Below are positions 1 through 64,000 of a stretch of DNA of 64,000 bases, piece by piece. The translations under genes and the position numbers were made by a program. This stretch comes from Marinobacter sp. CHS3-4 (lineage in GTDB: Bacteria; Pseudomonadota; Gammaproteobacteria; Pseudomonadales; Oleiphilaceae). The stretch's first letter is position 1, and each line of letters opens with the position of its first letter. The stretch lies in assembly GCF_030053415.1 (NCBI RefSeq), contig NZ_JASGBJ010000001.1, forward strand, positions 496,001 to 560,000. Direction: 5' to 3'. The notes under the pieces were generated by a model. That model did no database searches. It was not told the origin of the DNA and saw only the letters and a program-made list of their open reading frames with translations.

Positions 1-280
1 GCCCGCGCTGTCTGTTGCTGCTGACGTCGAAGCAGGAGAGGCAAGAGCTGCCGTCTGTGCGGCCTGTCATGGTAAGAACGGTATTGCCCAGATTCCGGGG
101 TATCCCAACCTGGCTGGCCAGAATGAACAATATCTGGTTTCTGCCCTCAAGGCTTACAAGAACAAGCAACGCAGCGGCGGCAATGCAACCATCATGCAGA
201 GCCAGGCAACCGGCCTGAGCGAAGAAGACATCGCCAACCTCGCTGCGTTCTATGCCAGCCTGCCTGCCGGCGGAAAATGA
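1..280 (+). CDS. Class I cytochrome c, C-terminal part (cut by window start)
   Basis: The frame is open from the left edge to a TGA at 278-280, so the start lies outside the window. The first residues (ALSVAA then DVEAGEA) look like the end of a signal peptide and the mature N-terminus. The haem c site CAACH is encoded at 56-70. Further on, [12 protein letters not shown] and the late Met in TIMQSQA, a likely second haem ligand, resemble small periplasmic c-type cytochromes of the c4/c553 group. One haem site is visible in about 90 residues. It should be an exported single-haem electron carrier. The exact subfamily and the redox partner cannot be told from this fragment. Confidence 0.85.
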
Positions 281-314
281 TGTTTCCAGTGTGCCCGGCG
301 GTGCTGGCCGACAG

Positions 315-1700
315 TCAAGCGTGTCTGCGGCCAACAATTCGGTAGCTGGGCTCATACTCTCCGGAACCGGGTAGTTTCATCCGGTTCTGGGTAACAAACT
401 CTTTCAGCATCTCTTCCAATGGCTCCAGAAGCGTCGGGTCGCCGGCGATTTCGAAGGGGCCATGTTGCTGTACCTGACTAATACCGGTTTCTTTCACGTT
501 ACCCGCCACGATGCCACTGAACGCTTTGCGAAGGTTGGCCGCAACCAGATGAGCTGGCTGATCCCGATGCAGCTCCAGATCCCGCATGCTTTCATGCGTC
601 GGTTCAAAGGGCATCTGGAAGACCGGGTCGATCTTCAACATCCAGTTAAAATAATAGGCGTCCTGCATGGCCCGGCGGAAGGTTTCCACTTCGTGCATCC
701 CGCGCTTCATGGTCTGGGCCACTTTCACCGAATCGTCGATGATGATTTCGTATTTGCTGGCTGCATCGTCGCCCAGGGCATTGCGGATGAACTGGTCGAT
801 CATGTCAAAGTATTCGGCGTTTTCTTTTTGGCCGGTAAACACCACCGGGAAGGGCAGGTCGGCGTTTTCCGGGTGCAGCAGAATGCCCAGTAGGTAAAGA
901 ATTTCCTCTGCGGTGCCGACGCCCCCTGGGAATACAATGACCCCGTGACCGGTTCGCACGAAGGCCTCCAGGCGCTTTTCGATGTCTGGCATAATGACCA
1001 GTTCATTGACGATTGGGTTGGGCGCTTCAGCGCCGATGATGCCCGGTTCGGTCACACCGATGTAGCGGCCATTCTTCACACGCTGTTTGGCGTGCCCGAT
1101 GGTGGCGCCCTTCATCGGCCCCTTCATGGCACCGGGACCGCAACCGGTACAGATGCTCAGGCCCCGCAGCCCGAGTTGGTGGCCAACCTCTTTGCTGTAC
1201 TGATATTCCCGTTCATTGATCGAGTGCCCGCCCCAGCACACCACCAGGTCCGGCCGGCGGCCCGCCTGAAGGACTCTGGCATTGCGCAGGATATGGAAAA
1301 TCAGATTCGTGATTCCCTCTGGTTCATCCCTGCGAAATCCGGGTGCCGACTGGGGAATGGAATAGGAATAGATAATATCCCGCAGCACCGAGAACAGATG
1401 CTCCCGCATGGCCCGCAGCATGTCGCCATCCACAAACGCGTGGGCCGGGGCATTCACTAGTTCCAGTTTCAGTCCGCGTGGCTGGGGAACCAGGCGCACA
1501 TCAAAGTCGGCGTGGGCCTCCATCAGGGATTTGCAGTCGTCGGTTTCTACCCCTGTATTGAGCACGGCCAGGGCACACTGACGAAAAAGTCGGTAGAGAC
1601 CACCTTCGCTTTTGTCTTTGAGCCGGTTCACTTCGAACGTAGACAGGATTTCAAGGCTGCCTTCGGGCGATACCAGCGCGTTAATTTTGGAAGGGCTCAT
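315..1700 (-). CDS. ppnN: Pyrimidine/purine nucleotide 5'-monophosphate nucleosidase PpnN (YgdH family)
   Basis: PpnN hydrolyses nucleoside monophosphates to base plus ribose 5-phosphate in the cytoplasm and in E. coli is modulated by (p)ppGpp. The 461-residue product matches the family length (E. coli about 454). It has the N-terminal YgdH domain (SPEGSLEILSTFEV, FVDGDMLRAMREHLFSVLRDI) followed by the Rossmann-like LOG/lysine-decarboxylase-like domain with PGGVGTAEE at residues 258-266. I start at the ATG at 1700, not further upstream, because AGGAG lies about 10 nt before it and the family N-terminus begins here. It is divergent from thiI. Confidence 0.93.
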   Translation of the reverse strand: MSPSKINALVSPEGSLEILSTFEVNRLKDKSEGGLYRLFRQCALAVLNTGVETDDCKSLMEAHADFDVRLVPQPRGLKLELVNAPAHAFVDGDMLRAMREHLFSVLRDIIYSYSIPQSAPGFRRDEPEGITNLIFHILRNARVLQAGRRPDLVVCWGGHSINEREYQYSKEVGHQLGLRGLSICTGCGPGAMKGPMKGATIGHAKQRVKNGRYIGVTEPGIIGAEAPNPIVNELVIMPDIEKRLEAFVRTGHGVIVFPGGVGTAEEILYLLGILLHPENADLPFPVVFTGQKENAEYFDMIDQFIRNALGDDAASKYEIIIDDSVKVAQTMKRGMHEVETFRRAMQDAYYFNWMLKIDPVFQMPFEPTHESMRDLELHRDQPAHLVAANLRKAFSGIVAGNVKETGISQVQQHGPFEIAGDPTLLEPLEEMLKEFVTQNRMKLPGSGEYEPSYRIVGRRHA

Positions 1701-1845
1701 GGATGCAAAGGCTCCTGCTAATGCGGATCGTTGAGTTGAACAGATCAGATCGTTGTTTCGGCAATGCCCGATTTTGAGGCACAAATCGAAAACGGTACAC
1801 TACTTAATTAACCAAATTTTCGCCAATGCTCCCGAACCAGACGTT

Positions 1846-3300
1846 ATGAAACTGCTGATACGCCCTGCGCCCGAAATTGCCATCAAAGGCAAACCTGTAC
1901 GCCGTCAACAAATGCGGCTTTTGCGACAGAACATTCGCAAGCTGCTTTCCCAGGTTGATGGGGCCGTGCAAGTGCAAGGCTCATGGGATCGGGTCACGGT
2001 AGACATGCCGGACGACGAAAATTTGCTGGCGGATTGCCTTGAGGTGCTTGGCCGAACGCCGGGCATTTCCACCATTCAGGAGATTAGCGAATTTCCGTGG
2101 GTTTCTCTGGAAAGTGTCGCTGATCAGGCCGTCGAGGTGTTCGGGGGCCGTCTGACAGGCCAAACCTTTGCAGTGCGCGTCCGCCGTAACGGCAATCAGC
2201 CTTTCCGTTCTGCCGAACTTGAGCGGATGGTGGGTTCCGCGTTGATGGGTCAGTGCGAGCCTTCAGGCGTTGACCTGAAGAATCCCGACGTCGAAGTCCG
2301 CATTGAAGTGCAGAATGACTACTACCACATTGCACACCGCAAGCACCGGGGCGTGGGTGGTTATCCCCTGGGGTCTGTGGAAACGGTAATGTCGCTGATG
2401 TCTGGCGGATACGATTCGTCTGTGGCGGCCTATCTGATGATGCGACGGGGCATCCGTTCCCACTTCCTGTTCTTTAATCTGGGTGGCGCGGCCCACGAGA
2501 TAGGTGTGCGTCAGGTGGTGCACTACATCTGGGAACGCTATGGCGCGTCTCACAGTGCCAAATTCATCTCGGTGCCTTTTGAGGGGGTTGTCGGCGAGAT
2601 CATGCGCTCGGTAAACCACCGTCATTGGGGTGTAGTGCTCAAGCGCCAGATGTTGAAGGCGGCGGCCGACATTGCCGGTACCAATAACGCCTCGGCGCTG
2701 GTCACCGGCGATGCGGTGGCCCAGGTGTCCAGCCAGACACTTTCAAACCTGAATGTGGTCGACCGAGCCTGTGATCAGGTGGTGCTGCGTCCTCTGGTGT
2801 CCATGGACAAGGAAGCAATCATCGAAATCGCGCGTGATATCGGCACGGAACCTTTCGCCAGAACCATGCCGGAATACTGCGGTGTGATTTCACGAAAACC
2901 CGCCACCCGAGCGAAACTTCATCGGGTGGAAGCGGATGAAGCGGAAATGGACCCCGCCGTGCTCGCTCAGGCCATTGAAAACCGGGAGGACACGCCGGTG
3001 GACCGCTTGCTGGAAACGATACGTACGCCGGAAGATGTTGAGCTGGTCAGAACGCCGGACGTCGAGGATGTGATTATCGATGTGCGCCATCCGGCCGAGG
3101 GCGAGGCGGCACCGCTGAACCTGACGAGCAATCCGGTGATGAGCATTCCGTTTTATGAACTGAACGAACGGATTCAAAGCCTGCCTGAAGACCAGCAATA
3201 CCTGCTGTATTGCGACCGCGGCACCATGAGTCAGATGCAGGCGTGTAATCTGAAAGCCGAGGGGCACGACAATATCAAGGTCTATGCCCCTGTTGCTTGA
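1846..3300 (+). CDS. thiI: tRNA uridine 4-sulfurtransferase ThiI
   Basis: ThiI moves sulfur from a cysteine desulfurase to U8 of tRNA (4-thiouridine) and, in many bacteria, to ThiS for thiazole synthesis. Domains in order: an N-terminal ferredoxin-like/THUMP region, the adenylating PP-loop SGGYDSS at residues 186-192, the FARTMPEYCGVIS segment with the conserved internal Cys, and a C-terminal rhodanese-like domain whose loop CDRGTMS carries the persulfide Cys. The rhodanese domain shows this is the long type that can serve both tRNA and thiamine pathways. The start is the ATG at 1846, giving 484 residues (E. coli 482); an upstream in-frame ATG would add a non-family extension. Confidence 0.96.
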   Translation: MKLLIRPAPEIAIKGKPVRRQQMRLLRQNIRKLLSQVDGAVQVQGSWDRVTVDMPDDENLLADCLEVLGRTPGISTIQEISEFPWVSLESVADQAVEVFGGRLTGQTFAVRVRRNGNQPFRSAELERMVGSALMGQCEPSGVDLKNPDVEVRIEVQNDYYHIAHRKHRGVGGYPLGSVETVMSLMSGGYDSSVAAYLMMRRGIRSHFLFFNLGGAAHEIGVRQVVHYIWERYGASHSAKFISVPFEGVVGEIMRSVNHRHWGVVLKRQMLKAAADIAGTNNASALVTGDAVAQVSSQTLSNLNVVDRACDQVVLRPLVSMDKEAIIEIARDIGTEPFARTMPEYCGVISRKPATRAKLHRVEADEAEMDPAVLAQAIENREDTPVDRLLETIRTPEDVELVRTPDVEDVIIDVRHPAEGEAAPLNLTSNPVMSIPFYELNERIQSLPEDQQYLLYCDRGTMSQMQACNLKAEGHDNIKVYAPVA

Positions 3301-3316
3301 GGGAAGTTTTTCGTGC

Positions 3317-4330
3317 TCAGCCTTCCAGGCCCTTGAAAAACTCCTTCACGTTGGTGCTGAGTGCTTCCAGGTCGTAACCGCCTTCCTGTACCACAAGGGT
3401 AGGCAGGCCGGTGGATCGAACATGAGTGCCCAGTCGGCAGAAACCTTCTGAGCTGACAGATACCTTGGCCTGTGGGTCGTTGTGATAGATGTCGAAGCCC
3501 AGGGCCAGGATCAGCACGTCAGGCTGGTAGAGCCGAATAGAAGCCAGTGCCTCGTCCAGCCTCGCAAAGAAATCGTCCTCGGATGAACCGTGAGGCATGG
3601 GCAGGTTGATGTTGTAGCCATAGCCTTCACCTTCCCCGCGCTCTTCTTCATAGCCTGCGACCACCGGATAGAAGTTGGTGGGGTCGCCGTGAATCGACAC
3701 GTAGAGCACGTCGCTGCGATCGTAGAAAATTTCCTGAATGCCCTGGCCGTGGTGCATGTCGGTGTCCAGAATCGCGACCTTGCCGAAGCGGGATTTCAGT
3801 TTTTCTGCCGCAATGGCGGCATTGTTCAGATAGCAGAAACCACCGGCGGCATCTTTGCGGGCGTGATGTCCGGGCGGCCGACAGACGGCATAAGAGGTGC
3901 GGTCACCGGAAATCAGGGCGTCCGCTGCTCCCAGGGCACTCTGTGCAGACCAGTAGGCCGCCTCCCAGGTTTTCTCACCAATCGGGCAACTGCCGTCCGC
4001 CTGGTAACGCCCGGCCTCTGCCAGGATGCCTTTCATCGCGTTGGGCGAGCGAACCCAAACGTTGGAAATCACTTCGTCACCCCAGTCGCCCATTGCCGTC
4101 CAGCGACGATGCGCGGATTCAAGAAAACGAAGATAGCCCAGGTCGTGGACTTTCGAGATGGGGCCTGAGCCCTGATCAGCGGGTGTCAGTATATCGATGC
4201 CCATCTCTTTAAGGCCTTCCAGCATCTGGCCAGTTCGATCAGGCACCTCCTGAGGCTGGCGCATCTGGCCTCGGGTGAAGTAGGTCTTCGGAAGGTGCTG
4301 GTCTTGAGAGGGGTGAAAAAATGCCTTCAT
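3317..4330 (-). CDS. Histone deacetylase-superfamily protein, acetylpolyamine amidohydrolase-like
   Basis: A zinc-dependent arginase/deacetylase-fold amidohydrolase of 337 residues. The catalytic histidine pair is in RPPGHHA. Zinc ligands are visible as Asp and His in ILDTDMHHGQG and as Asp in LGFDIYHNDP. The closest pattern I recall is acetylpolyamine amidohydrolase (KVHDLGYLRFLE near the N-terminus, FYDRSDVLYVSIHGDP). Such enzymes remove acetyl groups from acetylputrescine, acetylspermidine and similar amines. The start is the ATG at 4330, because AGGAGG lies 8 nt upstream. It ends 16 bp past thiI, convergently. It is divergent from gabD, which fits polyamine catabolism through GABA; the substrate itself is inferred. 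Confidence 0.88.
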   Translation of the reverse strand: MKAFFHPSQDQHLPKTYFTRGQMRQPQEVPDRTGQMLEGLKEMGIDILTPADQGSGPISKVHDLGYLRFLESAHRRWTAMGDWGDEVISNVWVRSPNAMKGILAEAGRYQADGSCPIGEKTWEAAYWSAQSALGAADALISGDRTSYAVCRPPGHHARKDAAGGFCYLNNAAIAAEKLKSRFGKVAILDTDMHHGQGIQEIFYDRSDVLYVSIHGDPTNFYPVVAGYEEERGEGEGYGYNINLPMPHGSSEDDFFARLDEALASIRLYQPDVLILALGFDIYHNDPQAKVSVSSEGFCRLGTHVRSTGLPTLVVQEGGYDLEALSTNVKEFFKGLEG

Positions 4331-4501
4331 CTTCAGGCCTCCTGAGTGCATTGATAAATCGAGTATAGAGGCGCATGCGCGCGGGTCAAAACAGCTCTTC
4401 CTGACTTTACAGTGGCGGTTTCTGCATCCACTATGAGAGACATCTCACACTGACGCAAACGCAAATTAATTCATTCTGGATATAGTTGGAGAGAAGCCTA
4501 G

Positions 4502-5956
4502 ATGATCGAGTCACCATTGCTTCCAAAGTTGACCGGCTACATTGGCGGTCGATGGTCCGATTCCCCTGCGGGTAACACCTTTGATGTGTTCAATCCTGCC
4601 ACCGGTGAGTCGATTGCCCAGGTGGCGTCCATGTCTGAGGAAGAGGTACAGAGCGCCATCGCGGCAGGTAAATCTGCCCTTCGCCTGACCCAGCCTTATT
4701 CTATCGAAACCCGTCGCAAGTGGCTGGAGGATATCCGGGATGCACTCAAGGACAACAAGGAAGAAGTGGGTCGCATTCTGTGCATGGAACACGGCAAGCC
4801 GTTAAAAGAGGCGCAGGGTGAAGTCGACTACGCTGCCGGCTTTTTCGATTACTGCTCGACCCATATTCAGGCCCTGGATGCTCACACCATTGCCGAGAAA
4901 CCCAAAGACTGCACCTGGACCGTTCATTACCGGCCGATCGGTGTGGCCGGGCTGATTACGCCATGGAATTTCCCGATTGGCATGATCGCCAAAAAGCTGT
5001 CTGCGGCCCTGGCTGCCGGGTGCCCTTCAGTGATCAAACCGGCCAGCGAAACTCCGCTGACGATGATTGCGCTGTTTGCCCTGATGGATAAATACGTGGA
5101 TCTGCCGGATGGCATGGTGAATCTGGTGATGGGCAAGGCCAGTGTCATTGGCAAAGCCCTGTGCGAAAGCCCGGACGTTCCCATGCTGAGCTTTACCGGT
5201 TCCACCGAAGTGGGCCGTAAACTGATTCTGGATACGGCCGATCAGGTCAAGAAGCTGGCGCTGGAGTTGGGCGGCAATGCGCCGTTCATCGTGTTCGACG
5301 ACGCCGATCTGGACGCCGCAGCGGACAACCTGATTGCCAACAAATTCCGCGGTGGCGGTCAGACCTGTGTCTGCGCCAACCGGATTTTCGTCCACGAGAA
5401 AGTGGTAGACGCCTTTGGTGAGAAGCTGGCGGAACGGGTCAACAAGATGACCGTTGGCAATGGCCTGACTGAAGACGTGTCCCTTGGTCCGCTGATCAAC
5501 AAGGCCGGTTTCGACAAGGTGAAGCGCCACGTGCAGGACGCGCTGGAAAAAGGTGGCTCGCTGGTTGCCGGCAAACAGCCGCAGGATCTCGGGGAAGGGC
5601 ATCTGTTCTTCCCACCAACAGTGATTTCTGGCGTGACCCGGGACATGGCCTGTTCCAGGGAAGAGACCTTCGGGCCGCTGGTGCCTATGGCCACCTTCCG
5701 CGGTGAAGAGGAAGTGATCGAAGCCGGCAACGACACCGAATTCGGCCTGGCCTCTTACGTGTTCACTGCCGATGCCGAACGCGCTCAGCGAGTGGCGGCC
5801 GGTCTGCGTTTCGGCCACGTCGGCTGGAACACCGGCACCGGCCCGACACCGGAAGCGCCGTTTGGCGGCATGAAAGCGTCCGGCATCGGTCGCGAAGGTG
5901 GTCTCGAAGGCCTGTTCGAATTCGTCGAGGCCCAGACGGTTCCGCGCGGGTTTTAA
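4502..5956 (+). CDS. gabD: NADP-dependent succinate-semialdehyde dehydrogenase
   Basis: This enzyme oxidises succinic semialdehyde to succinate, the last step of GABA and putrescine breakdown. The 484-residue protein is the standard length. The aldehyde dehydrogenase landmarks are all present: general-base Glu255 in LELGG, catalytic Cys289 in GGGQTCVC, PWNFP at about residues 154-158 and the C-terminal PFGGMKASG. The start ATG at 4502 overlaps a TAG and follows a GGAGAG site. It is divergent from the acetylpolyamine amidohydrolase-like gene, a functional fit. Glutarate semialdehyde is a possible second substrate for this family. Its stop codon overlaps that of the convergent next gene by 3 bp. 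Confidence 0.93.
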   Translation: MIESPLLPKLTGYIGGRWSDSPAGNTFDVFNPATGESIAQVASMSEEEVQSAIAAGKSALRLTQPYSIETRRKWLEDIRDALKDNKEEVGRILCMEHGKPLKEAQGEVDYAAGFFDYCSTHIQALDAHTIAEKPKDCTWTVHYRPIGVAGLITPWNFPIGMIAKKLSAALAAGCPSVIKPASETPLTMIALFALMDKYVDLPDGMVNLVMGKASVIGKALCESPDVPMLSFTGSTEVGRKLILDTADQVKKLALELGGNAPFIVFDDADLDAAADNLIANKFRGGGQTCVCANRIFVHEKVVDAFGEKLAERVNKMTVGNGLTEDVSLGPLINKAGFDKVKRHVQDALEKGGSLVAGKQPQDLGEGHLFFPPTVISGVTRDMACSREETFGPLVPMATFRGEEEVIEAGNDTEFGLASYVFTADAERAQRVAAGLRFGHVGWNTGTGPTPEAPFGGMKASGIGREGGLEGLFEFVEAQTVPRGF

Positions 5957-6399
5957 TGCCCGCCGATCAGGTCGCCTTCCGGATAGTGGGCGACCTTCAC
6001 ACTGTCATCCACCAGGGTAGAATCCAGGTAGCCGATGGCGCCCAAGGTGGATGACACCACACTTTTCATGCCGCTGGCTGACGACATTTCGGTGGGCGGC
6101 TGCCCCTTTCCTGTGAGCACCTGACGCGACCAGAACGATTGCATCCACGCATCGGAACGTTCGGTGATCATTTCATTGAATTTGTCCCGAATGCTGTTTC
6201 CCGCAGGCAGTTCAAAGGGCACGGCCTGCTGGCCATCCGGCATCTGAGAACTGCGATTCAGATAGATATTTCGCACCTGCTGCTTGGTAATCGTGTCCGG
6301 ACCACCGGGATGAACAATGATCACCAGTTCTGCATGGGCTATTGAACCGAAGCTCAGGGCGCCGATCAGCAACAATAAAGCCATCCTTGTCTTTCTCAT
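5953..6399 (-). CDS. Small periplasmic phosphate-binding-like protein (PstS-like fold)
   Basis: A 148-residue exported protein with a clear signal peptide (basic MRKTR, hydrophobic LLLLIGALSFGS, cleavage near AHA-ELV). The mature part (IIVHPGGPDTITKQQVRNIYL, then NSIRDKFNEMI, SGMKSVVSSTLGAIGYLD) follows the type 2 periplasmic binding fold of phosphate-binding proteins, but is about half the length of PstS. The start is the ATG at 6399, with AGGAGAGG upstream; this site overlaps the end of the preceding porin gene, so the two are co-transcribed. The ligand is unknown. No permease or ATPase gene is adjacent, so a sensing or scavenging role is possible. Confidence 0.75.
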   Translation of the reverse strand: MRKTRMALLLLIGALSFGSIAHAELVIIVHPGGPDTITKQQVRNIYLNRSSQMPDGQQAVPFELPAGNSIRDKFNEMITERSDAWMQSFWSRQVLTGKGQPPTEMSSASGMKSVVSSTLGAIGYLDSTLVDDSVKVAHYPEGDLIGGH

Positions 6400-6413
6400 G
6401 GTGCCTCTCCTAA

Positions 6414-7607
6414 TCAAAACGCTGCGTCCAGCCGAACGGTGTAAACGTCGGTGCTTTCGAAATTGCCGCCCAACTGGTTGCCGATCAGGCCGCCAGTGGT
6501 ATTGCTGAAGCCACGGGCATGGGTCCAGTCGAACTTCATGGCGACGGATGGAACCAGATCCCAGCGGAATCCAAGACTGTACGCCTGACGGCGAACGTCC
6601 AGCACAGACAGAGCCGTGCCTTCGCGTTTGAAGTTGTCTTTACTTTCGATCCAGGAGGCGGTGACGTATGGCATGACTTCCACAATGCGACGGCCAAACG
6701 TGATGTAGGCGGAGTCGGTGTTCTGGAATACGCCATCCACTTTCACTCGCGTCAACTCCGACATCAACAACCAGGCACCGTCGTCGTAGGACATTCCCAG
6801 GCCCATAAATTCGGCTTTCTCGTCCTGTCCAAGGTTCACCGGGCCGGCTGGATCCCCAACAAAGGCTTCTGTCCTGGCGTAGACGCCCCGGAAGGTCCAC
6901 AGGTAGTTGGTCCAGTTGGTGGTCAGGCCAATCAGATTTCGAAGCTCAACGTCGACGGTCTGCCCCAGAGAATCTGCTTCGTCGTCAAGGTGTCCTGCAA
7001 ACAGGCGGGTTCCGATGGACGAGCTATCCAGGTTGAAGGTATGTGACACATCCGCACCCAGGTAGCTGCGAACGGGGATCGGGTCGTAAACCGCTTCGGG
7101 TGGTCGCGCCCATGGCTGACCAAAGCCAATTTCCAGTGTTTCGGATTCCATGAACAGCGGCAAGCGCATCTTGCCCGCTCGCACCTCTGTACCGGTATGG
7201 AACTGGTGACGAACGTAACCCCATTCCAGTTCTGTGTCCCAGTCTTCACTGCCTCGTGACACTAGCTGCAAGACCGCATCGGTATTGCGGCCCAGGGCAA
7301 AGGTGCCTTGCAGGCCAAACAGGCTCAGGGTCTGAAGATCAGACTCTTCGGAAGAGTCATCGTATCCCGCGTCATTGGTGGCGCGCACATAACCGGTACT
7401 GAAAAAGCCATTGAACTTGGCTTTTTCCAGGCTGGATTCGGTTACCTGTTTCTGCAAGCTGTTCAGGCGTGCTTCCAGTTGATCCAGCCGCTGCTGATTT
7501 TCCTGGCTGAAGGCAGACGCCGGAAAGCCGCTCAGTAAAGTCGCTGTCAAAATAGCAGGGATAGAAAACAGGGAAAGGTTCCTGACACGGAACAGGGAGT
7601 ACTTCAT
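6414..7607 (-). CDS. Outer-membrane porin-like beta-barrel protein
   Basis: A 397-residue protein with a signal peptide ending near ASAFSQ, then a short heptad-like coiled coil (NQQRLDQLEARLNSLQKQVTES) before a beta-strand-rich barrel. The last residues VRLDAAF end in phenylalanine, the usual outer-membrane barrel signal. The coiled coil plus barrel plan resembles DcaP/phosphate-selective-type trimeric porins. It sits 14 bp upstream of the small phosphate-binding-like gene in the same operon, which suggests joint uptake or sensing of an anionic solute; that link is inference. A sigma70-like promoter lies at 7699-7728 on the same strand. Confidence 0.8.
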   Translation of the reverse strand: MKYSLFRVRNLSLFSIPAILTATLLSGFPASAFSQENQQRLDQLEARLNSLQKQVTESSLEKAKFNGFFSTGYVRATNDAGYDDSSEESDLQTLSLFGLQGTFALGRNTDAVLQLVSRGSEDWDTELEWGYVRHQFHTGTEVRAGKMRLPLFMESETLEIGFGQPWARPPEAVYDPIPVRSYLGADVSHTFNLDSSSIGTRLFAGHLDDEADSLGQTVDVELRNLIGLTTNWTNYLWTFRGVYARTEAFVGDPAGPVNLGQDEKAEFMGLGMSYDDGAWLLMSELTRVKVDGVFQNTDSAYITFGRRIVEVMPYVTASWIESKDNFKREGTALSVLDVRRQAYSLGFRWDLVPSVAMKFDWTHARGFSNTTGGLIGNQLGGNFESTDVYTVRLDAAF

Positions 7608-7698
7608 ACATCAGCTCCTTTGATGTTTGATCGCAAATTTGCGCGCCATCCTGGCGTTTGTGGGGGCTATCTGAGCCCGTGTAATCGTGCTGGGCCGG

Positions 7699-7728
7699 AG
7701 TATACAGATCCTGCCGGGAATTTCCCAA
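7699..7728 (-). promoter_or_regulatory. Probable sigma70 promoter of the porin operon
   Basis: Read on the minus strand, TTGGGA (7723-7728) is followed after 18 nt by TATACT (7699-7704). The start codon of the porin gene is about 90 nt further on, which would give a leader of about 85 nt. Found by eye; no transcript evidence. Confidence 0.5.
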
Positions 7729-7879
7729 GGCTGGAAGGCAAAAGTTGGCTCGAATGGGGTTTCTGGCAACGGGTTGCCAAGCAGTAAGTTTCAGGTTGGG
7801 GCCGTGCAGTCGGTCTTTGCCCTGTTATAATCCGGCGGCTATCGGTTCCAAAATTCACCCGGCCACAGCGGTTTTGCCC

Positions 7880-10045
7880 ATGGATGTTTCCCCCATTATC
7901 GATCCTCTCAATGACGCTCAGCGCGAGGCAGTGACGGCCCAGAACGATCACCTTCTGGTTCTGGCTGGCGCGGGCAGTGGCAAAACCCGTGTGCTGGTGC
8001 ATCGCATTGCCTGGCTGATGCAGGTGGACAGGGTGCCGGCCACTGGGATACTGGCGGTTACTTTCACCAACAAAGCTGCCAAAGAGATGCGGTTCCGCAT
8101 CGAGCAGATGATGGAAATTCCGGCCAGGGGCCTCTGGTTCGGAACTTTTCACGGCATCGCCCATCGCTTGCTGCGGGCCCACCACAAAGACGCGGGACTG
8201 CCAGAAAACTTCCAGGTTCTGGACAGCGACGACCAGCTGCGCCTGATCAAACGGGTAATGAGAGAGCTGAAAATTGATGAAAGCCGCTGGCCGCCCAAAC
8301 AGGCCCAATGGTTCATCAATTCCCAGAAAGACGAGGGGCTGCGGGCGGAACACATCCAGGAAAACCCCGGCGACCACTTCACCAGCACCATGCTGACCGT
8401 GTATCGCCAGTACGAAAAGCTGTGCAACCTCAGTGGTCTGGTGGATTTTGGTGAGCTGCTGCTGCGCTCCCACGAACTCTGGTTGCACAAGCCAGAACTG
8501 CTGCATCACTACCAGAGCCGGTTCCAGCAGATTCTGGTGGACGAGTTCCAGGACACCAACACCATTCAATACGCGTGGCTGCAGATACTCGCCAGCAATC
8601 GGGTGCCGCTGACGGTCGTGGGGGACGATGATCAGTCCATCTACGGCTGGCGCGGTGCCAAGATCGAAAATATCCAGCAGTACCAGCGGGACTTCCCGAA
8701 CGCCCGACTGGTGCGGCTGGAGCAGAATTATCGTTCCACCCAGATGATCCTGAAGGCTGCCAACGCGGTGATTGCCAACAACCAGGGCCGACTCGGTAAA
8801 GAACTGTGGACCGACGGCAAGGACGGCGAACCCATCAGCCTGTACGCAGCATTCAACGAGCAGGACGAAGCCAACTATATTGCCGACACCATCAGCAGCT
8901 GGGTCAGCGAAGGCAACCTGCGCAGCGAATCCGCCATTCTCTATCGTTCCAACGCCCAGTCGCGAGTGCTGGAAGAGGCGTTGATGCGTCAGGGCATTCC
9001 CTACCGGGTCTACGGCGGCCTGCGGTTCTATGACCGCCAGGAAATCCGCAACGCCATCGCCTATCTGCGACTGGTGCATTATCGCCGGGACGACGCAGCC
9101 TTTGAGCGAGTGGTGAATATCCCCGCGCGCGGTATAGGCGCCAAGAGCCTGGCGGACATTCGCGCCTACGCCACTGAGCAGAGCATTTCCCTCTGGGAGT
9201 CCGCCGAGCGGTTGCTGGAGGCGGGGCAGGTGAAAGGCCGGGCAAAGACCGGTTTGCAGCAGTTCATGGACATTATCCTGCAGCTGACCGACATGGCACC
9301 CGACGCCTCTTTGCAGGGTCTGATGAAACAGGCCCTGGAACTCAGTGGACTCAAGGATTACCACGCCAACGAGAAGGGCGAGAAGGCCCAGGCACGGGTA
9401 GAGAACCTGGAGGAACTGGTCAGCGCACTGTCCGAATACGAGGTGGAAGAAGGCGTGGATCCGCTCTCCGAGTTCATTGCCCAGGCTGCGCTGGATGCAG
9501 GCGAAGCTCAGGCGGAGTCTCACGAGGACAGCGTTCAGTTGATGACACTGCATTCTGCCAAGGGGCTGGAATTTCCGCTGGTGTTTCTGGCCGGTGTGGA
9601 AGAGGGCCTGTTCCCCCACAGCATGTCGTTGGAAGAGCCGGGACGCATGGAAGAAGAGCGTCGGCTGGCCTACGTGGGTATCACCCGGGCGATGAAGCGG
9701 TTGGTTCTGACCTACGCGGAGTCACGGCGCCTTTACGGACAGGAAAAGTTCCACGCGCTGTCCCGTTTCGTGCGCGAAATTCCGGCAGACTGCCTGCAGG
9801 AAGTTCGCCTGCGCAATTCCATCAGCAGGCCGGCGATGGTGTCGCGGCCGAATGAGAGTCTGTTCAGCCAGGAGCCAGACGAAAGCACCGGCTTTAGCCT
9901 GGGGCAGCGTGTTCGCCATCCCAAGTTTGGCGAGGGCATCGTGATGAACTCGGAAGGCACGGGGCATCACACGCGGGTGCAGGTGAATTTTGATGAGGGT
10001 GCTAAATGGCTCGTGCTTGCCTATGCACCTCTTGAAGCCTGCTAA
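7880..10045 (+). CDS. uvrD: DNA helicase II UvrD
   Basis: A 3'-5' superfamily 1A helicase that removes UvrBC-incised oligonucleotides in nucleotide excision repair and acts with MutHLS in mismatch repair. The product is 721 residues (E. coli 720). Walker A is LAGAGSGKT (Lys35), Walker B is VDEFQDTN, and DDDQSIYGWRGA, LEQNYRST, LMTLHSAKGLEFP and RRLAYVGITRA give the remaining SF1 motifs. The C-terminal tail LGQRVRHPKFGEG plus KWLVLAYAPLE is typical of UvrD rather than Rep. The start is the ATG at 7880 (MDVSPIIDPLND), matching the family N-terminus. A TATAAT-like -10 lies at 7826-7831; no convincing LexA box was found. Confidence 0.97.
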   Translation: MDVSPIIDPLNDAQREAVTAQNDHLLVLAGAGSGKTRVLVHRIAWLMQVDRVPATGILAVTFTNKAAKEMRFRIEQMMEIPARGLWFGTFHGIAHRLLRAHHKDAGLPENFQVLDSDDQLRLIKRVMRELKIDESRWPPKQAQWFINSQKDEGLRAEHIQENPGDHFTSTMLTVYRQYEKLCNLSGLVDFGELLLRSHELWLHKPELLHHYQSRFQQILVDEFQDTNTIQYAWLQILASNRVPLTVVGDDDQSIYGWRGAKIENIQQYQRDFPNARLVRLEQNYRSTQMILKAANAVIANNQGRLGKELWTDGKDGEPISLYAAFNEQDEANYIADTISSWVSEGNLRSESAILYRSNAQSRVLEEALMRQGIPYRVYGGLRFYDRQEIRNAIAYLRLVHYRRDDAAFERVVNIPARGIGAKSLADIRAYATEQSISLWESAERLLEAGQVKGRAKTGLQQFMDIILQLTDMAPDASLQGLMKQALELSGLKDYHANEKGEKAQARVENLEELVSALSEYEVEEGVDPLSEFIAQAALDAGEAQAESHEDSVQLMTLHSAKGLEFPLVFLAGVEEGLFPHSMSLEEPGRMEEERRLAYVGITRAMKRLVLTYAESRRLYGQEKFHALSRFVREIPADCLQEVRLRNSISRPAMVSRPNESLFSQEPDESTGFSLGQRVRHPKFGEGIVMNSEGTGHHTRVQVNFDEGAKWLVLAYAPLEAC

Positions 10046-10056
10046 GGTTGGTGGCT

Positions 10057-10149
10057 GGCACCGAGGTGGGTAAGCTTTTCCGCAGGAAAAAGAACTCGCT
10101 TCGCTCAGACACCTTTGTCCCTGCGGAAAAGCTTACCCACCCCGGTGCC
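10057..10149. repeat. Long inverted repeat between uvrD and the arsenate operon
   Basis: The 30-nt arms 10057-10086 and 10120-10149 are reverse complements with one mismatch. Both contain TGGGTAAGCTTTTCCGCAGG or its complement. The 33-nt centre includes CTCGCTTCGCTCAG, which can itself pair. No T-run follows, so a plain intrinsic terminator is unlikely, though the structure could protect or end the uvrD transcript. Its form (about 93 bp, extragenic, nearly perfect) suggests a dispersed REP- or MITE-like element, but I saw no second copy in this window. Confidence 0.8.
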
Positions 10150-10157
10150 GAGCGGAC

Positions 10158-10191
10158 CTGTCACTGGGCTGTCACATTGATGTCATAGAAT
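10158..10191 (+). promoter_or_regulatory. PhoB box and -10 of the GAPDH-arsJ operon
   Basis: Three 7-mers, CTGTCAC (10158-10164), CTGTCAC (10169-10175) and ATGTCAT (10180-10186), repeat at exactly 11 bp, the PhoB half-site spacing. The consensus half-site is CTGTCAT. TAGAAT at 10186-10191 starts 10 bp after the first pair, the usual position of the -10 element in Pho promoters that lack a -35. The start codon is at 10221, after an AAGGAG site. This is the best PhoB box in the window. Confidence 0.8.
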
Positions 10192-10220
10192 TTCGCGTTT
10201 TGAGCTAAAAGGAGCCAGCC

Positions 10221-11225
10221 ATGAGCAGCATCAAAGTAGGAATCAACGGTTTTGGCCGCATCGGTCGGCTCGCACTGCGGGCCGCTTGGGGTTGGCCGGA
10301 GATGGAGTTTGTGGCCATCAATGATCCCGGCGGCGACGTGGAGACCCTTGCGCACCTGCTGAATTTCGACAGCATTCACGGGCGTTGGGCTCACGAGGCC
10401 AAGCAAGACGGTGAAAACATGGTGATTGAGGGGCAGCGCATTCGCGTGACTCACAACAAGGCCATTGAAGATACCGACTGGTCTGGCTGCGATCTGGTGA
10501 TTGAGGCCAGTGGTGTGAACAAAACCGTCAGTGTGCTTCAGGCCTATCTCGACCAGGGTGTGAAGCGGGTGGTGGTGACCGCACCGGTCAAGGAAGCGGG
10601 TGCCAAGAACATCGTGGTTGGGGTCAACGAGGACACCTTCGACCCGGCCAGCGACCGCATCGTAACGGCGGCGTCCTGCACCACCAACTGCCTGGCGCCG
10701 GTAGTGAAAGTGATTCACGAGAAGCTGGGTATCAAACACGGCTCCATCACCACCATTCACAGCCTGACCAACACCCAGACCATCATTGACGCACCCCATA
10801 AAGACCTGCGTCGGTCCCGGGCCTGTGGCAGTTCGTTGATTCCCACCACCACCGGGTCGGCGACGGCGATCATTGAAATTTTCCCGGAACTGAAGGGCCG
10901 GCTTGATGGCCACGCAGTGCGGGTGCCGTTAACCAATGCGTCACTCACCGACTGCGTGTTTGAGGTCGAGCAGCCAACGGATCGCGATTCGGTGAATCAA
11001 CTCCTGAAAGCAGCGGCCGACGGGGAGCTGGACGGCATTCTGGGCTACGAAGAGCGACCGCTGGTGTCCATCGATTATAAGACCGATCCGCGATCCTCCA
11101 TCATAGACGCCCTATCCACCATGGTGGTCAACGGCACCCAGGTGAAGCTTTACGCCTGGTACGACAACGAGTGGGGTTACGCCAACCGTACGGCGGAACT
11201 GGCGCGCAAGGTGGGTCTGGCCTGA
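10221..11225 (+). CDS. ArsJ-associated glyceraldehyde-3-phosphate dehydrogenase
   Basis: A 334-residue type I GAPDH with NAD-binding [10 protein letters not shown] at residues 7-16 and the catalytic Cys153 in ASCTTNC. In the ars-linked subfamily the enzyme uses arsenate in place of phosphate, making unstable 1-arseno-3-phosphoglycerate, which ArsJ exports. The assignment to this subfamily, not glycolytic Gap, rests on the arsJ gene starting 1 bp after its stop codon. Start: ATG 10221 after AAGGAG. No arsR, arsC or arsB lies next to it in the window. A strong PhoB box sits upstream, suggesting induction by phosphate starvation instead of, or as well as, arsenic. Confidence 0.92.
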
Positions 11226-11226
11226 G

Positions 11227-12420
11227 ATGACGCCGGCGATTCGACAGTACTTGGTGATTACCGGCAACTACTGGGCGTTCACTCTGACGGACGGCGCCTT
11301 GCGAATGCTGGTGGTGCTGCATTTTCACCAGCTGGGTTATTCGCCGCTGGACATTGCGCTGCTGTTCATTTTCTACGAGTTTTTTGGCGTGGTGACCAAC
11401 CTGGTGGGCGGCTATCTGGGCGCTCGCATGGGCCTGAACCGCACCATGAACATCGGGCTGTTTCTGCAGATTGCGGCCCTCGGTATGCTGGCAGTGCCGG
11501 CCGCGATGCTGACGGTGCCCTGGGTGATGGCGGCCCAGGCGCTGTCGGGCATTGCCAAGGATCTGAACAAGATGTCCGCCAAAAGCGGCATCAAACTTCT
11601 TGTGCCCGATGAGCAGCAAGGCACGCTGTACAAGTGGGTGGCGATTCTCACGGGCTCCAAGAACACCTTAAAGGGCGTCGGCTTCTTCCTGGGCGGCGTC
11701 TTGCTGATGGCCGTTGGATTCAAAGGCGCGGTGGTCAGCATGGCGGTGATACTCGGGCTGGTGTGGCTGGCAAGTCTGTCTCTGCTGGGTCAGGACCTGG
11801 GTAAGAGCAAGGCCAAGCCGAAGTTCCGGGAAATCCTGTCCAAAAGCCGCGCCATCAACGTGCTTTCGGCCGCCCGGATGTGTCTGTTTGGCGCCCGGGA
11901 TGTCTGGTTTGTGGTAGCCCTGCCGGTGTATCTGCACACGGTGTTTGACTGGGATTTCTGGCAGGTGGGCGGTTTTATGGCCTCCTGGATCATTGGTTAT
12001 GGCTTTATTCAGACTGTTGCTCCCCGCATTACCGGCCACCAGCAGGGCAGATCTTCGGCGGTGCTCTGGGCCTCATCTCTGGCACTCATGCCTGCCGCAA
12101 TCGCGATCGGGTTGATGGTCGGTTGGCCGCCCAAAGTGGTCGTGATTGGCGGTCTGCTTTTGTTTGGCGTTCTGTTTGCCATCAACTCCTCCCTGCATAG
12201 TTACCTGATTGTCAGCTATGCCCGGGGCGATGGCGTGTCGCTGGATGTTGGATTCTATTACATGTCCAACGCAGCAGGCCGGCTTCTGGGAACCGTGCTC
12301 TCCGGGTGGATGTATCAATCCTACGGGCTGGAAGCCTGTCTCTGGGTTTCAGCGGCGCTGGTGGCCCTGGCAGCGATTTTATCTCTTCGACTGCCGGAGC
12401 GTTCGACTGTGACAGTCTGA
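11227..12420 (+). CDS. arsJ: Organoarsenical efflux MFS transporter ArsJ
   Basis: A 397-residue major facilitator protein with about 12 hydrophobic segments. The N-terminus (YLVITGNYWAFTLTDGALRML) and the segments ALSGIAKDLNKMSAKSG and LYKWVAILTGSKNTLKG are characteristic of ArsJ as I recall it. ArsJ exports 1-arseno-3-phosphoglycerate made by the partner GAPDH; this breaks down outside to arsenate, so the pair acts as an arsenate efflux route that needs no reduction. The ATG at 11227 follows the GAPDH stop at once, so translation is probably coupled. Convergent with modC, 4 bp apart. Confidence 0.93.
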   Translation: MTPAIRQYLVITGNYWAFTLTDGALRMLVVLHFHQLGYSPLDIALLFIFYEFFGVVTNLVGGYLGARMGLNRTMNIGLFLQIAALGMLAVPAAMLTVPWVMAAQALSGIAKDLNKMSAKSGIKLLVPDEQQGTLYKWVAILTGSKNTLKGVGFFLGGVLLMAVGFKGAVVSMAVILGLVWLASLSLLGQDLGKSKAKPKFREILSKSRAINVLSAARMCLFGARDVWFVVALPVYLHTVFDWDFWQVGGFMASWIIGYGFIQTVAPRITGHQQGRSSAVLWASSLALMPAAIAIGLMVGWPPKVVVIGGLLLFGVLFAINSSLHSYLIVSYARGDGVSLDVGFYYMSNAAGRLLGTVLSGWMYQSYGLEACLWVSAALVALAAILSLRLPERSTVTV

Positions 12421-12424
12421 TCCG

Positions 12425-13513
12425 TCAGGGCAGCAGAGCCATGGACTTGATCAGCGCATACGCCGCTTTGCCCGGTTCAAGTTGAAGCTGGCGGACAGCC
12501 CGTGAGGTCACTTCGGCCAGAATCAGTTGACCGTCGCCGGTGCGGCAGGCCACTACGGCGCTATAGCCGCCGGATGAATCGATTCGCTCAATGGTGACCG
12601 GTAACTGGTTCTGGATGCTGATGTGCTGCTGTTCAACCAACGACAGGCTGACGTCCTTGGCCTGAATGCGCAGGCGGGTCGATGTCGAATGGTCGCTGGC
12701 GTCAAATAGTGGCACCCAGAGCCGGGCTTCCGGTGGGCCGAATGGCCGAAAGCCATCGATATTGGTTTGCCCCAGTTCGCCCTCCAGAATGAAGGCGGCA
12801 CCGGCAAAATTGAACAGCGGCGAGTCGGGTTTGGCGAGTGAATCCCGCAGGCTGTCGATGCGGTTGATCCGCCCGTCTTCCATGAAGATCACCTGATCCG
12901 CCAGGCGCCCGACCTCAGTCGGCGAGTGGCTGACCATAATGATGGGAACTTTTGATTCCACGGCCATCCGCTCCAGAAATGGCATCAGATCCCGTTTGGT
13001 CTCCTTGTCCAGTGCGGCCATGGGTTCGTCCAGTAGCAACAGCTGCGGGCTGATGAGCAGCGCCCGGCCCAGGGACACTCTTTGACGCTGCCCGCCGGAT
13101 AGCTGGTCGATTCGACGGTCCATCAGATCGTCAATGCCCAGCATCGCTGTCACTTCAGGTGGATGTAGACGTTTCAGGCCAGTCGGCGTGCGTTGATAGC
13201 CATAAAGCAGATTCTGGCGAACCGACAGGTGCGGAAGCAGGCTGTGCTCCTGGAACACCAGCCCGATCCGGCGTTTGTGAAGTGGCTGGAAATTCCCATC
13301 CTGTTGCCAGACCTGATCGCCAAAACGGATTTCCGCGTCCCGGACCCGTTCCAGACCGGCGATCAGCCTCAACAGCGAGGTCTTGCCGCAACCTGAACGG
13401 CCAAACAGTGCGGTCACGCCGGACACCGGCAATTCGTGATCCACGGCCAATTCGAAATCGCTGCCCAAGCGCAGGTTTGCCCGAATGCGAAGCGTTAGAT
13501 CCTGTTCGCTCAT
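12425..13513 (-). CDS. modC: Molybdate ABC transporter ATP-binding protein ModC
   Basis: The ATPase of the molybdate importer. The 362 residues include Walker A GRSGCGKTS, the signature LSGGQRQRVSLGRALL, Walker B LLLLDEPMAALD and the switch His in IIMVSHS. A C-terminal extension of about 130 residues (IQAKDVSLSL and beyond) is the TOBE/MOP oxyanion-binding domain typical of ModC. The start codon overlaps the modB stop by 4 bp (13510-13513), so modABC is one operon on the minus strand. No modE gene or clear ModE site was seen nearby. Confidence 0.95.
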   Translation of the reverse strand: MSEQDLTLRIRANLRLGSDFELAVDHELPVSGVTALFGRSGCGKTSLLRLIAGLERVRDAEIRFGDQVWQQDGNFQPLHKRRIGLVFQEHSLLPHLSVRQNLLYGYQRTPTGLKRLHPPEVTAMLGIDDLMDRRIDQLSGGQRQRVSLGRALLISPQLLLLDEPMAALDKETKRDLMPFLERMAVESKVPIIMVSHSPTEVGRLADQVIFMEDGRINRIDSLRDSLAKPDSPLFNFAGAAFILEGELGQTNIDGFRPFGPPEARLWVPLFDASDHSTSTRLRIQAKDVSLSLVEQQHISIQNQLPVTIERIDSSGGYSAVVACRTGDGQLILAEVTSRAVRQLQLEPGKAAYALIKSMALLP

Positions 13514-14196
13514 ACCCTGGAAACTCCGAAGCGCCGATTCATGCTGTACACCGCAAACAGGGTGAAGAAGGCAAAAACCAGAATCATCAGCGACAGGCTG
13601 TGGGCGGCCTCATAGTTCATGGCCTCGGCATGATCATAGATCAGTACTGAGAGCACGCGGGTTTCCCCCGGAATGCTGCCGCCCAGCATCAGAATCACGC
13701 CGAATTCACCGAGTGTGTGGGCAAAGGTCAGGGTTGCCGCGACGATGTAGCCGCCTCGGCTGAGAGGGAAGATGACGGTTCGGAACCGGTCGAGGGCGCC
13801 CGCGCCAAGGCTGCTGGCGACTTCAACGGGACGTCGCCCTATGTTCCGGAAAGCTTCTGTCAGAGGCTGCACCGCAAAAGGCAGGGAGTAGATCACCGAG
13901 GCAATCAGAATGCCTTCAAAGGAAAACGCCAGATGGTTCAGGCCGAGCTGTTCAAGAGAGCCGCCAATCAGGCCGCGGGGCCCCAGGGCGATCAGAAGAT
14001 AAAACCCCAGCACGGTGGGCGGCAGCACGAGCGGTAGCGCAACCACAGACTGAACGACAACCTTGAACCGTGAGCGGCTGTGAGCCAGCCACCAGGCAAT
14101 GGGCGTGGCCAACAGCATCAGAATCAGGGTCGTGTAAAGGCAAAGCCTGACGGTAACGTCGATGGCCTGCCATTCTGCGGGTCCAAGTGCGCCCAT
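13510..14196 (-). CDS. modB: Molybdate ABC transporter permease ModB
   Basis: A 228-residue inner-membrane permease with about five to six hydrophobic segments. The EAA-type loop that docks ModC reads EVASSLGAGALDRFRTVIFPL. FLYTTLI-like first helices and the GEFGVILMLGGSIPGETR segment are typical of ModB/CysW permeases. Its stop overlaps the start of modC by 4 bp, and its start lies 9 bp after the modA stop. Tungstate uptake by the same system is possible. Confidence 0.95.
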   Translation of the reverse strand: MGALGPAEWQAIDVTVRLCLYTTLILMLLATPIAWWLAHSRSRFKVVVQSVVALPLVLPPTVLGFYLLIALGPRGLIGGSLEQLGLNHLAFSFEGILIASVIYSLPFAVQPLTEAFRNIGRRPVEVASSLGAGALDRFRTVIFPLSRGGYIVAATLTFAHTLGEFGVILMLGGSIPGETRVLSVLIYDHAEAMNYEAAHSLSLMILVFAFFTLFAVYSMNRRFGVSRV

Positions 14197-14205
14197 GAAG
14201 CTTCC

Positions 14206-14970
14206 TTATTCGGGCAATACGAATCCGTACCGGGTCATGATGTTTCGTGCCTGTTTCGTCCCCATGAAGTCTGCAAAGGCCTTGGCTTCGGGATTGTCAG
14301 CAGCATTGCGGGTCACGACAAAGCCCTGTGTCAGGGGTTGATGCAAGCTTCTATCAATCAGCTTGTGGTTGTGTTTGGCCATTTCCGGAAACAGCGCCAG
14401 GGACAGCGCAATGATGCCCACATCCGCAGCTCCGGATCGAGTCATCTGGGCAGTTTGCGCAATGTTCTCGCCAAACACCAGTTTCGGCTGAACCGTTTCC
14501 CACACATCGGCAGATTGGAGAGCCTCATGGGCCCTCATGCCATAAGGCGCATGGGCAGGCTGGGCGATGGCTACGCGTTCAATCTGGTCCGATGCCAGGT
14601 CGGCCAGGGTCAGATCGAGGGCGTTCAGGGTGTTGCTCCACAACACGATGCGGCCAATGGCATACACCGTAGGTTTGGTGACGGTAAGGCCTTCTCTGGC
14701 CAGTTGTTCCGGAAAGCTGATGTCCGCGGAAAAGAATACGTCGTAAGGGGCGCCGTTGATTATCTGGGTGGTCATTTTGCCCGAGGAGCCGTAAATCACA
14801 TTGATCGCGGCCCCCGGATGGGCGATCCGGTAGGCCGCAACGATGTCATCCAGGGCGTAACGCAGATCTGAAGCCGCCGCAATGCGCAACGGCTGATCCG
14901 CCCATGTGAATGCCGACAGGACTGACAGAGCGATGGCCATAACAAGACGGTTCATGGCTGTGAAGAACAT
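14206..14970 (-). CDS. modA: Molybdate-binding periplasmic protein ModA
   Basis: A 254-residue exported binding protein. After a signal peptide ending near FTWA-DQP, the mature part begins LRIAAASDLRYALDDI, the ModA family opening, and continues with YGSSGKMTTQI and FFSADISFPEQL; the Ser residues in these segments bind the oxyanion. I prefer the ATG at 14970, preceded by GGAACC, over the GTG- or TTG-type starts upstream; the ATG at 14955 is a second option. First gene of modABC, divergent from the MFS gene at 15082, with about 110 bp between them. Confidence 0.94.
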   Translation of the reverse strand: MFFTAMNRLVMAIALSVLSAFTWADQPLRIAAASDLRYALDDIVAAYRIAHPGAAINVIYGSSGKMTTQIINGAPYDVFFSADISFPEQLAREGLTVTKPTVYAIGRIVLWSNTLNALDLTLADLASDQIERVAIAQPAHAPYGMRAHEALQSADVWETVQPKLVFGENIAQTAQMTRSGAADVGIIALSLALFPEMAKHNHKLIDRSLHQPLTQGFVVTRNAADNPEAKAFADFMGTKQARNIMTRYGFVLPE

Positions 14971-15081
14971 AATCGGTTCCGTCAGCTGTGAATGGTTTCC
15001 TCTGGCGGACCAAAGTAGCATGGGCGTTAGCCCGGATGCCGGTCTAGGCTTGCGGAGGACACTCAGGACGCGACCATCATA

Positions 15082-16278
15082 ATGAATCTGTCTCTAAAGC
15101 GTTACCCCCTGGCGGTCATCGTATTGGCCCAGCTGTTCGGGACGTCTCTCTGGTTCAGTGTGAACGGCGTCTGGCTGAGCCTTTCCGGGCAGCTGGGCCT
15201 TAATGAAGCGGACCTGGGGCGCCTGACTCTGGCGGTTCAGGCCGGATTTATACTTGGCACACTTACCCTGGCGGTCACCGGGCTTGCAGACCGGTTCGGA
15301 GCCAGCCGCATTTTTGCGGTGGCCAGTCTGCTCGGGGCCCTGATAAATGCCGGGTTTGTGCTGGTGGCCGGCCAGGCACCGCTGGATTTCGTCCTGCGAT
15401 TCGCCACCGGGCTCTGCCTGGCGGGTATCTATCCACTGGGGATGAAACTGGTCATCGCCTGGACACCAAAGCATTCTGGCGCCGCCCTGGCCTGGCTGGT
15501 GGGCATGCTCACCCTCGGAACCGCTCTGCCGCATCTGATGCGGGGCGCCACGTTCGGGCTACCCTGGGAGTGGCCGCTGCTGGGTGCCTCCATGCTGGCA
15601 ATCGTTGGAGCCGCGCTGGTTTTTTTGCTGGGGGAGGGCCCGCACTTGCCGGCCAGTAAAGGGGGGATTCCTCTGCGTCAGGGTCTTGCAGCCCTCAAGG
15701 TGCCAGGATTCCGTGCTGCGGCCGGCGGGTATTTTGGCCACATGTGGGAGCTTTATGCCTTCTGGACACTGGTGCCCCTGTTCATCGGCCGCGAACTACA
15801 GCGATTGGGGGCGGGCAATGAGCTGATTCCCTGGCTGGCTTTTGCGGTGATCGGTATCGGCGCCGCCGGTTGCGTGGGCGGCGGCGCGCTCAGTCGGGTA
15901 CTTGGCAGTGAATGGGTTGCCCGCCGCGCGTTGATGGTATCGGGCAGCCTTTGTCTCTTTTACCCGCTAATGAACGGTCTGCCGCCCGAGCTGTTGATCA
16001 TTTTAATGCTGGTGTGGGGAATCGCCGTGATTGCAGATTCGCCACAGTTTTCCGCCCTTGCTGCGGCCTCTGCTCCGAAGGAGTCAGTGGGCTCCTCGCT
16101 GGCGGTGATGAACGCGGTCGGATTTAGCCTGACGCTGCCAGCGATCTGGTTGACGAGCGGACTGTGGCAATCCTGGGGTGTTTGGGTGGCACTTGTCCTC
16201 TTCCCCGGACCTGTTTATGGCCTTTGGTCCTTCACCAGAGCCCGTATTGCCGGACCTGACAGACAAAATGCGGGGTGA
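15082..16278 (+). CDS. MFS transporter, substrate unknown
   Basis: A 398-residue membrane protein with about 12 hydrophobic segments arranged in two halves, and the MFS loop 2-3 signature as GLADRFGASRIF at about residues 67-78. Other recognisable parts are AQLFGTSLWFSVNG at the start and HMWELYAFW in the middle. No substrate-specific motif is recognised. It is divergent from modA and overlaps nothing; its stop is directly next to the convergent yciA stop. Promoter elements are not obvious in the 110-bp upstream gap, which it shares with modA. Confidence 0.85.
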   Translation: MNLSLKRYPLAVIVLAQLFGTSLWFSVNGVWLSLSGQLGLNEADLGRLTLAVQAGFILGTLTLAVTGLADRFGASRIFAVASLLGALINAGFVLVAGQAPLDFVLRFATGLCLAGIYPLGMKLVIAWTPKHSGAALAWLVGMLTLGTALPHLMRGATFGLPWEWPLLGASMLAIVGAALVFLLGEGPHLPASKGGIPLRQGLAALKVPGFRAAAGGYFGHMWELYAFWTLVPLFIGRELQRLGAGNELIPWLAFAVIGIGAAGCVGGGALSRVLGSEWVARRALMVSGSLCLFYPLMNGLPPELLIILMLVWGIAVIADSPQFSALAAASAPKESVGSSLAVMNAVGFSLTLPAIWLTSGLWQSWGVWVALVLFPGPVYGLWSFTRARIAGPDRQNAG

Positions 16279-16683
16279 TCAGCTCTGCTGATCCGGCACT
16301 TCGCGAATCCGTCCGTGTTCGTCAATGGCGACGTAAACGAACAGTCCTTCTGTCACTTTACGGGGTGACTTGGCGGTGCGATCCAGAGTCCAGACTTCAA
16401 TGTTGATCTTCATGGAGCTGCGGCCGACTTCAATCAGTTCGCCGTAGCAGCCGACCTGGGAACCGACCCTCAGAGGCGAAAGAAATTCCATTCGATCCAT
16501 GGCAACGGTGGCGTTTCTGCCCAATGAAATCCGCCCGGCGAGCGTTGCCGCTGCGATATCCATATGGCGAACCAGCCAGCCCGCGAATACATCGCCGTTG
16601 GGGTTCGTGTCCGAGGGAAGTGGGACGACCTGTGTCAATAATTCCCCGCGCGGCGCAGGTTTGTCGTCGTTGAGGTCGCTCAT
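16279..16683 (-). CDS. yciA: Acyl-CoA thioesterase, YciA type
   Basis: A 134-residue single hot-dog-fold thioesterase that hydrolyses a broad range of acyl-CoAs. Recognised by the run LPSDTNPNGDVFAGWL, with the catalytic Asp and Asn region of the YciA family, MEFLSPLRVGSQV, and SMKINIEVW followed by TEGLFVYVAID. The length equals E. coli YciA (132). The ATG at 16683 is followed by an unconserved basic/acidic tail before GELLTQV. It is the only gene on its strand here, convergent with the MFS gene and divergent from pstS. Confidence 0.92.
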   Translation of the reverse strand: MSDLNDDKPAPRGELLTQVVPLPSDTNPNGDVFAGWLVRHMDIAAATLAGRISLGRNATVAMDRMEFLSPLRVGSQVGCYGELIEVGRSSMKINIEVWTLDRTAKSPRKVTEGLFVYVAIDEHGRIREVPDQQS

Positions 16684-16788
16684 GAGTATTACCTTATTGG
16701 TCTGATTCTAATTGTAATGACCCGCATGGTAGCGGTCCTCCGACGCGCTGCAAGCAAAAAATGGCCAGATCGGCTAATATTTCAGCCG

Positions 16789-16806
16789 TTGTAATAAAGT
16801 TGTCAC
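16789..16806 (+). promoter_or_regulatory. PhoB box ahead of pstS
   Basis: TTGTAAT (16789-16795), spacer AAAG, then TTGTCAC (16800-16806): two half-sites with 11-bp spacing. Each matches CTGTCAT at 5 of 7 positions. TTTAAG at 16815-16820 could be the -10. The GTG start of pstS is 75 nt downstream. Confidence 0.7.
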
Positions 16807-16880
16807 AGAGCGCCTTTAAGGTTCACTCATCGCTAAAACAAAGTCGATGAACTAAACCCGATGTAAAACGGAGATTCAAC

Positions 16881-17933
16881 GTGACTAACTTGAAGACAGC
16901 GCTTACTTCCATCGCCGTTGCTGGCAGCCTCGCCGCTGTATCCAGCCCGGCCTTCGCCCGCGACACCATCAGCATTGTTGGTTCTTCCACGGTCTATCCG
17001 TTTGCAACTGTGGTCGCCGAGCGTTTCGGTACCAACACAGATTTCAACACGCCGAAGCTTGAATCTACCGGTTCCGGCGGGGGTATGAAGCTGTTTTGCC
17101 AGGGCCTGGGTACCCAGCACCCGGACATCACCAACGCCTCGCGCCGCATGAAGGCGTCCGAGTTCGACCTTTGCGTGGGTAACGGCGTCAAGGACATCAC
17201 TGAATTCCGTATCGGTTCTGACGGTATTGTCGTCGCCAGCTCCAAGGACGCCGAGAATCTGGACATCACACTTGAGCAGCTGTTCCTGGCCCTGGGCAAA
17301 AAAGTACCGTCCAAGGACGATCCTTCCAAGCTGGTCAAGAACCCCAACAAGACCTGGAGCGATGTGGACGCCAGTCTGCCGAACGTCGCCATTCGCGTGA
17401 TGGGTCCGCCCCCTACCTCTGGTACCCGCGACTCTTTTAACGAACTGGCTTTGCAGGCTGGTTGCGAGGACTTGCCGGCAGTTGCTGACATGAGCGAAGG
17501 CGACATGGAAAGTGTGTGCCAGAGCATTCGCGAAGATGGCGTCTTCATCGAAGCGGGTGAAAACGACAACCTGATCGTACAGAAATTGATCGACGACGAC
17601 GGCATGTATGGCGTGTTCGGTTACAGCTTCTTTGAAGAGAACTCTGATCGTCTGCAAACGGCCACGCTGAACGGCATGGTGCCGACTGCGGACGCCATCG
17701 CAGCAGACGAGTATCCGGTTGCCCGTTCACTGTTCTTTTATGTGAAGAAGGCCCATGTGGGTGTGATTCCAGGCATCGCCGAGTACACCGAAACCTTCGT
17801 AAGCCCGCAGGCGATGGGTCCGAACGGTTACCTGAAAGATGTTGGCCTGATTGTTCCTCCCCGCGCTGCTCTGCGCGAGCTTCAGATGAAGGCAGCCAAC
17901 ATGCCTAACCTGACGAAAGAAGAACTGATGTAA
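16881..17933 (+). CDS. pstS: Phosphate-binding periplasmic protein PstS
   Basis: The high-affinity phosphate receptor of the Pst ABC importer, 350 residues. The signal peptide ends at AFA (residue 26), and the mature protein starts RDTISIVGSSTVYPF. The phosphate-contacting elements GSSTVYP, TGSGGGMKLF and PPTSGTRDSF are present. The gene begins with GTG at 16881, preceded by CGGAG. It heads pstSCAB-phoU; a PhoB box lies upstream and a weak terminator follows, which would give excess binding protein over the membrane parts. Similar to the Pseudomonas type of PstS. Confidence 0.95.
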   Translation: MTNLKTALTSIAVAGSLAAVSSPAFARDTISIVGSSTVYPFATVVAERFGTNTDFNTPKLESTGSGGGMKLFCQGLGTQHPDITNASRRMKASEFDLCVGNGVKDITEFRIGSDGIVVASSKDAENLDITLEQLFLALGKKVPSKDDPSKLVKNPNKTWSDVDASLPNVAIRVMGPPPTSGTRDSFNELALQAGCEDLPAVADMSEGDMESVCQSIREDGVFIEAGENDNLIVQKLIDDDGMYGVFGYSFFEENSDRLQTATLNGMVPTADAIAADEYPVARSLFFYVKKAHVGVIPGIAEYTETFVSPQAMGPNGYLKDVGLIVPPRAALRELQMKAANMPNLTKEELM

Positions 17934-17969
17934 ATCAGGTAAAGCGTTTACTGACAGGGTGTTGGTAAC

Positions 17970-18005
17970 AGGGTGCGGGCCAAGAACAGGCCCACACCCT
18001 TTATT
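17970..18005 (+). terminator. Weak terminator or processing hairpin between pstS and pstC
   Basis: AGGGTGCGGGCC (17970-17981), a 7-nt loop, and GGCCCACACCCT (17989-18000) form a 12-bp stem with one mismatch, followed by TTATT. The short U-run suggests partial read-through, consistent with lower expression of pstCAB than of pstS. Confidence 0.7.
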
Positions 18006-18087
18006 GCGTTTGTAGCCTGCAAGAATGCAGGAATGTGACGAAATAATTACACTTTGTCCCCCAACTTTTGAGCCAACAGGAATTTTC

Positions 18088-19476
18088 ATGCAACCGGCCA
18101 ATCTGCTCCTCCTGACGATCGTGTGCGTACTGGTGGCCTACGGAGTGGGTTACGCCCGTTCCCGGTCGCTGGCTATGCCGCTTGGTGGCATACGACACCT
18201 GAAGTCGCTTCCCTTTTACTATGGTGCCAGGGCTGCACTCTGGTGTGGTTTACCTGCATTGTTCGTGCTGGGCTTGTGGGTCGCTTTCCAGGGCAAGGTT
18301 ATCCAGACCCTGGTAATCGGTTCTTTGCCTCAGGAAATGATCCCCGGTAACGAAGGTGAAGCAAGCCTGTTGCTGAGCAAGATCAGCAACGTTGCCAGTG
18401 GCGCACTGCCGCCAAGTTTTGTGGAAGCACCCATCGTTGATGCTTCCGAGCGCTTACAGGCGTTGAGAGAACAGAGCCGGTTTTATATGTCTGCACTGGT
18501 GGTATCAGTCGCGGTGCTCGCCGGTTTTCTGGGTTGGGTACGAATTCGTCCAAAGGTAAATGCCCGTGTGCAGGTTGAATCGATCCTGAAATGGGTCTTT
18601 TTTGCCTGTGCGGCGCTGGCCATTCTGACGACTCTTGGCATTATCTTTTCGGTCGCGTTCGAAACGGTTCGCTTCTTCGACAAGATTCCAATAACGGAAT
18701 TCATATTCGGTTCCCAGTGGAGTCCGCAGACGGCAATGAGGGCAGATCAGGTCGCCTCTCAAGGTGCCTTCGGCATGATTCCGTTGTTCACCGGTACGTT
18801 GTTGATTTCCGCGATCGCCATGTTTGTGGCGGTGCCGGTAGGCCTGCTGTCAGCCATCTATCTTTCAGAATATGCGAACAAGAAGGTTCGTGGTGTGGTC
18901 AAGCCGCTGTTGGAGATGTTGGCCGGTATTCCAACCGTGGTGTACGGCTTTTTCGCCGCGCTGACGGTTGCGCCATTTATCAGTGATCTCGCCGCCTCAA
19001 TCGGCATTGAGGCATCTTCACAGAGCGCTCTGGCTGCTGGTGGCGTGATGGGCATCATGATCATTCCGTTCGTGTCTTCGCTGTCGGACGATGTCATTAA
19101 CGCGGTGCCCCAGACCCTGCGTGATGGGTCGTTAGCTCTGGGCGCAACCCAGTCGGAAACCATGAAGAAGGTGATCTTCCCCGCCGCGTTGCCCGGCATT
19201 ATGGGTGGCATATTGCTGGCGGTTTCACGGGCAATCGGCGAAACCATGATCGTGGTGATGGCCGCAGGCCTGGCGGCAAACCTGACCGCCAATCCACTGG
19301 AAACCGTCACCACGGTGACCGTGCAGATCGTGACGCTGCTGACCGGCGACCAGGAGTTTGACAGTGCCAAGACGCTGGCCGCCTTTGCGCTGGGCGCCAT
19401 GCTTTTCCTATCGACGCTGCTGCTGAACGTAGTTGCCTTGAAAATTGTCCGCAAATATCGGGAACAGTATGACTGA
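18088..19476 (+). CDS. pstC: Phosphate ABC transporter permease PstC (extended form)
   Basis: Inner-membrane subunit of the Pst importer. At 462 residues it is about 140 longer than E. coli PstC; the extra length is N-terminal and holds hydrophobic segments near residues 5-20, 50-70 and 150-170, with a soluble stretch between (IPGNEGEASLLLSKISN to REQSR). The conserved permease core begins near FFDKIPITEFIFG and includes the EAA loop DGSLALGATQSETMKKVIFPAALPGI. The start is the ATG at 18088, preceded by CAGGAA; an upstream in-frame ATG would add 21 unlikely residues. Its end overlaps the pstA start by 8 bp. Confidence 0.93.
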   Translation: MQPANLLLLTIVCVLVAYGVGYARSRSLAMPLGGIRHLKSLPFYYGARAALWCGLPALFVLGLWVAFQGKVIQTLVIGSLPQEMIPGNEGEASLLLSKISNVASGALPPSFVEAPIVDASERLQALREQSRFYMSALVVSVAVLAGFLGWVRIRPKVNARVQVESILKWVFFACAALAILTTLGIIFSVAFETVRFFDKIPITEFIFGSQWSPQTAMRADQVASQGAFGMIPLFTGTLLISAIAMFVAVPVGLLSAIYLSEYANKKVRGVVKPLLEMLAGIPTVVYGFFAALTVAPFISDLAASIGIEASSQSALAAGGVMGIMIIPFVSSLSDDVINAVPQTLRDGSLALGATQSETMKKVIFPAALPGIMGGILLAVSRAIGETMIVVMAAGLAANLTANPLETVTTVTVQIVTLLTGDQEFDSAKTLAAFALGAMLFLSTLLLNVVALKIVRKYREQYD

Positions 19477-20743
19477 TCAAAAAACACAGGCGGAGCTTGT
19501 CCGCCGGTCACTGAAAGTTCGTTACCGTAAAGAGCGTCGTTTCCGCGCCTACGGCATTCTGGCCATCGGCATTGCTTTGTCGGCGTTGATCGTTCTGTTT
19601 GCGGACATCATTGGCAAGGGTTATACCGGCTTCACCAAAACCACCATCACCATGGACGTGGAGATGGACGGCGAGATGATGTTTCTGGACGATGCCACCG
19701 ACGAGCAACAACTGAAAATGGCTGATTTCGTCGAGCCGCTGGTGCAGGCGATGATCAAACAGATTCCGGGCGCCGATGAGGATGACCGGGACAAGGTGCG
19801 TGGCCTGCTGAACCCCTACGCCTCAAACGAGCTTAAAAACCTACTCAAGGCGAACCCGGACTGGCTGGGCGAAACACACACAATCACCGTGCTGGCCCAT
19901 ACGGATGTCGATGTGTACGTCAAGCATGCCGGCGATGCCGCCTACTCCATCAAGTTGAGCGATGAGCAGCAGCGGTGGGTGGATGGCCTGTTGGAGTCCG
20001 GTGTGGTGGATACCTCGTTCAACGATGTGTTCTTCAGCAGCGGCGATTCCCGTGATCCGTCCCGAGCCGGCATTCTGGGCGCCATTGTGGGTTCCCTGCT
20101 GACGATGTTCGTGACGCTGGTTCTGTCATTTCCAATCGGGGTGGCCGCAGCCATTTACCTGGAAGAATTTGCGCCACAAAACAAGTTCACTGATTTTATT
20201 GAAGTGAACATCAACAACCTGGCGGCCGTGCCGTCGATCATTTTCGGTCTATTGGGCCTGGCCGTATTCATCAACCTGTTTGGCATGCCGCGTTCGGTTC
20301 CGGTGGTGGGTGGTCTTGTGCTGACACTTATGACGCTGCCCACCATCATTATTTCCAGCCGGGCCGCGATCAAGAGCGTACCACCGTCGATCCGCGAAGC
20401 AGCCGAAGGCATTGGGGCGTCGAAGATGCAGGTGGTGTTGCATCACGTCCTGCCGTTGGCCATGCCCGGCATGTTGACCGGCTCCATCATTGGTATGGCT
20501 CAGGCGTTAGGCGAAACCGCGCCACTGCTTCTGATCGGCATGGTGGCCTTTATTGTGGACGTGCCCGAGGGCTTCCTGGATTCCGCAACGGTGCTGCCGG
20601 TCCAGGTATTCCTGTGGGCGGGTAGTCCTGAGCTGGCCTTTATTGAGCGGGCGTCTGCCGCCATTATGGTGCTGCTGGCGTTCCTCATCAGTATGAATGC
20701 CCTGGCGGTCTGGCTGCGCAAGCGTCTTGAGCTCAGGTGGTAA
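19469..20743 (+). CDS. pstA: Phosphate ABC transporter permease PstA (extended form)
   Basis: The second Pst permease, 424 residues against about 296 in E. coli. After one N-terminal membrane helix (ILAIGIALSALIVLFADII) comes an extra polar region of about 160 residues (TTITMDVEMDG to DSRDPSRAG), probably periplasmic, and then the conserved core with the EAA loop EAAEGIGASKMQVVLHHVLPLAMPG. The start ATG at 19469 lies inside the end of pstC (ATGACTGA), implying coupled translation. The function of the inserted region is unknown; enlarged PstC and PstA occurring together suggests that they pack against each other. Confidence 0.93.
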   Translation: MTDQKTQAELVRRSLKVRYRKERRFRAYGILAIGIALSALIVLFADIIGKGYTGFTKTTITMDVEMDGEMMFLDDATDEQQLKMADFVEPLVQAMIKQIPGADEDDRDKVRGLLNPYASNELKNLLKANPDWLGETHTITVLAHTDVDVYVKHAGDAAYSIKLSDEQQRWVDGLLESGVVDTSFNDVFFSSGDSRDPSRAGILGAIVGSLLTMFVTLVLSFPIGVAAAIYLEEFAPQNKFTDFIEVNINNLAAVPSIIFGLLGLAVFINLFGMPRSVPVVGGLVLTLMTLPTIIISSRAAIKSVPPSIREAAEGIGASKMQVVLHHVLPLAMPGMLTGSIIGMAQALGETAPLLLIGMVAFIVDVPEGFLDSATVLPVQVFLWAGSPELAFIERASAAIMVLLAFLISMNALAVWLRKRLELRW

Positions 20744-20773
20744 GCCTTGAGCGCCGGTAGTAAGGAGAGTTAA

Positions 20774-21661
20774 ATGAGCACGATGAACCCAGCAATGACC
20801 CGGGAGGGTGAGATGGCAGACGAGAACAGGGCGCAGGAGCAGGTGGAAGCGCCAGCGGAAACCATAATCGAAGAAGGCACCACCGTTGGTCGTCCGTTCT
20901 CTGATGATCCGAAATTCAAGCTGCGTAATGTGGAAGTGTTTTATGGCCAGGATCGCGCCATCAAGAACATCAGTCTTGATATCGGTCGCAACGAAGTAAT
21001 CGCCTTCATCGGTCCGTCCGGTTGCGGTAAGTCGACGTTTCTTCGGTGCCTGAATCGTATGAACGACAGCATCGACATCTGCAAAGTGAAGGGATCTCTG
21101 GCACTCGATGACCAGAATATTTATGACTCGAAACGGGATGTGGTGGAGCTGCGTGCCCGTGTGGGCATGGTTTTCCAGAAACCCAATCCATTTCCGAAGT
21201 CTATCTATGACAACGTCGCCTATGGCCCGCGAATTCATGGCCTGGCCAACCGAAAGTCAGAACTGGATGACATCGTCGAAAACAGCCTTCGCAAGGCCGG
21301 TCTTTGGAACGAAGTGAAGGATCGTCTGGACGCGACCGCCACCGGTATGTCTGGTGGTCAGCAGCAGCGCCTGTGTATTGCCCGGGCCATTGCCGTCAGC
21401 CCGGAAGTGATCCTGATGGACGAGCCTTGTTCGGCACTGGATCCGATTGCGACTGCACGGGTGGAAGAGCTGATTTCCGAGATGTCTGAAAGCTACACCA
21501 TCGTCATTGTTACACACTCCATGCAGCAGGCCGCCCGGGTGTCCAACCGCACGGCCTATTTCCATCTGGGGCATCTGGTGGAAGTGAATGAGACCAATAA
21601 GGTCTTCACGTCGCCTGAGCATGATCTGACTGAATCTTACATCACTGGCCGTTTTGGCTAA
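20774..21661 (+). CDS. pstB: Phosphate ABC transporter ATP-binding protein PstB
   Basis: The ATPase of the Pst importer, 295 residues, with Walker [10 protein letters not shown] at residues 80-88, signature [16 protein letters not shown], Walker [16 protein letters not shown] and the switch His in [13 protein letters not shown]. The family motif [20 protein letters not shown] is intact. An N-terminal extension of about 40 polar residues (rich in Glu and Ala) precedes the ABC domain and is absent from E. coli PstB; starting at the later ATG (position 20813) would remove part of it. It lies 30 bp after pstA, with GGAG upstream. Confidence 0.96.
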
Positions 21662-21695
21662 GGCCGGCGATAGCCGCACACTGGAGACACATGAT

Positions 21696-22418
21696 ATGCC
21701 TGATAGAAAGGACGATGTTTACGGCGATCATATATCGCACAAATTCAATGATGAGTTGATGGCGCTGAAAAGCGAATTCCTCGAGATGGGCGGTCTGGTG
21801 GAATCACAGGTGGATCGCGCCATCACAGCCCTTGTGGATAACGACGGGCATCTGGCCGATGAAGTCCGTGCGACGGATAAGAAAGTCGACAGGATGGAAG
21901 TGGATCTGGACGAAGAAGCCACTCTGATTATCGCCCGTCGCCAACCGACGGCCCGGGATCTGCGGCTGGTGATCTCGGTGATCAAGATGGTGGCCGATCT
22001 CGAGCGCGTGGGCGACGAAGCCAAGAAGATTGCCAAGTTTGCGATCAAGCTGTCGGAAGAAGGGCAGGCTCCACGGGGCTACGTGGAAGTCCGCCACATT
22101 GCCAATCACGTGCTCAGCATGCTGCGTGACGCGCTGGATGCGTTTGCCCGGCTGGATTCGGCCCAGGCCCTGCGCATCATGAAAGAAGACAAGCGTGTGG
22201 ACGAGGAGTATCAGGCAGCGACCCGCACCCTGTTGACGTTTATGATGGAAGACACGCGCAACATCTCACGCTGCATGTCGGTGATGTGGATCCTGCGAGC
22301 GCTGGAACGTGTGGGTGACCACGCCTGCAACCTGGCAGAGAACGTCATCTTCATGGTGGAAGGCGAGGATGTTCGCCACACCCCGGTGGAAGAAGCCGAG
22401 CGGATTGTCGGCCCCTGA
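21696..22418 (+). CDS. phoU: Phosphate signalling protein PhoU
   Basis: A cytoplasmic helical protein that links Pst activity to the PhoR kinase and keeps the Pho regulon off when phosphate is plentiful. The 240-residue product has two three-helix repeats with the metal-binding signatures ATDKKVDRMEVDLDEE (repeat 1) and EDKRVDEEYQ (repeat 2), and the matching DLERVGDEAKKIAKFA and ALERVGDHACNLAENV. Start: ATG 21696 with GGAGAC upstream; an earlier in-frame ATG would overlap the pstB end. A GC hairpin (22409-22428) without a U-run spans the stop codon. Confidence 0.95.
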   Translation: MPDRKDDVYGDHISHKFNDELMALKSEFLEMGGLVESQVDRAITALVDNDGHLADEVRATDKKVDRMEVDLDEEATLIIARRQPTARDLRLVISVIKMVADLERVGDEAKKIAKFAIKLSEEGQAPRGYVEVRHIANHVLSMLRDALDAFARLDSAQALRIMKEDKRVDEEYQAATRTLLTFMMEDTRNISRCMSVMWILRALERVGDHACNLAENVIFMVEGEDVRHTPVEEAERIVGP

Positions 22419-22440
22419 TACGGGGCCGTTCCGGCGTTAT

Positions 22441-22806
22441 TCAGGCCTTCTTCATGCGGTCTGTATAGGGCGGCCAGCCCAGCGGTTTTCCGGCGAGCAG
22501 GTGCAGGTGGATGTGAAACACCGTCTGCCCTGCATTCTCGCCGCAGTTCATGACCACCCGATAGCCGTCATCAGCGAATCCCATGTCTCTCGCCAGCTTG
22601 CCTGCGACCCAATAGAGATGTCCCACGAGTTCGCTATCCCCTTCCTCGATGTCATTGATGGTTGCGATCTCTTTCTTCGGAATGATCAGCAAGTGAACCG
22701 GCGCTTGGGGATTGATGTCCTTGAAAGCCAGGCTGACGTCGTCCTCATAGACGATGTCGGAAGGGATTTCCCGGTTGATGATCTTGGTAAAAATAGTCCC
22801 TGACAT
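22441..22806 (-). CDS. HIT-family nucleotide hydrolase (HinT-like)
   Basis: A 121-residue purine nucleoside phosphoramidase-type protein. The histidine triad is HIHLHLL near the C-terminus (about residues 99-105), and the N-terminus FTKIINREIPSDIVYEDD is typical of the HINT branch. Such enzymes split adenosine 5'-phosphoramidates and aminoacyl-adenylate-like compounds. Start: ATG at 22806 preceded by AGAGGA. It is convergent with phoU (22 bp apart) and follows ubiF on the same strand with a 30-bp gap, so probably co-transcribed with it. Confidence 0.94.
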   Translation of the reverse strand: MSGTIFTKIINREIPSDIVYEDDVSLAFKDINPQAPVHLLIIPKKEIATINDIEEGDSELVGHLYWVAGKLARDMGFADDGYRVVMNCGENAGQTVFHIHLHLLAGKPLGWPPYTDRMKKA

Positions 22807-22836
22807 GGTAGTCCTCTTCTTTCAGAAAGCGAGTGA

Positions 22837-24123
22837 TTACAGGTAGTTGAGCCCAGGCAGCCGGTGAACAATTTCGCGGGCCAAAGGCGGCAGATCTTCA
22901 TCGATGCCCATAGCGTAACGGGCGACCTGATTGCGGGCAAAGGGCAGTGCCTTGGCGGCGCCAAGCCCCAGGTTCCGAATCAGATGCAGCGGCGGTGTTC
23001 GGTTACTGAACAGATGATAGAACAAATCCATCGCCAGCATCATGCGCCGGTTTGCCGGGCGACGCTGATCTTCATAGGTGGCAAGCGTTCGGGCATCAGC
23101 CAGGTTGTGGCCCGCTCTTCTGGCTTCTCTGAGCAGGCCCTGTAGGCAGCGTGCGTCCTGGAATCCAAGGTTGACGCCCTGGCCAGCCAGCGGATTGATG
23201 GTGTGGGCAGCGTCGCCCACCAGAACCACCCGCTGTTGGACGTAGCTTTTCGCGTGTTGGCGGGCAATCGGGAAGCTGGCTTTTGCTTCAATGTGGGTGA
23301 TGGGCGGTAAATCTTCTGGAAATCGGCGCTGGATTTCATCGATGAGCGCCGCATCATCCAGGGCTTTCAGCCGGGCCAGTTCGTCGGGGCTGTCGTACCA
23401 CACCAGCGATGCCCAGGATTCGCCGCCGCCGGCGCTGTGCAAGGGTAAAAAGGCTCGCGGTCCGGTTGGATAGAACCCCTGCCAGGTAATGTCTTCCACC
23501 GGTCCGTGATAACGAACCGACATCACCATTGCCTGCTGGTCGTATTGATTCCGTTGCACACCAATACCGGCCATCGAACGGAGAGCAGACTGCGCGCCAT
23601 CGGCACCGACGACCAGCTCGCAGTTCAGGGTCTCGCCGTTATCCAGCGTCACGCTGGCGCCACTGGCGGTGTTCTCCAATGCCGAGACCCTGCGCCCCGC
23701 ACAGGTAGTGACACTCTCCTGAGCGCTGGCGCTGTCCCAGAGTGCCCGCTGGGTCACGCTGTTCTCGACGATGTGACCGAGATGAGTGGCAGACAGCTGG
23801 CGGGCGTCAAAGGTCACGTCGGCCAGCTTCCGGGGCAGGATGCTGCTTAACGGGTGTTGGGTCTCGTCCCAGACCGCCAGCCGGGTGTAGACAGTAGAGC
23901 GCATGGTTTGAATGGCGGGCCAGACGCCCAATTCGCCAAGGTAACGTTCGCTGCCTGCACTGATCGCCGAGACGCGAATGTCTGGCACGGTTGAACGCTG
24001 GAATTCGGGAGGTGCCGCCTGGTCAATCAGGGCGACGGTAAAGCCGTTGCGGCCAAGGCCGGTGGCAAGTGCCGCGCCGACCATTCCCGCCCCGACAATC
24101 ACCACTTCGTAGGTCTGGTTCAT
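22837..24123 (-). CDS. ubiF: Ubiquinone-biosynthesis flavin hydroxylase, UbiF type
   Basis: An FAD-dependent aromatic hydroxylase of 428 residues. The FAD site is VVIVGAGMVGAALATGL at the N-terminus, and GDAAHTINPLAGQGVNLGFQD is the second flavin motif of the UbiH/COQ6 family. The details RVSAISAGSERYLGELGVW, FYPTGPRAFLPL and MDLFYHLFSNRTPPLHLIRNLGL match UbiF, which hydroxylates C6 of demethoxyubiquinol, better than UbiH or UbiI. Start: ATG 24123 with AGGA upstream. The other ubi genes here (ubiA, ubiC) lie 25 kb away. The specific step is inferred from similarity patterns only. Confidence 0.88.
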   Translation of the reverse strand: MNQTYEVVIVGAGMVGAALATGLGRNGFTVALIDQAAPPEFQRSTVPDIRVSAISAGSERYLGELGVWPAIQTMRSTVYTRLAVWDETQHPLSSILPRKLADVTFDARQLSATHLGHIVENSVTQRALWDSASAQESVTTCAGRRVSALENTASGASVTLDNGETLNCELVVGADGAQSALRSMAGIGVQRNQYDQQAMVMSVRYHGPVEDITWQGFYPTGPRAFLPLHSAGGGESWASLVWYDSPDELARLKALDDAALIDEIQRRFPEDLPPITHIEAKASFPIARQHAKSYVQQRVVLVGDAAHTINPLAGQGVNLGFQDARCLQGLLREARRAGHNLADARTLATYEDQRRPANRRMMLAMDLFYHLFSNRTPPLHLIRNLGLGAAKALPFARNQVARYAMGIDEDLPPLAREIVHRLPGLNYL

Positions 24124-24240
24124 AGAGCAATCCTGTCTGAGAGGTTCAGTGTACGCAAAGAACCTCGACAGACAAGCATCAGGTGCCCACTCGTTGCAGC
24201 TCCTGTCAATCCGGCGATAACGCCGAAAGCATGCTGGCGC

Positions 24241-24798
24241 TCAGTAGCCTGCCATGGAGGCGCTTGCAGAATCCTGCAGTGCGTCTCCCGCCGCTCGCTT
24301 TCGGGCCAGCCAGGCCGGTTTTTGGGCGCCCGGTTTCACAAATCCCTGCTCCAGAACCATCGGATGAACCAGGTCCAGAAAGTCACTGGTTTTCATGTGA
24401 ATGGATTCCGTGTGGCTACCTGCGGCAAAGGCCAGTTCGGGTTGCCGGGTCAGGGCTTCAGCGCAGTAGACCGGCATATCAAATAAACTGCCGAAGGGGG
24501 GCATGGCACCGACTTCACAGTCAGGGAAACGGTCCTGAAATTCCTGTTCATCAGCCAGATCCACGAAATCGGTGTCCAGAATCCGGGTCAGACGGTCCCA
24601 GCGAATACGCCAGGTGGCGGGCATGACCAGCATGGCCATCTTGCCATCCAGTTCGATGATGACGGTTTTAACAACCCGGTCACCGGCTATTTTCACGTGG
24701 TGGGCCAGTTCCTGAGCCGTAAAGGCCGGGGGGTGAGACAGGCACATGTATTCGATGCCTGCTTCGTCGAGGTGCTCCTTCAACTGCTGTACCGGCAT
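24241..24798 (-). CDS. YbaK/prolyl-tRNA-editing-domain protein
   Basis: A 185-residue protein with the YbaK/ProX trans-editing fold. Family landmarks are the opening LKEHLDEAGIEYMCLSHPPAFTAQELAHH, the lysine in DRVVKTVII (the conserved substrate-contacting Lys of this fold) and the glycine-rich AMPPFGSLFDMPVY. Members hydrolyse misacylated tRNAs such as Ala- or Cys-tRNA(Pro). The C-terminal 40 residues are less conserved. Start: ATG 24798 after AGGAGG. The 198 bp between this gene and the mscS stop holds no feature I can name. Confidence 0.85.
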   Translation of the reverse strand: MPVQQLKEHLDEAGIEYMCLSHPPAFTAQELAHHVKIAGDRVVKTVIIELDGKMAMLVMPATWRIRWDRLTRILDTDFVDLADEQEFQDRFPDCEVGAMPPFGSLFDMPVYCAEALTRQPELAFAAGSHTESIHMKTSDFLDLVHPMVLEQGFVKPGAQKPAWLARKRAAGDALQDSASASMAGY

Positions 24799-24996
24799 AG
24801 TGACAACCTCCTACCAGCAATGACAGCGGTACCGAAGCCTGCGCTCTAAAGAGCCACAACGGCTGGCTTCAATGACCTGGCAACGACGCTTGAGCATTTG
24901 CCGTCGCCATCATTGGTCAGCTTAGTTGAGGCGTTCAGGAATGCGAGTAACAGATTGTGTAAATGAGATTCCTGTCACTCGCACTTGTACAGCTCG

Positions 24997-25833
24997 TTAA
25001 TCGACTTTGCTGTTGTAGACATGCACATCGCGCTGAGGGAAAGGAATGGTGATGCCCTCTTCATCGAACGCTTTCTTGACCTTTTCGTGCATGTCCCAGT
25101 AGTAGGGCCAGAGATCGTCGGTGGCGACCCAGGCACGGAACATCAGGTTGACGGAATTGTCGCCCAGGCTGCCCACGCAGATCCGTGGCTCCGGATCTTT
25201 CAGCGAGCGTTCGTCTTCGTCGAACAAGCGCTTGAGGATGGCTTTGGCCTTGTCGATGTCGTCGTCATAGTGGATGCCAAAGGTCATGTCGCAGCGGCGC
25301 TTGTCGTAGATGCTCACGTTGACCAGCGTCGCGTTGGACAGGCTGCCGTTGGGGATCACGATCCGGCGGTTATCGAAGGTATTCACCACGGTGTACAGAA
25401 TCTGGATCTCCGCAACTGCGCCGAGAAAGCCCTGGGCTTCGATGGTGTCGCCCACTTTGAAGGGCTTGAAGATCAGGATCAGCACGCCACCGGCAAAATT
25501 GGACAGACTGCCCTGAAGTGCCAGGCCAACTGCCAGGCCGGCCGCACCAATAACAGCGATAAAGGAGGTGGTCTCGATACCAATCATGGAGGCCACGGAG
25601 ATCAGCAGCATGATCTTGAGAATGGCGCCGATCAGGCCGCAGAGGAACTTGTTCAGGGTGGGATCTTTGGCTCCCAGTTTTTTGTCCATTACGCCAATGA
25701 CCCGATTGATCAGCCACAGACCGACAACGAGCGTGACAACGGCAAGGACGACTTTTGGCGCGTAGGCCATAATCAGGCTGATCGCCTGATCGTAGTATTC
25801 AGACACGTTTACATCGTTCATGAGATCTTCCAT
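24997..25833 (-). CDS. mscS: Small-conductance mechanosensitive channel MscS
   Basis: A 278-residue inner-membrane channel that opens under membrane tension to release solutes on hypo-osmotic shock. Three N-terminal helices are visible. The pore-lining third helix reads FIAVIGAAGLAVGLALQGSLSNFAGGVLILIF with the alternating Ala and Gly pattern of MscS, followed by FKVGDTIEAQGFLGAV of the beta domain. The length is close to E. coli MscS (286). Start: ATG at 25833 with AAGGAG 8 nt upstream, preferred over the internal ATG at 25821. Apparently monocistronic. Confidence 0.95.
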   Translation of the reverse strand: MEDLMNDVNVSEYYDQAISLIMAYAPKVVLAVVTLVVGLWLINRVIGVMDKKLGAKDPTLNKFLCGLIGAILKIMLLISVASMIGIETTSFIAVIGAAGLAVGLALQGSLSNFAGGVLILIFKPFKVGDTIEAQGFLGAVAEIQILYTVVNTFDNRRIVIPNGSLSNATLVNVSIYDKRRCDMTFGIHYDDDIDKAKAILKRLFDEDERSLKDPEPRICVGSLGDNSVNLMFRAWVATDDLWPYYWDMHEKVKKAFDEEGITIPFPQRDVHVYNSKVD

Positions 25834-25989
25834 TTGTGGGCTCCTTTTTTCTTACGACGTCTTCGGCAGTCATGCCCGTACAAAAGGCCATTGGATTGGC
25901 GAGGATCGTCTGCAAAGGTTTATAGCAGACCATCGCGACAGAGGTACATCCCGATGACCAGGAAATTGGCAAGACAATGACGCTGGTTT

Positions 25990-27078
25990 CTACGAAGCCC
26001 AGTCAATAATGGTTTCAGGGCCGCCACGAACCAGGATGCGACCGGCTTTCTGTTCCAGCTGATAGTCGTACATCGGGTCGTAGTAGTTCTCGAGCAAGGA
26101 GCGAATCCAGCCGTCGTGGCCGGTCACATCGCCTGTGCTTGCCTGCCGTTGAAGGGCTTCCTGCATCAGTTTTCGAAGGGTTTGGTGACGCTCGCCGCCC
26201 AGACGCTTACGAATCCGGTCCAGAGCGCTCAAAAGGTACTCTTCGAACTGCTCCCAGCCAGCAACCTTCCCATCGCGTGCGGCATAGTCGGCGGACATAT
26301 TGACAACATAGTCTTCACGAATGATCCGGATGCGTTCTTCAATCGGCTGTTCCAGTACCAACAGCGGTGCCGCGGCCATGCGTTCGCGCAGGCTGTGGGG
26401 CAGGGCGCAGCGGCCGACCAGCCGGCTTTCGTCTTCCAGATAGATGGGGCCGCCGACCCGATGATGGGCCTTGAGCATGGCTACGGCCAGCCGGTTCTCG
26501 AAATCGATCTGGGTGGGTTGTGGCGTGACATTGCGCCCGAAGCTGGAGCCACGGTGGTTCGCCAGCCCTTCCAGGTCCACCGGGTTAGGCAACTGGTTCA
26601 GCACCCGAGTCTTGCCGGTGCCGGTACGGCCACTGACTATCCGGAAATCTGCTGTGGCAATCAGTTCCTCAAGCTGGTCGATCAGAAACCGTCTCAGCGC
26701 TTTATAGCCACCTTTGACCAGCGGGTAGTCCAGGCCGTTATCTCGAATCCATTGCTGGGTCAGCCTGGATCTGAGCCCGCCGCGAAAGCAAAACAAATAA
26801 CCTTCAGGGTGGTTCTGGGCAAACTGCTTCCAGGCGTCAATTCGGGCGCTTTTTGCCGAGCCTGAAACCAGCTCATGACCAAGTTCTATGGCGGCATTCT
26901 GTCCCTGCTCTTTATAACAAATTCCGACCTGGTGACGCTCTTCATCGTTCATCAGCGGCGCATTCACTGCCGTGGGAAAGCTGCCCTTCTGGAATTCGAC
27001 TGGTGCCCGCACGTCCAGCAACGGCGTGTCGTTCAGAAACAGAGAAAGGTAGTCGTCTGTGTCGGGTCTTGAAGGCAT
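25990..27078 (-). CDS. mnmH: tRNA 2-selenouridine/geranyl-2-thiouridine synthase MnmH (SelU)
   Basis: Converts wobble 2-thiouridine of some tRNAs to geranyl-thiouridine and then selenouridine using selenophosphate. The 362-residue protein (E. coli 364) has an N-terminal rhodanese domain with the catalytic Cys97 in FCFRGGLRSR, followed by a P-loop domain with GRTGTGKT at residues 150-157. YLEDESRLVG and EERIRII are also family features. Selenophosphate synthase (selD), the usual partner, is not in this window. Divergent from the methyltransferase gene at 27210. Confidence 0.95.
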   Translation of the reverse strand: MPSRPDTDDYLSLFLNDTPLLDVRAPVEFQKGSFPTAVNAPLMNDEERHQVGICYKEQGQNAAIELGHELVSGSAKSARIDAWKQFAQNHPEGYLFCFRGGLRSRLTQQWIRDNGLDYPLVKGGYKALRRFLIDQLEELIATADFRIVSGRTGTGKTRVLNQLPNPVDLEGLANHRGSSFGRNVTPQPTQIDFENRLAVAMLKAHHRVGGPIYLEDESRLVGRCALPHSLRERMAAAPLLVLEQPIEERIRIIREDYVVNMSADYAARDGKVAGWEQFEEYLLSALDRIRKRLGGERHQTLRKLMQEALQRQASTGDVTGHDGWIRSLLENYYDPMYDYQLEQKAGRILVRGGPETIIDWAS

Positions 27079-27209
27079 GTTGGCAGATGGTTAGCGGGAG
27101 AGTGTGTCGCGCAGTATAACGGATGAGCCTCGACCTTGCCTGAAAGGATGCCGGGTAGGGCTCGTGGGGGGTACACTGTCGCCTCTATGCATGGCATCTG
27201 GAATTTGAA

Positions 27210-27863
27210 ATGGCGTCGCAGAGCATTCTGAATGCGCATCTGGCCAAAACTCTCAGTAAAGGATCAGTCGCGGTTACCCAACCGGCAGGTTGCCCCGAGG
27301 TATCGCTGTACCTGTTTGATCCTGCCGCACTGGAAGGCCCGATCAGTCATGAGGAAGCTCAGGCGGTGGTCGCCGAGCCGGCGTACTGGTCGTTTTGCTG
27401 GGCCAGTGGCCAGGTACTTGCGGCCTACATTCTCGAGCATCCAGAACTGGTCAGGGGGAAAACCGTTCTGGATTTTGGCTCCGGGTCCGGTGTTGTCGCC
27501 ATTGCAGCAGCCAGAGCCGGCGCGCGCGAGGCCATTGCCTGCGACATTGACCCTGCCGCATTGGATGCAGCAAACGCCAATGCCTCATTGAACGATGTTT
27601 CGATCACTCTGTGTGACGATTGGCAACAACCTCCGGGCGATATTGATCTGTTGACCGCTGCCGACGTGTTGTATGACCCGGAGAACCGGTCATTGCTGGC
27701 AGAGTTTCGTCAAGCGGTTCCTCGAGTGTTGCTGGCCGACTCGCGGCTGAAAACTCTGGGTGATGGGGCCTATCAGCATCGGTTGACGCGAGAGGCGCGC
27801 ACCTGGCCGGATCTGCATGAGTTTGAAGAGTTCAATCGCGTAAGAATTTATCTGGCTGGGTAA
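27210..27863 (+). CDS. Class I SAM-dependent methyltransferase, ETF-beta lysine methyltransferase-like
   Basis: A 217-residue methyltransferase. Motif I is VLDFGSGSGVVAIAAARAG (DFGSGSG at residues 88-94), followed by the acidic loop ACDIDPAALDAANANASLN and the motif LLTAADVLYDPE. The preceding PAYWSFCWASGQVLAAYI resembles the METTL20/PrmA-like group that methylates lysines of electron transfer flavoprotein beta. The substrate is not provable from sequence; ribosomal protein L11-type methylation is the alternative. Its stop is 22 bp before the 3' end of the convergent CsrB-like RNA; the shared hairpin may end both transcripts. Confidence 0.8.
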   Translation: MASQSILNAHLAKTLSKGSVAVTQPAGCPEVSLYLFDPAALEGPISHEEAQAVVAEPAYWSFCWASGQVLAAYILEHPELVRGKTVLDFGSGSGVVAIAAARAGAREAIACDIDPAALDAANANASLNDVSITLCDDWQQPPGDIDLLTAADVLYDPENRSLLAEFRQAVPRVLLADSRLKTLGDGAYQHRLTREARTWPDLHEFEEFNRVRIYLAG

Positions 27864-27885
27864 GACGGTTCGAAAAATCCGGGCA

Positions 27886-27918
27886 ATAAAAAAAGGGCAA
27901 CCTCTCGGTTACCCTTTT
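27886..27918 (-). terminator. Intrinsic terminator of the CsrB-like RNA, possibly bidirectional
   Basis: The arms 27891-27902 and 27907-27918 form a 12-bp stem (one G-U or mismatch position) around a 4-nt loop GAGA on the minus strand, followed by seven U residues. On the plus strand the same stem is followed only by TTTTCGG, so it may weakly end the methyltransferase transcript. Confidence 0.9.
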
Positions 27919-28089
27919 CGGAACAGGTCTTGCCTTCCATGAGTCCTGCTAACCCGTCCCTGGTGTCGGCGTCCGAGCCGACCGTCCAATTAGTTATCCC
28001 TTAAGCGAGGCGTCCCTGTATCCTTGCCTCTCCCTGCGTCCAGTGCCGGGGTGCATCCAGTGCGTCGTCCTTTCCCTGTCATCCTTGAT
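27886..28089 (-). ncRNA. csrB: CsrB/RsmZ-family CsrA-sequestering regulatory RNA
   Basis: Read on the minus strand, this 204-nt stretch has no credible protein frame but carries 14 GGA motifs, most as AGGA, AGGGA or TGGA, the CsrA/RsmA-binding signal. Some sit in hairpin loops: GTCGGC-TCGGAC-GCCGAC (27965-27982) and GCACTGGATGC. It opens with CAAGGATGACAGGGA, resembling E. coli CsrB, and ends in a GC-rich stem (AAAAGGGTAACC/GGTTGCCCTTTT) followed by a U-run. A TATAGT -10 lies 7 nt before the proposed 5' end, and a GacA-type dyad about 170 bp upstream, as for rsmY and rsmZ. Such RNAs bind several CsrA dimers and free mRNAs from translational repression. csrA and gacAS are not in the window. 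The exact ends are estimates. Confidence 0.88.
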
Positions 28090-28095
28090 GTTGAA

Positions 28096-28101
28096 ACTAT
28101 A
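28096..28101 (-). promoter_or_regulatory. -10 element of the CsrB-like RNA
   Basis: Minus-strand TTGGTATAGT contains the hexamer TATAGT with a TG-type upstream extension. No good -35 was found at 16-18 nt, which fits an activator-dependent promoter. The proposed RNA 5' end is near 28089. Confidence 0.6.
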
Positions 28102-28257
28102 CCAATCGTTTCGTGTCATTCGTGTGAACCAGATCGGGTTTTTCGGGGCGGACTACGACCAAAGTTTAATGGAGTGTTTAAAAACAATTAGTTGGGAAGT
28201 GTTTTTGCTCATCTTGCCATCGTGCGTACGAGATATCGCCGCATGATCTCACGTCAA

Positions 28258-28275
28258 TGTAAGAGATATCGCACA
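28258..28275 (-). promoter_or_regulatory. Candidate GacA/UvrY upstream activating site
   Basis: Minus strand TGTGCG-ATATCT-CTTACA against the GacA consensus TGTAAG-N6-CTTACA: 10 of 12 arm positions match and the right arm is exact. It lies about 170 bp upstream of the proposed RNA start, the usual distance for GacA sites of rsmY/rsmZ. Confidence 0.55.
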
Positions 28276-28331
28276 CGAAAAATGGCGTATATCTCAAATC
28301 TGACAGTTCAGGATCGGACCTCCGAAATACT

Positions 28332-28754
28332 TTACGTTTGGCGGGCTCGCTTTCCGGCGTCAAATAATGGCGCAAAGGGCAGGAGGCCGATGCCAGTGCC
28401 CACTGCATCCGCAGCCAGGTCCAGCAGTGAAAAATCGCGGTAGGGCAATTGTGACTGGGTGATTTCGATGCCCAGCCCAAAACTCATCACGCCCAGAGCT
28501 ACCCAGTAACGGGAGAGTTCTGGCCAGGCCAGCCGTGTGACAATCGTCAATTGCAGGAAAGCGATGAAGTGATTGACCTTGTCACTGGCGGATGACGGAA
28601 TCGGATGAGGCTCGCTGGTGGTTGCCAGATAGATGATCACTAGCGTCGACAGGCAAAGAATCCCCTGCCAGAGTGGTTTGCAACCCAATAAGGTTTGCAG
28701 GCTGTGTTTCAGAAAGCGCATTGATCTATCGGGCTGTGGTGAAGTTTGCAACAT
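28332..28754 (-). CDS. VanZ-like family membrane protein
   Basis: A 140-residue protein with about four hydrophobic segments (ILCLSTLVIIYLAT, FIAFLQLTIVTRLAW, YWVALGVMSFGLGIEI, LAADAVGTGIGLLPF). The signatures SASDKVNHFIAF and the acidic EITQSQLPYRDFSLLDLAADAVG are typical of the VanZ-like domain. Members are small inner-membrane proteins of mostly unknown role, named after a teicoplanin-resistance protein. The start at 28754 lacks a strong ribosome site; the ATG at 28721 is an alternative that still keeps all membrane segments. It lies on the same strand upstream of the CsrB-like RNA, but that RNA has its own promoter. Confidence 0.8.
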   Translation of the reverse strand: MLQTSPQPDRSMRFLKHSLQTLLGCKPLWQGILCLSTLVIIYLATTSEPHPIPSSASDKVNHFIAFLQLTIVTRLAWPELSRYWVALGVMSFGLGIEITQSQLPYRDFSLLDLAADAVGTGIGLLPFAPLFDAGKRARQT

Positions 28755-28804
28755 GATATGCTCTGCGCCCCGTCACTGTCATTGAAGCTGAGGTGCTGCG
28801 AGGT

Positions 28805-29545
28805 ATGTTGAAAGGCAATTTTTTCCAAGGCCTGGGTTATCTCGGGGAGGGATTTCGGCTGATTCGGCAGCCTGGCCTGCGACTGTTCGTTATTATTCCT
28901 CTGATCATTAACATTTTGTTATTCGGCCTATTGTTCTATTTTCTGGCCGAACTCTTTGCCGCAATGATCGCCGCCGCCATGAGCTGGTTGCCGGATTGGG
29001 CGTGGCTCCAGGCTCTGGACTGGTTGTTCTGGCTGATCTACGGCGTGGTGATTCTGTTGATGCTGGCCTACGGCTTCGTGATTGTCGCCAACCTGATCGG
29101 TTCTCCCTTCTATGGCTACCTGGCGGAATTGACCGAGAAGCATCTCACTGGCCAGGAGATTAACACCGACGATAGTTGGGGCCAGATCATTCGTGATATC
29201 CCGCGAGCCCTGTGGCGTGAAGTCCAGAAAATTCTCTATTACCTGCCGCGAGCCATCGGGCTGTCCATTATTGGTTTGATTCCGGTGGTCAACCTGGCCG
29301 CTGCCGTACTCTGGTTTCTGTTCAATAGCTGGATGATGGCACTTCAGTACGTTGATTATCCCGCAGACAATCATCGGGTGAGTTTTCCTGAATTGCGCAG
29401 GACGCTTGCGGCTTCGCGCCTATCTGCCTTGGGCTTTGGGCTGCCAGTGGCCCTGGCAGCGATGGTGCCCGTACTTAACCTGATTGTCGTGCCTGCAGCC
29501 GTCTGTGGGGCGGCCGCTTTCTGGGTTCGAGAGAACCGCACATAA
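28805..29545 (+). CDS. cysZ: Sulfate transporter CysZ
   Basis: A 246-residue inner-membrane sulfate permease that supplies assimilatory cysteine synthesis. The family N-terminus FFQGLGYLGEGFRLIRQPGLRLFVIIPLIINI is followed by further helices, the conserved NLIGSPFYGYLAE, AVLWFLFNSWMMALQYVDYPADNH and the C-terminal LNLIVVPAAVCGAAAFWV. An in-frame GTG at 28793 is a possible earlier start; the ATG at 28805 is preferred, with GAGGTG about 12 nt upstream. Other cys genes are not adjacent. Its stop is 25 bp from the rapA start, so the two may be co-transcribed. Confidence 0.93.
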   Translation: MLKGNFFQGLGYLGEGFRLIRQPGLRLFVIIPLIINILLFGLLFYFLAELFAAMIAAAMSWLPDWAWLQALDWLFWLIYGVVILLMLAYGFVIVANLIGSPFYGYLAELTEKHLTGQEINTDDSWGQIIRDIPRALWREVQKILYYLPRAIGLSIIGLIPVVNLAAAVLWFLFNSWMMALQYVDYPADNHRVSFPELRRTLAASRLSALGFGLPVALAAMVPVLNLIVVPAAVCGAAAFWVRENRT

Positions 29546-29570
29546 TTTTACCGCAGTCTACGGAGGCTTC

Positions 29571-32435
<2,865 letters not shown>

Positions 32436-32538
32436 AAGTGAACCGGTTGCTATTAAAGGATCATCCGTTGGTGTACTTTAGTCGTAGACGTTCCCAGATT
32501 TGTTCATTCAAGTTTGTTAAAAACAGAGAGTGCTCACA

Positions 32539-34986
32539 ATGACGATAATCTTACTTGTGGTGGCGGTAGTTGGTCTGCTCGCGTTGTTGCGAAAAGAGGC
32601 TGGCGCCAAACCCGTAATTGGCCTTTTGGCAGTGACTGGTGTGTTGTCGCTGTTTTTCGCCTCTGGTGTGCTGGCGCTGGTTTTGCTTGCCGGCGCGGCG
32701 GCTACCGCAGCAGCGGGATTGCCTGGCTTTCGTCAAAGCTGGCTGACGCCGCGAATCTTCGCGATGTTCAAGAAAGTGGCGCCCAAGGTGTCTGACACTG
32801 AGAAAGTGGCGCTGGAAGCCGGCACCGTTGGCTGGGATGGCGAAATCTTCACCGGTCGTCCCGATTGGCACAACCTGCTGATCAACCGCAACACCGGCCT
32901 GACCGAGAAGGAACAGGCGTTTATTGATAATCAGTGCGTGAAAGCGGCCTCTATGTGTAACGCCTGGGACGTGGGCGTCGAGCGAGCTGATCTTCCGCCA
33001 GAGCTTTGGGAATTTCTGAAGAAGGAAGGCTTCTTCGGCATGATCATTCCGGAGGAGTATGGTGGCCTTCACTTCTCGGCCAAGGCACAGAGTGCTGTGC
33101 TTCAACGCCTCTCCTGCAACGAAAGTTTGATGGTCTCCGTCGGCGTTCCCAACTCCCTCGGCCCCGGCGAGCTGTTGGTGAAGTACGGTACCGAAGAGCA
33201 GAAGAACCACTATCTGCCGCGCCTTGCGGATGGCCGCGACATTCCCTGCTTCGGCCTGACCGGCCCCCGCGCTGGCTCTGACGCCACGTCGCTTCCAGAC
33301 ACCGGTATCGTGTGCAAGCAGAAGTTCAACGGCAAAGAAACCCTTGGCATCAAACTGAATTTTGAAAAGCGCTGGATTACTCTGGCGCCGATCGCCACCG
33401 TGGTAGGCTTGGCGTTCCGGATGTTTGACCCGGACGGCCTGTTGGGCGACACCAAGGACTATGGCATTACCTGCGCCCTGATTCCTCGCGATACCAAGGG
33501 CATGGAGATTGGCCGTCGTCATTGCCCGATCGGCAGCCCGTTCATGAACGGACCGATCAAAGGCAAGGATGTCTTCATCCCGTTGGATTACATCATCGGT
33601 GGTCAGGAAATGGCTGGCCAGGGCTGGCGCATGCTGGTTGAGTGTCTGTCTGTGGGTCGCTGTATCACGTTACCATCCGGTGCAGCCGGTACCGCTGCTT
33701 ACGCCGCAGGCACCGCAGGTGGCTTTACCCGAATCCGTCGCCAGTTCAATACACCGGTGGCTGATATGGAAGGCGTGCAGGAGCCATTGGCTCGCATCGC
33801 CGCAAGCACCTACATTGCGCAGTCTGCGGTTAATCAGACGGCCAACATGATCGATAAGGGCGAGAAACCCGCCGTACCGTCGGCCATCCTGAAATACCAT
33901 CTCACCGAGATGCAGCGCAGTGTACTCACGGACGCCATGGACGTTCATGGTGGCAAAACCGTCACTCTCGGCCCCCGCAACTATCTGGGCATTAGCTACA
34001 GTGGTGCAGCGGTGTCGATCACCGTTGAGGGTGCCAACATCATGACCCGCAGCCTTATGATCTTCGGGCAGGGCGCCATTCGCTGCCATCCTTACGTTCT
34101 TAAAGAGCTGGCGGCCAAAGATAATGACGATGTCAAAGCGTTCGACGAAGCCTTCTTTGGCCATGCCGGCCTGATCTTCGGCAACGCTGCTCGTGCACTG
34201 ACTCTGGCCTTCGGTGTTGGCAAATCCGACGTGCCGTTTGACAGTGCCGCACGCAAGTACGCACAGGCCGTTGCCCGCTTCAGTGCCGCCTTTGGCCTAT
34301 GCTCCGATGCGGCCATGACGACGCTGGGCTCTGAGCTAAAAATGCGCGAACTGATCTCTGCTCGCCTGGGCGACATCCTGGCCAATCTCTATCTGGCTTC
34401 GATGGTGCTGAAGAACTGGCATGAAAACCAGCCGGTGGAAGGCGAGCGTGATCTGATGGAGTACAGCCTGTCGCTGCTGCTGCATCGCGCCGAAAATGCG
34501 TTGGATGAATTCCTTCAGAACCTCCCGAATCGAGCAGTTGCCCTGGTGCTGCGTGGCGTGACCATGCCGCTGGGTCGTCGATGGGACAAGCCGCACGACG
34601 ACATGGCCAGAAGCCTGGCCCGTGCGATCTCTACAGACAGCCCGGTTCGCACCAAACTGCTTGAGAGCGTTTGGAGCACAAACGAAGAGGGCACGGTGGA
34701 GAACCCGGTGGCCCAGTACAATGGCCTGTTGAAAGACTACGACAAGGCAGAGGCCCTGTACCGCAAGGTGACCAAGGCCTACGCCAAAGGCCAGCTGCCG
34801 ATGACGGCTCTGCATCCGGAAGAGCGCTTTGAAGAGGCATTGAAAGCGGACATCTTCTCCAAGGAAGAAGCAGACTTCATGCGGCGCTACGAAGAAACCG
34901 TTCTTGAAATGCTGACCGTCGACGACTTCCCGTTCGATGCGTTTGCAGCCAACAAGGACACGCTGATCAACCACAACCCGTCCTGA
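32539..34986 (+). CDS. fadE: Acyl-CoA dehydrogenase FadE
   Basis: Membrane-associated first enzyme of fatty acid beta-oxidation, oxidising acyl-CoA to trans-2-enoyl-CoA with FAD. The 815-residue product equals E. coli FadE (814). Two N-terminal hydrophobic segments (IILLVVAVVGLLALL and VTGVLSLFFASGVLALVLLAGAAA) anchor it. The acyl-CoA dehydrogenase core includes GLTGPRAGSDATSLPDTG and DAMDVHGGKTVTLGPRNYLG; the long C-terminal domain is specific to FadE. Start: ATG 32539, preceded by GAGAG; a GTG at 32530 is in frame. The upstream 100 bp is AT-rich but I see no clear FadR or PsrA site. Confidence 0.95.
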   Translation: MTIILLVVAVVGLLALLRKEAGAKPVIGLLAVTGVLSLFFASGVLALVLLAGAAATAAAGLPGFRQSWLTPRIFAMFKKVAPKVSDTEKVALEAGTVGWDGEIFTGRPDWHNLLINRNTGLTEKEQAFIDNQCVKAASMCNAWDVGVERADLPPELWEFLKKEGFFGMIIPEEYGGLHFSAKAQSAVLQRLSCNESLMVSVGVPNSLGPGELLVKYGTEEQKNHYLPRLADGRDIPCFGLTGPRAGSDATSLPDTGIVCKQKFNGKETLGIKLNFEKRWITLAPIATVVGLAFRMFDPDGLLGDTKDYGITCALIPRDTKGMEIGRRHCPIGSPFMNGPIKGKDVFIPLDYIIGGQEMAGQGWRMLVECLSVGRCITLPSGAAGTAAYAAGTAGGFTRIRRQFNTPVADMEGVQEPLARIAASTYIAQSAVNQTANMIDKGEKPAVPSAILKYHLTEMQRSVLTDAMDVHGGKTVTLGPRNYLGISYSGAAVSITVEGANIMTRSLMIFGQGAIRCHPYVLKELAAKDNDDVKAFDEAFFGHAGLIFGNAARALTLAFGVGKSDVPFDSAARKYAQAVARFSAAFGLCSDAAMTTLGSELKMRELISARLGDILANLYLASMVLKNWHENQPVEGERDLMEYSLSLLLHRAENALDEFLQNLPNRAVALVLRGVTMPLGRRWDKPHDDMARSLARAISTDSPVRTKLLESVWSTNEEGTVENPVAQYNGLLKDYDKAEALYRKVTKAYAKGQLPMTALHPEERFEEALKADIFSKEEADFMRRYEETVLEMLTVDDFPFDAFAANKDTLINHNPS

Positions 34987-35008
34987 TTTGGTTGGGTTTG
35001 TGGATGAG

Positions 35009-35036
35009 AAAAGGGCGCCAAATGGCGCCCTTTTTT
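35009..35036 (+). terminator. Intrinsic terminator after fadE
   Basis: Stem GGGCGCC (35013-35019) with GGCGCCC (35024-35030), extended by flanking A-T pairs, loop AAAT, then six T. A run of A on the left makes it usable on both strands. Confidence 0.92.
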
Positions 35037-35148
35037 GTGAGATGCAGGAAACGGATTCTTCTTGCCGCCTTAACTTGTATTCCCATTGACGGCATACTCA
35101 AAGGACCCCGAACCGCGGAAAGCTCCAACTCAAGAGGTCCCGAACAGG

Positions 35149-35529
35149 ATGTGGTTATCGATCGTAGCAGTCAGCGCCGGCGCCGTGATTGGCGCCAATC
35201 TCAGATGGGCACTCGGCCTGTGGCTCAACAGCAGCTATCACGCCGTCCCCTACGGCACCCTGGCCGCCAACCTTTCTGGCGGATGGCTCATCGGCCTGCT
35301 GATCGGTTATTTCGCCCAGGGCACCTCTTTGGCGCCTGAATGGCGCCTGTTCGCCATCACCGGCCTGTGTGGTGCACTGACGACCTTCTCAACATTTTCG
35401 CTGGAAATGCTCACCGCGATTCAGGAAGGAAAATGGGGCATGGCGGCCGCCGGTATCTCCGCCCACGTCATCGGTTCGCTGATAATGACTGCATTGGGTA
35501 TTTATTCCTTCGGGCTACTGCGTGGCTGA
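35149..35529 (+). CDS. crcB: Fluoride channel CrcB/Fluc
   Basis: A 126-residue protein with four hydrophobic helices that forms a dual-topology dimeric fluoride exporter. Signatures: GAVIGANLRWALG in helix 1, YGTLAANLSGGWLIGLL in helix 2, and TGLCGALTTFSTFSLE around the broken third helix with the Na+ site and the Phe residues that line the path. The start is ATG 35149 (MWLSIVAV), which suits the family; in-frame codons upstream back to 35086 would add an atypical polar tail. No fluoride riboswitch consensus was recognised upstream. Confidence 0.93.
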   Translation: MWLSIVAVSAGAVIGANLRWALGLWLNSSYHAVPYGTLAANLSGGWLIGLLIGYFAQGTSLAPEWRLFAITGLCGALTTFSTFSLEMLTAIQEGKWGMAAAGISAHVIGSLIMTALGIYSFGLLRG

Positions 35530-35766
35530 TGGGTATCACTACCTATTCGATAAATAAAAAATACCCTTGGCAATCAGAGTAACTAGGAGTAGAGTGATTT
35601 TCGTAGGAAAGATTAGTAAAGCACTTCATGAATAAGGCGTACCTCCGTAGTAAGTAGTGACCGTCCTGTTTTTGATTCCGCGAGTTCTGTTTTTCCGTAA
35701 ACGCTGACCTGGCTTCGTGGTGAAGTCTGGCAGCAGATTAAATGATTGATTTCAGGAAGTTTAAGT
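35530..35766 (+). other. Long leader region of the cold shock gene
   Basis: These 237 bp between crcB and the cold shock gene contain no credible frame. They are AT-rich compared with the surroundings and probably hold the promoter and a long 5' leader, as is usual for cspA-type genes. I did not find the E. coli cold-box sequence. GGGTAT (35530s) and ATACCC (35560s) could pair loosely after crcB. AGGAAG at 35752-35757 is the ribosome site. Confidence 0.5.
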
Positions 35767-35973
35767 ATGTCTACTACTACCGGTACTGTTAAGTTCTTCA
35801 ACGAAGCAAAAGGCTTCGGCTTTATCACTCGTGAAGGCGGCCCGGACGTATTTGTTCACTACAGCGCCATCACTGGCAGCGGTTTCAAGACTCTGGCTGA
35901 AGGCCAGCAGGTCGAGTTCACCGTCACTCAGGGCCAGAAAGGTCCTCAGGCGGAAAACGTTACTGCTATCTAA
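35767..35973 (+). CDS. Cold shock-like protein, CspA family
   Basis: A 68-residue single cold shock domain that binds single-stranded RNA and DNA. RNP1 is KGFGFIT and RNP2 is VFVHYSAI, and the protein opens [15 protein letters not shown]. The length equals the family norm. The ATG at 35767 is chosen because AGGAAG lies about 10 nt upstream and the family starts here; an upstream in-frame ATG adds only seven residues. Whether it is cold-induced or constitutive cannot be told from the protein. An intrinsic terminator follows at 35991. Confidence 0.97.
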
Positions 35974-35990
35974 TCGATCGCAGCGTTTGA

Positions 35991-36017
35991 AAAAGGCAGC
36001 CAAGGCTGCCTTTTTTT
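35991..36017 (+). terminator. Intrinsic terminator after the cold shock gene
   Basis: Stem GGCAGCC (35995-36001) with GGCTGCC (36004-36010), flanked by A-run and seven T. It can serve both this gene and the convergent dienelactone hydrolase gene. Confidence 0.93.
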
Positions 36018-36035
36018 GTGCCCGTTAATTCCGGA

Positions 36036-36842
36036 TCAATCCGCAAAAACATCGCTGTAAAGGCGCATAGTGCCTTCCCAGGAGCGCGTAGCCGCCTCTT
36101 CATCATAGGCGATGGGCAGACCGAATTCGTCTGCTATCTGATCTGCGCCAGGATTGGTAAATGAGTGGAGTACTTCGGGGAAGCTGACCAGCGTAAAGTC
36201 GGCTCCAGCATCCTGCATTTCCTTCGCCAGGCCCGACACTTGATCTGATGGCACCATCTGGTCAGCGCCGCCGGTGTATACATGGATTCTGGGCTGTACC
36301 TTGCCCGGTTCTGCAGTGATGGGGCTGCCAAGTGCACCGTGATAGCTGACCACAGCATCCAGATCCACACCCATTCGTGCCATGTTCAAAACAACCGCGC
36401 CGCCGAAGCAGTAACCCTGAGCTGCAATTTTGCTGCTGTCGACGCTGTCATGCTGTTGCAGCAGTTCCTTGGCGGCCAGAAACCGGGCTTTGACCTGGTC
36501 CATATCTTTGGTGGCTTCGTTCATGAACTTCTTGGCGTCTTCGGGATGATCGGCTTTTTTGCCTGATCCATACATGTCCAGTGCAAAGGCGGTATAGCCT
36601 GCAGCTGCCAGTTTCTCAGCCTGTTCCCTGGCGAATTCATTGTGGCCCCACCACTCGTGTACCACCAGCACGCCGGGCTGCTTGCCGTCTGCTTCATCAT
36701 CGTAGGCCAGATAACCGGTGAAGCTGTCCTCGCCTACCTTGTAGGTGACTGTTTCTGTCCGCAGTTCTGCCACTGCCGCTCCGGACAAAAGAAGGGCCGC
36801 CATCGAGGTGGCGGCAACTGTGCTCAGTTTCTGTTTACCCAT
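36036..36842 (-). CDS. Secreted dienelactone hydrolase-family protein
   Basis: A 268-residue alpha/beta hydrolase with a signal peptide (MGKQKLSTVAATSMAALLLSGAAVA-ELR), so it should be periplasmic, unlike catabolic dienelactone hydrolases. The nucleophile is the Cys in QGYCFGG (about residue 144), with the acid in YTGGADQMVP and the His in EVLHSFTNPG completing the triad. LVVHEWWGHN near the N-terminus forms the oxyanion region. No aromatic degradation genes are near, so the substrate is unknown; hydrolysis of esters or lactones in the periplasm is the safe statement. Start ATG at 36842. Divergent from ald. Confidence 0.87.
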   Translation of the reverse strand: MGKQKLSTVAATSMAALLLSGAAVAELRTETVTYKVGEDSFTGYLAYDDEADGKQPGVLVVHEWWGHNEFAREQAEKLAAAGYTAFALDMYGSGKKADHPEDAKKFMNEATKDMDQVKARFLAAKELLQQHDSVDSSKIAAQGYCFGGAVVLNMARMGVDLDAVVSYHGALGSPITAEPGKVQPRIHVYTGGADQMVPSDQVSGLAKEMQDAGADFTLVSFPEVLHSFTNPGADQIADEFGLPIAYDEEAATRSWEGTMRLYSDVFAD

Positions 36843-36998
36843 TGTAGTCTGCTCCGTGTTGTTAATTTTCTTGCCTGTTGTTCTACGAAGGTTCTGCTCT
36901 GGCCGATGCTCCTAATTGCCAATGTTGGTCTCGGACCTTTTTACTACACTTTAGCAACCGGGACATGGCATTCCCGATCGAGACCCAGGGGGCAGCAG

Positions 36999-38117
36999 AT
37001 GAAGATCGGTGTACCGAAAGAAATCAAGAACCACGAATACCGTGTGGGAATGACGCCCGCTGCGGTACAGGAGCTTTGTAATCATGGCCATCAGGTCTTT
37101 GTTGAAACCAGTGCGGGCAGTGCCATTGGTTTCGCTGATGATCACTATACCGCGGCCGGTGCGACGATTGTCAGTGATGGCGAGTCGGTGTTCGAAGCTG
37201 CGGAAATGATCGTCAAGGTGAAAGAACCGCAGGCCAGCGAACGGAGCCTGCTCAAGCCGGGGCATACGCTGTTTACCTACCTGCATCTGGCGCCGGATCA
37301 GGCCCAGACGGATGATCTGGTCGCGTCTGGCGCAACCTGCATTGCCTATGAAACAGTGACGGATCAGCATAGTCGATTGCCGTTGCTGGCGCCCATGTCA
37401 GAAGTGGCGGGGCGCATGTCCATTCAGGCGGGCGCCCATTGTCTGGAGAAGTATCTGGGCGGTCGGGGCGTGCTTTTGGGCGGAGTGCCCGGAGTAAGCC
37501 CTGCCAAAGTTACCATCGTTGGCGGTGGCGTAGTGGGTCAGAATGCTCTGGCCATGGCAATTGGACTGGGCGCACAGGTCACGGTACTGGATCGCAATAT
37601 GGATGTGCTCAGGCACCTTGATCATCTGTATGGCAATCGCGTCAGTACCCTGTTTTCGACTTCCGCAACGTTGGAAGAGGCTGTATGTGAGTCTGACCTG
37701 GTGATCGGTGGCGTGCTGATTCCAGGCGCATCGGCGCCCAAGCTGATCAGCCGCGAAATGATTCGTCGCATGCCGGAAGGCAGCGTGATTGTCGATGTGG
37801 CCATCGACCAGGGTGGGTGTGCAGAAACCTCGAAAGCAACCACCCACGATGCACCAACCTACGTGGTGGATGGCGTCGTCCATTATTGTGTTGCCAATAT
37901 GCCGGGCGCGGTGGCCCGAACCTCAACAATGGCATTGAACAACGTCACTTTACCGTTCATTCTCGCCCTGGCTGACAAAGGAGCAGTGCAAGCCCTGAAA
38001 GACGACCCGCACCTGCTTGCGGGTCTGAATGTTATGGGTGGCAAAGTGACATACAAAGAAGTGGCGCAAGCCACCGGACATGAATATTCAGATCCCCATA
38101 CCCTGATTGGAACCTGA
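36999..38117 (+). CDS. ald: Alanine dehydrogenase
   Basis: NAD-dependent oxidative deamination of L-alanine to pyruvate and ammonium, or the reverse. The 372-residue product is the family length. It opens [20 protein letters not shown], with the substrate-binding Arg and the Lys of VKVKEPQ; the His of FTYLHLAPD is the catalytic residue. The nucleotide-binding motif [22 protein letters not shown] follows, then [13 protein letters not shown] and [15 protein letters not shown]. The start at 36999 follows AGGGGG; a long in-frame upstream stretch to 36642 runs antisense to the hydrolase and is rejected. The GST gene starts 20 bp after it. Confidence 0.96.
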
Positions 38118-38137
38118 TCAACGGAAACGGAGCGTTT

Positions 38138-38704
38138 ATGAAGCTATTGGGCTCGTCCACCTCGCCATACGTGAGGCGCATTCGACTATTGCTGGGCGAC
38201 AATGACTATGAATTCGTCAATCTGGATATCTACGGTGAAAACCGTGACCAGCTGAGGCGCAGCAATCCGGCGCTGAAAATTCCGATGTTGGTAGACGGTG
38301 ATCAGGAAATCTTCGATTCGCGGGTGATCGCCCGTTACCTGAGCGAGCAGCAAAATCTTCCGGCCCTGTCCTGGCATCAGGAAAACCAGCTGACAATAAT
38401 CGACGCCGCCAATGATTCAGCGGTCATTCTGTTGCTGTCCAAGCGATCCGGCATCGATACCGAGTCTGGAGCCATGTTCTATGAACTTCAGAAAGAACGC
38501 ATCATGACCACGTTCAGGACACTGGCGGCCATGGTGGACGCGGGTGAGTTTGAAGCCTGGAACTACCCCGCCATGTGCCTCTACTGCCTGGTCGACTGGG
38601 TCGATTTCCGGGATCTGGTGGATTTTGCCGGGGTGGAAAGCCTGATTTCCTTCCGCGATCGAATGCAATCGCAGCCTCATGTCGAAGCCACGGATCCCCG
38701 ATAG
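38138..38704 (+). CDS. Glutathione S-transferase family protein
   Basis: A 188-residue protein with the thioredoxin-like N-terminal GST domain: MKLLGSSTSPYVRRIRLLL, with Ser residues in the position of the catalytic residue, the cis-Pro motif LKIPMLVDGD and the glutathione-contacting FDSRVIARYL. The C-terminal helical domain is shorter than usual. The actual reaction is unknown; many such bacterial proteins are glutathione-dependent reductases or binding proteins. It follows ald by 20 bp, with CGGAG upstream, so it is probably in the same transcript. A terminator follows at 38739. Confidence 0.88.
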   Translation: MKLLGSSTSPYVRRIRLLLGDNDYEFVNLDIYGENRDQLRRSNPALKIPMLVDGDQEIFDSRVIARYLSEQQNLPALSWHQENQLTIIDAANDSAVILLLSKRSGIDTESGAMFYELQKERIMTTFRTLAAMVDAGEFEAWNYPAMCLYCLVDWVDFRDLVDFAGVESLISFRDRMQSQPHVEATDPR

Positions 38705-38738
38705 GCCTCAAGCGCCGGGATTTTATTTATCTTTTATT

Positions 38739-38765
38739 GAACCCGGTGTTTACCGGGTTCATTTT
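38739..38765 (+). terminator. Terminator after ald-GST
   Basis: GAACCCGGT (38739-38747) pairs with ACCGGGTTC (38752-38760) across a 4-nt loop, followed by ATTTTCG. Perfect 9-bp stem; moderately U-rich tail. Confidence 0.88.
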
Positions 38766-38822
38766 CGTTATAGTTGATGTATAACAAAACAATACAACAT
38801 CAGCTTAAGAGAGGATCCCGCG

Positions 38823-39434
38823 ATGCTCCTGAATCACGCCTTTGGACTTTTTACTCATCCCGATAACGAATGGGATCAGATTCGGAAGGAACATGCGCCC
38901 CCGCGTCGGCTTTATGTGGCCTACGTGCTTGTTCTTGCGGCGATCGGTCCGATATGTGCCTATATCTCGACCGCGCATTTTGGCTGGACCGTTGGTAACG
39001 ACCGTTTGATCAAATTTACCGAAATCAGTGCCATGCAGCTCAGCGTGCTGACTTATCTGGCCATGCTGGTTGGTGTATTTGCACTTGGGTATGCGGTTAA
39101 CTGGATGGCAAGAACTTACGGAGCACGGGAAGAGCAGGTGCCTTCCAATGGCATCGCCCTGGCTTCCTATTCCTGCACTCCGCTGTTTCTCGCCGGTTTC
39201 GCGCTGCTGTACCCGAACCCATGGTTCAACGTCATCGTGTTCCTGATTGCCGCCTGCTACGGTGCCTGGCTGATGTTTGATGGCTTGCCTATCGTCATGG
39301 GCATTCCCAGGGATCAGGCGCTGATGTACTCAGGCGCCTTGCTGACCGTGGCGCTGGTAATTCTGGTGTCAACGCGTGTTGGCTCGGTGATCCTCTGGAA
39401 CTACGGATTTGGGCCCGTATACGTCAACGGGTAG
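38823..39434 (+). CDS. Yip1-domain inner-membrane protein
   Basis: A 203-residue protein with about five hydrophobic helices and the Yip1-family opening FGLFTHPDNEWDQIRKE. Further landmarks are LTYLAMLVGVFALGYAVNWMA, SYSCTPLFLAGFALLYPNPWF and the short MGIPRDQALMYSGALLTVAL. Bacterial members are common in marine gammaproteobacteria and have no settled function. GAGAGGA precedes the ATG at 38823. A strong terminator lies between it and ilvD, so it is its own unit. Confidence 0.82.
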   Translation: MLLNHAFGLFTHPDNEWDQIRKEHAPPRRLYVAYVLVLAAIGPICAYISTAHFGWTVGNDRLIKFTEISAMQLSVLTYLAMLVGVFALGYAVNWMARTYGAREEQVPSNGIALASYSCTPLFLAGFALLYPNPWFNVIVFLIAACYGAWLMFDGLPIVMGIPRDQALMYSGALLTVALVILVSTRVGSVILWNYGFGPVYVNG

Positions 39435-39475
39435 GTTTGTCCTGCCAATTCCCATGGGCTCTCTGATATAACAGA

Positions 39476-39505
39476 GCGGGCGGTCTGAAAAGGCCGCCCG
39501 CTTTT
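39476..39505 (+). terminator. Terminator between the Yip1 gene and ilvD
   Basis: GCGGGCGGTC (39476-39485) pairs with GGCCGCCCGC (39492-39501) around TGAAAA, with one imperfect position, followed by TTTTC. It ends 28 bp before the ilvD start codon. Confidence 0.92.
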
Positions 39506-39533
39506 CATTAGGTATTGAACAGGAGACATCGTC

Positions 39534-41210
39534 ATGACAGACGACAAACGCCGCCGTCATTCTGCGCCTGTCGTGGATGGACTGGGAAAGTCCGCAAGCC
39601 GCGCCATGCTCAGGGCCGTAGGCTTTACAGATGAAGATTTCCGCAAGCCGCAGATCGGTATTGCCTCCACCTGGAGCAACCTGACTCCGTGTAATATGCA
39701 CATTGACGAGTTGGCCAAAGAATCGGCTGCCGGTGCAGATGACGCGGGTGGCAAAAGCCTGACCTTCAATACCATCACGGTGTCAGACGGCATTGCCAAC
39801 GGTACCGAGGGTATGAAGTATTCCCTTGTCTCCCGGGAAGTGATTGCGGATTCCATTGAAACAGTGGCCGGTTGTGAGGGCTTTGATGGCCTGGTAGCCA
39901 TCGGCGGCTGCGACAAGAACATGCCTGGCTGCATGATGGGCCTGGCTCGGCTGAACCGACCATCGGTGTTCGTTTATGGCGGTACCATTATGCCGGGCGA
40001 GAATCACACCGATATCATTTCGGTGTTTGAGGCGGTTGGCGCCCACGCTCGCGGCGACCTGGATCTGATCGAGGTCAAGCAGATCGAAGAGACGGCCATT
40101 CCCGGACCGGGCTCTTGCGGCGGTATGTATACGGCCAACACCATGGCTTCCGCCATTGAGGCCATGGGCATGAGCCTGCCTGGCAGCTCGGCCCAGAACG
40201 CGGTATCTGACAGCAAGGCTGCAGACTGCCGTGCAGCGGGTGCGGCGGTACTGAATCTGCTCGATAAAGACATCAAGCCGTCGGACGTCATGACCCGTGA
40301 GGCGTTTGAAAATGCCATCACCGTGGTGATTGCGCTGGGTGGCTCCACCAACGCGGTGCTGCATCTGATTGCAATGGCCAGCACCATTGGCGTGGAGTTG
40401 ACGCTGGACGATTTTGTCACGATAGGTAAAAGGGTACCGGTTCTGGCGGATTTGCGCCCGAGCGGCCACTACATGATGTCCGAGTTGGTGGCCATCGGTG
40501 GTATTCAGCCTCTCATGAAGATGCTGCTGGATCGTGGCCTGTTGCATGGCGACTGCTTGACGGTTACCGGCAAGACGCTTGCAGAGAACCTGGCCAATGT
40601 GGATCCTTATCCGGAAGGCCAGGACATCATTCATGCCTTTGATAACCCGATCAAAGCCGACAGCCACCTGCGAATCCTGTACGGCAATCTCGCGCCTACC
40701 GGCGCAGTGGCTAAAATCACCGGTAAAGAGGGCACCCACTTCACCGGGCGCGCGCGTGTATTCCACTCGGAAGAAGAGGCCCAGGAGCGCATCATGGATG
40801 GCACTGTGGTCGCTGGGGATGTGCTGGTGATTCGGTATGAAGGGCCCAAAGGCGGCCCCGGCATGAGAGAAATGCTAACGCCGACCTCGGCAATCATGGG
40901 TAAAGGCCTTGGCAATGATGTGGCGTTGATTACGGACGGCCGGTTCTCCGGTGGCAGTCACGGATTTGTGGTCGGGCACATTACCCCGGAAGCGGCAGAT
41001 GGCGGGCCGCTGGCCCTGGTGGAGAATGGCGATACCATCACCATCGATGCCGTGGCCAACCGGATTGAGCTGGACGTCTCCGAGCAGGAGCTGGAACGTC
41101 GGCGTCAGGCCTGGGTTGCGCCGCCGCCAAGATTCCCAAGAGGCGTGCTGGCCAAGTATGCCCGGACAGTAAGTTCGGCTTCCGAGGGTGCGGTGACAGA
41201 CAAGCCCTGA
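39534..41210 (+). CDS. ilvD: Dihydroxy-acid dehydratase, short (558-residue) form
   Basis: Dehydrates 2,3-dihydroxy-3-methylbutanoate and its homologue in valine and isoleucine synthesis. The iron-sulfur ligands are the Cys residues in TPCNMH (about 54), GCDKNMPGC (about 126) and [14 protein letters not shown] (about 199). At 558 residues this is the short class, which in characterised members carries a [2Fe-2S] cluster, not the 616-residue E. coli type with the oxygen-labile [4Fe-4S] cluster; the cluster assignment here is inferred. CAGGAGAC precedes the ATG at 39534. Other ilv genes are not in the window. Confidence 0.94.
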
Positions 41211-41350
41211 GAATGCTGAAAAAGCGGTAACCTGAAGGGTACCCCTCTGCACGGGCGTGGGGTGCCTGGTGCTGCTATACTGTCAGTGAAAGTAGTGCTT
41301 GAAATCAGGGCCCCAGGCCCTTGTTTGGATCGAAATTTCAGGGTTTGCAG

Positions 41351-42262
41351 ATGCTCCGGTTTGTTCTGTTTTTTTTGGCTTGTCTCTCGCTTCCGTTCAC
41401 GGCCGTGCAGGCCCACGAGACGTCAACGGATGGCCTTCAGCTGGCATCGGTGAATGCAGCTGTCGCCTACGCCAACAGCGAAGAGCTGGTGTATGGCAAA
41501 AATGCGGAGCGACCGGTCCCGATTGCTTCGGTAACCAAACTGATGACGGCGCTGGTGGTTATGGAGTCCGGCCAGTCACTGAACGAGTACCTGGAATTCC
41601 AGGAGCGCCATATACCCGCACCAGCAAACGCCTACACCCGAATTCGCATAGGTTCAGAGCTTAAACGCGGCGATATGCTGCGTATTGCGTTAATGTCGTC
41701 GGAGAATTTTGCGGCTTACACCCTGGCACGACACTATCCTGGGGGTTACGACGCTTTCGTGGCTGCGATGAATACCAGGGCTCGCGAACTGGGTATGAAA
41801 AATACCACCTTTGTGGACCCAACCGGGTTGTCTGTTGAAAACACATCCACGGCGTCTGACCTGGTTAAACTTGTGGTGGCGGCCAATCAGTACCCGGAAA
41901 TCAGTGAATACTCCACCACCCGATACTTCACGGCCCGTTTCCGTCAGCCTCGATATCGGCTGCCTTTTGGCAATACCAATGCGCTTGTCCATCGCAAAAG
42001 CTGGGGCGTGGACATCAGCAAGACCGGCTATCTGTCCGAAGCAGGACGGTGTCTGGTGATGTTGTTGGAGTTCGAGGGCAAACAGCTGGTCACCGTACTG
42101 CTGGACTCCCTCGGCACGCGTTCACCCATGGGGGACGCAGGGCGCATACGGCGTTGGCTCAGTACCGGCAGCAGCGGTAGCGTTGCGGCGGCTGCCAGGG
42201 ACTATGCCCGACAGAAAAACCAGGCGTATTCAACCACCGAATCTTCGGCGTCGGCTCATTGA
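41351..42262 (+). CDS. pbpG: D-alanyl-D-alanine endopeptidase PBP7
   Basis: A periplasmic low-molecular-mass penicillin-binding protein that cuts DD-crosslinks in peptidoglycan. Of 303 residues, 1-21 form a signal peptide (ending TAVQA). The active-site motifs are SVTK (Ser60, Lys63), SEN in MSSENFAAY, and KTG in ISKTGYLSEAG. The length and the absence of a C-terminal amphipathic anchor fit PBP7, not PBP5 or 6. I use the ATG at 41351; a TTG at 41321 in the same frame is less likely because it puts ten residues ahead of the signal peptide. A TATACT -10 is at 41276-41281. Confidence 0.93.
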   Translation: MLRFVLFFLACLSLPFTAVQAHETSTDGLQLASVNAAVAYANSEELVYGKNAERPVPIASVTKLMTALVVMESGQSLNEYLEFQERHIPAPANAYTRIRIGSELKRGDMLRIALMSSENFAAYTLARHYPGGYDAFVAAMNTRARELGMKNTTFVDPTGLSVENTSTASDLVKLVVAANQYPEISEYSTTRYFTARFRQPRYRLPFGNTNALVHRKSWGVDISKTGYLSEAGRCLVMLLEFEGKQLVTVLLDSLGTRSPMGDAGRIRRWLSTGSSGSVAAAARDYARQKNQAYSTTESSASAH

Positions 42263-42287
42263 TCTTCTATCACCGGAATCCATGCCC

Positions 42288-42767
42288 ATGATCACCGTTC
42301 TTACCACTGGCGGAACCATCGACAAGGTATATTTTGACGCCAAAAGCGAGTTTGTAATTGGTGACTCTCTGCTACCGGAACTGCTTACGGAGGCCAACAT
42401 CCATGGTGGCTACAGTTTGCGGGAGCTGATGCGCAAGGACAGCCTCGAGATCAATGAGGACGACCGTCTGGCCATCGTGAACGCCGTTCAACACACCAGC
42501 GCGACCCGCATACTGATCACCCACGGCACGGACACCATGACCCACACGGCAGAGGCTTTGAAAGGCATCACCGGCAAAACGATCGTGCTTTTTGGCGCCA
42601 TGCAGCCCGCAAGAATGCGCCGTACCGATGCGGTGTTTAATCTGGGTTTCGCCTGGTCGGCGGTGAGTCTGCTGCCAGAGGGCGTGTATGTCGCGATGAA
42701 CGGTGAGGTGTTCGAGGCAGGCGCCGTGCGCAAAAACCTCGACGCCAAGCGCTTTGAGAAAGCCTGA
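42288..42767 (+). CDS. Single-domain asparaginase-like protein
   Basis: A 159-residue protein matching only the N-terminal domain of L-asparaginases (usually about 330 residues). The first catalytic Thr is in LTTGGTIDK at residues 5-13 and the second in HGTDTMTHTAEAL; the Lys that usually lies in the GAM/KT region is replaced within VLFGAMQPARM. The C-terminal asparaginase domain is absent, and the gene ends cleanly at 42767, next to the rsuA stop, without a remnant. The start at 42288 has GGAA 9 nt upstream; the ATG at 42282 is the alternative. Activity cannot be assumed, since the normal site needs residues from two subunits. Confidence 0.8.
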   Translation: MITVLTTGGTIDKVYFDAKSEFVIGDSLLPELLTEANIHGGYSLRELMRKDSLEINEDDRLAIVNAVQHTSATRILITHGTDTMTHTAEALKGITGKTIVLFGAMQPARMRRTDAVFNLGFAWSAVSLLPEGVYVAMNGEVFEAGAVRKNLDAKRFEKA

Positions 42768-43460
42768 CTACTGAACGCTGGCAACCTCGTCCGCTGTCAG
42801 TTCCCGGTATTCGCCCGGGGATAACGACCCATCCAGTGCGATATCGCCAATCCGTATCCGGTGCAAAGATATCACCCGATTTCCGACCGCCGCCAGCATC
42901 CGCTTCACCTGATGATAGCGGCCCTCACTGAGGGTAAGCTCGATCGTCATTTCTCCCACTGTTCTGACGGTGGCCGGAAGCGTGGGCTCTGGCTCGTCTT
43001 TCAGCATAACACCCGCTTCCAGTTCTTGAATGTCTCTGTCTGACAGAGGTTCCGCCAAAGTTGCGCGGTAGGTTTTTCCGCAGTTTGAGCGGGGTGCTGT
43101 GATTCGGTGAGACCACTGGCCATCGGTGGTCAGAAGTAGAAGGCCTGTGGTGTCTTTGTCCAGCCGGCCAACAATGTGCAGGCCATGTCTTTCCTCGGGT
43201 GGCAAAAGGTCCAGAACCGTCGGTTGCTGGCTGTCGGCAGTGGCGCTGATAACCCCCGGTGGTTTGTTCAACATCAGGTAGCGCTCGCCGGCCAGTGACA
43301 ATGCTTGCCCATCGAGGGACACGTTGGCGGTGCTGCGAACTTTCGTGGCTGGTTGTCGGCAGCATTCACCTTCAAGCTGAACACGACCCTGACCAATCGC
43401 CCGCTTTGATTCTTTCCGGGAGAGTTCCGTCGCATTGGCGATGAAGAAATCCAGCCGCAT
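42768..43460 (-). CDS. rsuA: 16S rRNA pseudouridine(516) synthase RsuA
   Basis: Makes pseudouridine 516 in 16S rRNA. The 230-residue product (E. coli 231) has an N-terminal S4 domain starting MRLDFFIANAT and the catalytic domain with Asp in GRLDKDTTGLLLLTTDGQWSH, followed by SEGRYHQVKRMLAAVGN and the C-terminal LDGSLSPGEYRELTADEVASV. All match RsuA closely. The ATG at 43460 fits the family start and is 2 bp from the stop of the upstream YdjM-like gene, implying translational coupling. An upstream in-frame extension to 43544 is rejected. Convergent with the asparaginase-like gene. Confidence 0.95.
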   Translation of the reverse strand: MRLDFFIANATELSRKESKRAIGQGRVQLEGECCRQPATKVRSTANVSLDGQALSLAGERYLMLNKPPGVISATADSQQPTVLDLLPPEERHGLHIVGRLDKDTTGLLLLTTDGQWSHRITAPRSNCGKTYRATLAEPLSDRDIQELEAGVMLKDEPEPTLPATVRTVGEMTIELTLSEGRYHQVKRMLAAVGNRVISLHRIRIGDIALDGSLSPGEYRELTADEVASVQ

Positions 43461-43462
43461 GG

Positions 43463-44494
43463 TCAATAACACAGATCGCCGTTTTTGGGGATGGTCAGGT
43501 CGGCCAGGCAAAGTGGAAGTGCCTGGCCGGTGGTGCGTTGCCATAACATGCTGGCGACTTCTCCACGAAGCTCAGGCCGCTTGAGCCGACCGCTTGGTGA
43601 CGGTTGCAGTGTCTGGCCCGAATAGTTTCCAAGGGTAAATACGAAGGGGTGGGCACCAGGAAGCCCCAAACGCAAGTCGGTGGCTGTCAGCGTATTTCCG
43701 CTCAGGTTATAGGCCACAAAGCCGTTGGTGAACCATTCCAGTCTTGCGGTTTCCGGGTGCGTTCTCGCAGCCGCCGCCAGTTCAGGATGGCGCGGGAAAA
43801 ACTGGGGCAGCACCGGCGCGTCGCCGTCCAGAAAACCGGTGATGATCTCCACGCGCTGATCGCTGTTCTGAGCCGTTACACGCCAGAGCAAGGTGTTGAA
43901 AGGCATAGGTTGAACAAGCCGTGGGACACTATCCATATTCAGTTTTGCGAGCAAAGGCTCCACCCGATCACTGATCAGTTGCTGGGCCGCAAGTGTCCAG
44001 CCCAGATAGATCGTCGACACCGCCAGCGCCACACTCAGACCTCGGGTGCTCGGACCGCGAATCAGAAATGCCCCGATGCCAATCAGCAGCGGCACCGTGT
44101 ATAGCGGGTCAATGATGAAAATACTGCTGATAGCAACCGGACCGCCAAACGGCCAGAAAATTTGCGTACCGTAGGTGGTAAAGGAATCCAGTATCGGGTG
44201 GGTCAATAACACAAGGGCTGTGAGAGCAAACCATCGCCCTAATCCAACAACCGGACGCCAACGGTAAAGGATCCAGGCGAGTGCCACGGAGAGGGGAAAC
44301 AGGATCAGCAGGGAGTGGCTGAAGCCCCGGTGCTGGGAGAAATTCGCAATGGCGGTGCCGTAATCCAACACCACGTCCATGTCCGGCAGAGTGCCCAGGA
44401 CCGCGCCAACAATCAGTGATGAGCGCCCCAGCGTTTTGCCGGCGACCGCACCGGCGATAGAAGCGCCCAGCGCGGCTTGGGTAATCGAATCCAT
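43463..44494 (-). CDS. YdjM-family membrane-bound metal-dependent hydrolase
   Basis: A 343-residue membrane protein of the YdjM/LexA-regulated inner-membrane group. The N-terminus MDSITQAALGASIAGAVAGKTLG, LPDMDVVLDYG and the HRGFSHSLLIL segment contain the conserved His and Asp residues that give the family its proposed metal-dependent hydrolase role. About five hydrophobic helices end near residue 175, and the last 150 residues form a soluble part. The true substrate is unknown. It lies in an operon-like run mltB-ydjM-rsuA with gaps of 1 and 2 bp. Confidence 0.85.
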   Translation of the reverse strand: MDSITQAALGASIAGAVAGKTLGRSSLIVGAVLGTLPDMDVVLDYGTAIANFSQHRGFSHSLLILFPLSVALAWILYRWRPVVGLGRWFALTALVLLTHPILDSFTTYGTQIFWPFGGPVAISSIFIIDPLYTVPLLIGIGAFLIRGPSTRGLSVALAVSTIYLGWTLAAQQLISDRVEPLLAKLNMDSVPRLVQPMPFNTLLWRVTAQNSDQRVEIITGFLDGDAPVLPQFFPRHPELAAAARTHPETARLEWFTNGFVAYNLSGNTLTATDLRLGLPGAHPFVFTLGNYSGQTLQPSPSGRLKRPELRGEVASMLWQRTTGQALPLCLADLTIPKNGDLCY

Positions 44495-44495
44495 G

Positions 44496-45731
44496 TCAGC
44501 TGTCGATCCCCGCTGCGCTTAATACCTGACTGCCGGGGAAACCATCGGCAATCAGATTGTTCGCTTTCTGAAACTCGCGGATGGCGCTACGGGTTCCGGA
44601 CCCCAGAATGCCGTCGATGGGGCCGGGGTCGAAGCCTTTCTTTTCCAGCATCTGTTGAAGGGTGAGTATCTGCTGGCGAGACAGGGCCGGAACGTCCTCG
44701 GGCGGGGGAACCTGCAAACCACCAGCGCCTGCTATGCGGTCTGCCAGATGACCAACCGCAATGGCGTAGAACTCGGAGCGGTTCCAGCCCATGATGACCC
44801 CGAAGTTCTGATAAACCAGAAAAGCCGGTCCCCGGTGGCCGGCCGGTACAATGAGTGCTGCGTTGATGTCAGCCTGCGCCAGCGGCTTGCCGAATGCATC
44901 AGTGATACCCAGTTCGCGCCACTGCGACAGTGGTAGTCGACGGCCGTCGGACAGGCGGTAGTCGAAGTTGTCGGGCAGTATTACCTCGCGGCCCCATCGA
45001 TACTCTCCATTCCAGCCCATGGACTCGAGAAAGCGTCCGGCAGACATCATGGCGTCTGGCAAGCTGTTCCAGAGATCCCTGCGGCCATCGCCGTCAGCAT
45101 CCACCGCGTGTTTGAGGAAGACGGTGGGCATGAACTGAACGTGACCCATGGCGCCTGCCCAGGACCCTTCCATTTTCTCTGCCGGTATGGCCCCTTCGTC
45201 GATGATCTGCAAGGCGGCCACCCATTGTTTGGTGAAAAACTCGCTGCGGCGAGGGTCGCAAGCCAGGGTCGCCAGCGAATCCGGTACCGACATCTTTCCA
45301 AAATAGGAACCAAAGTTGGTTTCAAGCCCCCAGAAGGCCACCAGATAGGGCGCCGGAACACCGGTTTCTCGGGTGACCCGGTTCAGTAATGAGCGGTGAG
45401 TCTGCAACAGTTCACGGCCTTTCTGGACACGGTCATCGTTGACCCGGCGGTTCAGATAATCTGCGAAAGTGGTGGTGAATTCCGGTTGCCGCCGATCCAG
45501 CTCGATCACCCGGTCGCTGTAGGTGACCTTGGCCACCACGTCGCTGGCAGTCTGTTTGGAGACGCCGGTGTCAACGGCGGCTTGCTCCAGTCGTTGCAGG
45601 CATTCCTGGAAGTTGTCGCGACCCTCTGACTGGGCTGCATTTGCGGCGGTACCGGCCGCAATCAGGGTGGTCAGGAGCACGGTTTGACTGAGCCATTTCG
45701 CTGGGCGTTTCGGGAGTGCTTGAGCGAGCAC
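44496..45731 (-). CDS. mltB: Lytic murein transglycosylase, MltB family (GH103)
   Basis: Cleaves the MurNAc-GlcNAc bond of peptidoglycan with formation of a 1,6-anhydro end. The 411-residue protein has a signal peptide ending near ANA-AQS, the GH103 domain with catalytic Glu137 in WGLETNFGSYFG, and GSWAGAMGHVQFMPTVFLKHAVD. A C-terminal peptidoglycan-binding domain (ILTLQQMLEKKGFDPGPIDGILGSGTR, residues about 350-405) is extra to E. coli MltB, so it belongs to the soluble MltB-like branch. No lipobox Cys is seen at the cleavage site. The gene starts with GTG at 45731, supported by GAGG 6 nt upstream. Confidence 0.92.
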   Translation of the reverse strand: MLAQALPKRPAKWLSQTVLLTTLIAAGTAANAAQSEGRDNFQECLQRLEQAAVDTGVSKQTASDVVAKVTYSDRVIELDRRQPEFTTTFADYLNRRVNDDRVQKGRELLQTHRSLLNRVTRETGVPAPYLVAFWGLETNFGSYFGKMSVPDSLATLACDPRRSEFFTKQWVAALQIIDEGAIPAEKMEGSWAGAMGHVQFMPTVFLKHAVDADGDGRRDLWNSLPDAMMSAGRFLESMGWNGEYRWGREVILPDNFDYRLSDGRRLPLSQWRELGITDAFGKPLAQADINAALIVPAGHRGPAFLVYQNFGVIMGWNRSEFYAIAVGHLADRIAGAGGLQVPPPEDVPALSRQQILTLQQMLEKKGFDPGPIDGILGSGTRSAIREFQKANNLIADGFPGSQVLSAAGIDS

Positions 45732-45937
45732 GCTGAACCTCGGTCGTTAGGGTGGTTTCAGGTTCATGTTAGCCTGTTTTGGCACCTCTGAAACACCGTA
45801 AATGACCGCTTTGCGTGACAATTCTTTAACCCCGTAACAATCGGGAGGGTTGTGATGTCTTTTTGTGGCCGGGGCATGCCGTCCCACGGAGCATGTTCTA
45901 TAGTTGGTTGAACGAAGAGATCAGAAAAGGCGTCATT

Positions 45938-46819
45938 ATGGCAATGCTCAAGGCGCTGGTGGTAGATGACGCCAGCTTCGTAAGGGATCTGGTCAAGCGC
46001 ACCATTCGCCAGCGCTTTCCGGTCATCGAAACAACCGATGCGCAAAACGGTCGTCGCGCCCAGTCGCTGATGTCACGAACCAGATTCGATTTGATCCTCT
46101 GTGACTGGGAAATGCCAGAGATGTCCGGCATCGAACTGCTCCAATGGATGCGGGATCAGCCCCAATACGCCAAAGTCCCCTTCATCATGATTACCAGTCG
46201 TGGCGACAAAGATCACGTGGTGGAGGCGGTCAAAGGCGGGGTATCCGAATACCTTGGCAAGCCTTTCAGCTCGGAAGGATTAAGCAATAAAATCATCAAG
46301 GTCATGGGGCGCCAGCTGAAAGAGGCCATGTCCATGGGTGGGAAATCCATGGCCGGGCCTGCTGAGGCCTTCCGTGAGTCCGCCGATCTGCTGACCCAGG
46401 GCCGCGAAAAACCGCCAGAGCCGCGCCCCTCTTCGTCTGCCGAGCCCGCCTCTCCTTTACTGGCACAACAGGCCGTCAGAAGCGAACCTGCACCTCAGAA
46501 AGCGCCTGCGAGCGTGGCCTCCGTGCGATTCGCGGATAGTGCGCTCAAGTCCGTGGTCCGGGATATCAACCTGAACGAGGTTCGGGTCATTGCGAAACGA
46601 GATCAGTCTTTCCCGGGCATTCTGGATCAAGCGGTGGTCGATATTGACGTAGGGGACGATAAGATTGCCCGTCTGAATGGCTACGTTCACCAGTTGCAGG
46701 CGGTCGATAAACGACAGGACACTGACTTTGTTAGTGTGACCATCCGGTTTGTCGATGAAGACCCGGCCAAGCTTGAAGATTTGTCCCGATTTATCGCCCG
46801 CTTCCGCGGTGGTCGTTAG
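45938..46819 (+). CDS. Response regulator with C-terminal domain of unknown role
   Basis: A 293-residue protein with an N-terminal CheY-like receiver (acidic pair Asp10-Asp11, phospho-acceptor Asp56 in LCDWEMPEMSG, the Thr/Ser position in MITSRGD and the Lys in YLGKPFS). A Pro- and Ser-rich linker (about residues 145-205) leads to a conserved-looking C-terminal domain beginning VRFADSALKSVVRDINLNEVRVIAKRD that has some feel of PilZ but lacks its RxxxR motif. No DNA-binding domain is recognisable. A similar regulator sits between phoU and phoR in Pseudomonas, as I recall. ATG 45938 follows AAGG. It is convergent with phoR, 14 bp apart. Confidence 0.85.
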   Translation: MAMLKALVVDDASFVRDLVKRTIRQRFPVIETTDAQNGRRAQSLMSRTRFDLILCDWEMPEMSGIELLQWMRDQPQYAKVPFIMITSRGDKDHVVEAVKGGVSEYLGKPFSSEGLSNKIIKVMGRQLKEAMSMGGKSMAGPAEAFRESADLLTQGREKPPEPRPSSSAEPASPLLAQQAVRSEPAPQKAPASVASVRFADSALKSVVRDINLNEVRVIAKRDQSFPGILDQAVVDIDVGDDKIARLNGYVHQLQAVDKRQDTDFVSVTIRFVDEDPAKLEDLSRFIARFRGGR

Positions 46820-46833
46820 ACGCGTTTCGATTT

Positions 46834-48153
46834 TTAACCCACTTGCTGCTGTGCGGGTTTCTCGGCCAGGCGCTCGCGGGGAAAGTGGCAGATAAACTCG
46901 CTGCCTTCACCAATGTGGCTTTTGATGTCCAGCTTGCTGTCGTGGTTGATCAACACATGCTTGACGATGGCGAGTCCCAGCCCGGTACCACCGGTTTCCT
47001 GATGCCGACTTGGATCAGCCCGGTAGAATCGTTCCGTGAGTCTTGGAATATGAACCGGGTCAATGCCAATGCCCGTATCCCGGACCGAGAGGTGGCCGCC
47101 GTCGCGGTCGGTGTGCCAGTTCACGGAAATCGTGCCACCGGCCGGGGTGTATTTGACGGCGTTGAAGATCAGATTGGAAAAAGCGCTGCGCAGTTGGCCT
47201 TCATCCCCTTTGAGCCAGTGTCGCTCGCCGATGCTGACCTGGAAATCATGCCTCTGATCGCCGCTGAGCGCTTCGGCATCGTGGCAAATCTGCCGCAGCA
47301 TGTTGTTCACATCGGTGATTGAGTCGTTAAGGGTCTGCTCGCCGGTTTCAATTTTGGATAACAGGATCAGGTCGGTGATCAACGCTTCCATGCGCGACGA
47401 TTGCTGCGACATGGTGTTGATGGCGCGTCGCCATTTCGGCGGTAGTTCACTGGCATGGTCTACCAGGGTTTCAAGATATCCACTGATTACTGTCAACGGT
47501 GTTCGCATCTCGTGGGACACGTTGCCGACGAAGTCGCGACGCATTTGCTCAAGCTGATACAGACGGGTAACGTCTTTGGCAACGATCAGGCGATCGTTCT
47601 CGCCAAACAGGCTGAACTGCATCTGCAGGCGAATATGGGGTTTGGCGGGAGAATTGATTTCCAGTGGTTCGCGGTAATCACGCGCATCAAAGTAGGCTTT
47701 GAACATCGGGCTTCGAATCAGGTTCTGGATGAACTGCCCCTGGTCTGTACTCTGTCGGAACCCAAGCAGGCGTTCCGCAGAGCCATTCCACCATTCCATG
47801 GCCCCGCTGGAGTCGGTCATGATGACTCCGTCGTGCATCGCATTGGTGGATTCCTGCACCCGATTGATGCGAGCCATCAGCCGGTCCCTGACTTTCAGGT
47901 GATTCTGATGCAGGCGGTGCAGGGCGTCAAAAAGGTCACCCCACAGGCCAACGCTTTGGGGGGCTTCGTCATTCGCGCTGGGATTGTTGAGCCAGAGGTA
48001 GGCGCGTTTGGCCTGTGCGAGTGTCCATACCAGGTAGATCAGTAACCCGACCGTGAGGCCATAGACCGGATAGCCGAAAAACAGGCCGATCAGGGTGCAG
48101 CCCACAAGAAAGGTAATGATCCACCGCAGGTACTTCGACCAGTTATGCTGCAT
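46834..48153 (-). CDS. phoR: Phosphate regulon sensor histidine kinase PhoR
   Basis: The membrane kinase of the Pho system, 439 residues. Two N-terminal helices (WIITFLVGCTLIGLFF, YGLTVGLLIYLVW) are followed by the PhoR-specific cytoplasmic linker, a PAS domain (residues about 100-195, AMHDGVIMTDSSGAMEWWN), the H box FVGNVSHEMRTPL with His214, and the ATP domain with NLIFNAVKYTP, VRDTGIGID and TGGTGLGLAIVKHV. There is no large periplasmic domain, consistent with signal input through PstSCAB-PhoU. It follows phoB on the minus strand with a 67-bp gap. Confidence 0.96.
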   Translation of the reverse strand: MQHNWSKYLRWIITFLVGCTLIGLFFGYPVYGLTVGLLIYLVWTLAQAKRAYLWLNNPSANDEAPQSVGLWGDLFDALHRLHQNHLKVRDRLMARINRVQESTNAMHDGVIMTDSSGAMEWWNGSAERLLGFRQSTDQGQFIQNLIRSPMFKAYFDARDYREPLEINSPAKPHIRLQMQFSLFGENDRLIVAKDVTRLYQLEQMRRDFVGNVSHEMRTPLTVISGYLETLVDHASELPPKWRRAINTMSQQSSRMEALITDLILLSKIETGEQTLNDSITDVNNMLRQICHDAEALSGDQRHDFQVSIGERHWLKGDEGQLRSAFSNLIFNAVKYTPAGGTISVNWHTDRDGGHLSVRDTGIGIDPVHIPRLTERFYRADPSRHQETGGTGLGLAIVKHVLINHDSKLDIKSHIGEGSEFICHFPRERLAEKPAQQQVG

Positions 48154-48221
48154 TCACAGGGTTCCCGGACCGGTTCTGGCAGTCTCTGCTACTGCGCGAC
48201 TGTTGGTTTTCCCGTGGGCGG

Positions 48222-48914
48222 TCAGGCTGCGCGGGTTGAGAACCGGTAACCTGTTCCGCGTACGGTCTGGATCAAATGATCATATTGCGCACCGAGGGCT
48301 TTTCGCAAACGGCGGATGTGAACATCAACGGTGCGTTCTTCGACGTACACATTGCCACCCCAGACCTGATCCAATAACTGTGACCGAGTATAGACCCGCT
48401 CCTGATGGGTCATAAAGAACTGCAGCAGGCGATACTCCGTCGGACCAATATTCAGCGCACCGGACTCGGTTGTTACCCGATGACCTACAGGGTCCAGGGT
48501 CAGGCCTTCCACTTCCACCGGAGACTCAACTCCCGGCGGCGTGGCGCGACGCAAAACCGCTTTAAGCCGAGCCACCAGCTCTCTGGGCGAGAAGGGTTTG
48601 GTGATGTAATCATCAGCACCCACTTCCAGACCCTGAATCTTGTTGTCTTCCTCCACCTTGGCGGTGAGCATGATGATAGGAATTTCCGCCGTGGCCTCTT
48701 CTTTTTTGAGACGACGGGCCAGCTCCACACCGCTGGTTCCGGGCAGCATCCAGTCCAGCAGGACGAGATCGGGGTGCTTGTCCACGATCAGCGAGTGGGC
48801 TTCTTTTGCGTCCGCCGCTTCCAGGTAATCGTAGTCTGCCATTTCCAGAGCGACAGCAATCATTTCCCTGATCGAGGCCTCGTCGTCGACAATGAGGACA
48901 GTTTTTCCAGTCAT
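48222..48914 (-). CDS. phoB: Phosphate regulon response regulator PhoB
   Basis: The transcription factor that activates Pho genes by binding tandem CTGTCAT-type half-sites. The 230-residue protein (E. coli 229) has the receiver with Asp10, Asp11 and phospho-acceptor Asp54 (LLDWMLPG), Thr/Lys switch residues in LTAKVEEDNK and ITKPFSPREL, and a C-terminal OmpR-type winged helix with EYRLLQFFMTHQERVYTRSQLLDQVWG and VHIRRLRKAL. A PhoB box upstream (48970-48987) indicates autoregulation. phoB and phoR probably share a transcript. Confidence 0.97.
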   Translation of the reverse strand: MTGKTVLIVDDEASIREMIAVALEMADYDYLEAADAKEAHSLIVDKHPDLVLLDWMLPGTSGVELARRLKKEEATAEIPIIMLTAKVEEDNKIQGLEVGADDYITKPFSPRELVARLKAVLRRATPPGVESPVEVEGLTLDPVGHRVTTESGALNIGPTEYRLLQFFMTHQERVYTRSQLLDQVWGGNVYVEERTVDVHIRRLRKALGAQYDHLIQTVRGTGYRFSTRAA

Positions 48915-48969
48915 GAGCTTTTACCTGTGTCAGACCATACCAAGTTGTCTGCCATTACACCGGTCCAGT

Positions 48970-48987
48970 GTTACAAGTATATGACAT
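48970..48987 (-). promoter_or_regulatory. PhoB box ahead of phoB
   Basis: Minus strand ATGTCAT (48981-48987), spacer ATAC, TTGTAAC (48970-48976): half-sites at 11 bp, the first matching CTGTCAT at 6 of 7. It lies 56 bp before the phoB start codon and just inside the gap after ubiA. TGTAAT downstream is a candidate -10. Confidence 0.72.
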
Positions 48988-49002
48988 GAAAGGCCTTGGC
49001 CG

Positions 49003-49884
49003 TTAGGTCAGGTCAATTACCAGCCCCAGGAAAACGGCAAAGCCCGCCCAGTTATTATTGAGGAAGGCTTTAAAGCAGCCATCGCGTTCCCTGAATCGGG
49101 CCAGGTGCTGTTGGAAAATGAACAGACAGGCCATGGCAATGACGCCAACGTAGAAAAAATAGCCCAATTCGGCCTGCCGTCCGATCAGTAACAGAATCAG
49201 CACCACCAGCGATTGCAGCACGGCAATGATCGCGCGGTCGCCATCACCGAACAGAATGGCCGTGGATTTCACGCCGATTTTTAGATCGTCATCCCGGTCC
49301 ACCATGGCATACAGCGTATCGTAGGCAACGGTCCACAAGACGTTGGCCGTGAACAGAAGCCAGGCCAGACGCGACACCTCTCCGGCTTCTGCCGCCCAGG
49401 CCATGGGGATGGCCCAGGAAAACGCCGCACCCAGGAACAATTGGGGCAGATGGGTATATCGCTTCATGAATGGATAGATAAATGCCAGCACCACACCGCC
49501 AAAAGACAGGTACAGCGTCAGCGAATTGGTGAAAAATACCACCATCAGGAAGGCGACAAGACAAAGCCACGCGAACAGCGCGACGGCTTCCCATGGATGT
49601 ATGCGCCCAGTGGTCAGCGGTCGATCTTTGGTGCGCTTGACGTGCCGATCGACCTTGCGGTCGGCAAAATCGTTGATGGCACATCCGGCTGCTCGCATCA
49701 AAAAGACCCCCAGCGTAAACACCACCAGGTTGCTGATTGTCGGCATTCCGTCGGCGGCCAGCCACAGTGCCCAGTAGGTCGGCCACAGCAGCAACAGGGT
49801 GCCGATCGGGCGATTCAATCGCAGCAGCACTGCATAATCCATCAGGCGTGTCTTGAGCTGTGGCGGCACCGCAGTATTTGGCAT
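49003..49884 (-). CDS. ubiA: 4-hydroxybenzoate octaprenyltransferase UbiA
   Basis: Inner-membrane prenyltransferase that attaches the polyprenyl tail to 4-hydroxybenzoate in ubiquinone synthesis. The 293-residue product (E. coli 290) has about eight helices. The two Mg-diphosphate-binding aspartate motifs are [21 protein letters not shown] and [21 protein letters not shown]. Start: ATG 49884 with GGATCC 8 nt upstream; the TTG-started extension to 49914 is less likely. It lies downstream of ubiC with a 99-bp gap, in the order ubiC-ubiA-phoB-phoR on the minus strand, as in Pseudomonas. Confidence 0.96.
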
Positions 49885-49983
49885 AGCTAGGATCCGTCGG
49901 CAGGGAGTGGACAAGTACCTTCAATCAGCAGGGATTATAGCCAGCCGTCAGCGGCGCATGAAAGGGAGTGTGCGCCAACCGGT

Positions 49984-50544
49984 TTACGGTTCCGCCACCA
50001 GGCCGGGCAGGAAGTATTCGCCCACCAGCAGGGTTTTATCACCGCTGAAAAATTGTGAACGACGCGCTGCCGGCGGCTGTGCTGGCGAATCCCGGTGGCA
50101 AAGGCCCGTTTCGAACAGCCCGCGATGCCAGTCACTGTTGCTGAACAGGTAGGCTCCAAGAGGTTGTTTGCCCAGGTGTCGCAGGCGTCTGCCACGGCCC
50201 GTTAAGGTGGCGATCGGAATAATCGTGCGGGCCAGTACCCAGGGCGTGTTGTCTCCCCAGAGGCAGACCTCCCTGATCCAGGCGCGCTGCCGTGGCGCCA
50301 GCTCTAACGTCTGAGCTTCTTCCCGCGTCGGGCAGACAAAGCCTTCGGACTGAACTTCCACGCGAAAGCTGTCCCTCTGGCGGCATCGAAGTTGAAGCGC
50401 TCTGGTCAGCGACCCGTCCAGCCGTAGCCAGTGCCCAAGCTCACCATGTATAGATGGTTCCCGCAGCCCGGCAGCGGCGAATGACTGGTACCAGTCGGTC
50501 TGGGGGATGCGTATGGCGCGGGTGTCAGAGCCCTTTAACGGCAT
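49984..50544 (-). CDS. ubiC: Chorismate pyruvate-lyase UbiC
   Basis: Forms 4-hydroxybenzoate and pyruvate from chorismate, the first committed step to ubiquinone. The 186-residue product matches UbiC in REVCLWGDNTPWVLARTIIP and LGKQPLGAYLF, which hold residues of the buried product-binding site. It is about 20 residues longer than E. coli UbiC at the C-terminus. The ATG at 50544 is chosen because AGGGA lies 5 nt upstream; it overlaps the end of hpt by 20 bp, implying that the two are transcribed together. An earlier in-frame start at 50616 would overlap hpt further. Confidence 0.92.
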   Translation of the reverse strand: MPLKGSDTRAIRIPQTDWYQSFAAAGLREPSIHGELGHWLRLDGSLTRALQLRCRQRDSFRVEVQSEGFVCPTREEAQTLELAPRQRAWIREVCLWGDNTPWVLARTIIPIATLTGRGRRLRHLGKQPLGAYLFSNSDWHRGLFETGLCHRDSPAQPPAARRSQFFSGDKTLLVGEYFLPGLVAEP

Positions 50545-51082
50545 AAATCCCTGGGGCGTTTCGCCAGTATCCTTTGTAGTCCATTCCGAATCCGAACAGG
50601 AAACGATCTTCCACAAACAGACCGGTGAAGTCGGCTTTCAGGTCGGGCCTGGCTTTTCGATCGTGCTGCTTGTCTACCAGAACGGCCGTCACAACGTCAT
50701 CGGCACCATGAGCTTTACAGTAATCCGCAATGGCACAGAGTGTCGTACCTTCGTCGAGGATATCGTCGACGATGATGATTTTGCGGCCTGTCATGTCTAT
50801 GTCAGGACGAAGCTTCCACTCAAGGATGCCGCCGGTCGTTTCCTGACGGTAGCGGGTGGCGTGAAGGTACTCGGCCTGAATCGGAAACTTCAACAGTGGC
50901 AGCAATTGACCTGTGAGGATCAGTCCGCCATTCATCACGCACAGTAGCAGGGGGTTGGTGTCCTGTAGCTGTTCGGTGATTTCGTCAGCCATTCTATGAA
51001 TGGCCGCATAAACTTGGGCTTCGTCTACCAGGCAGTCGGCTTCCGCCATCACCTGCTTCAGTTCGTCGACGGTGTCGTTCAT
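50525..51082 (-). CDS. hpt: Hypoxanthine-guanine phosphoribosyltransferase
   Basis: Salvages hypoxanthine and guanine with PRPP to IMP and GMP. The 185-residue protein has the PRPP loop IIIVDDILDEGTTL (about residues 108-121), CVMNGGLILTGQLL near the N-terminus for pyrophosphate binding, and VDKQHDRKARPDLKADF with the purine-contacting Lys, followed by FLFGFGMDYKGYWRN. The last part (FGMDYKGYWRNAPGIYAV) is characteristic of the Hpt group in gammaproteobacteria. Start: ATG 51082. It heads the hpt-ubiC-ubiA run. Confidence 0.93.
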   Translation of the reverse strand: MNDTVDELKQVMAEADCLVDEAQVYAAIHRMADEITEQLQDTNPLLLCVMNGGLILTGQLLPLLKFPIQAEYLHATRYRQETTGGILEWKLRPDIDMTGRKIIIVDDILDEGTTLCAIADYCKAHGADDVVTAVLVDKQHDRKARPDLKADFTGLFVEDRFLFGFGMDYKGYWRNAPGIYAVKGL

Positions 51083-51294
51083 TACTGTCGGGTCCTGTCT
51101 TCAAACGGCCAAGTATACCGGAGTAACGACGGTGACGGGAGGGGCGCGACGTTCGAGCAATTGGTCTATGACCTGCCGATGAGTATGATGTCCCATCATC
51201 AAGGGCGCCGGTTTCGATGGCGCTAAATAATTGCTATATTGTCCGACAATTTTGGGTCGGCAATGGCTGAACCAGCATCACCTTTGGAGGAACT

Positions 51295-51462
51295 ATGAAG
51301 AAGTGGCAGTGCGTAGTATGCGGTTTTATTTACGACGAGGCAGAGGGTTGGCCGGAAGACGGTATTGAGCCGGGTACTCGGTGGGAAGACGTACCCGAAG
51401 ACTGGGAGTGCCCGGACTGCGGCGTGGGCAAGGAAGATTTTGAGATGATTGAAATTGACTAA
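51295..51462 (+). CDS. rubA: Rubredoxin
   Basis: A 55-residue iron protein carrying one Fe(SCys)4 centre: ligands Cys6 and Cys9 in CVVCG, and Cys39 and Cys42 in CPDCG. The surrounding [33 protein letters not shown] is the standard rubredoxin pattern, of the AlkG1/RubA type. It passes electrons from rubredoxin reductase, encoded 12 bp downstream, to acceptors such as alkane hydroxylase (no alkB here) or protective oxygen-reducing enzymes. A TTTGGAGG site lies 4-11 nt before the ATG. TATATT at 51235-51240 is a likely -10. The gene is short but unmistakable. Confidence 0.97.
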
Positions 51463-51474
51463 AGAGGTCAGGCC

Positions 51475-52629
51475 ATGAACACACAAGCGCCCATCGTCAT
51501 AGTGGGAACGGGTTTGTCGGGGTATACACTGGCCCGCGAGTTCCGCAAGCAGGATAAGGAAACCCCGATTGTCATGGTGACCGCAGATGACGGCGCCAGC
51601 TATTCCAAGCCGATGCTTTCTACAGGCTTTACCAAAGGTAAGGATCCCGACGAGCTGGTTCAGGCAGACGTCGACAAAATGGAAGATCAACTGGGTTTAA
51701 CGGTGAAAACCTACACGACGGTCACCGGCGTGGATGTCGATGCGCACGAGCTGGTTCTGGGTGACGAGCGATTGGCGTACAGCAAGCTGGTGTTGGCGTG
51801 GGGTGCGGATGTGGTTCGTCTTTCGATTGCGGGAGATGGCCAGGAGCATGTGTTCTCGATCAATGATCTGATGGATTACCGGGCTTTCTGCAAAGCGCTG
51901 TCTGGCGGGCAGAAGGTCGCCATTATGGGCGCTGGCCTGATCGGGTGTGAATTTGCCAACGACCTTCGAAATGGCGGTTACGACGTTGACGTGATTGCCC
52001 CGGATGAGATGGTCATGCCAGGCCTGCTGCCAGAAGCCGCTGCAAAGGCGGTTCAAAAGGGGTTGACGGATCTGGGTGTTCGCTTTCATCTCGGTACCGT
52101 TGTGGAACACATCGCCTCGAAGGGCAATGGGGTTCGTTTGACGCTGAAAAATGGCGATGAACTTGAGGCGGATCTGGTGCTCTCGGCCGTGGGTCTGCGA
52201 CCGCGTAAAGAACTGGCGGCAGAAGCCGGCCTGAAAACGGAGCGTGGCATTGTGGTAAACCGTGCCCTGGAATCCTCGGCGCCCGATGTATACTGCCTCG
52301 GCGATTGCGCCGAAGTTGATGGCATGGTGCTACCCTATGTCATGCCTCTTATGGCCTGTGCCCGCGCACTGGCCAAAACACTGGCTGGCGAGAGAACCGA
52401 AGTAGCCTACGGCACCATGCCGGTTATGGTTAAAACTCCCTGTTGCCCGACGGCCGTATGCCCGCCACCTGGAAGCGCTAAAGGTGAGTGGGCAATTGAG
52501 GCAGATGGGCAGAATGTTCGCGCGCTGTTCAAGGCAACCGACGGTGAAATTCTCGGGTTTGCGGTGACAGGTGACTACGCAGTCGAGAAACAGGCACTTT
52601 CCAAAGAAGTGCCGCCGATTCACGAATAG
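51475..52629 (+). CDS. rubB: Rubredoxin reductase (NAD(P)H-dependent, FAD)
   Basis: Transfers electrons from NADH to rubredoxin. The 384-residue flavoprotein has the N-terminal FAD motif IVIVGTGLSGYTLAREF, the NAD(P)H motif VAIMGAGLIGCEFANDL near residue 145, and the second FAD motif VYCLGDCAEV near residue 275. The C-terminus YGTMPVMVKTPCCPTAVCPPP is typical of rubredoxin reductases of Pseudomonas and Acinetobacter. It follows rubA by 12 bp with AGAGGTCAGGCC before the ATG. The pair is an electron supply for alkane oxidation or oxidative stress defence; the partner cannot be told. Confidence 0.93.
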   Translation: MNTQAPIVIVGTGLSGYTLAREFRKQDKETPIVMVTADDGASYSKPMLSTGFTKGKDPDELVQADVDKMEDQLGLTVKTYTTVTGVDVDAHELVLGDERLAYSKLVLAWGADVVRLSIAGDGQEHVFSINDLMDYRAFCKALSGGQKVAIMGAGLIGCEFANDLRNGGYDVDVIAPDEMVMPGLLPEAAAKAVQKGLTDLGVRFHLGTVVEHIASKGNGVRLTLKNGDELEADLVLSAVGLRPRKELAAEAGLKTERGIVVNRALESSAPDVYCLGDCAEVDGMVLPYVMPLMACARALAKTLAGERTEVAYGTMPVMVKTPCCPTAVCPPPGSAKGEWAIEADGQNVRALFKATDGEILGFAVTGDYAVEKQALSKEVPPIHE

Positions 52630-52654
52630 GCCGTTGAGCTGAACAGGAGAATCC

Positions 52655-53518
52655 ATGCTCGAAGTAACCCGCAGACTGGTTGAGCTGCTCGACCTGTCCC
52701 CGATTGGTGACGATCATTTCCAGGGCGATAGTGAAGATCTGGGGTTTCCCAATGTGTTTGGAGGTCAGGTGTTGGGCCAGTCATTGATGGCTGCCAGTAG
52801 AACCATTGAAGGTCGAATGCCTCACTCCATGCATGCGTATTTTCTCAGGCCTGGCAATCATCAGCTGCCAATTGACTATGAAGTTCAGCGGGTTCGCGAC
52901 GGGGGTACCTTTTCTGTGCGCCGGGTGATTGCCCGGCAGGATGGCAAAGAGATTCTGACTGGCTCCATGTCATTCCAGGTCGCCGAGGACGGTTTTGAGC
53001 ACCAGTTTGATATGCCGGATGCGCCAGGCCCAGAGGGCTTGAAGAACGAGCAGCAATACGGCGAGATGCTGGCGCCCCATGTGTCAGAGCATCGGCGGGC
53101 AACGCTTACCAGGGATCGTCCGATCGAGATTCGTCCGATCGATCCGGTCAATCCCCTGGCACCTGAAGCCAGGCCACCGCACCGTCAAAGTTGGTTTAAG
53201 GCCCAGGGAGAGCTGCCAGACGATCCCATGCTCCACTGCTGTTTGCTGGCGTATTCGTCAGACTTTGCGTTTCTGGGAACTTCGCTGAATCCGCACGGTG
53301 TGACCTTTCTCAGCAAGGGAATGCAGGTAGCCAGTCTCGACCATTCAATCTGGTTTCATCGGCCGTTCCGTATGGATCAATGGCTGCTGTATGATAAAGA
53401 CAGCCCCAGTGCGTCTGGTGGCCGGGGGCTCAATCGTGGAAGCTTCTATGACCAACAAGGTCGGTTGGTGGCGTCTACCACCCAGGAAGCCCTGATCCGC
53501 AAACGCGCATCATCCTAA
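52655..53518 (+). CDS. tesB: Acyl-CoA thioesterase II TesB
   Basis: Hydrolyses medium- and long-chain acyl-CoA. The 287-residue double hot-dog protein (E. coli 286) has NVFGGQVLGQSLMAASRTI in the first half and, in the second, SLDHSIWFHRPFRMDQWLLYD with the catalytic Asp; Thr/Ser and Gln of the active site lie in FLGTSLNPHG and RGSFYDQQGRLVASTTQE. GGAGAA precedes the ATG at 52655. It is 25 bp after rubB and may be transcribed with it. Its last 9 bp overlap the end of the convergent EAL gene. Confidence 0.95.
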   Translation: MLEVTRRLVELLDLSPIGDDHFQGDSEDLGFPNVFGGQVLGQSLMAASRTIEGRMPHSMHAYFLRPGNHQLPIDYEVQRVRDGGTFSVRRVIARQDGKEILTGSMSFQVAEDGFEHQFDMPDAPGPEGLKNEQQYGEMLAPHVSEHRRATLTRDRPIEIRPIDPVNPLAPEARPPHRQSWFKAQGELPDDPMLHCCLLAYSSDFAFLGTSLNPHGVTFLSKGMQVASLDHSIWFHRPFRMDQWLLYDKDSPSASGGRGLNRGSFYDQQGRLVASTTQEALIRKRASS

Positions 53519-56074
53519 CTGCCGCGACGCCTCTTGCCCAATGAAGGTGTCCACCCATTGAATTAACTGGTCAAACGGCAGTGGCGGTGTCAGCACGAAA
53601 CCCTGAATCATGTCGCAGCCCATTTCCTGCAGCAGATCCTGGGTTTGCCGGTCTTCTACGCCTTCGGCAACGACCACATATCCAAGGCTATGGCACATAT
53701 CGATGGTGGTCCGCACGATCACCCGATCGTCGGTCTGTGAGAGCAGATCGGTGATCAGTGAGCGGTCTATTTTTATCTCCCGGGCGGGCAGCTGCTTGAT
53801 GTAAGACAGCGAAGAATAGCCGGAGCCGAAATCATCGATGGACAGGGGAATGCCGGTGCTGTGCAGGGAGTTCAGTGCCCGCAGCGAGTTGGCAGGGTCC
53901 AGCATCATCGAAGTTTCAGTCACTTCCAGAGTGATGGCGCCGCGCAACGAGTGGTAACTGCTCATCAGTCGCTGAACGTAAATAGGGAAATCCGGCTCCC
54001 GAAGATTGTTGGGTGAGATATTCACCGACATATCCAGATCAAACCCACGCTCTTTCAGGCGCGCACGCAATTTGAGCGCGTTCTCCAGTACCCATCGAGT
54101 CAGGGGTTTGATCATGCCTGTCTGTTCGGCAATGGCGATGATCTCGTCTGGTTTGATCGGCGTTTTTCGGTTGGGCCAGCGAATCAATGCTTCCAGTCCA
54201 ACAATTGTGTGGGTTACCAGTGACAGTTTTGGCTGCAGGAAGAGCTCGAGTTCGTCTTTCTGCAAGGCGGCACGGAGTTCGGAAACCAGCGTCAGGCGGT
54301 CTGCACTGTAGGAATCCCTGGATGGCTGATAAAAGGCCAGGCCGCGGTCTCTGGCGTCTTCCGATCCCTGTGCGATGTAGGCGCGACGGATCAGCGTTGT
54401 CACGTCCGAGGCGTGATCCGGATAGATGGCGGTGCCAGTGCGTGGATCCAGAGGCAACTGCATGCCCAGATAATCCAGTGGCTCTCGGATTTCTTCCAGC
54501 GCGTCCATCATGGCTCTGGGCGTCTGTACCACCTCGTCTGTTTCGACCACGAATCCGAAGGTGTCGGTCTCCAGAGAGGCAACGTAGAAGGTTCCACTGC
54601 CAGAAGACTCCAGCACGCAACTACCCGGCAAATCACGTACCGTGGCGTTGAAGCGCTTGGCTGCCAGCTCAATCAGCCTGTCGGCGTTCCGATGGCCCAG
54701 GGTTTTGGTGATGGCTTGCAGGTTGGTCAGATGGATAACGGCAATCGAATAGCGGGTAGAGCTATTCCTGCTGATCAGTTCGTTAATGGCCATTTCCAGG
54801 CTGGTGCGATTGGGCAGGCCGGTCAGCGGATGGTGAAGTGCTTGATCAATCAGGCGTACTTCCGCATGTCGCCGCGCCGCCATGGCGGATATTTCGGCTT
54901 CGCGGGCCTGCACCTTGTCCTCGCGTTCCTGATACAGGCGGGCCGCAAGGGCGATGGTCAGCAGGATGGCTTCCATGGCCGAGCCAATCTCGATGCCGTA
55001 GGCGGTAACGAAATTGTTGGGAAGCAAGCCATACTTGTTGGCTGCGGCAACCGCACTGCCCAGCGTCAGCATGCCCCATGCGATGGTGTAATAGCTGGCT
55101 TGGGGGTTGCCGCGTATCCATTGCACCGGCCCGATCACCGTCAGCAGCAGGCAGCTTGGAATGGCCAGGGCAACGGTAACCTGGCTGGCGATGCTGTAGC
55201 TTGTCACAAAAGAGATGACGAAGGCCGCCACATTCAGCGCGATGGCCCCTTTGATAAACCGATCGATGAGAGGGCCGGTTTTTCTGAGATTGAGAAATTC
55301 CCGCGAGAAAAGCAGGGTGAAGATGACGGCAGTGGGAACCGTAATCATCATGGCCTGATTCTGCAATGCCGGAAACTGGGGCCATAGAAGTTGGAACGCC
55401 GTGCCGTTCAGCGTGCCGATCAGCAGCAGGTAGGCCGACGTAGACAGCACATATAGCAAGTACATGCGCTCTCGTAACGCGAGGAACACGAACAGGTTGA
55501 AAAAGATCACGGACAGCAAAATGCCGTAATAAACCGAGTGCAGTTGATCCTCGACGGAGACCTGCTCGAAGAAAGCGCCCGGAACCCAGAGCCGCATGGG
55601 AATCTGCATGGCCCCTTGGGTTGTGATCCGCAATACTATTTCGTGCTGCTTGCCGTCTGTGGCTTCAAATGGAAACAGGAAATGCCGGTGAGCAATTGGG
55701 CGTTGATCAAAGGGATACCGGTCGCCAGTGACCACGCGCTCTTTCAGTCGACCATCTTCCAGCAGATGGAACACCACTTCATCGAGCTGGGAATAGCGAA
55801 CCTCAAGTAGTTCACGTTGTCCGGGAAGATTGGGTACGGGAAAACGCAGCCACACGGTGTCTGTGATGTAGCCGAAATTAGGACTTTCTTCCTCCAGAGA
55901 CTGCCATTGATCAGAAGCCAATGCTTCTCCCAGGTCCATCTGCTCTGAAGGCGCCACCCGGATGTACTCCACCTCCGGGACTGCGAAACCCTGTTCCAAG
56001 GGGTTCGCCTGGATGTTGAAAGCCATGATGATCAATGCGCCCATCAGGGCGAAATACTGAACAATATGGCGCAC
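53510..56074 (-). CDS. Membrane cyclic-di-GMP phosphodiesterase: 7TMR-DISM sensor, degenerate GGDEF, intact EAL
   Basis: An 854-residue protein. After a signal-type helix (residues about 5-22), a periplasmic 7TMR-DISM extracellular domain (about 30-165) binds an unknown ligand, then seven hydrophobic helices (about 180-385) lead to a short coiled segment (EREDKVQAREAEISAMAAR). The GGDEF-type domain starts HHPLTGLPNRTSLE, but its active-site hairpin reads SGSGTF in place of GGDEF, so cyclase activity is unlikely. The EAL domain has EALIRW, NISPNNL, EVTETSMML and DDFGSGYSSLSYIK, so phosphodiesterase activity is expected. It probably lowers c-di-GMP in response to an external signal. Confidence 0.9.
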   Translation of the reverse strand: MRHIVQYFALMGALIIMAFNIQANPLEQGFAVPEVEYIRVAPSEQMDLGEALASDQWQSLEEESPNFGYITDTVWLRFPVPNLPGQRELLEVRYSQLDEVVFHLLEDGRLKERVVTGDRYPFDQRPIAHRHFLFPFEATDGKQHEIVLRITTQGAMQIPMRLWVPGAFFEQVSVEDQLHSVYYGILLSVIFFNLFVFLALRERMYLLYVLSTSAYLLLIGTLNGTAFQLLWPQFPALQNQAMMITVPTAVIFTLLFSREFLNLRKTGPLIDRFIKGAIALNVAAFVISFVTSYSIASQVTVALAIPSCLLLTVIGPVQWIRGNPQASYYTIAWGMLTLGSAVAAANKYGLLPNNFVTAYGIEIGSAMEAILLTIALAARLYQEREDKVQAREAEISAMAARRHAEVRLIDQALHHPLTGLPNRTSLEMAINELISRNSSTRYSIAVIHLTNLQAITKTLGHRNADRLIELAAKRFNATVRDLPGSCVLESSGSGTFYVASLETDTFGFVVETDEVVQTPRAMMDALEEIREPLDYLGMQLPLDPRTGTAIYPDHASDVTTLIRRAYIAQGSEDARDRGLAFYQPSRDSYSADRLTLVSELRAALQKDELELFLQPKLSLVTHTIVGLEALIRWPNRKTPIKPDEIIAIAEQTGMIKPLTRWVLENALKLRARLKERGFDLDMSVNISPNNLREPDFPIYVQRLMSSYHSLRGAITLEVTETSMMLDPANSLRALNSLHSTGIPLSIDDFGSGYSSLSYIKQLPAREIKIDRSLITDLLSQTDDRVIVRTTIDMCHSLGYVVVAEGVEDRQTQDLLQEMGCDMIQGFVLTPPLPFDQLIQWVDTFIGQEASRQLG

Positions 56075-56181
56075 GGGTTTCCGTTTCTTGTTGTTGGGTT
56101 TTGGATCAGTATGGCGCGAAGCGTCTGGTCCCTCAAGGTCTAGTTGACAAGACGACTGTTTCTGTATTTTGGTTCCGTGGG

Positions 56182-56631
56182 TCAGGACACTTTTGTGAGC
56201 CAGTTCTCTACCCAGGTGACGGCCACCTTTTCCGGTTCCGTGGTTTCCAGCGCGTCTATTTTCAGAGTCTCGCCAACTTTACGGGCACTGGTTTCCAGAA
56301 ACGCTTCTTCCATCAGATCGCCAGCCCCGCAGTAGGTATCACCGTACGAGCTGTCGCCCAGCACAATCACACCGAAGGGGCGCCCTGGTTGTTGTGGCAG
56401 GGTGTCCCGCAGTTCCAGATAGAACGGCAGCAGGTTGGGCGGCACTTCCCCCTGGCCCGTGGTGGATGTGCAGATAAGTATCGGATCATCATTGTCGGTG
56501 ATGTCAGACAATGTTGGTTGCTCACAGACCACCACACCGTGGCCTTCAGGCTCAAGCACCTTTTTCAGTTCTCTTGCTGTAAGAAGAGCGCCACCGAAGA
56601 CACTGCCCACAAGTACTCGGATCGAAGACAT
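56182..56631 (-). CDS. Flavodoxin-domain protein, MioC-like
   Basis: A 149-residue FMN-binding protein. The phosphate-binding loop region is VLVGSVFGGALLTARELK, followed by ICTSTTGQGEVPPNLLPFYLEL and GVIVLGDSSYGDTYCGAGDLMEE, all typical of short-chain flavodoxins of the MioC/YqcA type. In E. coli MioC is an electron carrier linked to biotin synthase; the partner here is unknown. The ATG at 56631 follows AAGGTGC; a longer in-frame start at 56697 is rejected because it would overlap the preceding gene's stop. It sits between the diguanylate cyclase and the phosphodiesterase on the same strand. Confidence 0.87.
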   Translation of the reverse strand: MSSIRVLVGSVFGGALLTARELKKVLEPEGHGVVVCEQPTLSDITDNDDPILICTSTTGQGEVPPNLLPFYLELRDTLPQQPGRPFGVIVLGDSSYGDTYCGAGDLMEEAFLETSARKVGETLKIDALETTEPEKVAVTWVENWLTKVS

Positions 56632-56693
56632 AATGCACCTTGAACAACGGTTGGGTTGAAAGCCCCGGATCATAGCGGCCAGGGCCAGGGCGC

Positions 56694-57803
56694 TCAAGAG
56701 GGCTGGTGAGTGTCCGGATCCGCTTCGGCTTCGTGGGTACGTACCCGTGGCGCGATTCGGTTTCGGCCATTTTCTTTGGCGCTGTATAGATGCAGATCCG
56801 CGTGTTTGAGCAGTTCATTGACTGAGCCGGTTTTGGCGATGGAGCAGACGCCGGCACTGATGGTCACCGGCATAGAATCCCCGGCAAAGCTGAATTCGTG
56901 TTTTGCGACCTTTTGTCGCAGTCGTTCGGCCAATGTCAGTGCCTGCAACAACGCCGTGTCTGGCAACAGGATCAGGAACTCTTCACCACCCCATCGTGAA
57001 GCCACATCGGCTTTGCGAATAACAGCGTTCATCAGCGTTGCGAAGTCCTTGAGAACCTGGTCTCCGGCGTCGTGACCGTATTCGTCATTGATGTGCTTGA
57101 ACAGGTCGAGGTCGATCAACACGATAGAAAAGTGGTGCCCGGAACGTTGGTGACGGGAAAACTCCTCGTTCAGCCGGTGTTGCATATCGCGACGGTTTGA
57201 CAGACCGGTTAATTCGTCCGTCTGTGCCGCCTGCTTGTGAGCCTGCGCAAGGTCCATCAGTTCCTTGCGGGCATTGAGTCTTGAGGCTTCCAGCACAAAA
57301 CAGAAGATAGACTCGAAGGCGAGCGCGGCAAAGAAACGGATCTTGAAGTCACTGCTGTATTCAGCGGTAACGATGGGCAGATCTGGAAACTGGAACACCA
57401 CAATGGCCACAAAGGCACAGAAAAGGAGGACGGCGGTGCCGGTCTTGAGGTCAGTGAGATAGAACAGCAAAGGCGGGAACACATAAAACCAGAGCGGGCC
57501 GGTGTTGCTTTCTCCGCCCGTAACGATCAGGTAGCCGAACAACAACCCGACAATGGATATCAGCCCGCCTTTCTGTTGCGCGCGGCTGCCGGTGTGGGCG
57601 AAGATCAGCATATTGGCGACGACCAATCCGCCGAAAGCCCAGAGCACCCAGGCATGGACGTGATGCTCAGAAAACCAGGCCTTGCCGCCAATCCCCAACA
57701 GGAAGAGCACGGCCATGACTGACAGGGCGTTCAGCAGGCGTGATACGCGCGCCTCTTCGCTCTCTATCGCAAACTGATGGCTGGGTTGTTGGGAGCTGGC
57801 CAT
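56694..57803 (-). CDS. Membrane diguanylate cyclase (GGDEF)
   Basis: A protein of about 369 residues with an N-terminal block of six hydrophobic helices (residues about 20-180) and a C-terminal GGDEF domain. The active site is SRWGGEEFLILLPD, intact, and the product-inhibition I-site RKAD lies exactly five residues before GGEEF. DELTGLSNRRDMQHRL marks the start of the cyclase domain, and the metal-binding DLDLFKHINDEYGHDAGD is present. It should make c-di-GMP under feedback control. The start is uncertain: ATG 57803 is used; GTG 57848 is also in frame and neither has a clear ribosome site. Confidence 0.9.
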   Translation of the reverse strand: MASSQQPSHQFAIESEEARVSRLLNALSVMAVLFLLGIGGKAWFSEHHVHAWVLWAFGGLVVANMLIFAHTGSRAQQKGGLISIVGLLFGYLIVTGGESNTGPLWFYVFPPLLFYLTDLKTGTAVLLFCAFVAIVVFQFPDLPIVTAEYSSDFKIRFFAALAFESIFCFVLEASRLNARKELMDLAQAHKQAAQTDELTGLSNRRDMQHRLNEEFSRHQRSGHHFSIVLIDLDLFKHINDEYGHDAGDQVLKDFATLMNAVIRKADVASRWGGEEFLILLPDTALLQALTLAERLRQKVAKHEFSFAGDSMPVTISAGVCSIAKTGSVNELLKHADLHLYSAKENGRNRIAPRVRTHEAEADPDTHQPS

Positions 57804-57997
57804 GGAGATTTTTATTCGTCTTTTGGTCACTCGGGTAATTGAGGGCACAAGTTAGCGCACTCGGCCAGTTTTTGCAGCGACTTTGATCAAAGCTATGCGG
57901 TATTACCGTTTAGTTTCAATTTTATGTCAGAAAATTTATAGTTCGTCCGCGTCCTAGTTGGAAAAACTCAATCCCTCAGCTGCGAGACTGATGTGCC

Positions 57998-59557
57998 ATG
58001 GCCAGCAATTCCGGTTTTCTCGATACCCTCTTGACCAGCCCCTCCACCGAACGCTATCGCGTTGGCTTCAGCCTCCTTTTTCTGCTGGGGGTGTTTATCG
58101 TGGTTGGCCAGATCTCGGAAGGGCTTCCCAATAGTATGCTGCTGATGGCAGCGGCGGTCATTGGTGGCTACATGGCCATCAATATCGGCGCCAATGATGT
58201 TGCCAATAACGTCGGGCCGGCGGTGGGATCCGGCGCATTGACGCTGGGCAGCGCTGTAGTGATTGCTGCGATTTTTGAGGCCGGTGGCGCGTTGATTGCC
58301 GGCGGTGACGTTGTGTCGACCATCAAGGGCGGCATCATTGCGGCGGATAGGCTGGACGATGCCCAGACCTTTGTGTGGCTAATGACTGCGGCGCTTCTGG
58401 CTGGGGCACTCTGGTTAAACCTGGCGACCTGGATGGGCGCGCCAGTGTCAACGACGCATTCGATCGTTGGCGGTGTCCTCGGTGCGGGGATTGCGGCCGG
58501 AGGCTGGGCCATTGCTGACTGGGCAGTGATGGGCAAAATTGTTGCGAGCTGGGTGATATCACCAGTGATGGGTGGCGTGTTGGCCGCTCTGTTTCTTTAT
58601 GCACTGAAGCGAACGGTGCTTTACCGCGATAATCTGGTGGCCTCGGCACGAACCTTTGTGCCCTGGCTGGTAGCAATCATGGCGTGGGCGTTCGGCACTT
58701 ATCTGATGGTGAAAGGTGTCAAGAAAGTCATCAAAGTCGACTTTATGGAAGCCACTCTGGTCGGCCTGGGCCTGGCAGCCGTGATCTTTGTAGCCATGCG
58801 TGCGTTGGTCAGTCGGCGGGCTGCAACCATGGAGAATAGCTCGGCCGGGGTGAATGAGCTGTTCACCTGGCCCATGATTTTCGCGGCGGCCTTGTTGAGT
58901 TTTGCCCACGGTGCCAACGATGTGGCGAACGCCATTGGTCCGCTGGCGGCTATCAACGACGCGTTGTCGGCCGGTGCGGTGGTCACGTCGGCAGCGATTC
59001 CACTCTGGGTCATGCTGGTGGGTGCGCTGGGCCTGGCGGTTGGCCTGATGCTGTTCGGGCCAAGGCTGATCAAGACAGTGGGCAGTGAAATTACCGAGCT
59101 GGATAAGACCAGAGCGTTCTGCGTGGCCTTGTCAGCAGCACTGACGGTCATCATTGCCTCCCAACTCGGGTTGCCCGTCAGCTCGACTCACATTGCTGTT
59201 GGCGGCGTGTTTGGTGTCGGATTCCTGCGTGAATACCTCAAGAGCAATTATGCGACTCAGCTACACGGCATCATGGACAGCCACGACGACGCGGAGCGCG
59301 AGCGCCTTAGGCCATTCCTGGATGATTTCCGCAATGCCTCTGTTGAGGAAATGGAGCGTTTGCTGCAGAGAGCCAAGAAGAAAAAACAGGTGCCCTTGTC
59401 CAAGAAAGAGCGCAAGCGCCTGAAGAAAATTTACCGTGAGGAAATGGTCAAACGTTCGCACCTGACGCGCATCGTCGCTGCCTGGATTATTACGGTGCCT
59501 GCCTCTGCATTGATGGCCGCCACGCTTTTCTTCACTATTCGTGGCCTGCTGATCTAG
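57998..59557 (+). CDS. pit: Low-affinity phosphate transporter, Pit/PiT family
   Basis: A 519-residue ion-coupled phosphate symporter. The two inverted PiT repeats are seen as NIGANDVANNVGPAVGSGAL near residue 60 and FAHGANDVANAIGPLAA near residue 305, each followed by VSTTHS- or VSSTHI-type ends (GAPVSTTHSIVGG, GLPVSSTHIAVGG). About ten hydrophobic helices; a charged cytoplasmic stretch rich in Lys, Arg and Glu (about residues 430-490) precedes the last helix. No clear PhoB box is upstream, as expected for a constitutive low-affinity system. Na+ or H+ coupling is not decided. Confidence 0.93.
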   Translation: MASNSGFLDTLLTSPSTERYRVGFSLLFLLGVFIVVGQISEGLPNSMLLMAAAVIGGYMAINIGANDVANNVGPAVGSGALTLGSAVVIAAIFEAGGALIAGGDVVSTIKGGIIAADRLDDAQTFVWLMTAALLAGALWLNLATWMGAPVSTTHSIVGGVLGAGIAAGGWAIADWAVMGKIVASWVISPVMGGVLAALFLYALKRTVLYRDNLVASARTFVPWLVAIMAWAFGTYLMVKGVKKVIKVDFMEATLVGLGLAAVIFVAMRALVSRRAATMENSSAGVNELFTWPMIFAAALLSFAHGANDVANAIGPLAAINDALSAGAVVTSAAIPLWVMLVGALGLAVGLMLFGPRLIKTVGSEITELDKTRAFCVALSAALTVIIASQLGLPVSSTHIAVGGVFGVGFLREYLKSNYATQLHGIMDSHDDAERERLRPFLDDFRNASVEEMERLLQRAKKKKQVPLSKKERKRLKKIYREEMVKRSHLTRIVAAWIITVPASALMAATLFFTIRGLLI

Positions 59558-59661
59558 TGGATATCCGAGTCTGGCGAAGATCAGGCTCGATAGCCCATAC
59601 TAGAGAAACAGCCACTGGGGCGTAGTCGCCCTGAAATGTTTGTATCGCCGGGGAAAAACGA

Positions 59662-59928
59662 ATGAGTTCAGCTGCAGAAAGCCGTCAGGCAAAGGTGATT
59701 GACGAGCTCAGAGTGTTTATCAAGAAGGTTCTCAGTGATCCCACCATCGCGGTGAAATCGGTTGAGATCGCGCGCAAATATCGTGACCAGCCCAACGCGA
59801 GTGAAGCCATCGCCCGGGAGATCAGCGCCAACACGACCATTCGCATTCCCGAGTCATGGAGCGATGCCGACCGCATGTTCCTGGACATCCTGGACGAAGT
59901 GCTGGACGACGAAGAAGCGCTTTACTGA
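59662..59928 (+). CDS. Hypothetical protein of 88 residues
   Basis: I do not recognise a family. The product is a soluble, helical-looking, acidic protein (many Asp and Glu in the last 30 residues; ends DEVLDDEEALY), without signal peptide, Cys motif or membrane segment. CGGGGAAA precedes the ATG by 8-15 nt, the frame has the codon character of its neighbours, and it stands in an otherwise empty gap between pit and panP, which support a real gene. It lies 104 bp after pit and is convergent with panP, 27 bp apart. Confidence 0.7.
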   Translation: MSSAAESRQAKVIDELRVFIKKVLSDPTIAVKSVEIARKYRDQPNASEAIAREISANTTIRIPESWSDADRMFLDILDEVLDDEEALY

Positions 59929-59955
59929 GGCTATGCTGTTATGGAGCGCGCCGGG

Positions 59956-61632
59956 TCAGGCGCGTTTCTCGTCCAACTGGTCGTTATCAAGAATGGCGTT
60001 TGCCATCTGATGAAGAATGGCCAGTTCATCCTGAATGGCTTCTTCCCCTGCCAGTGCCCGCTGTTCAATCAGGATGTCCGCCAGTATTTCCCGGGTCGTG
60101 AGTGGGTTGGCCAGCACCACCCTGAAAACGATACAGGGGAAGTGATGGTGTCTGGCTGGCTCCAGACGCGTCCGGGACACAAACGCCTTGCCCCGCTCAC
60201 GCTGGGTTTTCTGGATGAACTTGGTGACGCGGTTCAGAGAGGTGTTCAACTTCTCTGACTGCTCTGTTGTGGCAATAGCCAGCGCATCCTGTACCGACTT
60301 CGGGCAATAGCGATAGGTCAGAATGTTCAGTTCCGGGCAGGTGACCAGCTCGAAATCCGGCTCATCGCCAATCATGGTGGCAAATGTTCGTGCTTTCTCG
60401 ATGCCCTGATCGATCAGAATTTCGTAACCTTCCCGAGCCAGTATTTTAAGGCCTGACTGAATCAGCATCGACATGCCAGGCCGGGAGCCTTCCAGCGTGG
60501 TGCTGCCCAGATCCCGCGAACCTTTACGAATAACGTATTGGGCATGGTGTTCGACAGCGCTGGCAAGCGCCGGGTCGCGAAAGACCACCAGGCCTGCGCC
60601 CATCGGCACGTAGAGTTGCTTGTGGGCATCAAACGTGACCGAGTCTGCTTGCTCGATGCCTCGCAACAGATGTTTATGGGTACGTGAAAACAGGGTGGGG
60701 CCACCCCAGGCTGCGTCAACATGAAAATGGGCGCCAAATTCCCTCGCAATGTCGGCCATGGCATCCAGCGGATCCACATTGCCGGTTTCCGTCGTGCCGG
60801 CAATCCCGCAGATGGCCATCACCCGAATCTTTTGGGCTTGCAGTTCCAGGCACTTTTCGCGCAGGGCATCGGTGTCGATCCGGTTGGTGTCGTCGGTGTC
60901 CACGGGCACCAGGAATTCCCGGCCCAGCCCCAGCACGTCGGCCGCCTTGCGCAGTGAATAGTGTCCACGCCGGGAGACCAGTATCGCCGCGCCCTCGCAG
61001 CCGTAGTATCTCAAGGCCCGGAAAAGCCCTTCCTGATGAATGCCGCGGAAGTTGCCCTCGGGCGGAAAGGCGTTGTTTCTCGCTACCCAGAGTGCAGTCA
61101 GGTTGGCAATGGTGCCGCCCGAGCACATGGCGCCCAGCGCATGGCCGGGGTCGTGCATCCATTTGCGGTAAAAGTCGCCATCCTCGTTGTACACCAGCCG
61201 GTGAATCATGCCCAGTACCTGGCGCTCCATCGGCGTGAATGCCTTGGAAGTTTCGGTTTTCACCAGATTCTGGTTCAGGGCAATCATGATTTTGGACAGC
61301 GGCAACATGAAATAGGGCAGCGCCGACGTCATATGTCCGATGAAGCTTGGAGAGGCAGTGTGAACCGAGTTGGCGACCAGCTTTTCCAGAAGGAACTGGG
61401 CTTGCTCGGACACGAATATGGGCTTTTCGGGTATGGCGTAGTCAGAAAAGTCTTTTTCAACTTCCGACAGGTCACGTTCAACCGCGACGATATGTTCCTG
61501 CAGGAACCCGGCCAGGTTGCTGGATATGTTCTGATCAATCCGGCTCAGTGTGGATTCCGGAGCCTCGGGCACCGTAAATACACGGTGCATGGCTTCGACG
61601 GAGGCCTGGGCCGACTTTTTCTTTCCAGTCAT
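59956..61632 (-). CDS. panP: PLP-dependent aspartate 1-decarboxylase-like PanP
   Basis: A group II pyridoxal-phosphate decarboxylase of about 558 residues. Features match PanP of Vibrio: RVFTVPEAPESTLSRI near the start, FLQEHIVA, SVHTASPSFIGHMTSALPYF, KTETSKAFTPMERQVLG and the PLP Lys in FDAHKQLYVPMGAG, with HVDAAWGG upstream. PanP makes beta-alanine from aspartate for pantothenate and CoA synthesis in bacteria without PanD; a glutamate or other amino acid decarboxylase is the alternative. The ATG at 61632 is used; GTG 61641 is also in frame. A structured leader of about 100 nt precedes it. Confidence 0.85.
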   Translation of the reverse strand: MTGKKKSAQASVEAMHRVFTVPEAPESTLSRIDQNISSNLAGFLQEHIVAVERDLSEVEKDFSDYAIPEKPIFVSEQAQFLLEKLVANSVHTASPSFIGHMTSALPYFMLPLSKIMIALNQNLVKTETSKAFTPMERQVLGMIHRLVYNEDGDFYRKWMHDPGHALGAMCSGGTIANLTALWVARNNAFPPEGNFRGIHQEGLFRALRYYGCEGAAILVSRRGHYSLRKAADVLGLGREFLVPVDTDDTNRIDTDALREKCLELQAQKIRVMAICGIAGTTETGNVDPLDAMADIAREFGAHFHVDAAWGGPTLFSRTHKHLLRGIEQADSVTFDAHKQLYVPMGAGLVVFRDPALASAVEHHAQYVIRKGSRDLGSTTLEGSRPGMSMLIQSGLKILAREGYEILIDQGIEKARTFATMIGDEPDFELVTCPELNILTYRYCPKSVQDALAIATTEQSEKLNTSLNRVTKFIQKTQRERGKAFVSRTRLEPARHHHFPCIVFRVVLANPLTTREILADILIEQRALAGEEAIQDELAILHQMANAILDNDQLDEKRA

Positions 61633-61746
61633 AGGTGCCACACGCTTTCAGTGGTCCACCACAGGCCCTTCCCGGGTGCCTTGTGGCAATAAACGGTTGT
61701 GTGCCCGAAGGGCATGGGCGCTGCCTCCCTGAGGGCACGTAGTATA
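61633..61746 (-). promoter_or_regulatory. Promoter and structured leader of panP
   Basis: Minus strand: a TATACT -10 at 61741-61746, then about 100 nt without a reading frame before panP. The leader contains GTGCCC and TGCCC-TTCG-GGCA (a stable UUCG-type hairpin) and other GC-rich stems. It matches no riboswitch consensus that I can recall. The -35 is weak. Confidence 0.45.
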
Positions 61747-61793
61747 CGGGGCCATGCAGCCATACGCTACAGCCAGCTGAATTGGGTCATTGC

Positions 61794-62132
61794 TCAAAGA
61801 ATTTCCCGATGCACGTCCAGAATGGCGGCATCTACCCGGTCTTCAATGGCTTTCTCGACCTGATCAAGGCGTTCCGTAATCTGTCTTGACGATCCGCCGA
61901 GGGCGGCGATGGTCCAGGTGGCGCAGTCGAGTGCCTCCTGATCGGAGGTCTCCGCCACGGCCAGGTCTGGTTCTCTGCCCCAAACGGCCTTCAACGCTGT
62001 AAACACCTTGCGCTTGGCTTTCAGGTCTTCACAACCATAAAGCTGAAAATGCAGGGTGAGAACCCCGACGTGTGGGGTAATCACCGGGTGAGGCGCTTCT
62101 GCGTTCAGAAGCTTTTTCAGAGCATCGGACAT
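61794..62132 (-). CDS. DUF503-family protein
   Basis: A 112-residue protein of the DUF503/YlxP-like family. The core GVLTLHFQLYGCEDLKAKRKVFTALKAVWGR, followed by DLAVAETSDQEALDCATWTIAALG, matches the family pattern (a short ferredoxin-like fold with LKxKR). Residues 1-18 are a less conserved extension. The family's role is unsettled; in firmicutes it lies near rbfA and infB and has been connected with translation or RNA. It is in the same direction as panP and the acyl-CoA dehydrogenase gene, 33 bp after the latter, so possibly in its transcript. Confidence 0.82.
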   Translation of the reverse strand: MSDALKKLLNAEAPHPVITPHVGVLTLHFQLYGCEDLKAKRKVFTALKAVWGREPDLAVAETSDQEALDCATWTIAALGGSSRQITERLDQVEKAIEDRVDAAILDVHREIL

Positions 62133-62165
62133 GAGCGTTTACTGCATTAAAGCTGACGATAGCTC

Positions 62166-63869
62166 TCAGTCTACTACAGGTGTCGCTCTGTCGATAATGC
62201 GGGCAACGTCCAGGCCTGACGGCAGGTTACCGAAATTCAGGCCGCCACTGTGTTCCAGGCGGGAAGCACAGAATGCATCAGCGACGGCCGGGTCAGAATG
62301 GCGCAGCAACAGCGACGCCTGCATCAGCAGTGCCAGCCGGTCGACCAGGTTACGTGCCCGGTACTGGAAGTCACTGACGTCGGTAAAATCGTTCTGAAGT
62401 TGCGTCATGAAACGGTCAAAACGAACGTCTGAACCTTTGGCCACTTCGGCTTCGCTGAAAAACGCCTCCAGTGCCTGAGGCTCTTTTTGCAAAGCACGCA
62501 GGGTGTCCAGGCACTGAACATTACCGCTGCCTTCCCATATAGCGTTCACCGGGGACTCGCGTAACAGACGAGGCATGATGCAGTCTTCCATCACGCCGCT
62601 GCCGCCGATGCACTCCATGGCTTCGTAGGCATGGTTCGGTGTGCGTTTGCAGATCCAGTACTTGCCAACCGGGGTTGCCAGTCGAGCCAGCAAACGCTCC
62701 TGTTCCAGGTGTTGATTGTCCAGGGCGCGGGCAACTCGCATGGTGAAGGTCAGCGCGGCCTCACTTTCCAGGGCCAGATCGGCCAGTACGTTCTGCATCA
62801 ACGGTTGCTGGTTCAGACGCTGACCAAAGGCGCTGCGATGTCTGCAGTGGTGGGTGGCCTGGGCAACGGCCTGGCGCATGCCGGCAGAGCTGCCGATCAT
62901 GCAATCGAATCGGGTCATGGCGACCATTTCAATAATCGTTGGCACGCCCCGGCCTTCCTCGCCGACCATCCAGGCGAGGGCGCCCCGCAATTCCGCTTCG
63001 CTGGACGCATTGGCCACGTTCCCCATTTTGTTTTTCAGGCGCTGGACCTGCCAGGGGTTCTTGGTGCCGTCCGGGCGCCAGCGAGGCATCAGGAAGCACG
63101 ACAGCCCATTGTCGGTTTGGGCCAGTACCAGGAAGGCGTCGCACATGGGGGCGGAAACAAACCACTTGTGCCCTACCAACTCGTAGGCCTGTCCGGGGCC
63201 GGTCTGTCCCACCGGGTAGGCGCGGGTGGAATTGGCGCGAACGTCGCTGCCACCCTGTTTTTCAGTCATGGCCATGCCAATGGTCACGGATTGCTTTTCG
63301 CCGTCAGGGCGGTTATCCGGATCGTACTCGTTGGCCAGGATTTTCTGCTCCCAGAGGGCGGCCAGCTCTGGTTGTTTCCGGATCGAGGGAACGGCTGCGA
63401 ATGTCATGGTGATCGGGCAGCAATGGGCAGCCTCCACCTGAGAGTGGAGATAATATTTGGCGGCTCTGATCGCATGGGCACCCTGGCCGGGATTGGACCA
63501 GGGGCTGCTGTGCAGGCCTTCGGCCATCGCGGCCTTCATCAACTGGTGATAGGCCGGGTGGAAATTCACCTGGTCAATCCGGTGTCCGAACCGGTCGTGG
63601 GTATCAAACATCGGCTTGTTGGCGTTGGCCTGAAAGCCAAGCTCGATGGTGCTCGCCATTCCCGTCCATTCACCAAATCGTTTCAGGTCGGTGACGGCCG
63701 ATGCGGCGCCCTCTCGGGCGACTGCTTCCTGCAGCGCCGTGTCCTGGGTAAACGGGTTATAGTTTTCCAGTGCGGGGGGCTGGTTGAACACCTCGTGCGT
63801 GTTGGCATAGTCAGACACGCCGTCGTGGCGAGGGTTGGCAGAATCTGGCACTGGCTGGCGGGCGTTCAT
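62166..63869 (-). CDS. Acyl-CoA dehydrogenase, AidB-like
   Basis: A 567-residue flavoprotein of the acyl-CoA dehydrogenase superfamily, with the long AidB form (E. coli 541). N-terminal HEVFNQPPALENYNPFTQD is the AidB signature, then MTEKQGGSDVRANST for flavin contact, and KRTPNHAYEAMECIGGSGVMED with the usual Glu of the active site. In E. coli AidB binds DNA and is linked to alkylation damage, with weak isovaleryl-CoA dehydrogenase activity; a lipid-related role is as likely here. ATG 63869 has GGAGG 5 nt upstream, which overlaps the stop of the previous gene. Confidence 0.9.
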   Translation of the reverse strand: MNARQPVPDSANPRHDGVSDYANTHEVFNQPPALENYNPFTQDTALQEAVAREGAASAVTDLKRFGEWTGMASTIELGFQANANKPMFDTHDRFGHRIDQVNFHPAYHQLMKAAMAEGLHSSPWSNPGQGAHAIRAAKYYLHSQVEAAHCCPITMTFAAVPSIRKQPELAALWEQKILANEYDPDNRPDGEKQSVTIGMAMTEKQGGSDVRANSTRAYPVGQTGPGQAYELVGHKWFVSAPMCDAFLVLAQTDNGLSCFLMPRWRPDGTKNPWQVQRLKNKMGNVANASSEAELRGALAWMVGEEGRGVPTIIEMVAMTRFDCMIGSSAGMRQAVAQATHHCRHRSAFGQRLNQQPLMQNVLADLALESEAALTFTMRVARALDNQHLEQERLLARLATPVGKYWICKRTPNHAYEAMECIGGSGVMEDCIMPRLLRESPVNAIWEGSGNVQCLDTLRALQKEPQALEAFFSEAEVAKGSDVRFDRFMTQLQNDFTDVSDFQYRARNLVDRLALLMQASLLLRHSDPAVADAFCASRLEHSGGLNFGNLPSGLDVARIIDRATPVVD

Positions 63870-63871
63870 GT

Positions 63872-64000
63872 TTACCTCCGGTTGCCAGTCAGCCCCTGCA
63901 TGCAAAAATCAATGATGGAGTCGACCAGCGGATGACTGTCGTTATTTTCTCCCGGGTTGGCCGCTTCCACCATGGATGGTGACAATGGGCCTACCAGGCT
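63872..64000 (-). CDS. C-terminal end of an unidentified protein (cut by window end)
   Basis: On the minus strand a frame is open from the window edge to TAA at 63872-63874, encoding 42 residues ending SIIDFCMQGLTGNRR. The Shine-Dalgarno GGAGG of the AidB-like gene overlaps its last codons, so the two are one operon. The ending, with an amphipathic helix of the type IIDFCMQGL, resembles the tail of TetR/AcrR-family regulators, which often precede acyl-CoA dehydrogenase genes; this is only a guess from a short stretch. Confidence 0.6.
   Translation of the reverse strand, partial: SLVGPLSPSMVEAANPGENNDSHPLVDSIIDFCMQGLTGNRR

Follow-up and report, generated by a model that had tools for sequence, protein, structure and literature searches.

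The minus strand of Marinobacter sp. CHS3-4 very probably encodes, between positions 28089 and 27888 of our window (the whole 64,000-nt stretch of DNA that was analysed), a small RNA that sequesters CsrA in the manner of CsrB and RsmZ and is activated by GacA/UvrY. The locus has an array of GGA motifs, conservation among relatives, covarying hairpins, a promoter, an intrinsic terminator and an upstream UvrY box, and the genome has csrA, uvrY and barA-like genes. The initial sequence-only reading had called it "the organism's CsrB-like RNA". The conserved GGAs, the covarying hairpins, the box and the CsrA, UvrY and BarA-like proteins bear out the CsrB/RsmZ type, but we now write "a" rather than "the" CsrB-like RNA, because a second GGA-array RNA exists in the genome.

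The predicted transcript is 202 nt long, with its +1 near 28089. Counting over the 204 nt from 28089 to 27886 returned the 14 GGA motifs of the earlier description, including 9 ANGGA. Across both strands of the 64-kb window, the next-best 204-nt stretch has 12 GGA (mean about 3), and 9 ANGGA are reached nowhere else (mean 0.56 per stretch). Dinucleotide shuffles of the stretch itself gave at least 14 GGA in 107 of 5000 cases and at least 9 ANGGA in 4 of 5000, and the fold is more stable than that of shuffles (z of -2.5). The claimed -10 box is found as TATAGT at 28101..28096, inside the conserved TTGGTATAGT, seven bases ahead of the inferred start, and it is kept in an alignment of 110 homologues. 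We found no good match to a -35 hexamer in the sequence upstream of it, which would fit an activator-dependent promoter. Just upstream of the -10 region, at 28115-28128 on the minus strand, column conservation in the same alignment reveals a promoter-proximal element with consensus TCACACGTTTGTAA, here TCACACGAATGACA. It may be the counterpart of the site, near -35, at which UvrY is crosslinked close to the E. coli csrB promoter. The terminator (27918..27888) is a GC hairpin followed by the seven T expected from the earlier reading, with changes on both sides in 10 of its 11 pairs among relatives. Neither the promoter nor the terminator was picked up by a simple pattern scan; both were read directly and are backed by conservation.

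As in other members of the CsrA-sequestering class, a putative UvrY/GacA box lies upstream. This 18-bp palindrome, TGTGCGATATCTCTTACA (28258..28275, minus strand, at -186), agrees with TGTAAGN6CTTACA at 10 of 12 positions, i.e., with 2 mismatches. Since a score of at least 9 is reached in about 10% of shuffled upstream regions, the score alone has modest weight. The palindrome stays between -186 and -190 in almost all 110 homologues, and this fixed position across some 100 genomes is a strong argument that it serves as a UvrY/GacA box. The corresponding box of E. coli csrB, TGTGAGAGATCTCTTACA, lies at -191 and is bound by UvrY in ChIP-exo and footprinting experiments (PMC4682653). The genome encodes the proteins of such a circuit: one copy of CsrA, a UvrY scoring 300.7 (above the NCBIfam cut-off of 280), and a full-length BarA-like kinase which, at 848 bits, falls just below the equivalog cut-off of 890. 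Upregulation of CsrA has been reported in a Marinobacter (PMC10516948). Elsewhere in the window, the only match to the GG[DE]EF pattern is a GGEEF motif at 56990 on the minus strand, likely part of a diguanylate cyclase; the sequence-only reading had named the c-di-GMP genes of the window as possible targets of the RNA.

The RNA is widespread in the genus and the family. Of the 124 genomes of the genus, 116 have a DNA homologue of a 441-nt region, and the locus lies between a methyltransferase gene and a VanZ-like gene in 27 of 29. All named genomes with a homologue by DNA pattern are Marinobacter, except one MAG labelled Hyphomicrobiales. A covariance model (R1) has matches in 143 of 151 genomes of the family, covering 14 of its 16 genera, with low scores in the distant ones. 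R1, which was built from sequences including the window's own RNA, matches the window at 194.7 bits over exactly 27888..28089. The search across the order outside the family returned weak scores only (at most 33 bits, where rough E-values are unreliable) and nothing convincing; these are not much higher than the 22.5 bits of a match at 34948..35038 of the window, which we read as an unrelated hairpin terminator, and were not counted as homologues. Within the genus, five near-complete genomes (G049, G074, G067, G097 and G021) have a weak match or none, and they may have a different sponge RNA or have lost it.

Conservation is centered on the motifs. Over the 110 aligned homologues, identity to the window is 0.90 in GGA columns, 0.74 in the other transcript columns, 0.49 upstream and 0.28 downstream. 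Among the Marinobacter genomes compared, the GGA columns are thus the most conserved, the opposite of the outcome (motifs diverging, flanking bases kept) named in advance as contradicting the RNA. For 13 of the 14 GGAs of the RNA, no fewer than 108 of the 110 homologues have a GGA at most 4 nt away (control positions, mean 2); the exception, at 27946, is beside a gap in the window sequence and may be misaligned. The number of GGA per homologue is held at 13-17 in all of them.

The structure is also maintained. In 33 diverse sequences, 41 hand-checked pairs are 96% formed, and 20 of the 41 show compensatory changes on both sides, a count that none of 500 shuffles matched and a signal that is lost when partners are slid by 1-3 columns; the alignment was built by sequence and not fitted to the structure, which was itself derived from the same sequences. 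Several motifs of the conserved GGA/ANGGA array, a hallmark of the class, lie in hairpin loops, as had been proposed. An example is the hairpin GUCGGCUCGGACGCCGAC (27965..27982, minus strand), which has a GGA in its loop in the geometry of a CsrA site, 99.5% of cells paired, and compensatory changes. Another hairpin, GCAACANGGNNGUUGC, is kept in the other aligned relatives and absent from the window's RNA, which is 202 nt long vs a median of 229 in homologues; the RNA is thus shortened in this species. The 5' GGAUGACAGG and the 3' CCUGUUCC may form a long-range helix, backed mostly by conservation and little by covariation. The 5' arm of this possible helix, GGAUGACAGGGA (28073..28084, minus strand), has 93% of cells paired with the 3' ACCUGUUCC (~27932..27924, minus strand), but the pairs are mainly conserved rather than covarying.

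This last block is one of several highly conserved segments outside the GGAs, as would be expected of a structured RNA acting mainly by base-pairing with mRNAs, with CsrA binding being secondary. We regard such a mode of action as very unlikely, since what is conserved is above all the array of GGAs and a promoter of the csrB type. Even less probable is that the stretch serves only to terminate transcription in both directions and to space the methyltransferase and VanZ-like genes, which converge, with incidental GGAs: a hairpin does lie directly past the methyltransferase stop at 27863 and the sequence is T-rich on both sides, but conservation spans the whole 200 nt and peaks on the GGAs, the promoter and the UvrY box are conserved, and upstream of the terminator there are further hairpins that covary. 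Finally, open frames are present (41 aa at 28119..27994 on the minus strand, 55 and 67 aa on the plus strand), but a small protein is the least credible product, because the covarying pairs and the GGA pattern fit an RNA and, for the 41-aa frame only, 85 of the 110 homologues have a net frameshift and 6 keep the ATG, in agreement with the earlier statement that no protein frame is present. By sequence and conservation, the CsrA-sponge locus is thus non-coding, with its own promoter and intrinsic terminator.

Rfam does not know this RNA. The search with the CsrB (RF00018), PrrB_RsmZ (RF00166) and RsmY (RF00195) models, proposed as a check by the sequence-only reading, gave no match, the window RNA reaching none of their gathering thresholds. 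A scan of the window and the stretch yielded nothing relevant even at an E-value of 10, the sole match in the stretch being an irrelevant terminator-like one on the plus strand, and a scan of 20 relatives at an E-value of 5 gave nothing relevant either; E. coli csrB, our positive control, reaches 380 bits when searched in this way. Annotation based on Rfam would therefore miss the RNA as well. Given the absence of an Rfam match and a mode of working that would resemble that of CsrB and RsmZ, we place it in a known kind of RNA, as a member not yet catalogued. In the literature that we searched, we found no description of a sponge RNA in Marinobacter, and an earlier prediction may exist.

The RNA shares with E. 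coli CsrB the GGA/ANGGA array, GGAs in hairpin loops, the intrinsic terminator and a UvrY palindrome at about -190 (TGTGAGAGATCTCTTACA in E. coli, TGTGCGATATCTCTTACA here). It differs from it in length (202 vs 369 nt), number of GGA (14 vs 22) and flanking genes (yqcC/syd in E. coli), and has no alignable body: aligning it with E. coli CsrB and with the second RNA gave nothing meaningful. The claimed CsrB-like opening was reduced to a slight likeness, the shared GACAGGGA only. In Pseudomonas, RsmX, RsmY and RsmZ are GacA-controlled sponges of CsrA/RsmA with GGA in loops, and rsmZ adjoins fdxA. Our RNA would be of this kind, under Gac control and with GGA in loops, but it lacks a match to the PrrB_RsmZ or RsmY models and its genomic location differs. 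By description, it also resembles CsrB and CsrC of Marinomonas mediterranea, two predicted sponges with a GacA box, ANGGA motifs and a terminator, which RNA-seq showed to be lower in mutants of a BarA/UvrY-like pair (PMC8523701); here the box, the motifs and the terminator are read from the sequence. Transcriptomics has revealed CsrA sponges in other marine Gammaproteobacteria, which we again liken by description: Aln1a-c of Alteromonas macleodii (PMC5864184) and CsrR1/CsrR2 of Alcanivorax dieselolei (PMC9788540).

The second GGA-array RNA turned up when 1.66 Mb of the genome were scanned for dense ANGGA. It lies on the minus strand (G000:C1:1077332..~1077130; L283:17130-17332), ahead of a ComEA-like gene, with repeated hairpins bearing ANGGA loops, a TAGAAT box and a putative GacA box, CGTAAGAGATGTCTCACA, at -74. 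It has homologues in 105 of the 124 same-genus genomes, and for 10 of its GGAs no fewer than 29 of 30 aligned homologues have the motif too. Its whole-length fold is no more stable than shuffles, we found no clear terminator, and it has neither an Rfam match nor a convincing match to R1. A further 0.8 Mb (about 2.46 of 3.72 Mb scanned in all) revealed no third sponge RNA. Several ANGGA clusters were rejected as sponges: three (L279, L247 and L254) are at least partly inside long open frames, those of at most 6 ANGGA elsewhere in the scanned DNA look coding, and one (L234) is upstream of a gene and beside the end of a ClpV-like gene. The latter (L234:6911-7209; C1:426911-427209) is a GGA-rich leader with hairpins that lies between the end of the ClpV-like gene and the gene downstream, in an apparent type VI secretion locus (L234 spans C1:420001-440000), and it may be a CsrA-controlled mRNA leader. 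It is conceivable, if rather doubtful, that Marinobacter and its family have two uncatalogued families of CsrA sponges, distinct in sequence and in the position of the UvrY box (-186 vs -74), the first with the GCAACANGGNNGUUGC hairpin (lost here) and a possible 5'-3' helix that could control turnover or the strength of titration.

From the sequence, we infer how transcription, activation by UvrY, CsrA binding and the targets of the sponge RNA would be connected. A BarA/GacS-type kinase would drive the phosphorylation of UvrY/GacA, which, once phosphorylated, would bind the palindrome at 28275..28258 and switch the promoter on. Transcription from around 28089 would then yield an RNA of about 200 nt that ends at the terminator (27888). 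The 13-14 GGA of this RNA, in hairpin loops and unpaired stretches, would bind several CsrA dimers, and this titration would free CsrA-repressed mRNAs. In Marinobacter, a widespread genus of marine bacteria that degrade oil and form biofilms, CsrA is known, and the sponge RNA would supply the RNA side of the Csr system that had been missing. A new RNA family could be founded on the alignment and covariance model, and the two RNAs open the Csr circuit of Marinobacter to direct testing by deletion.
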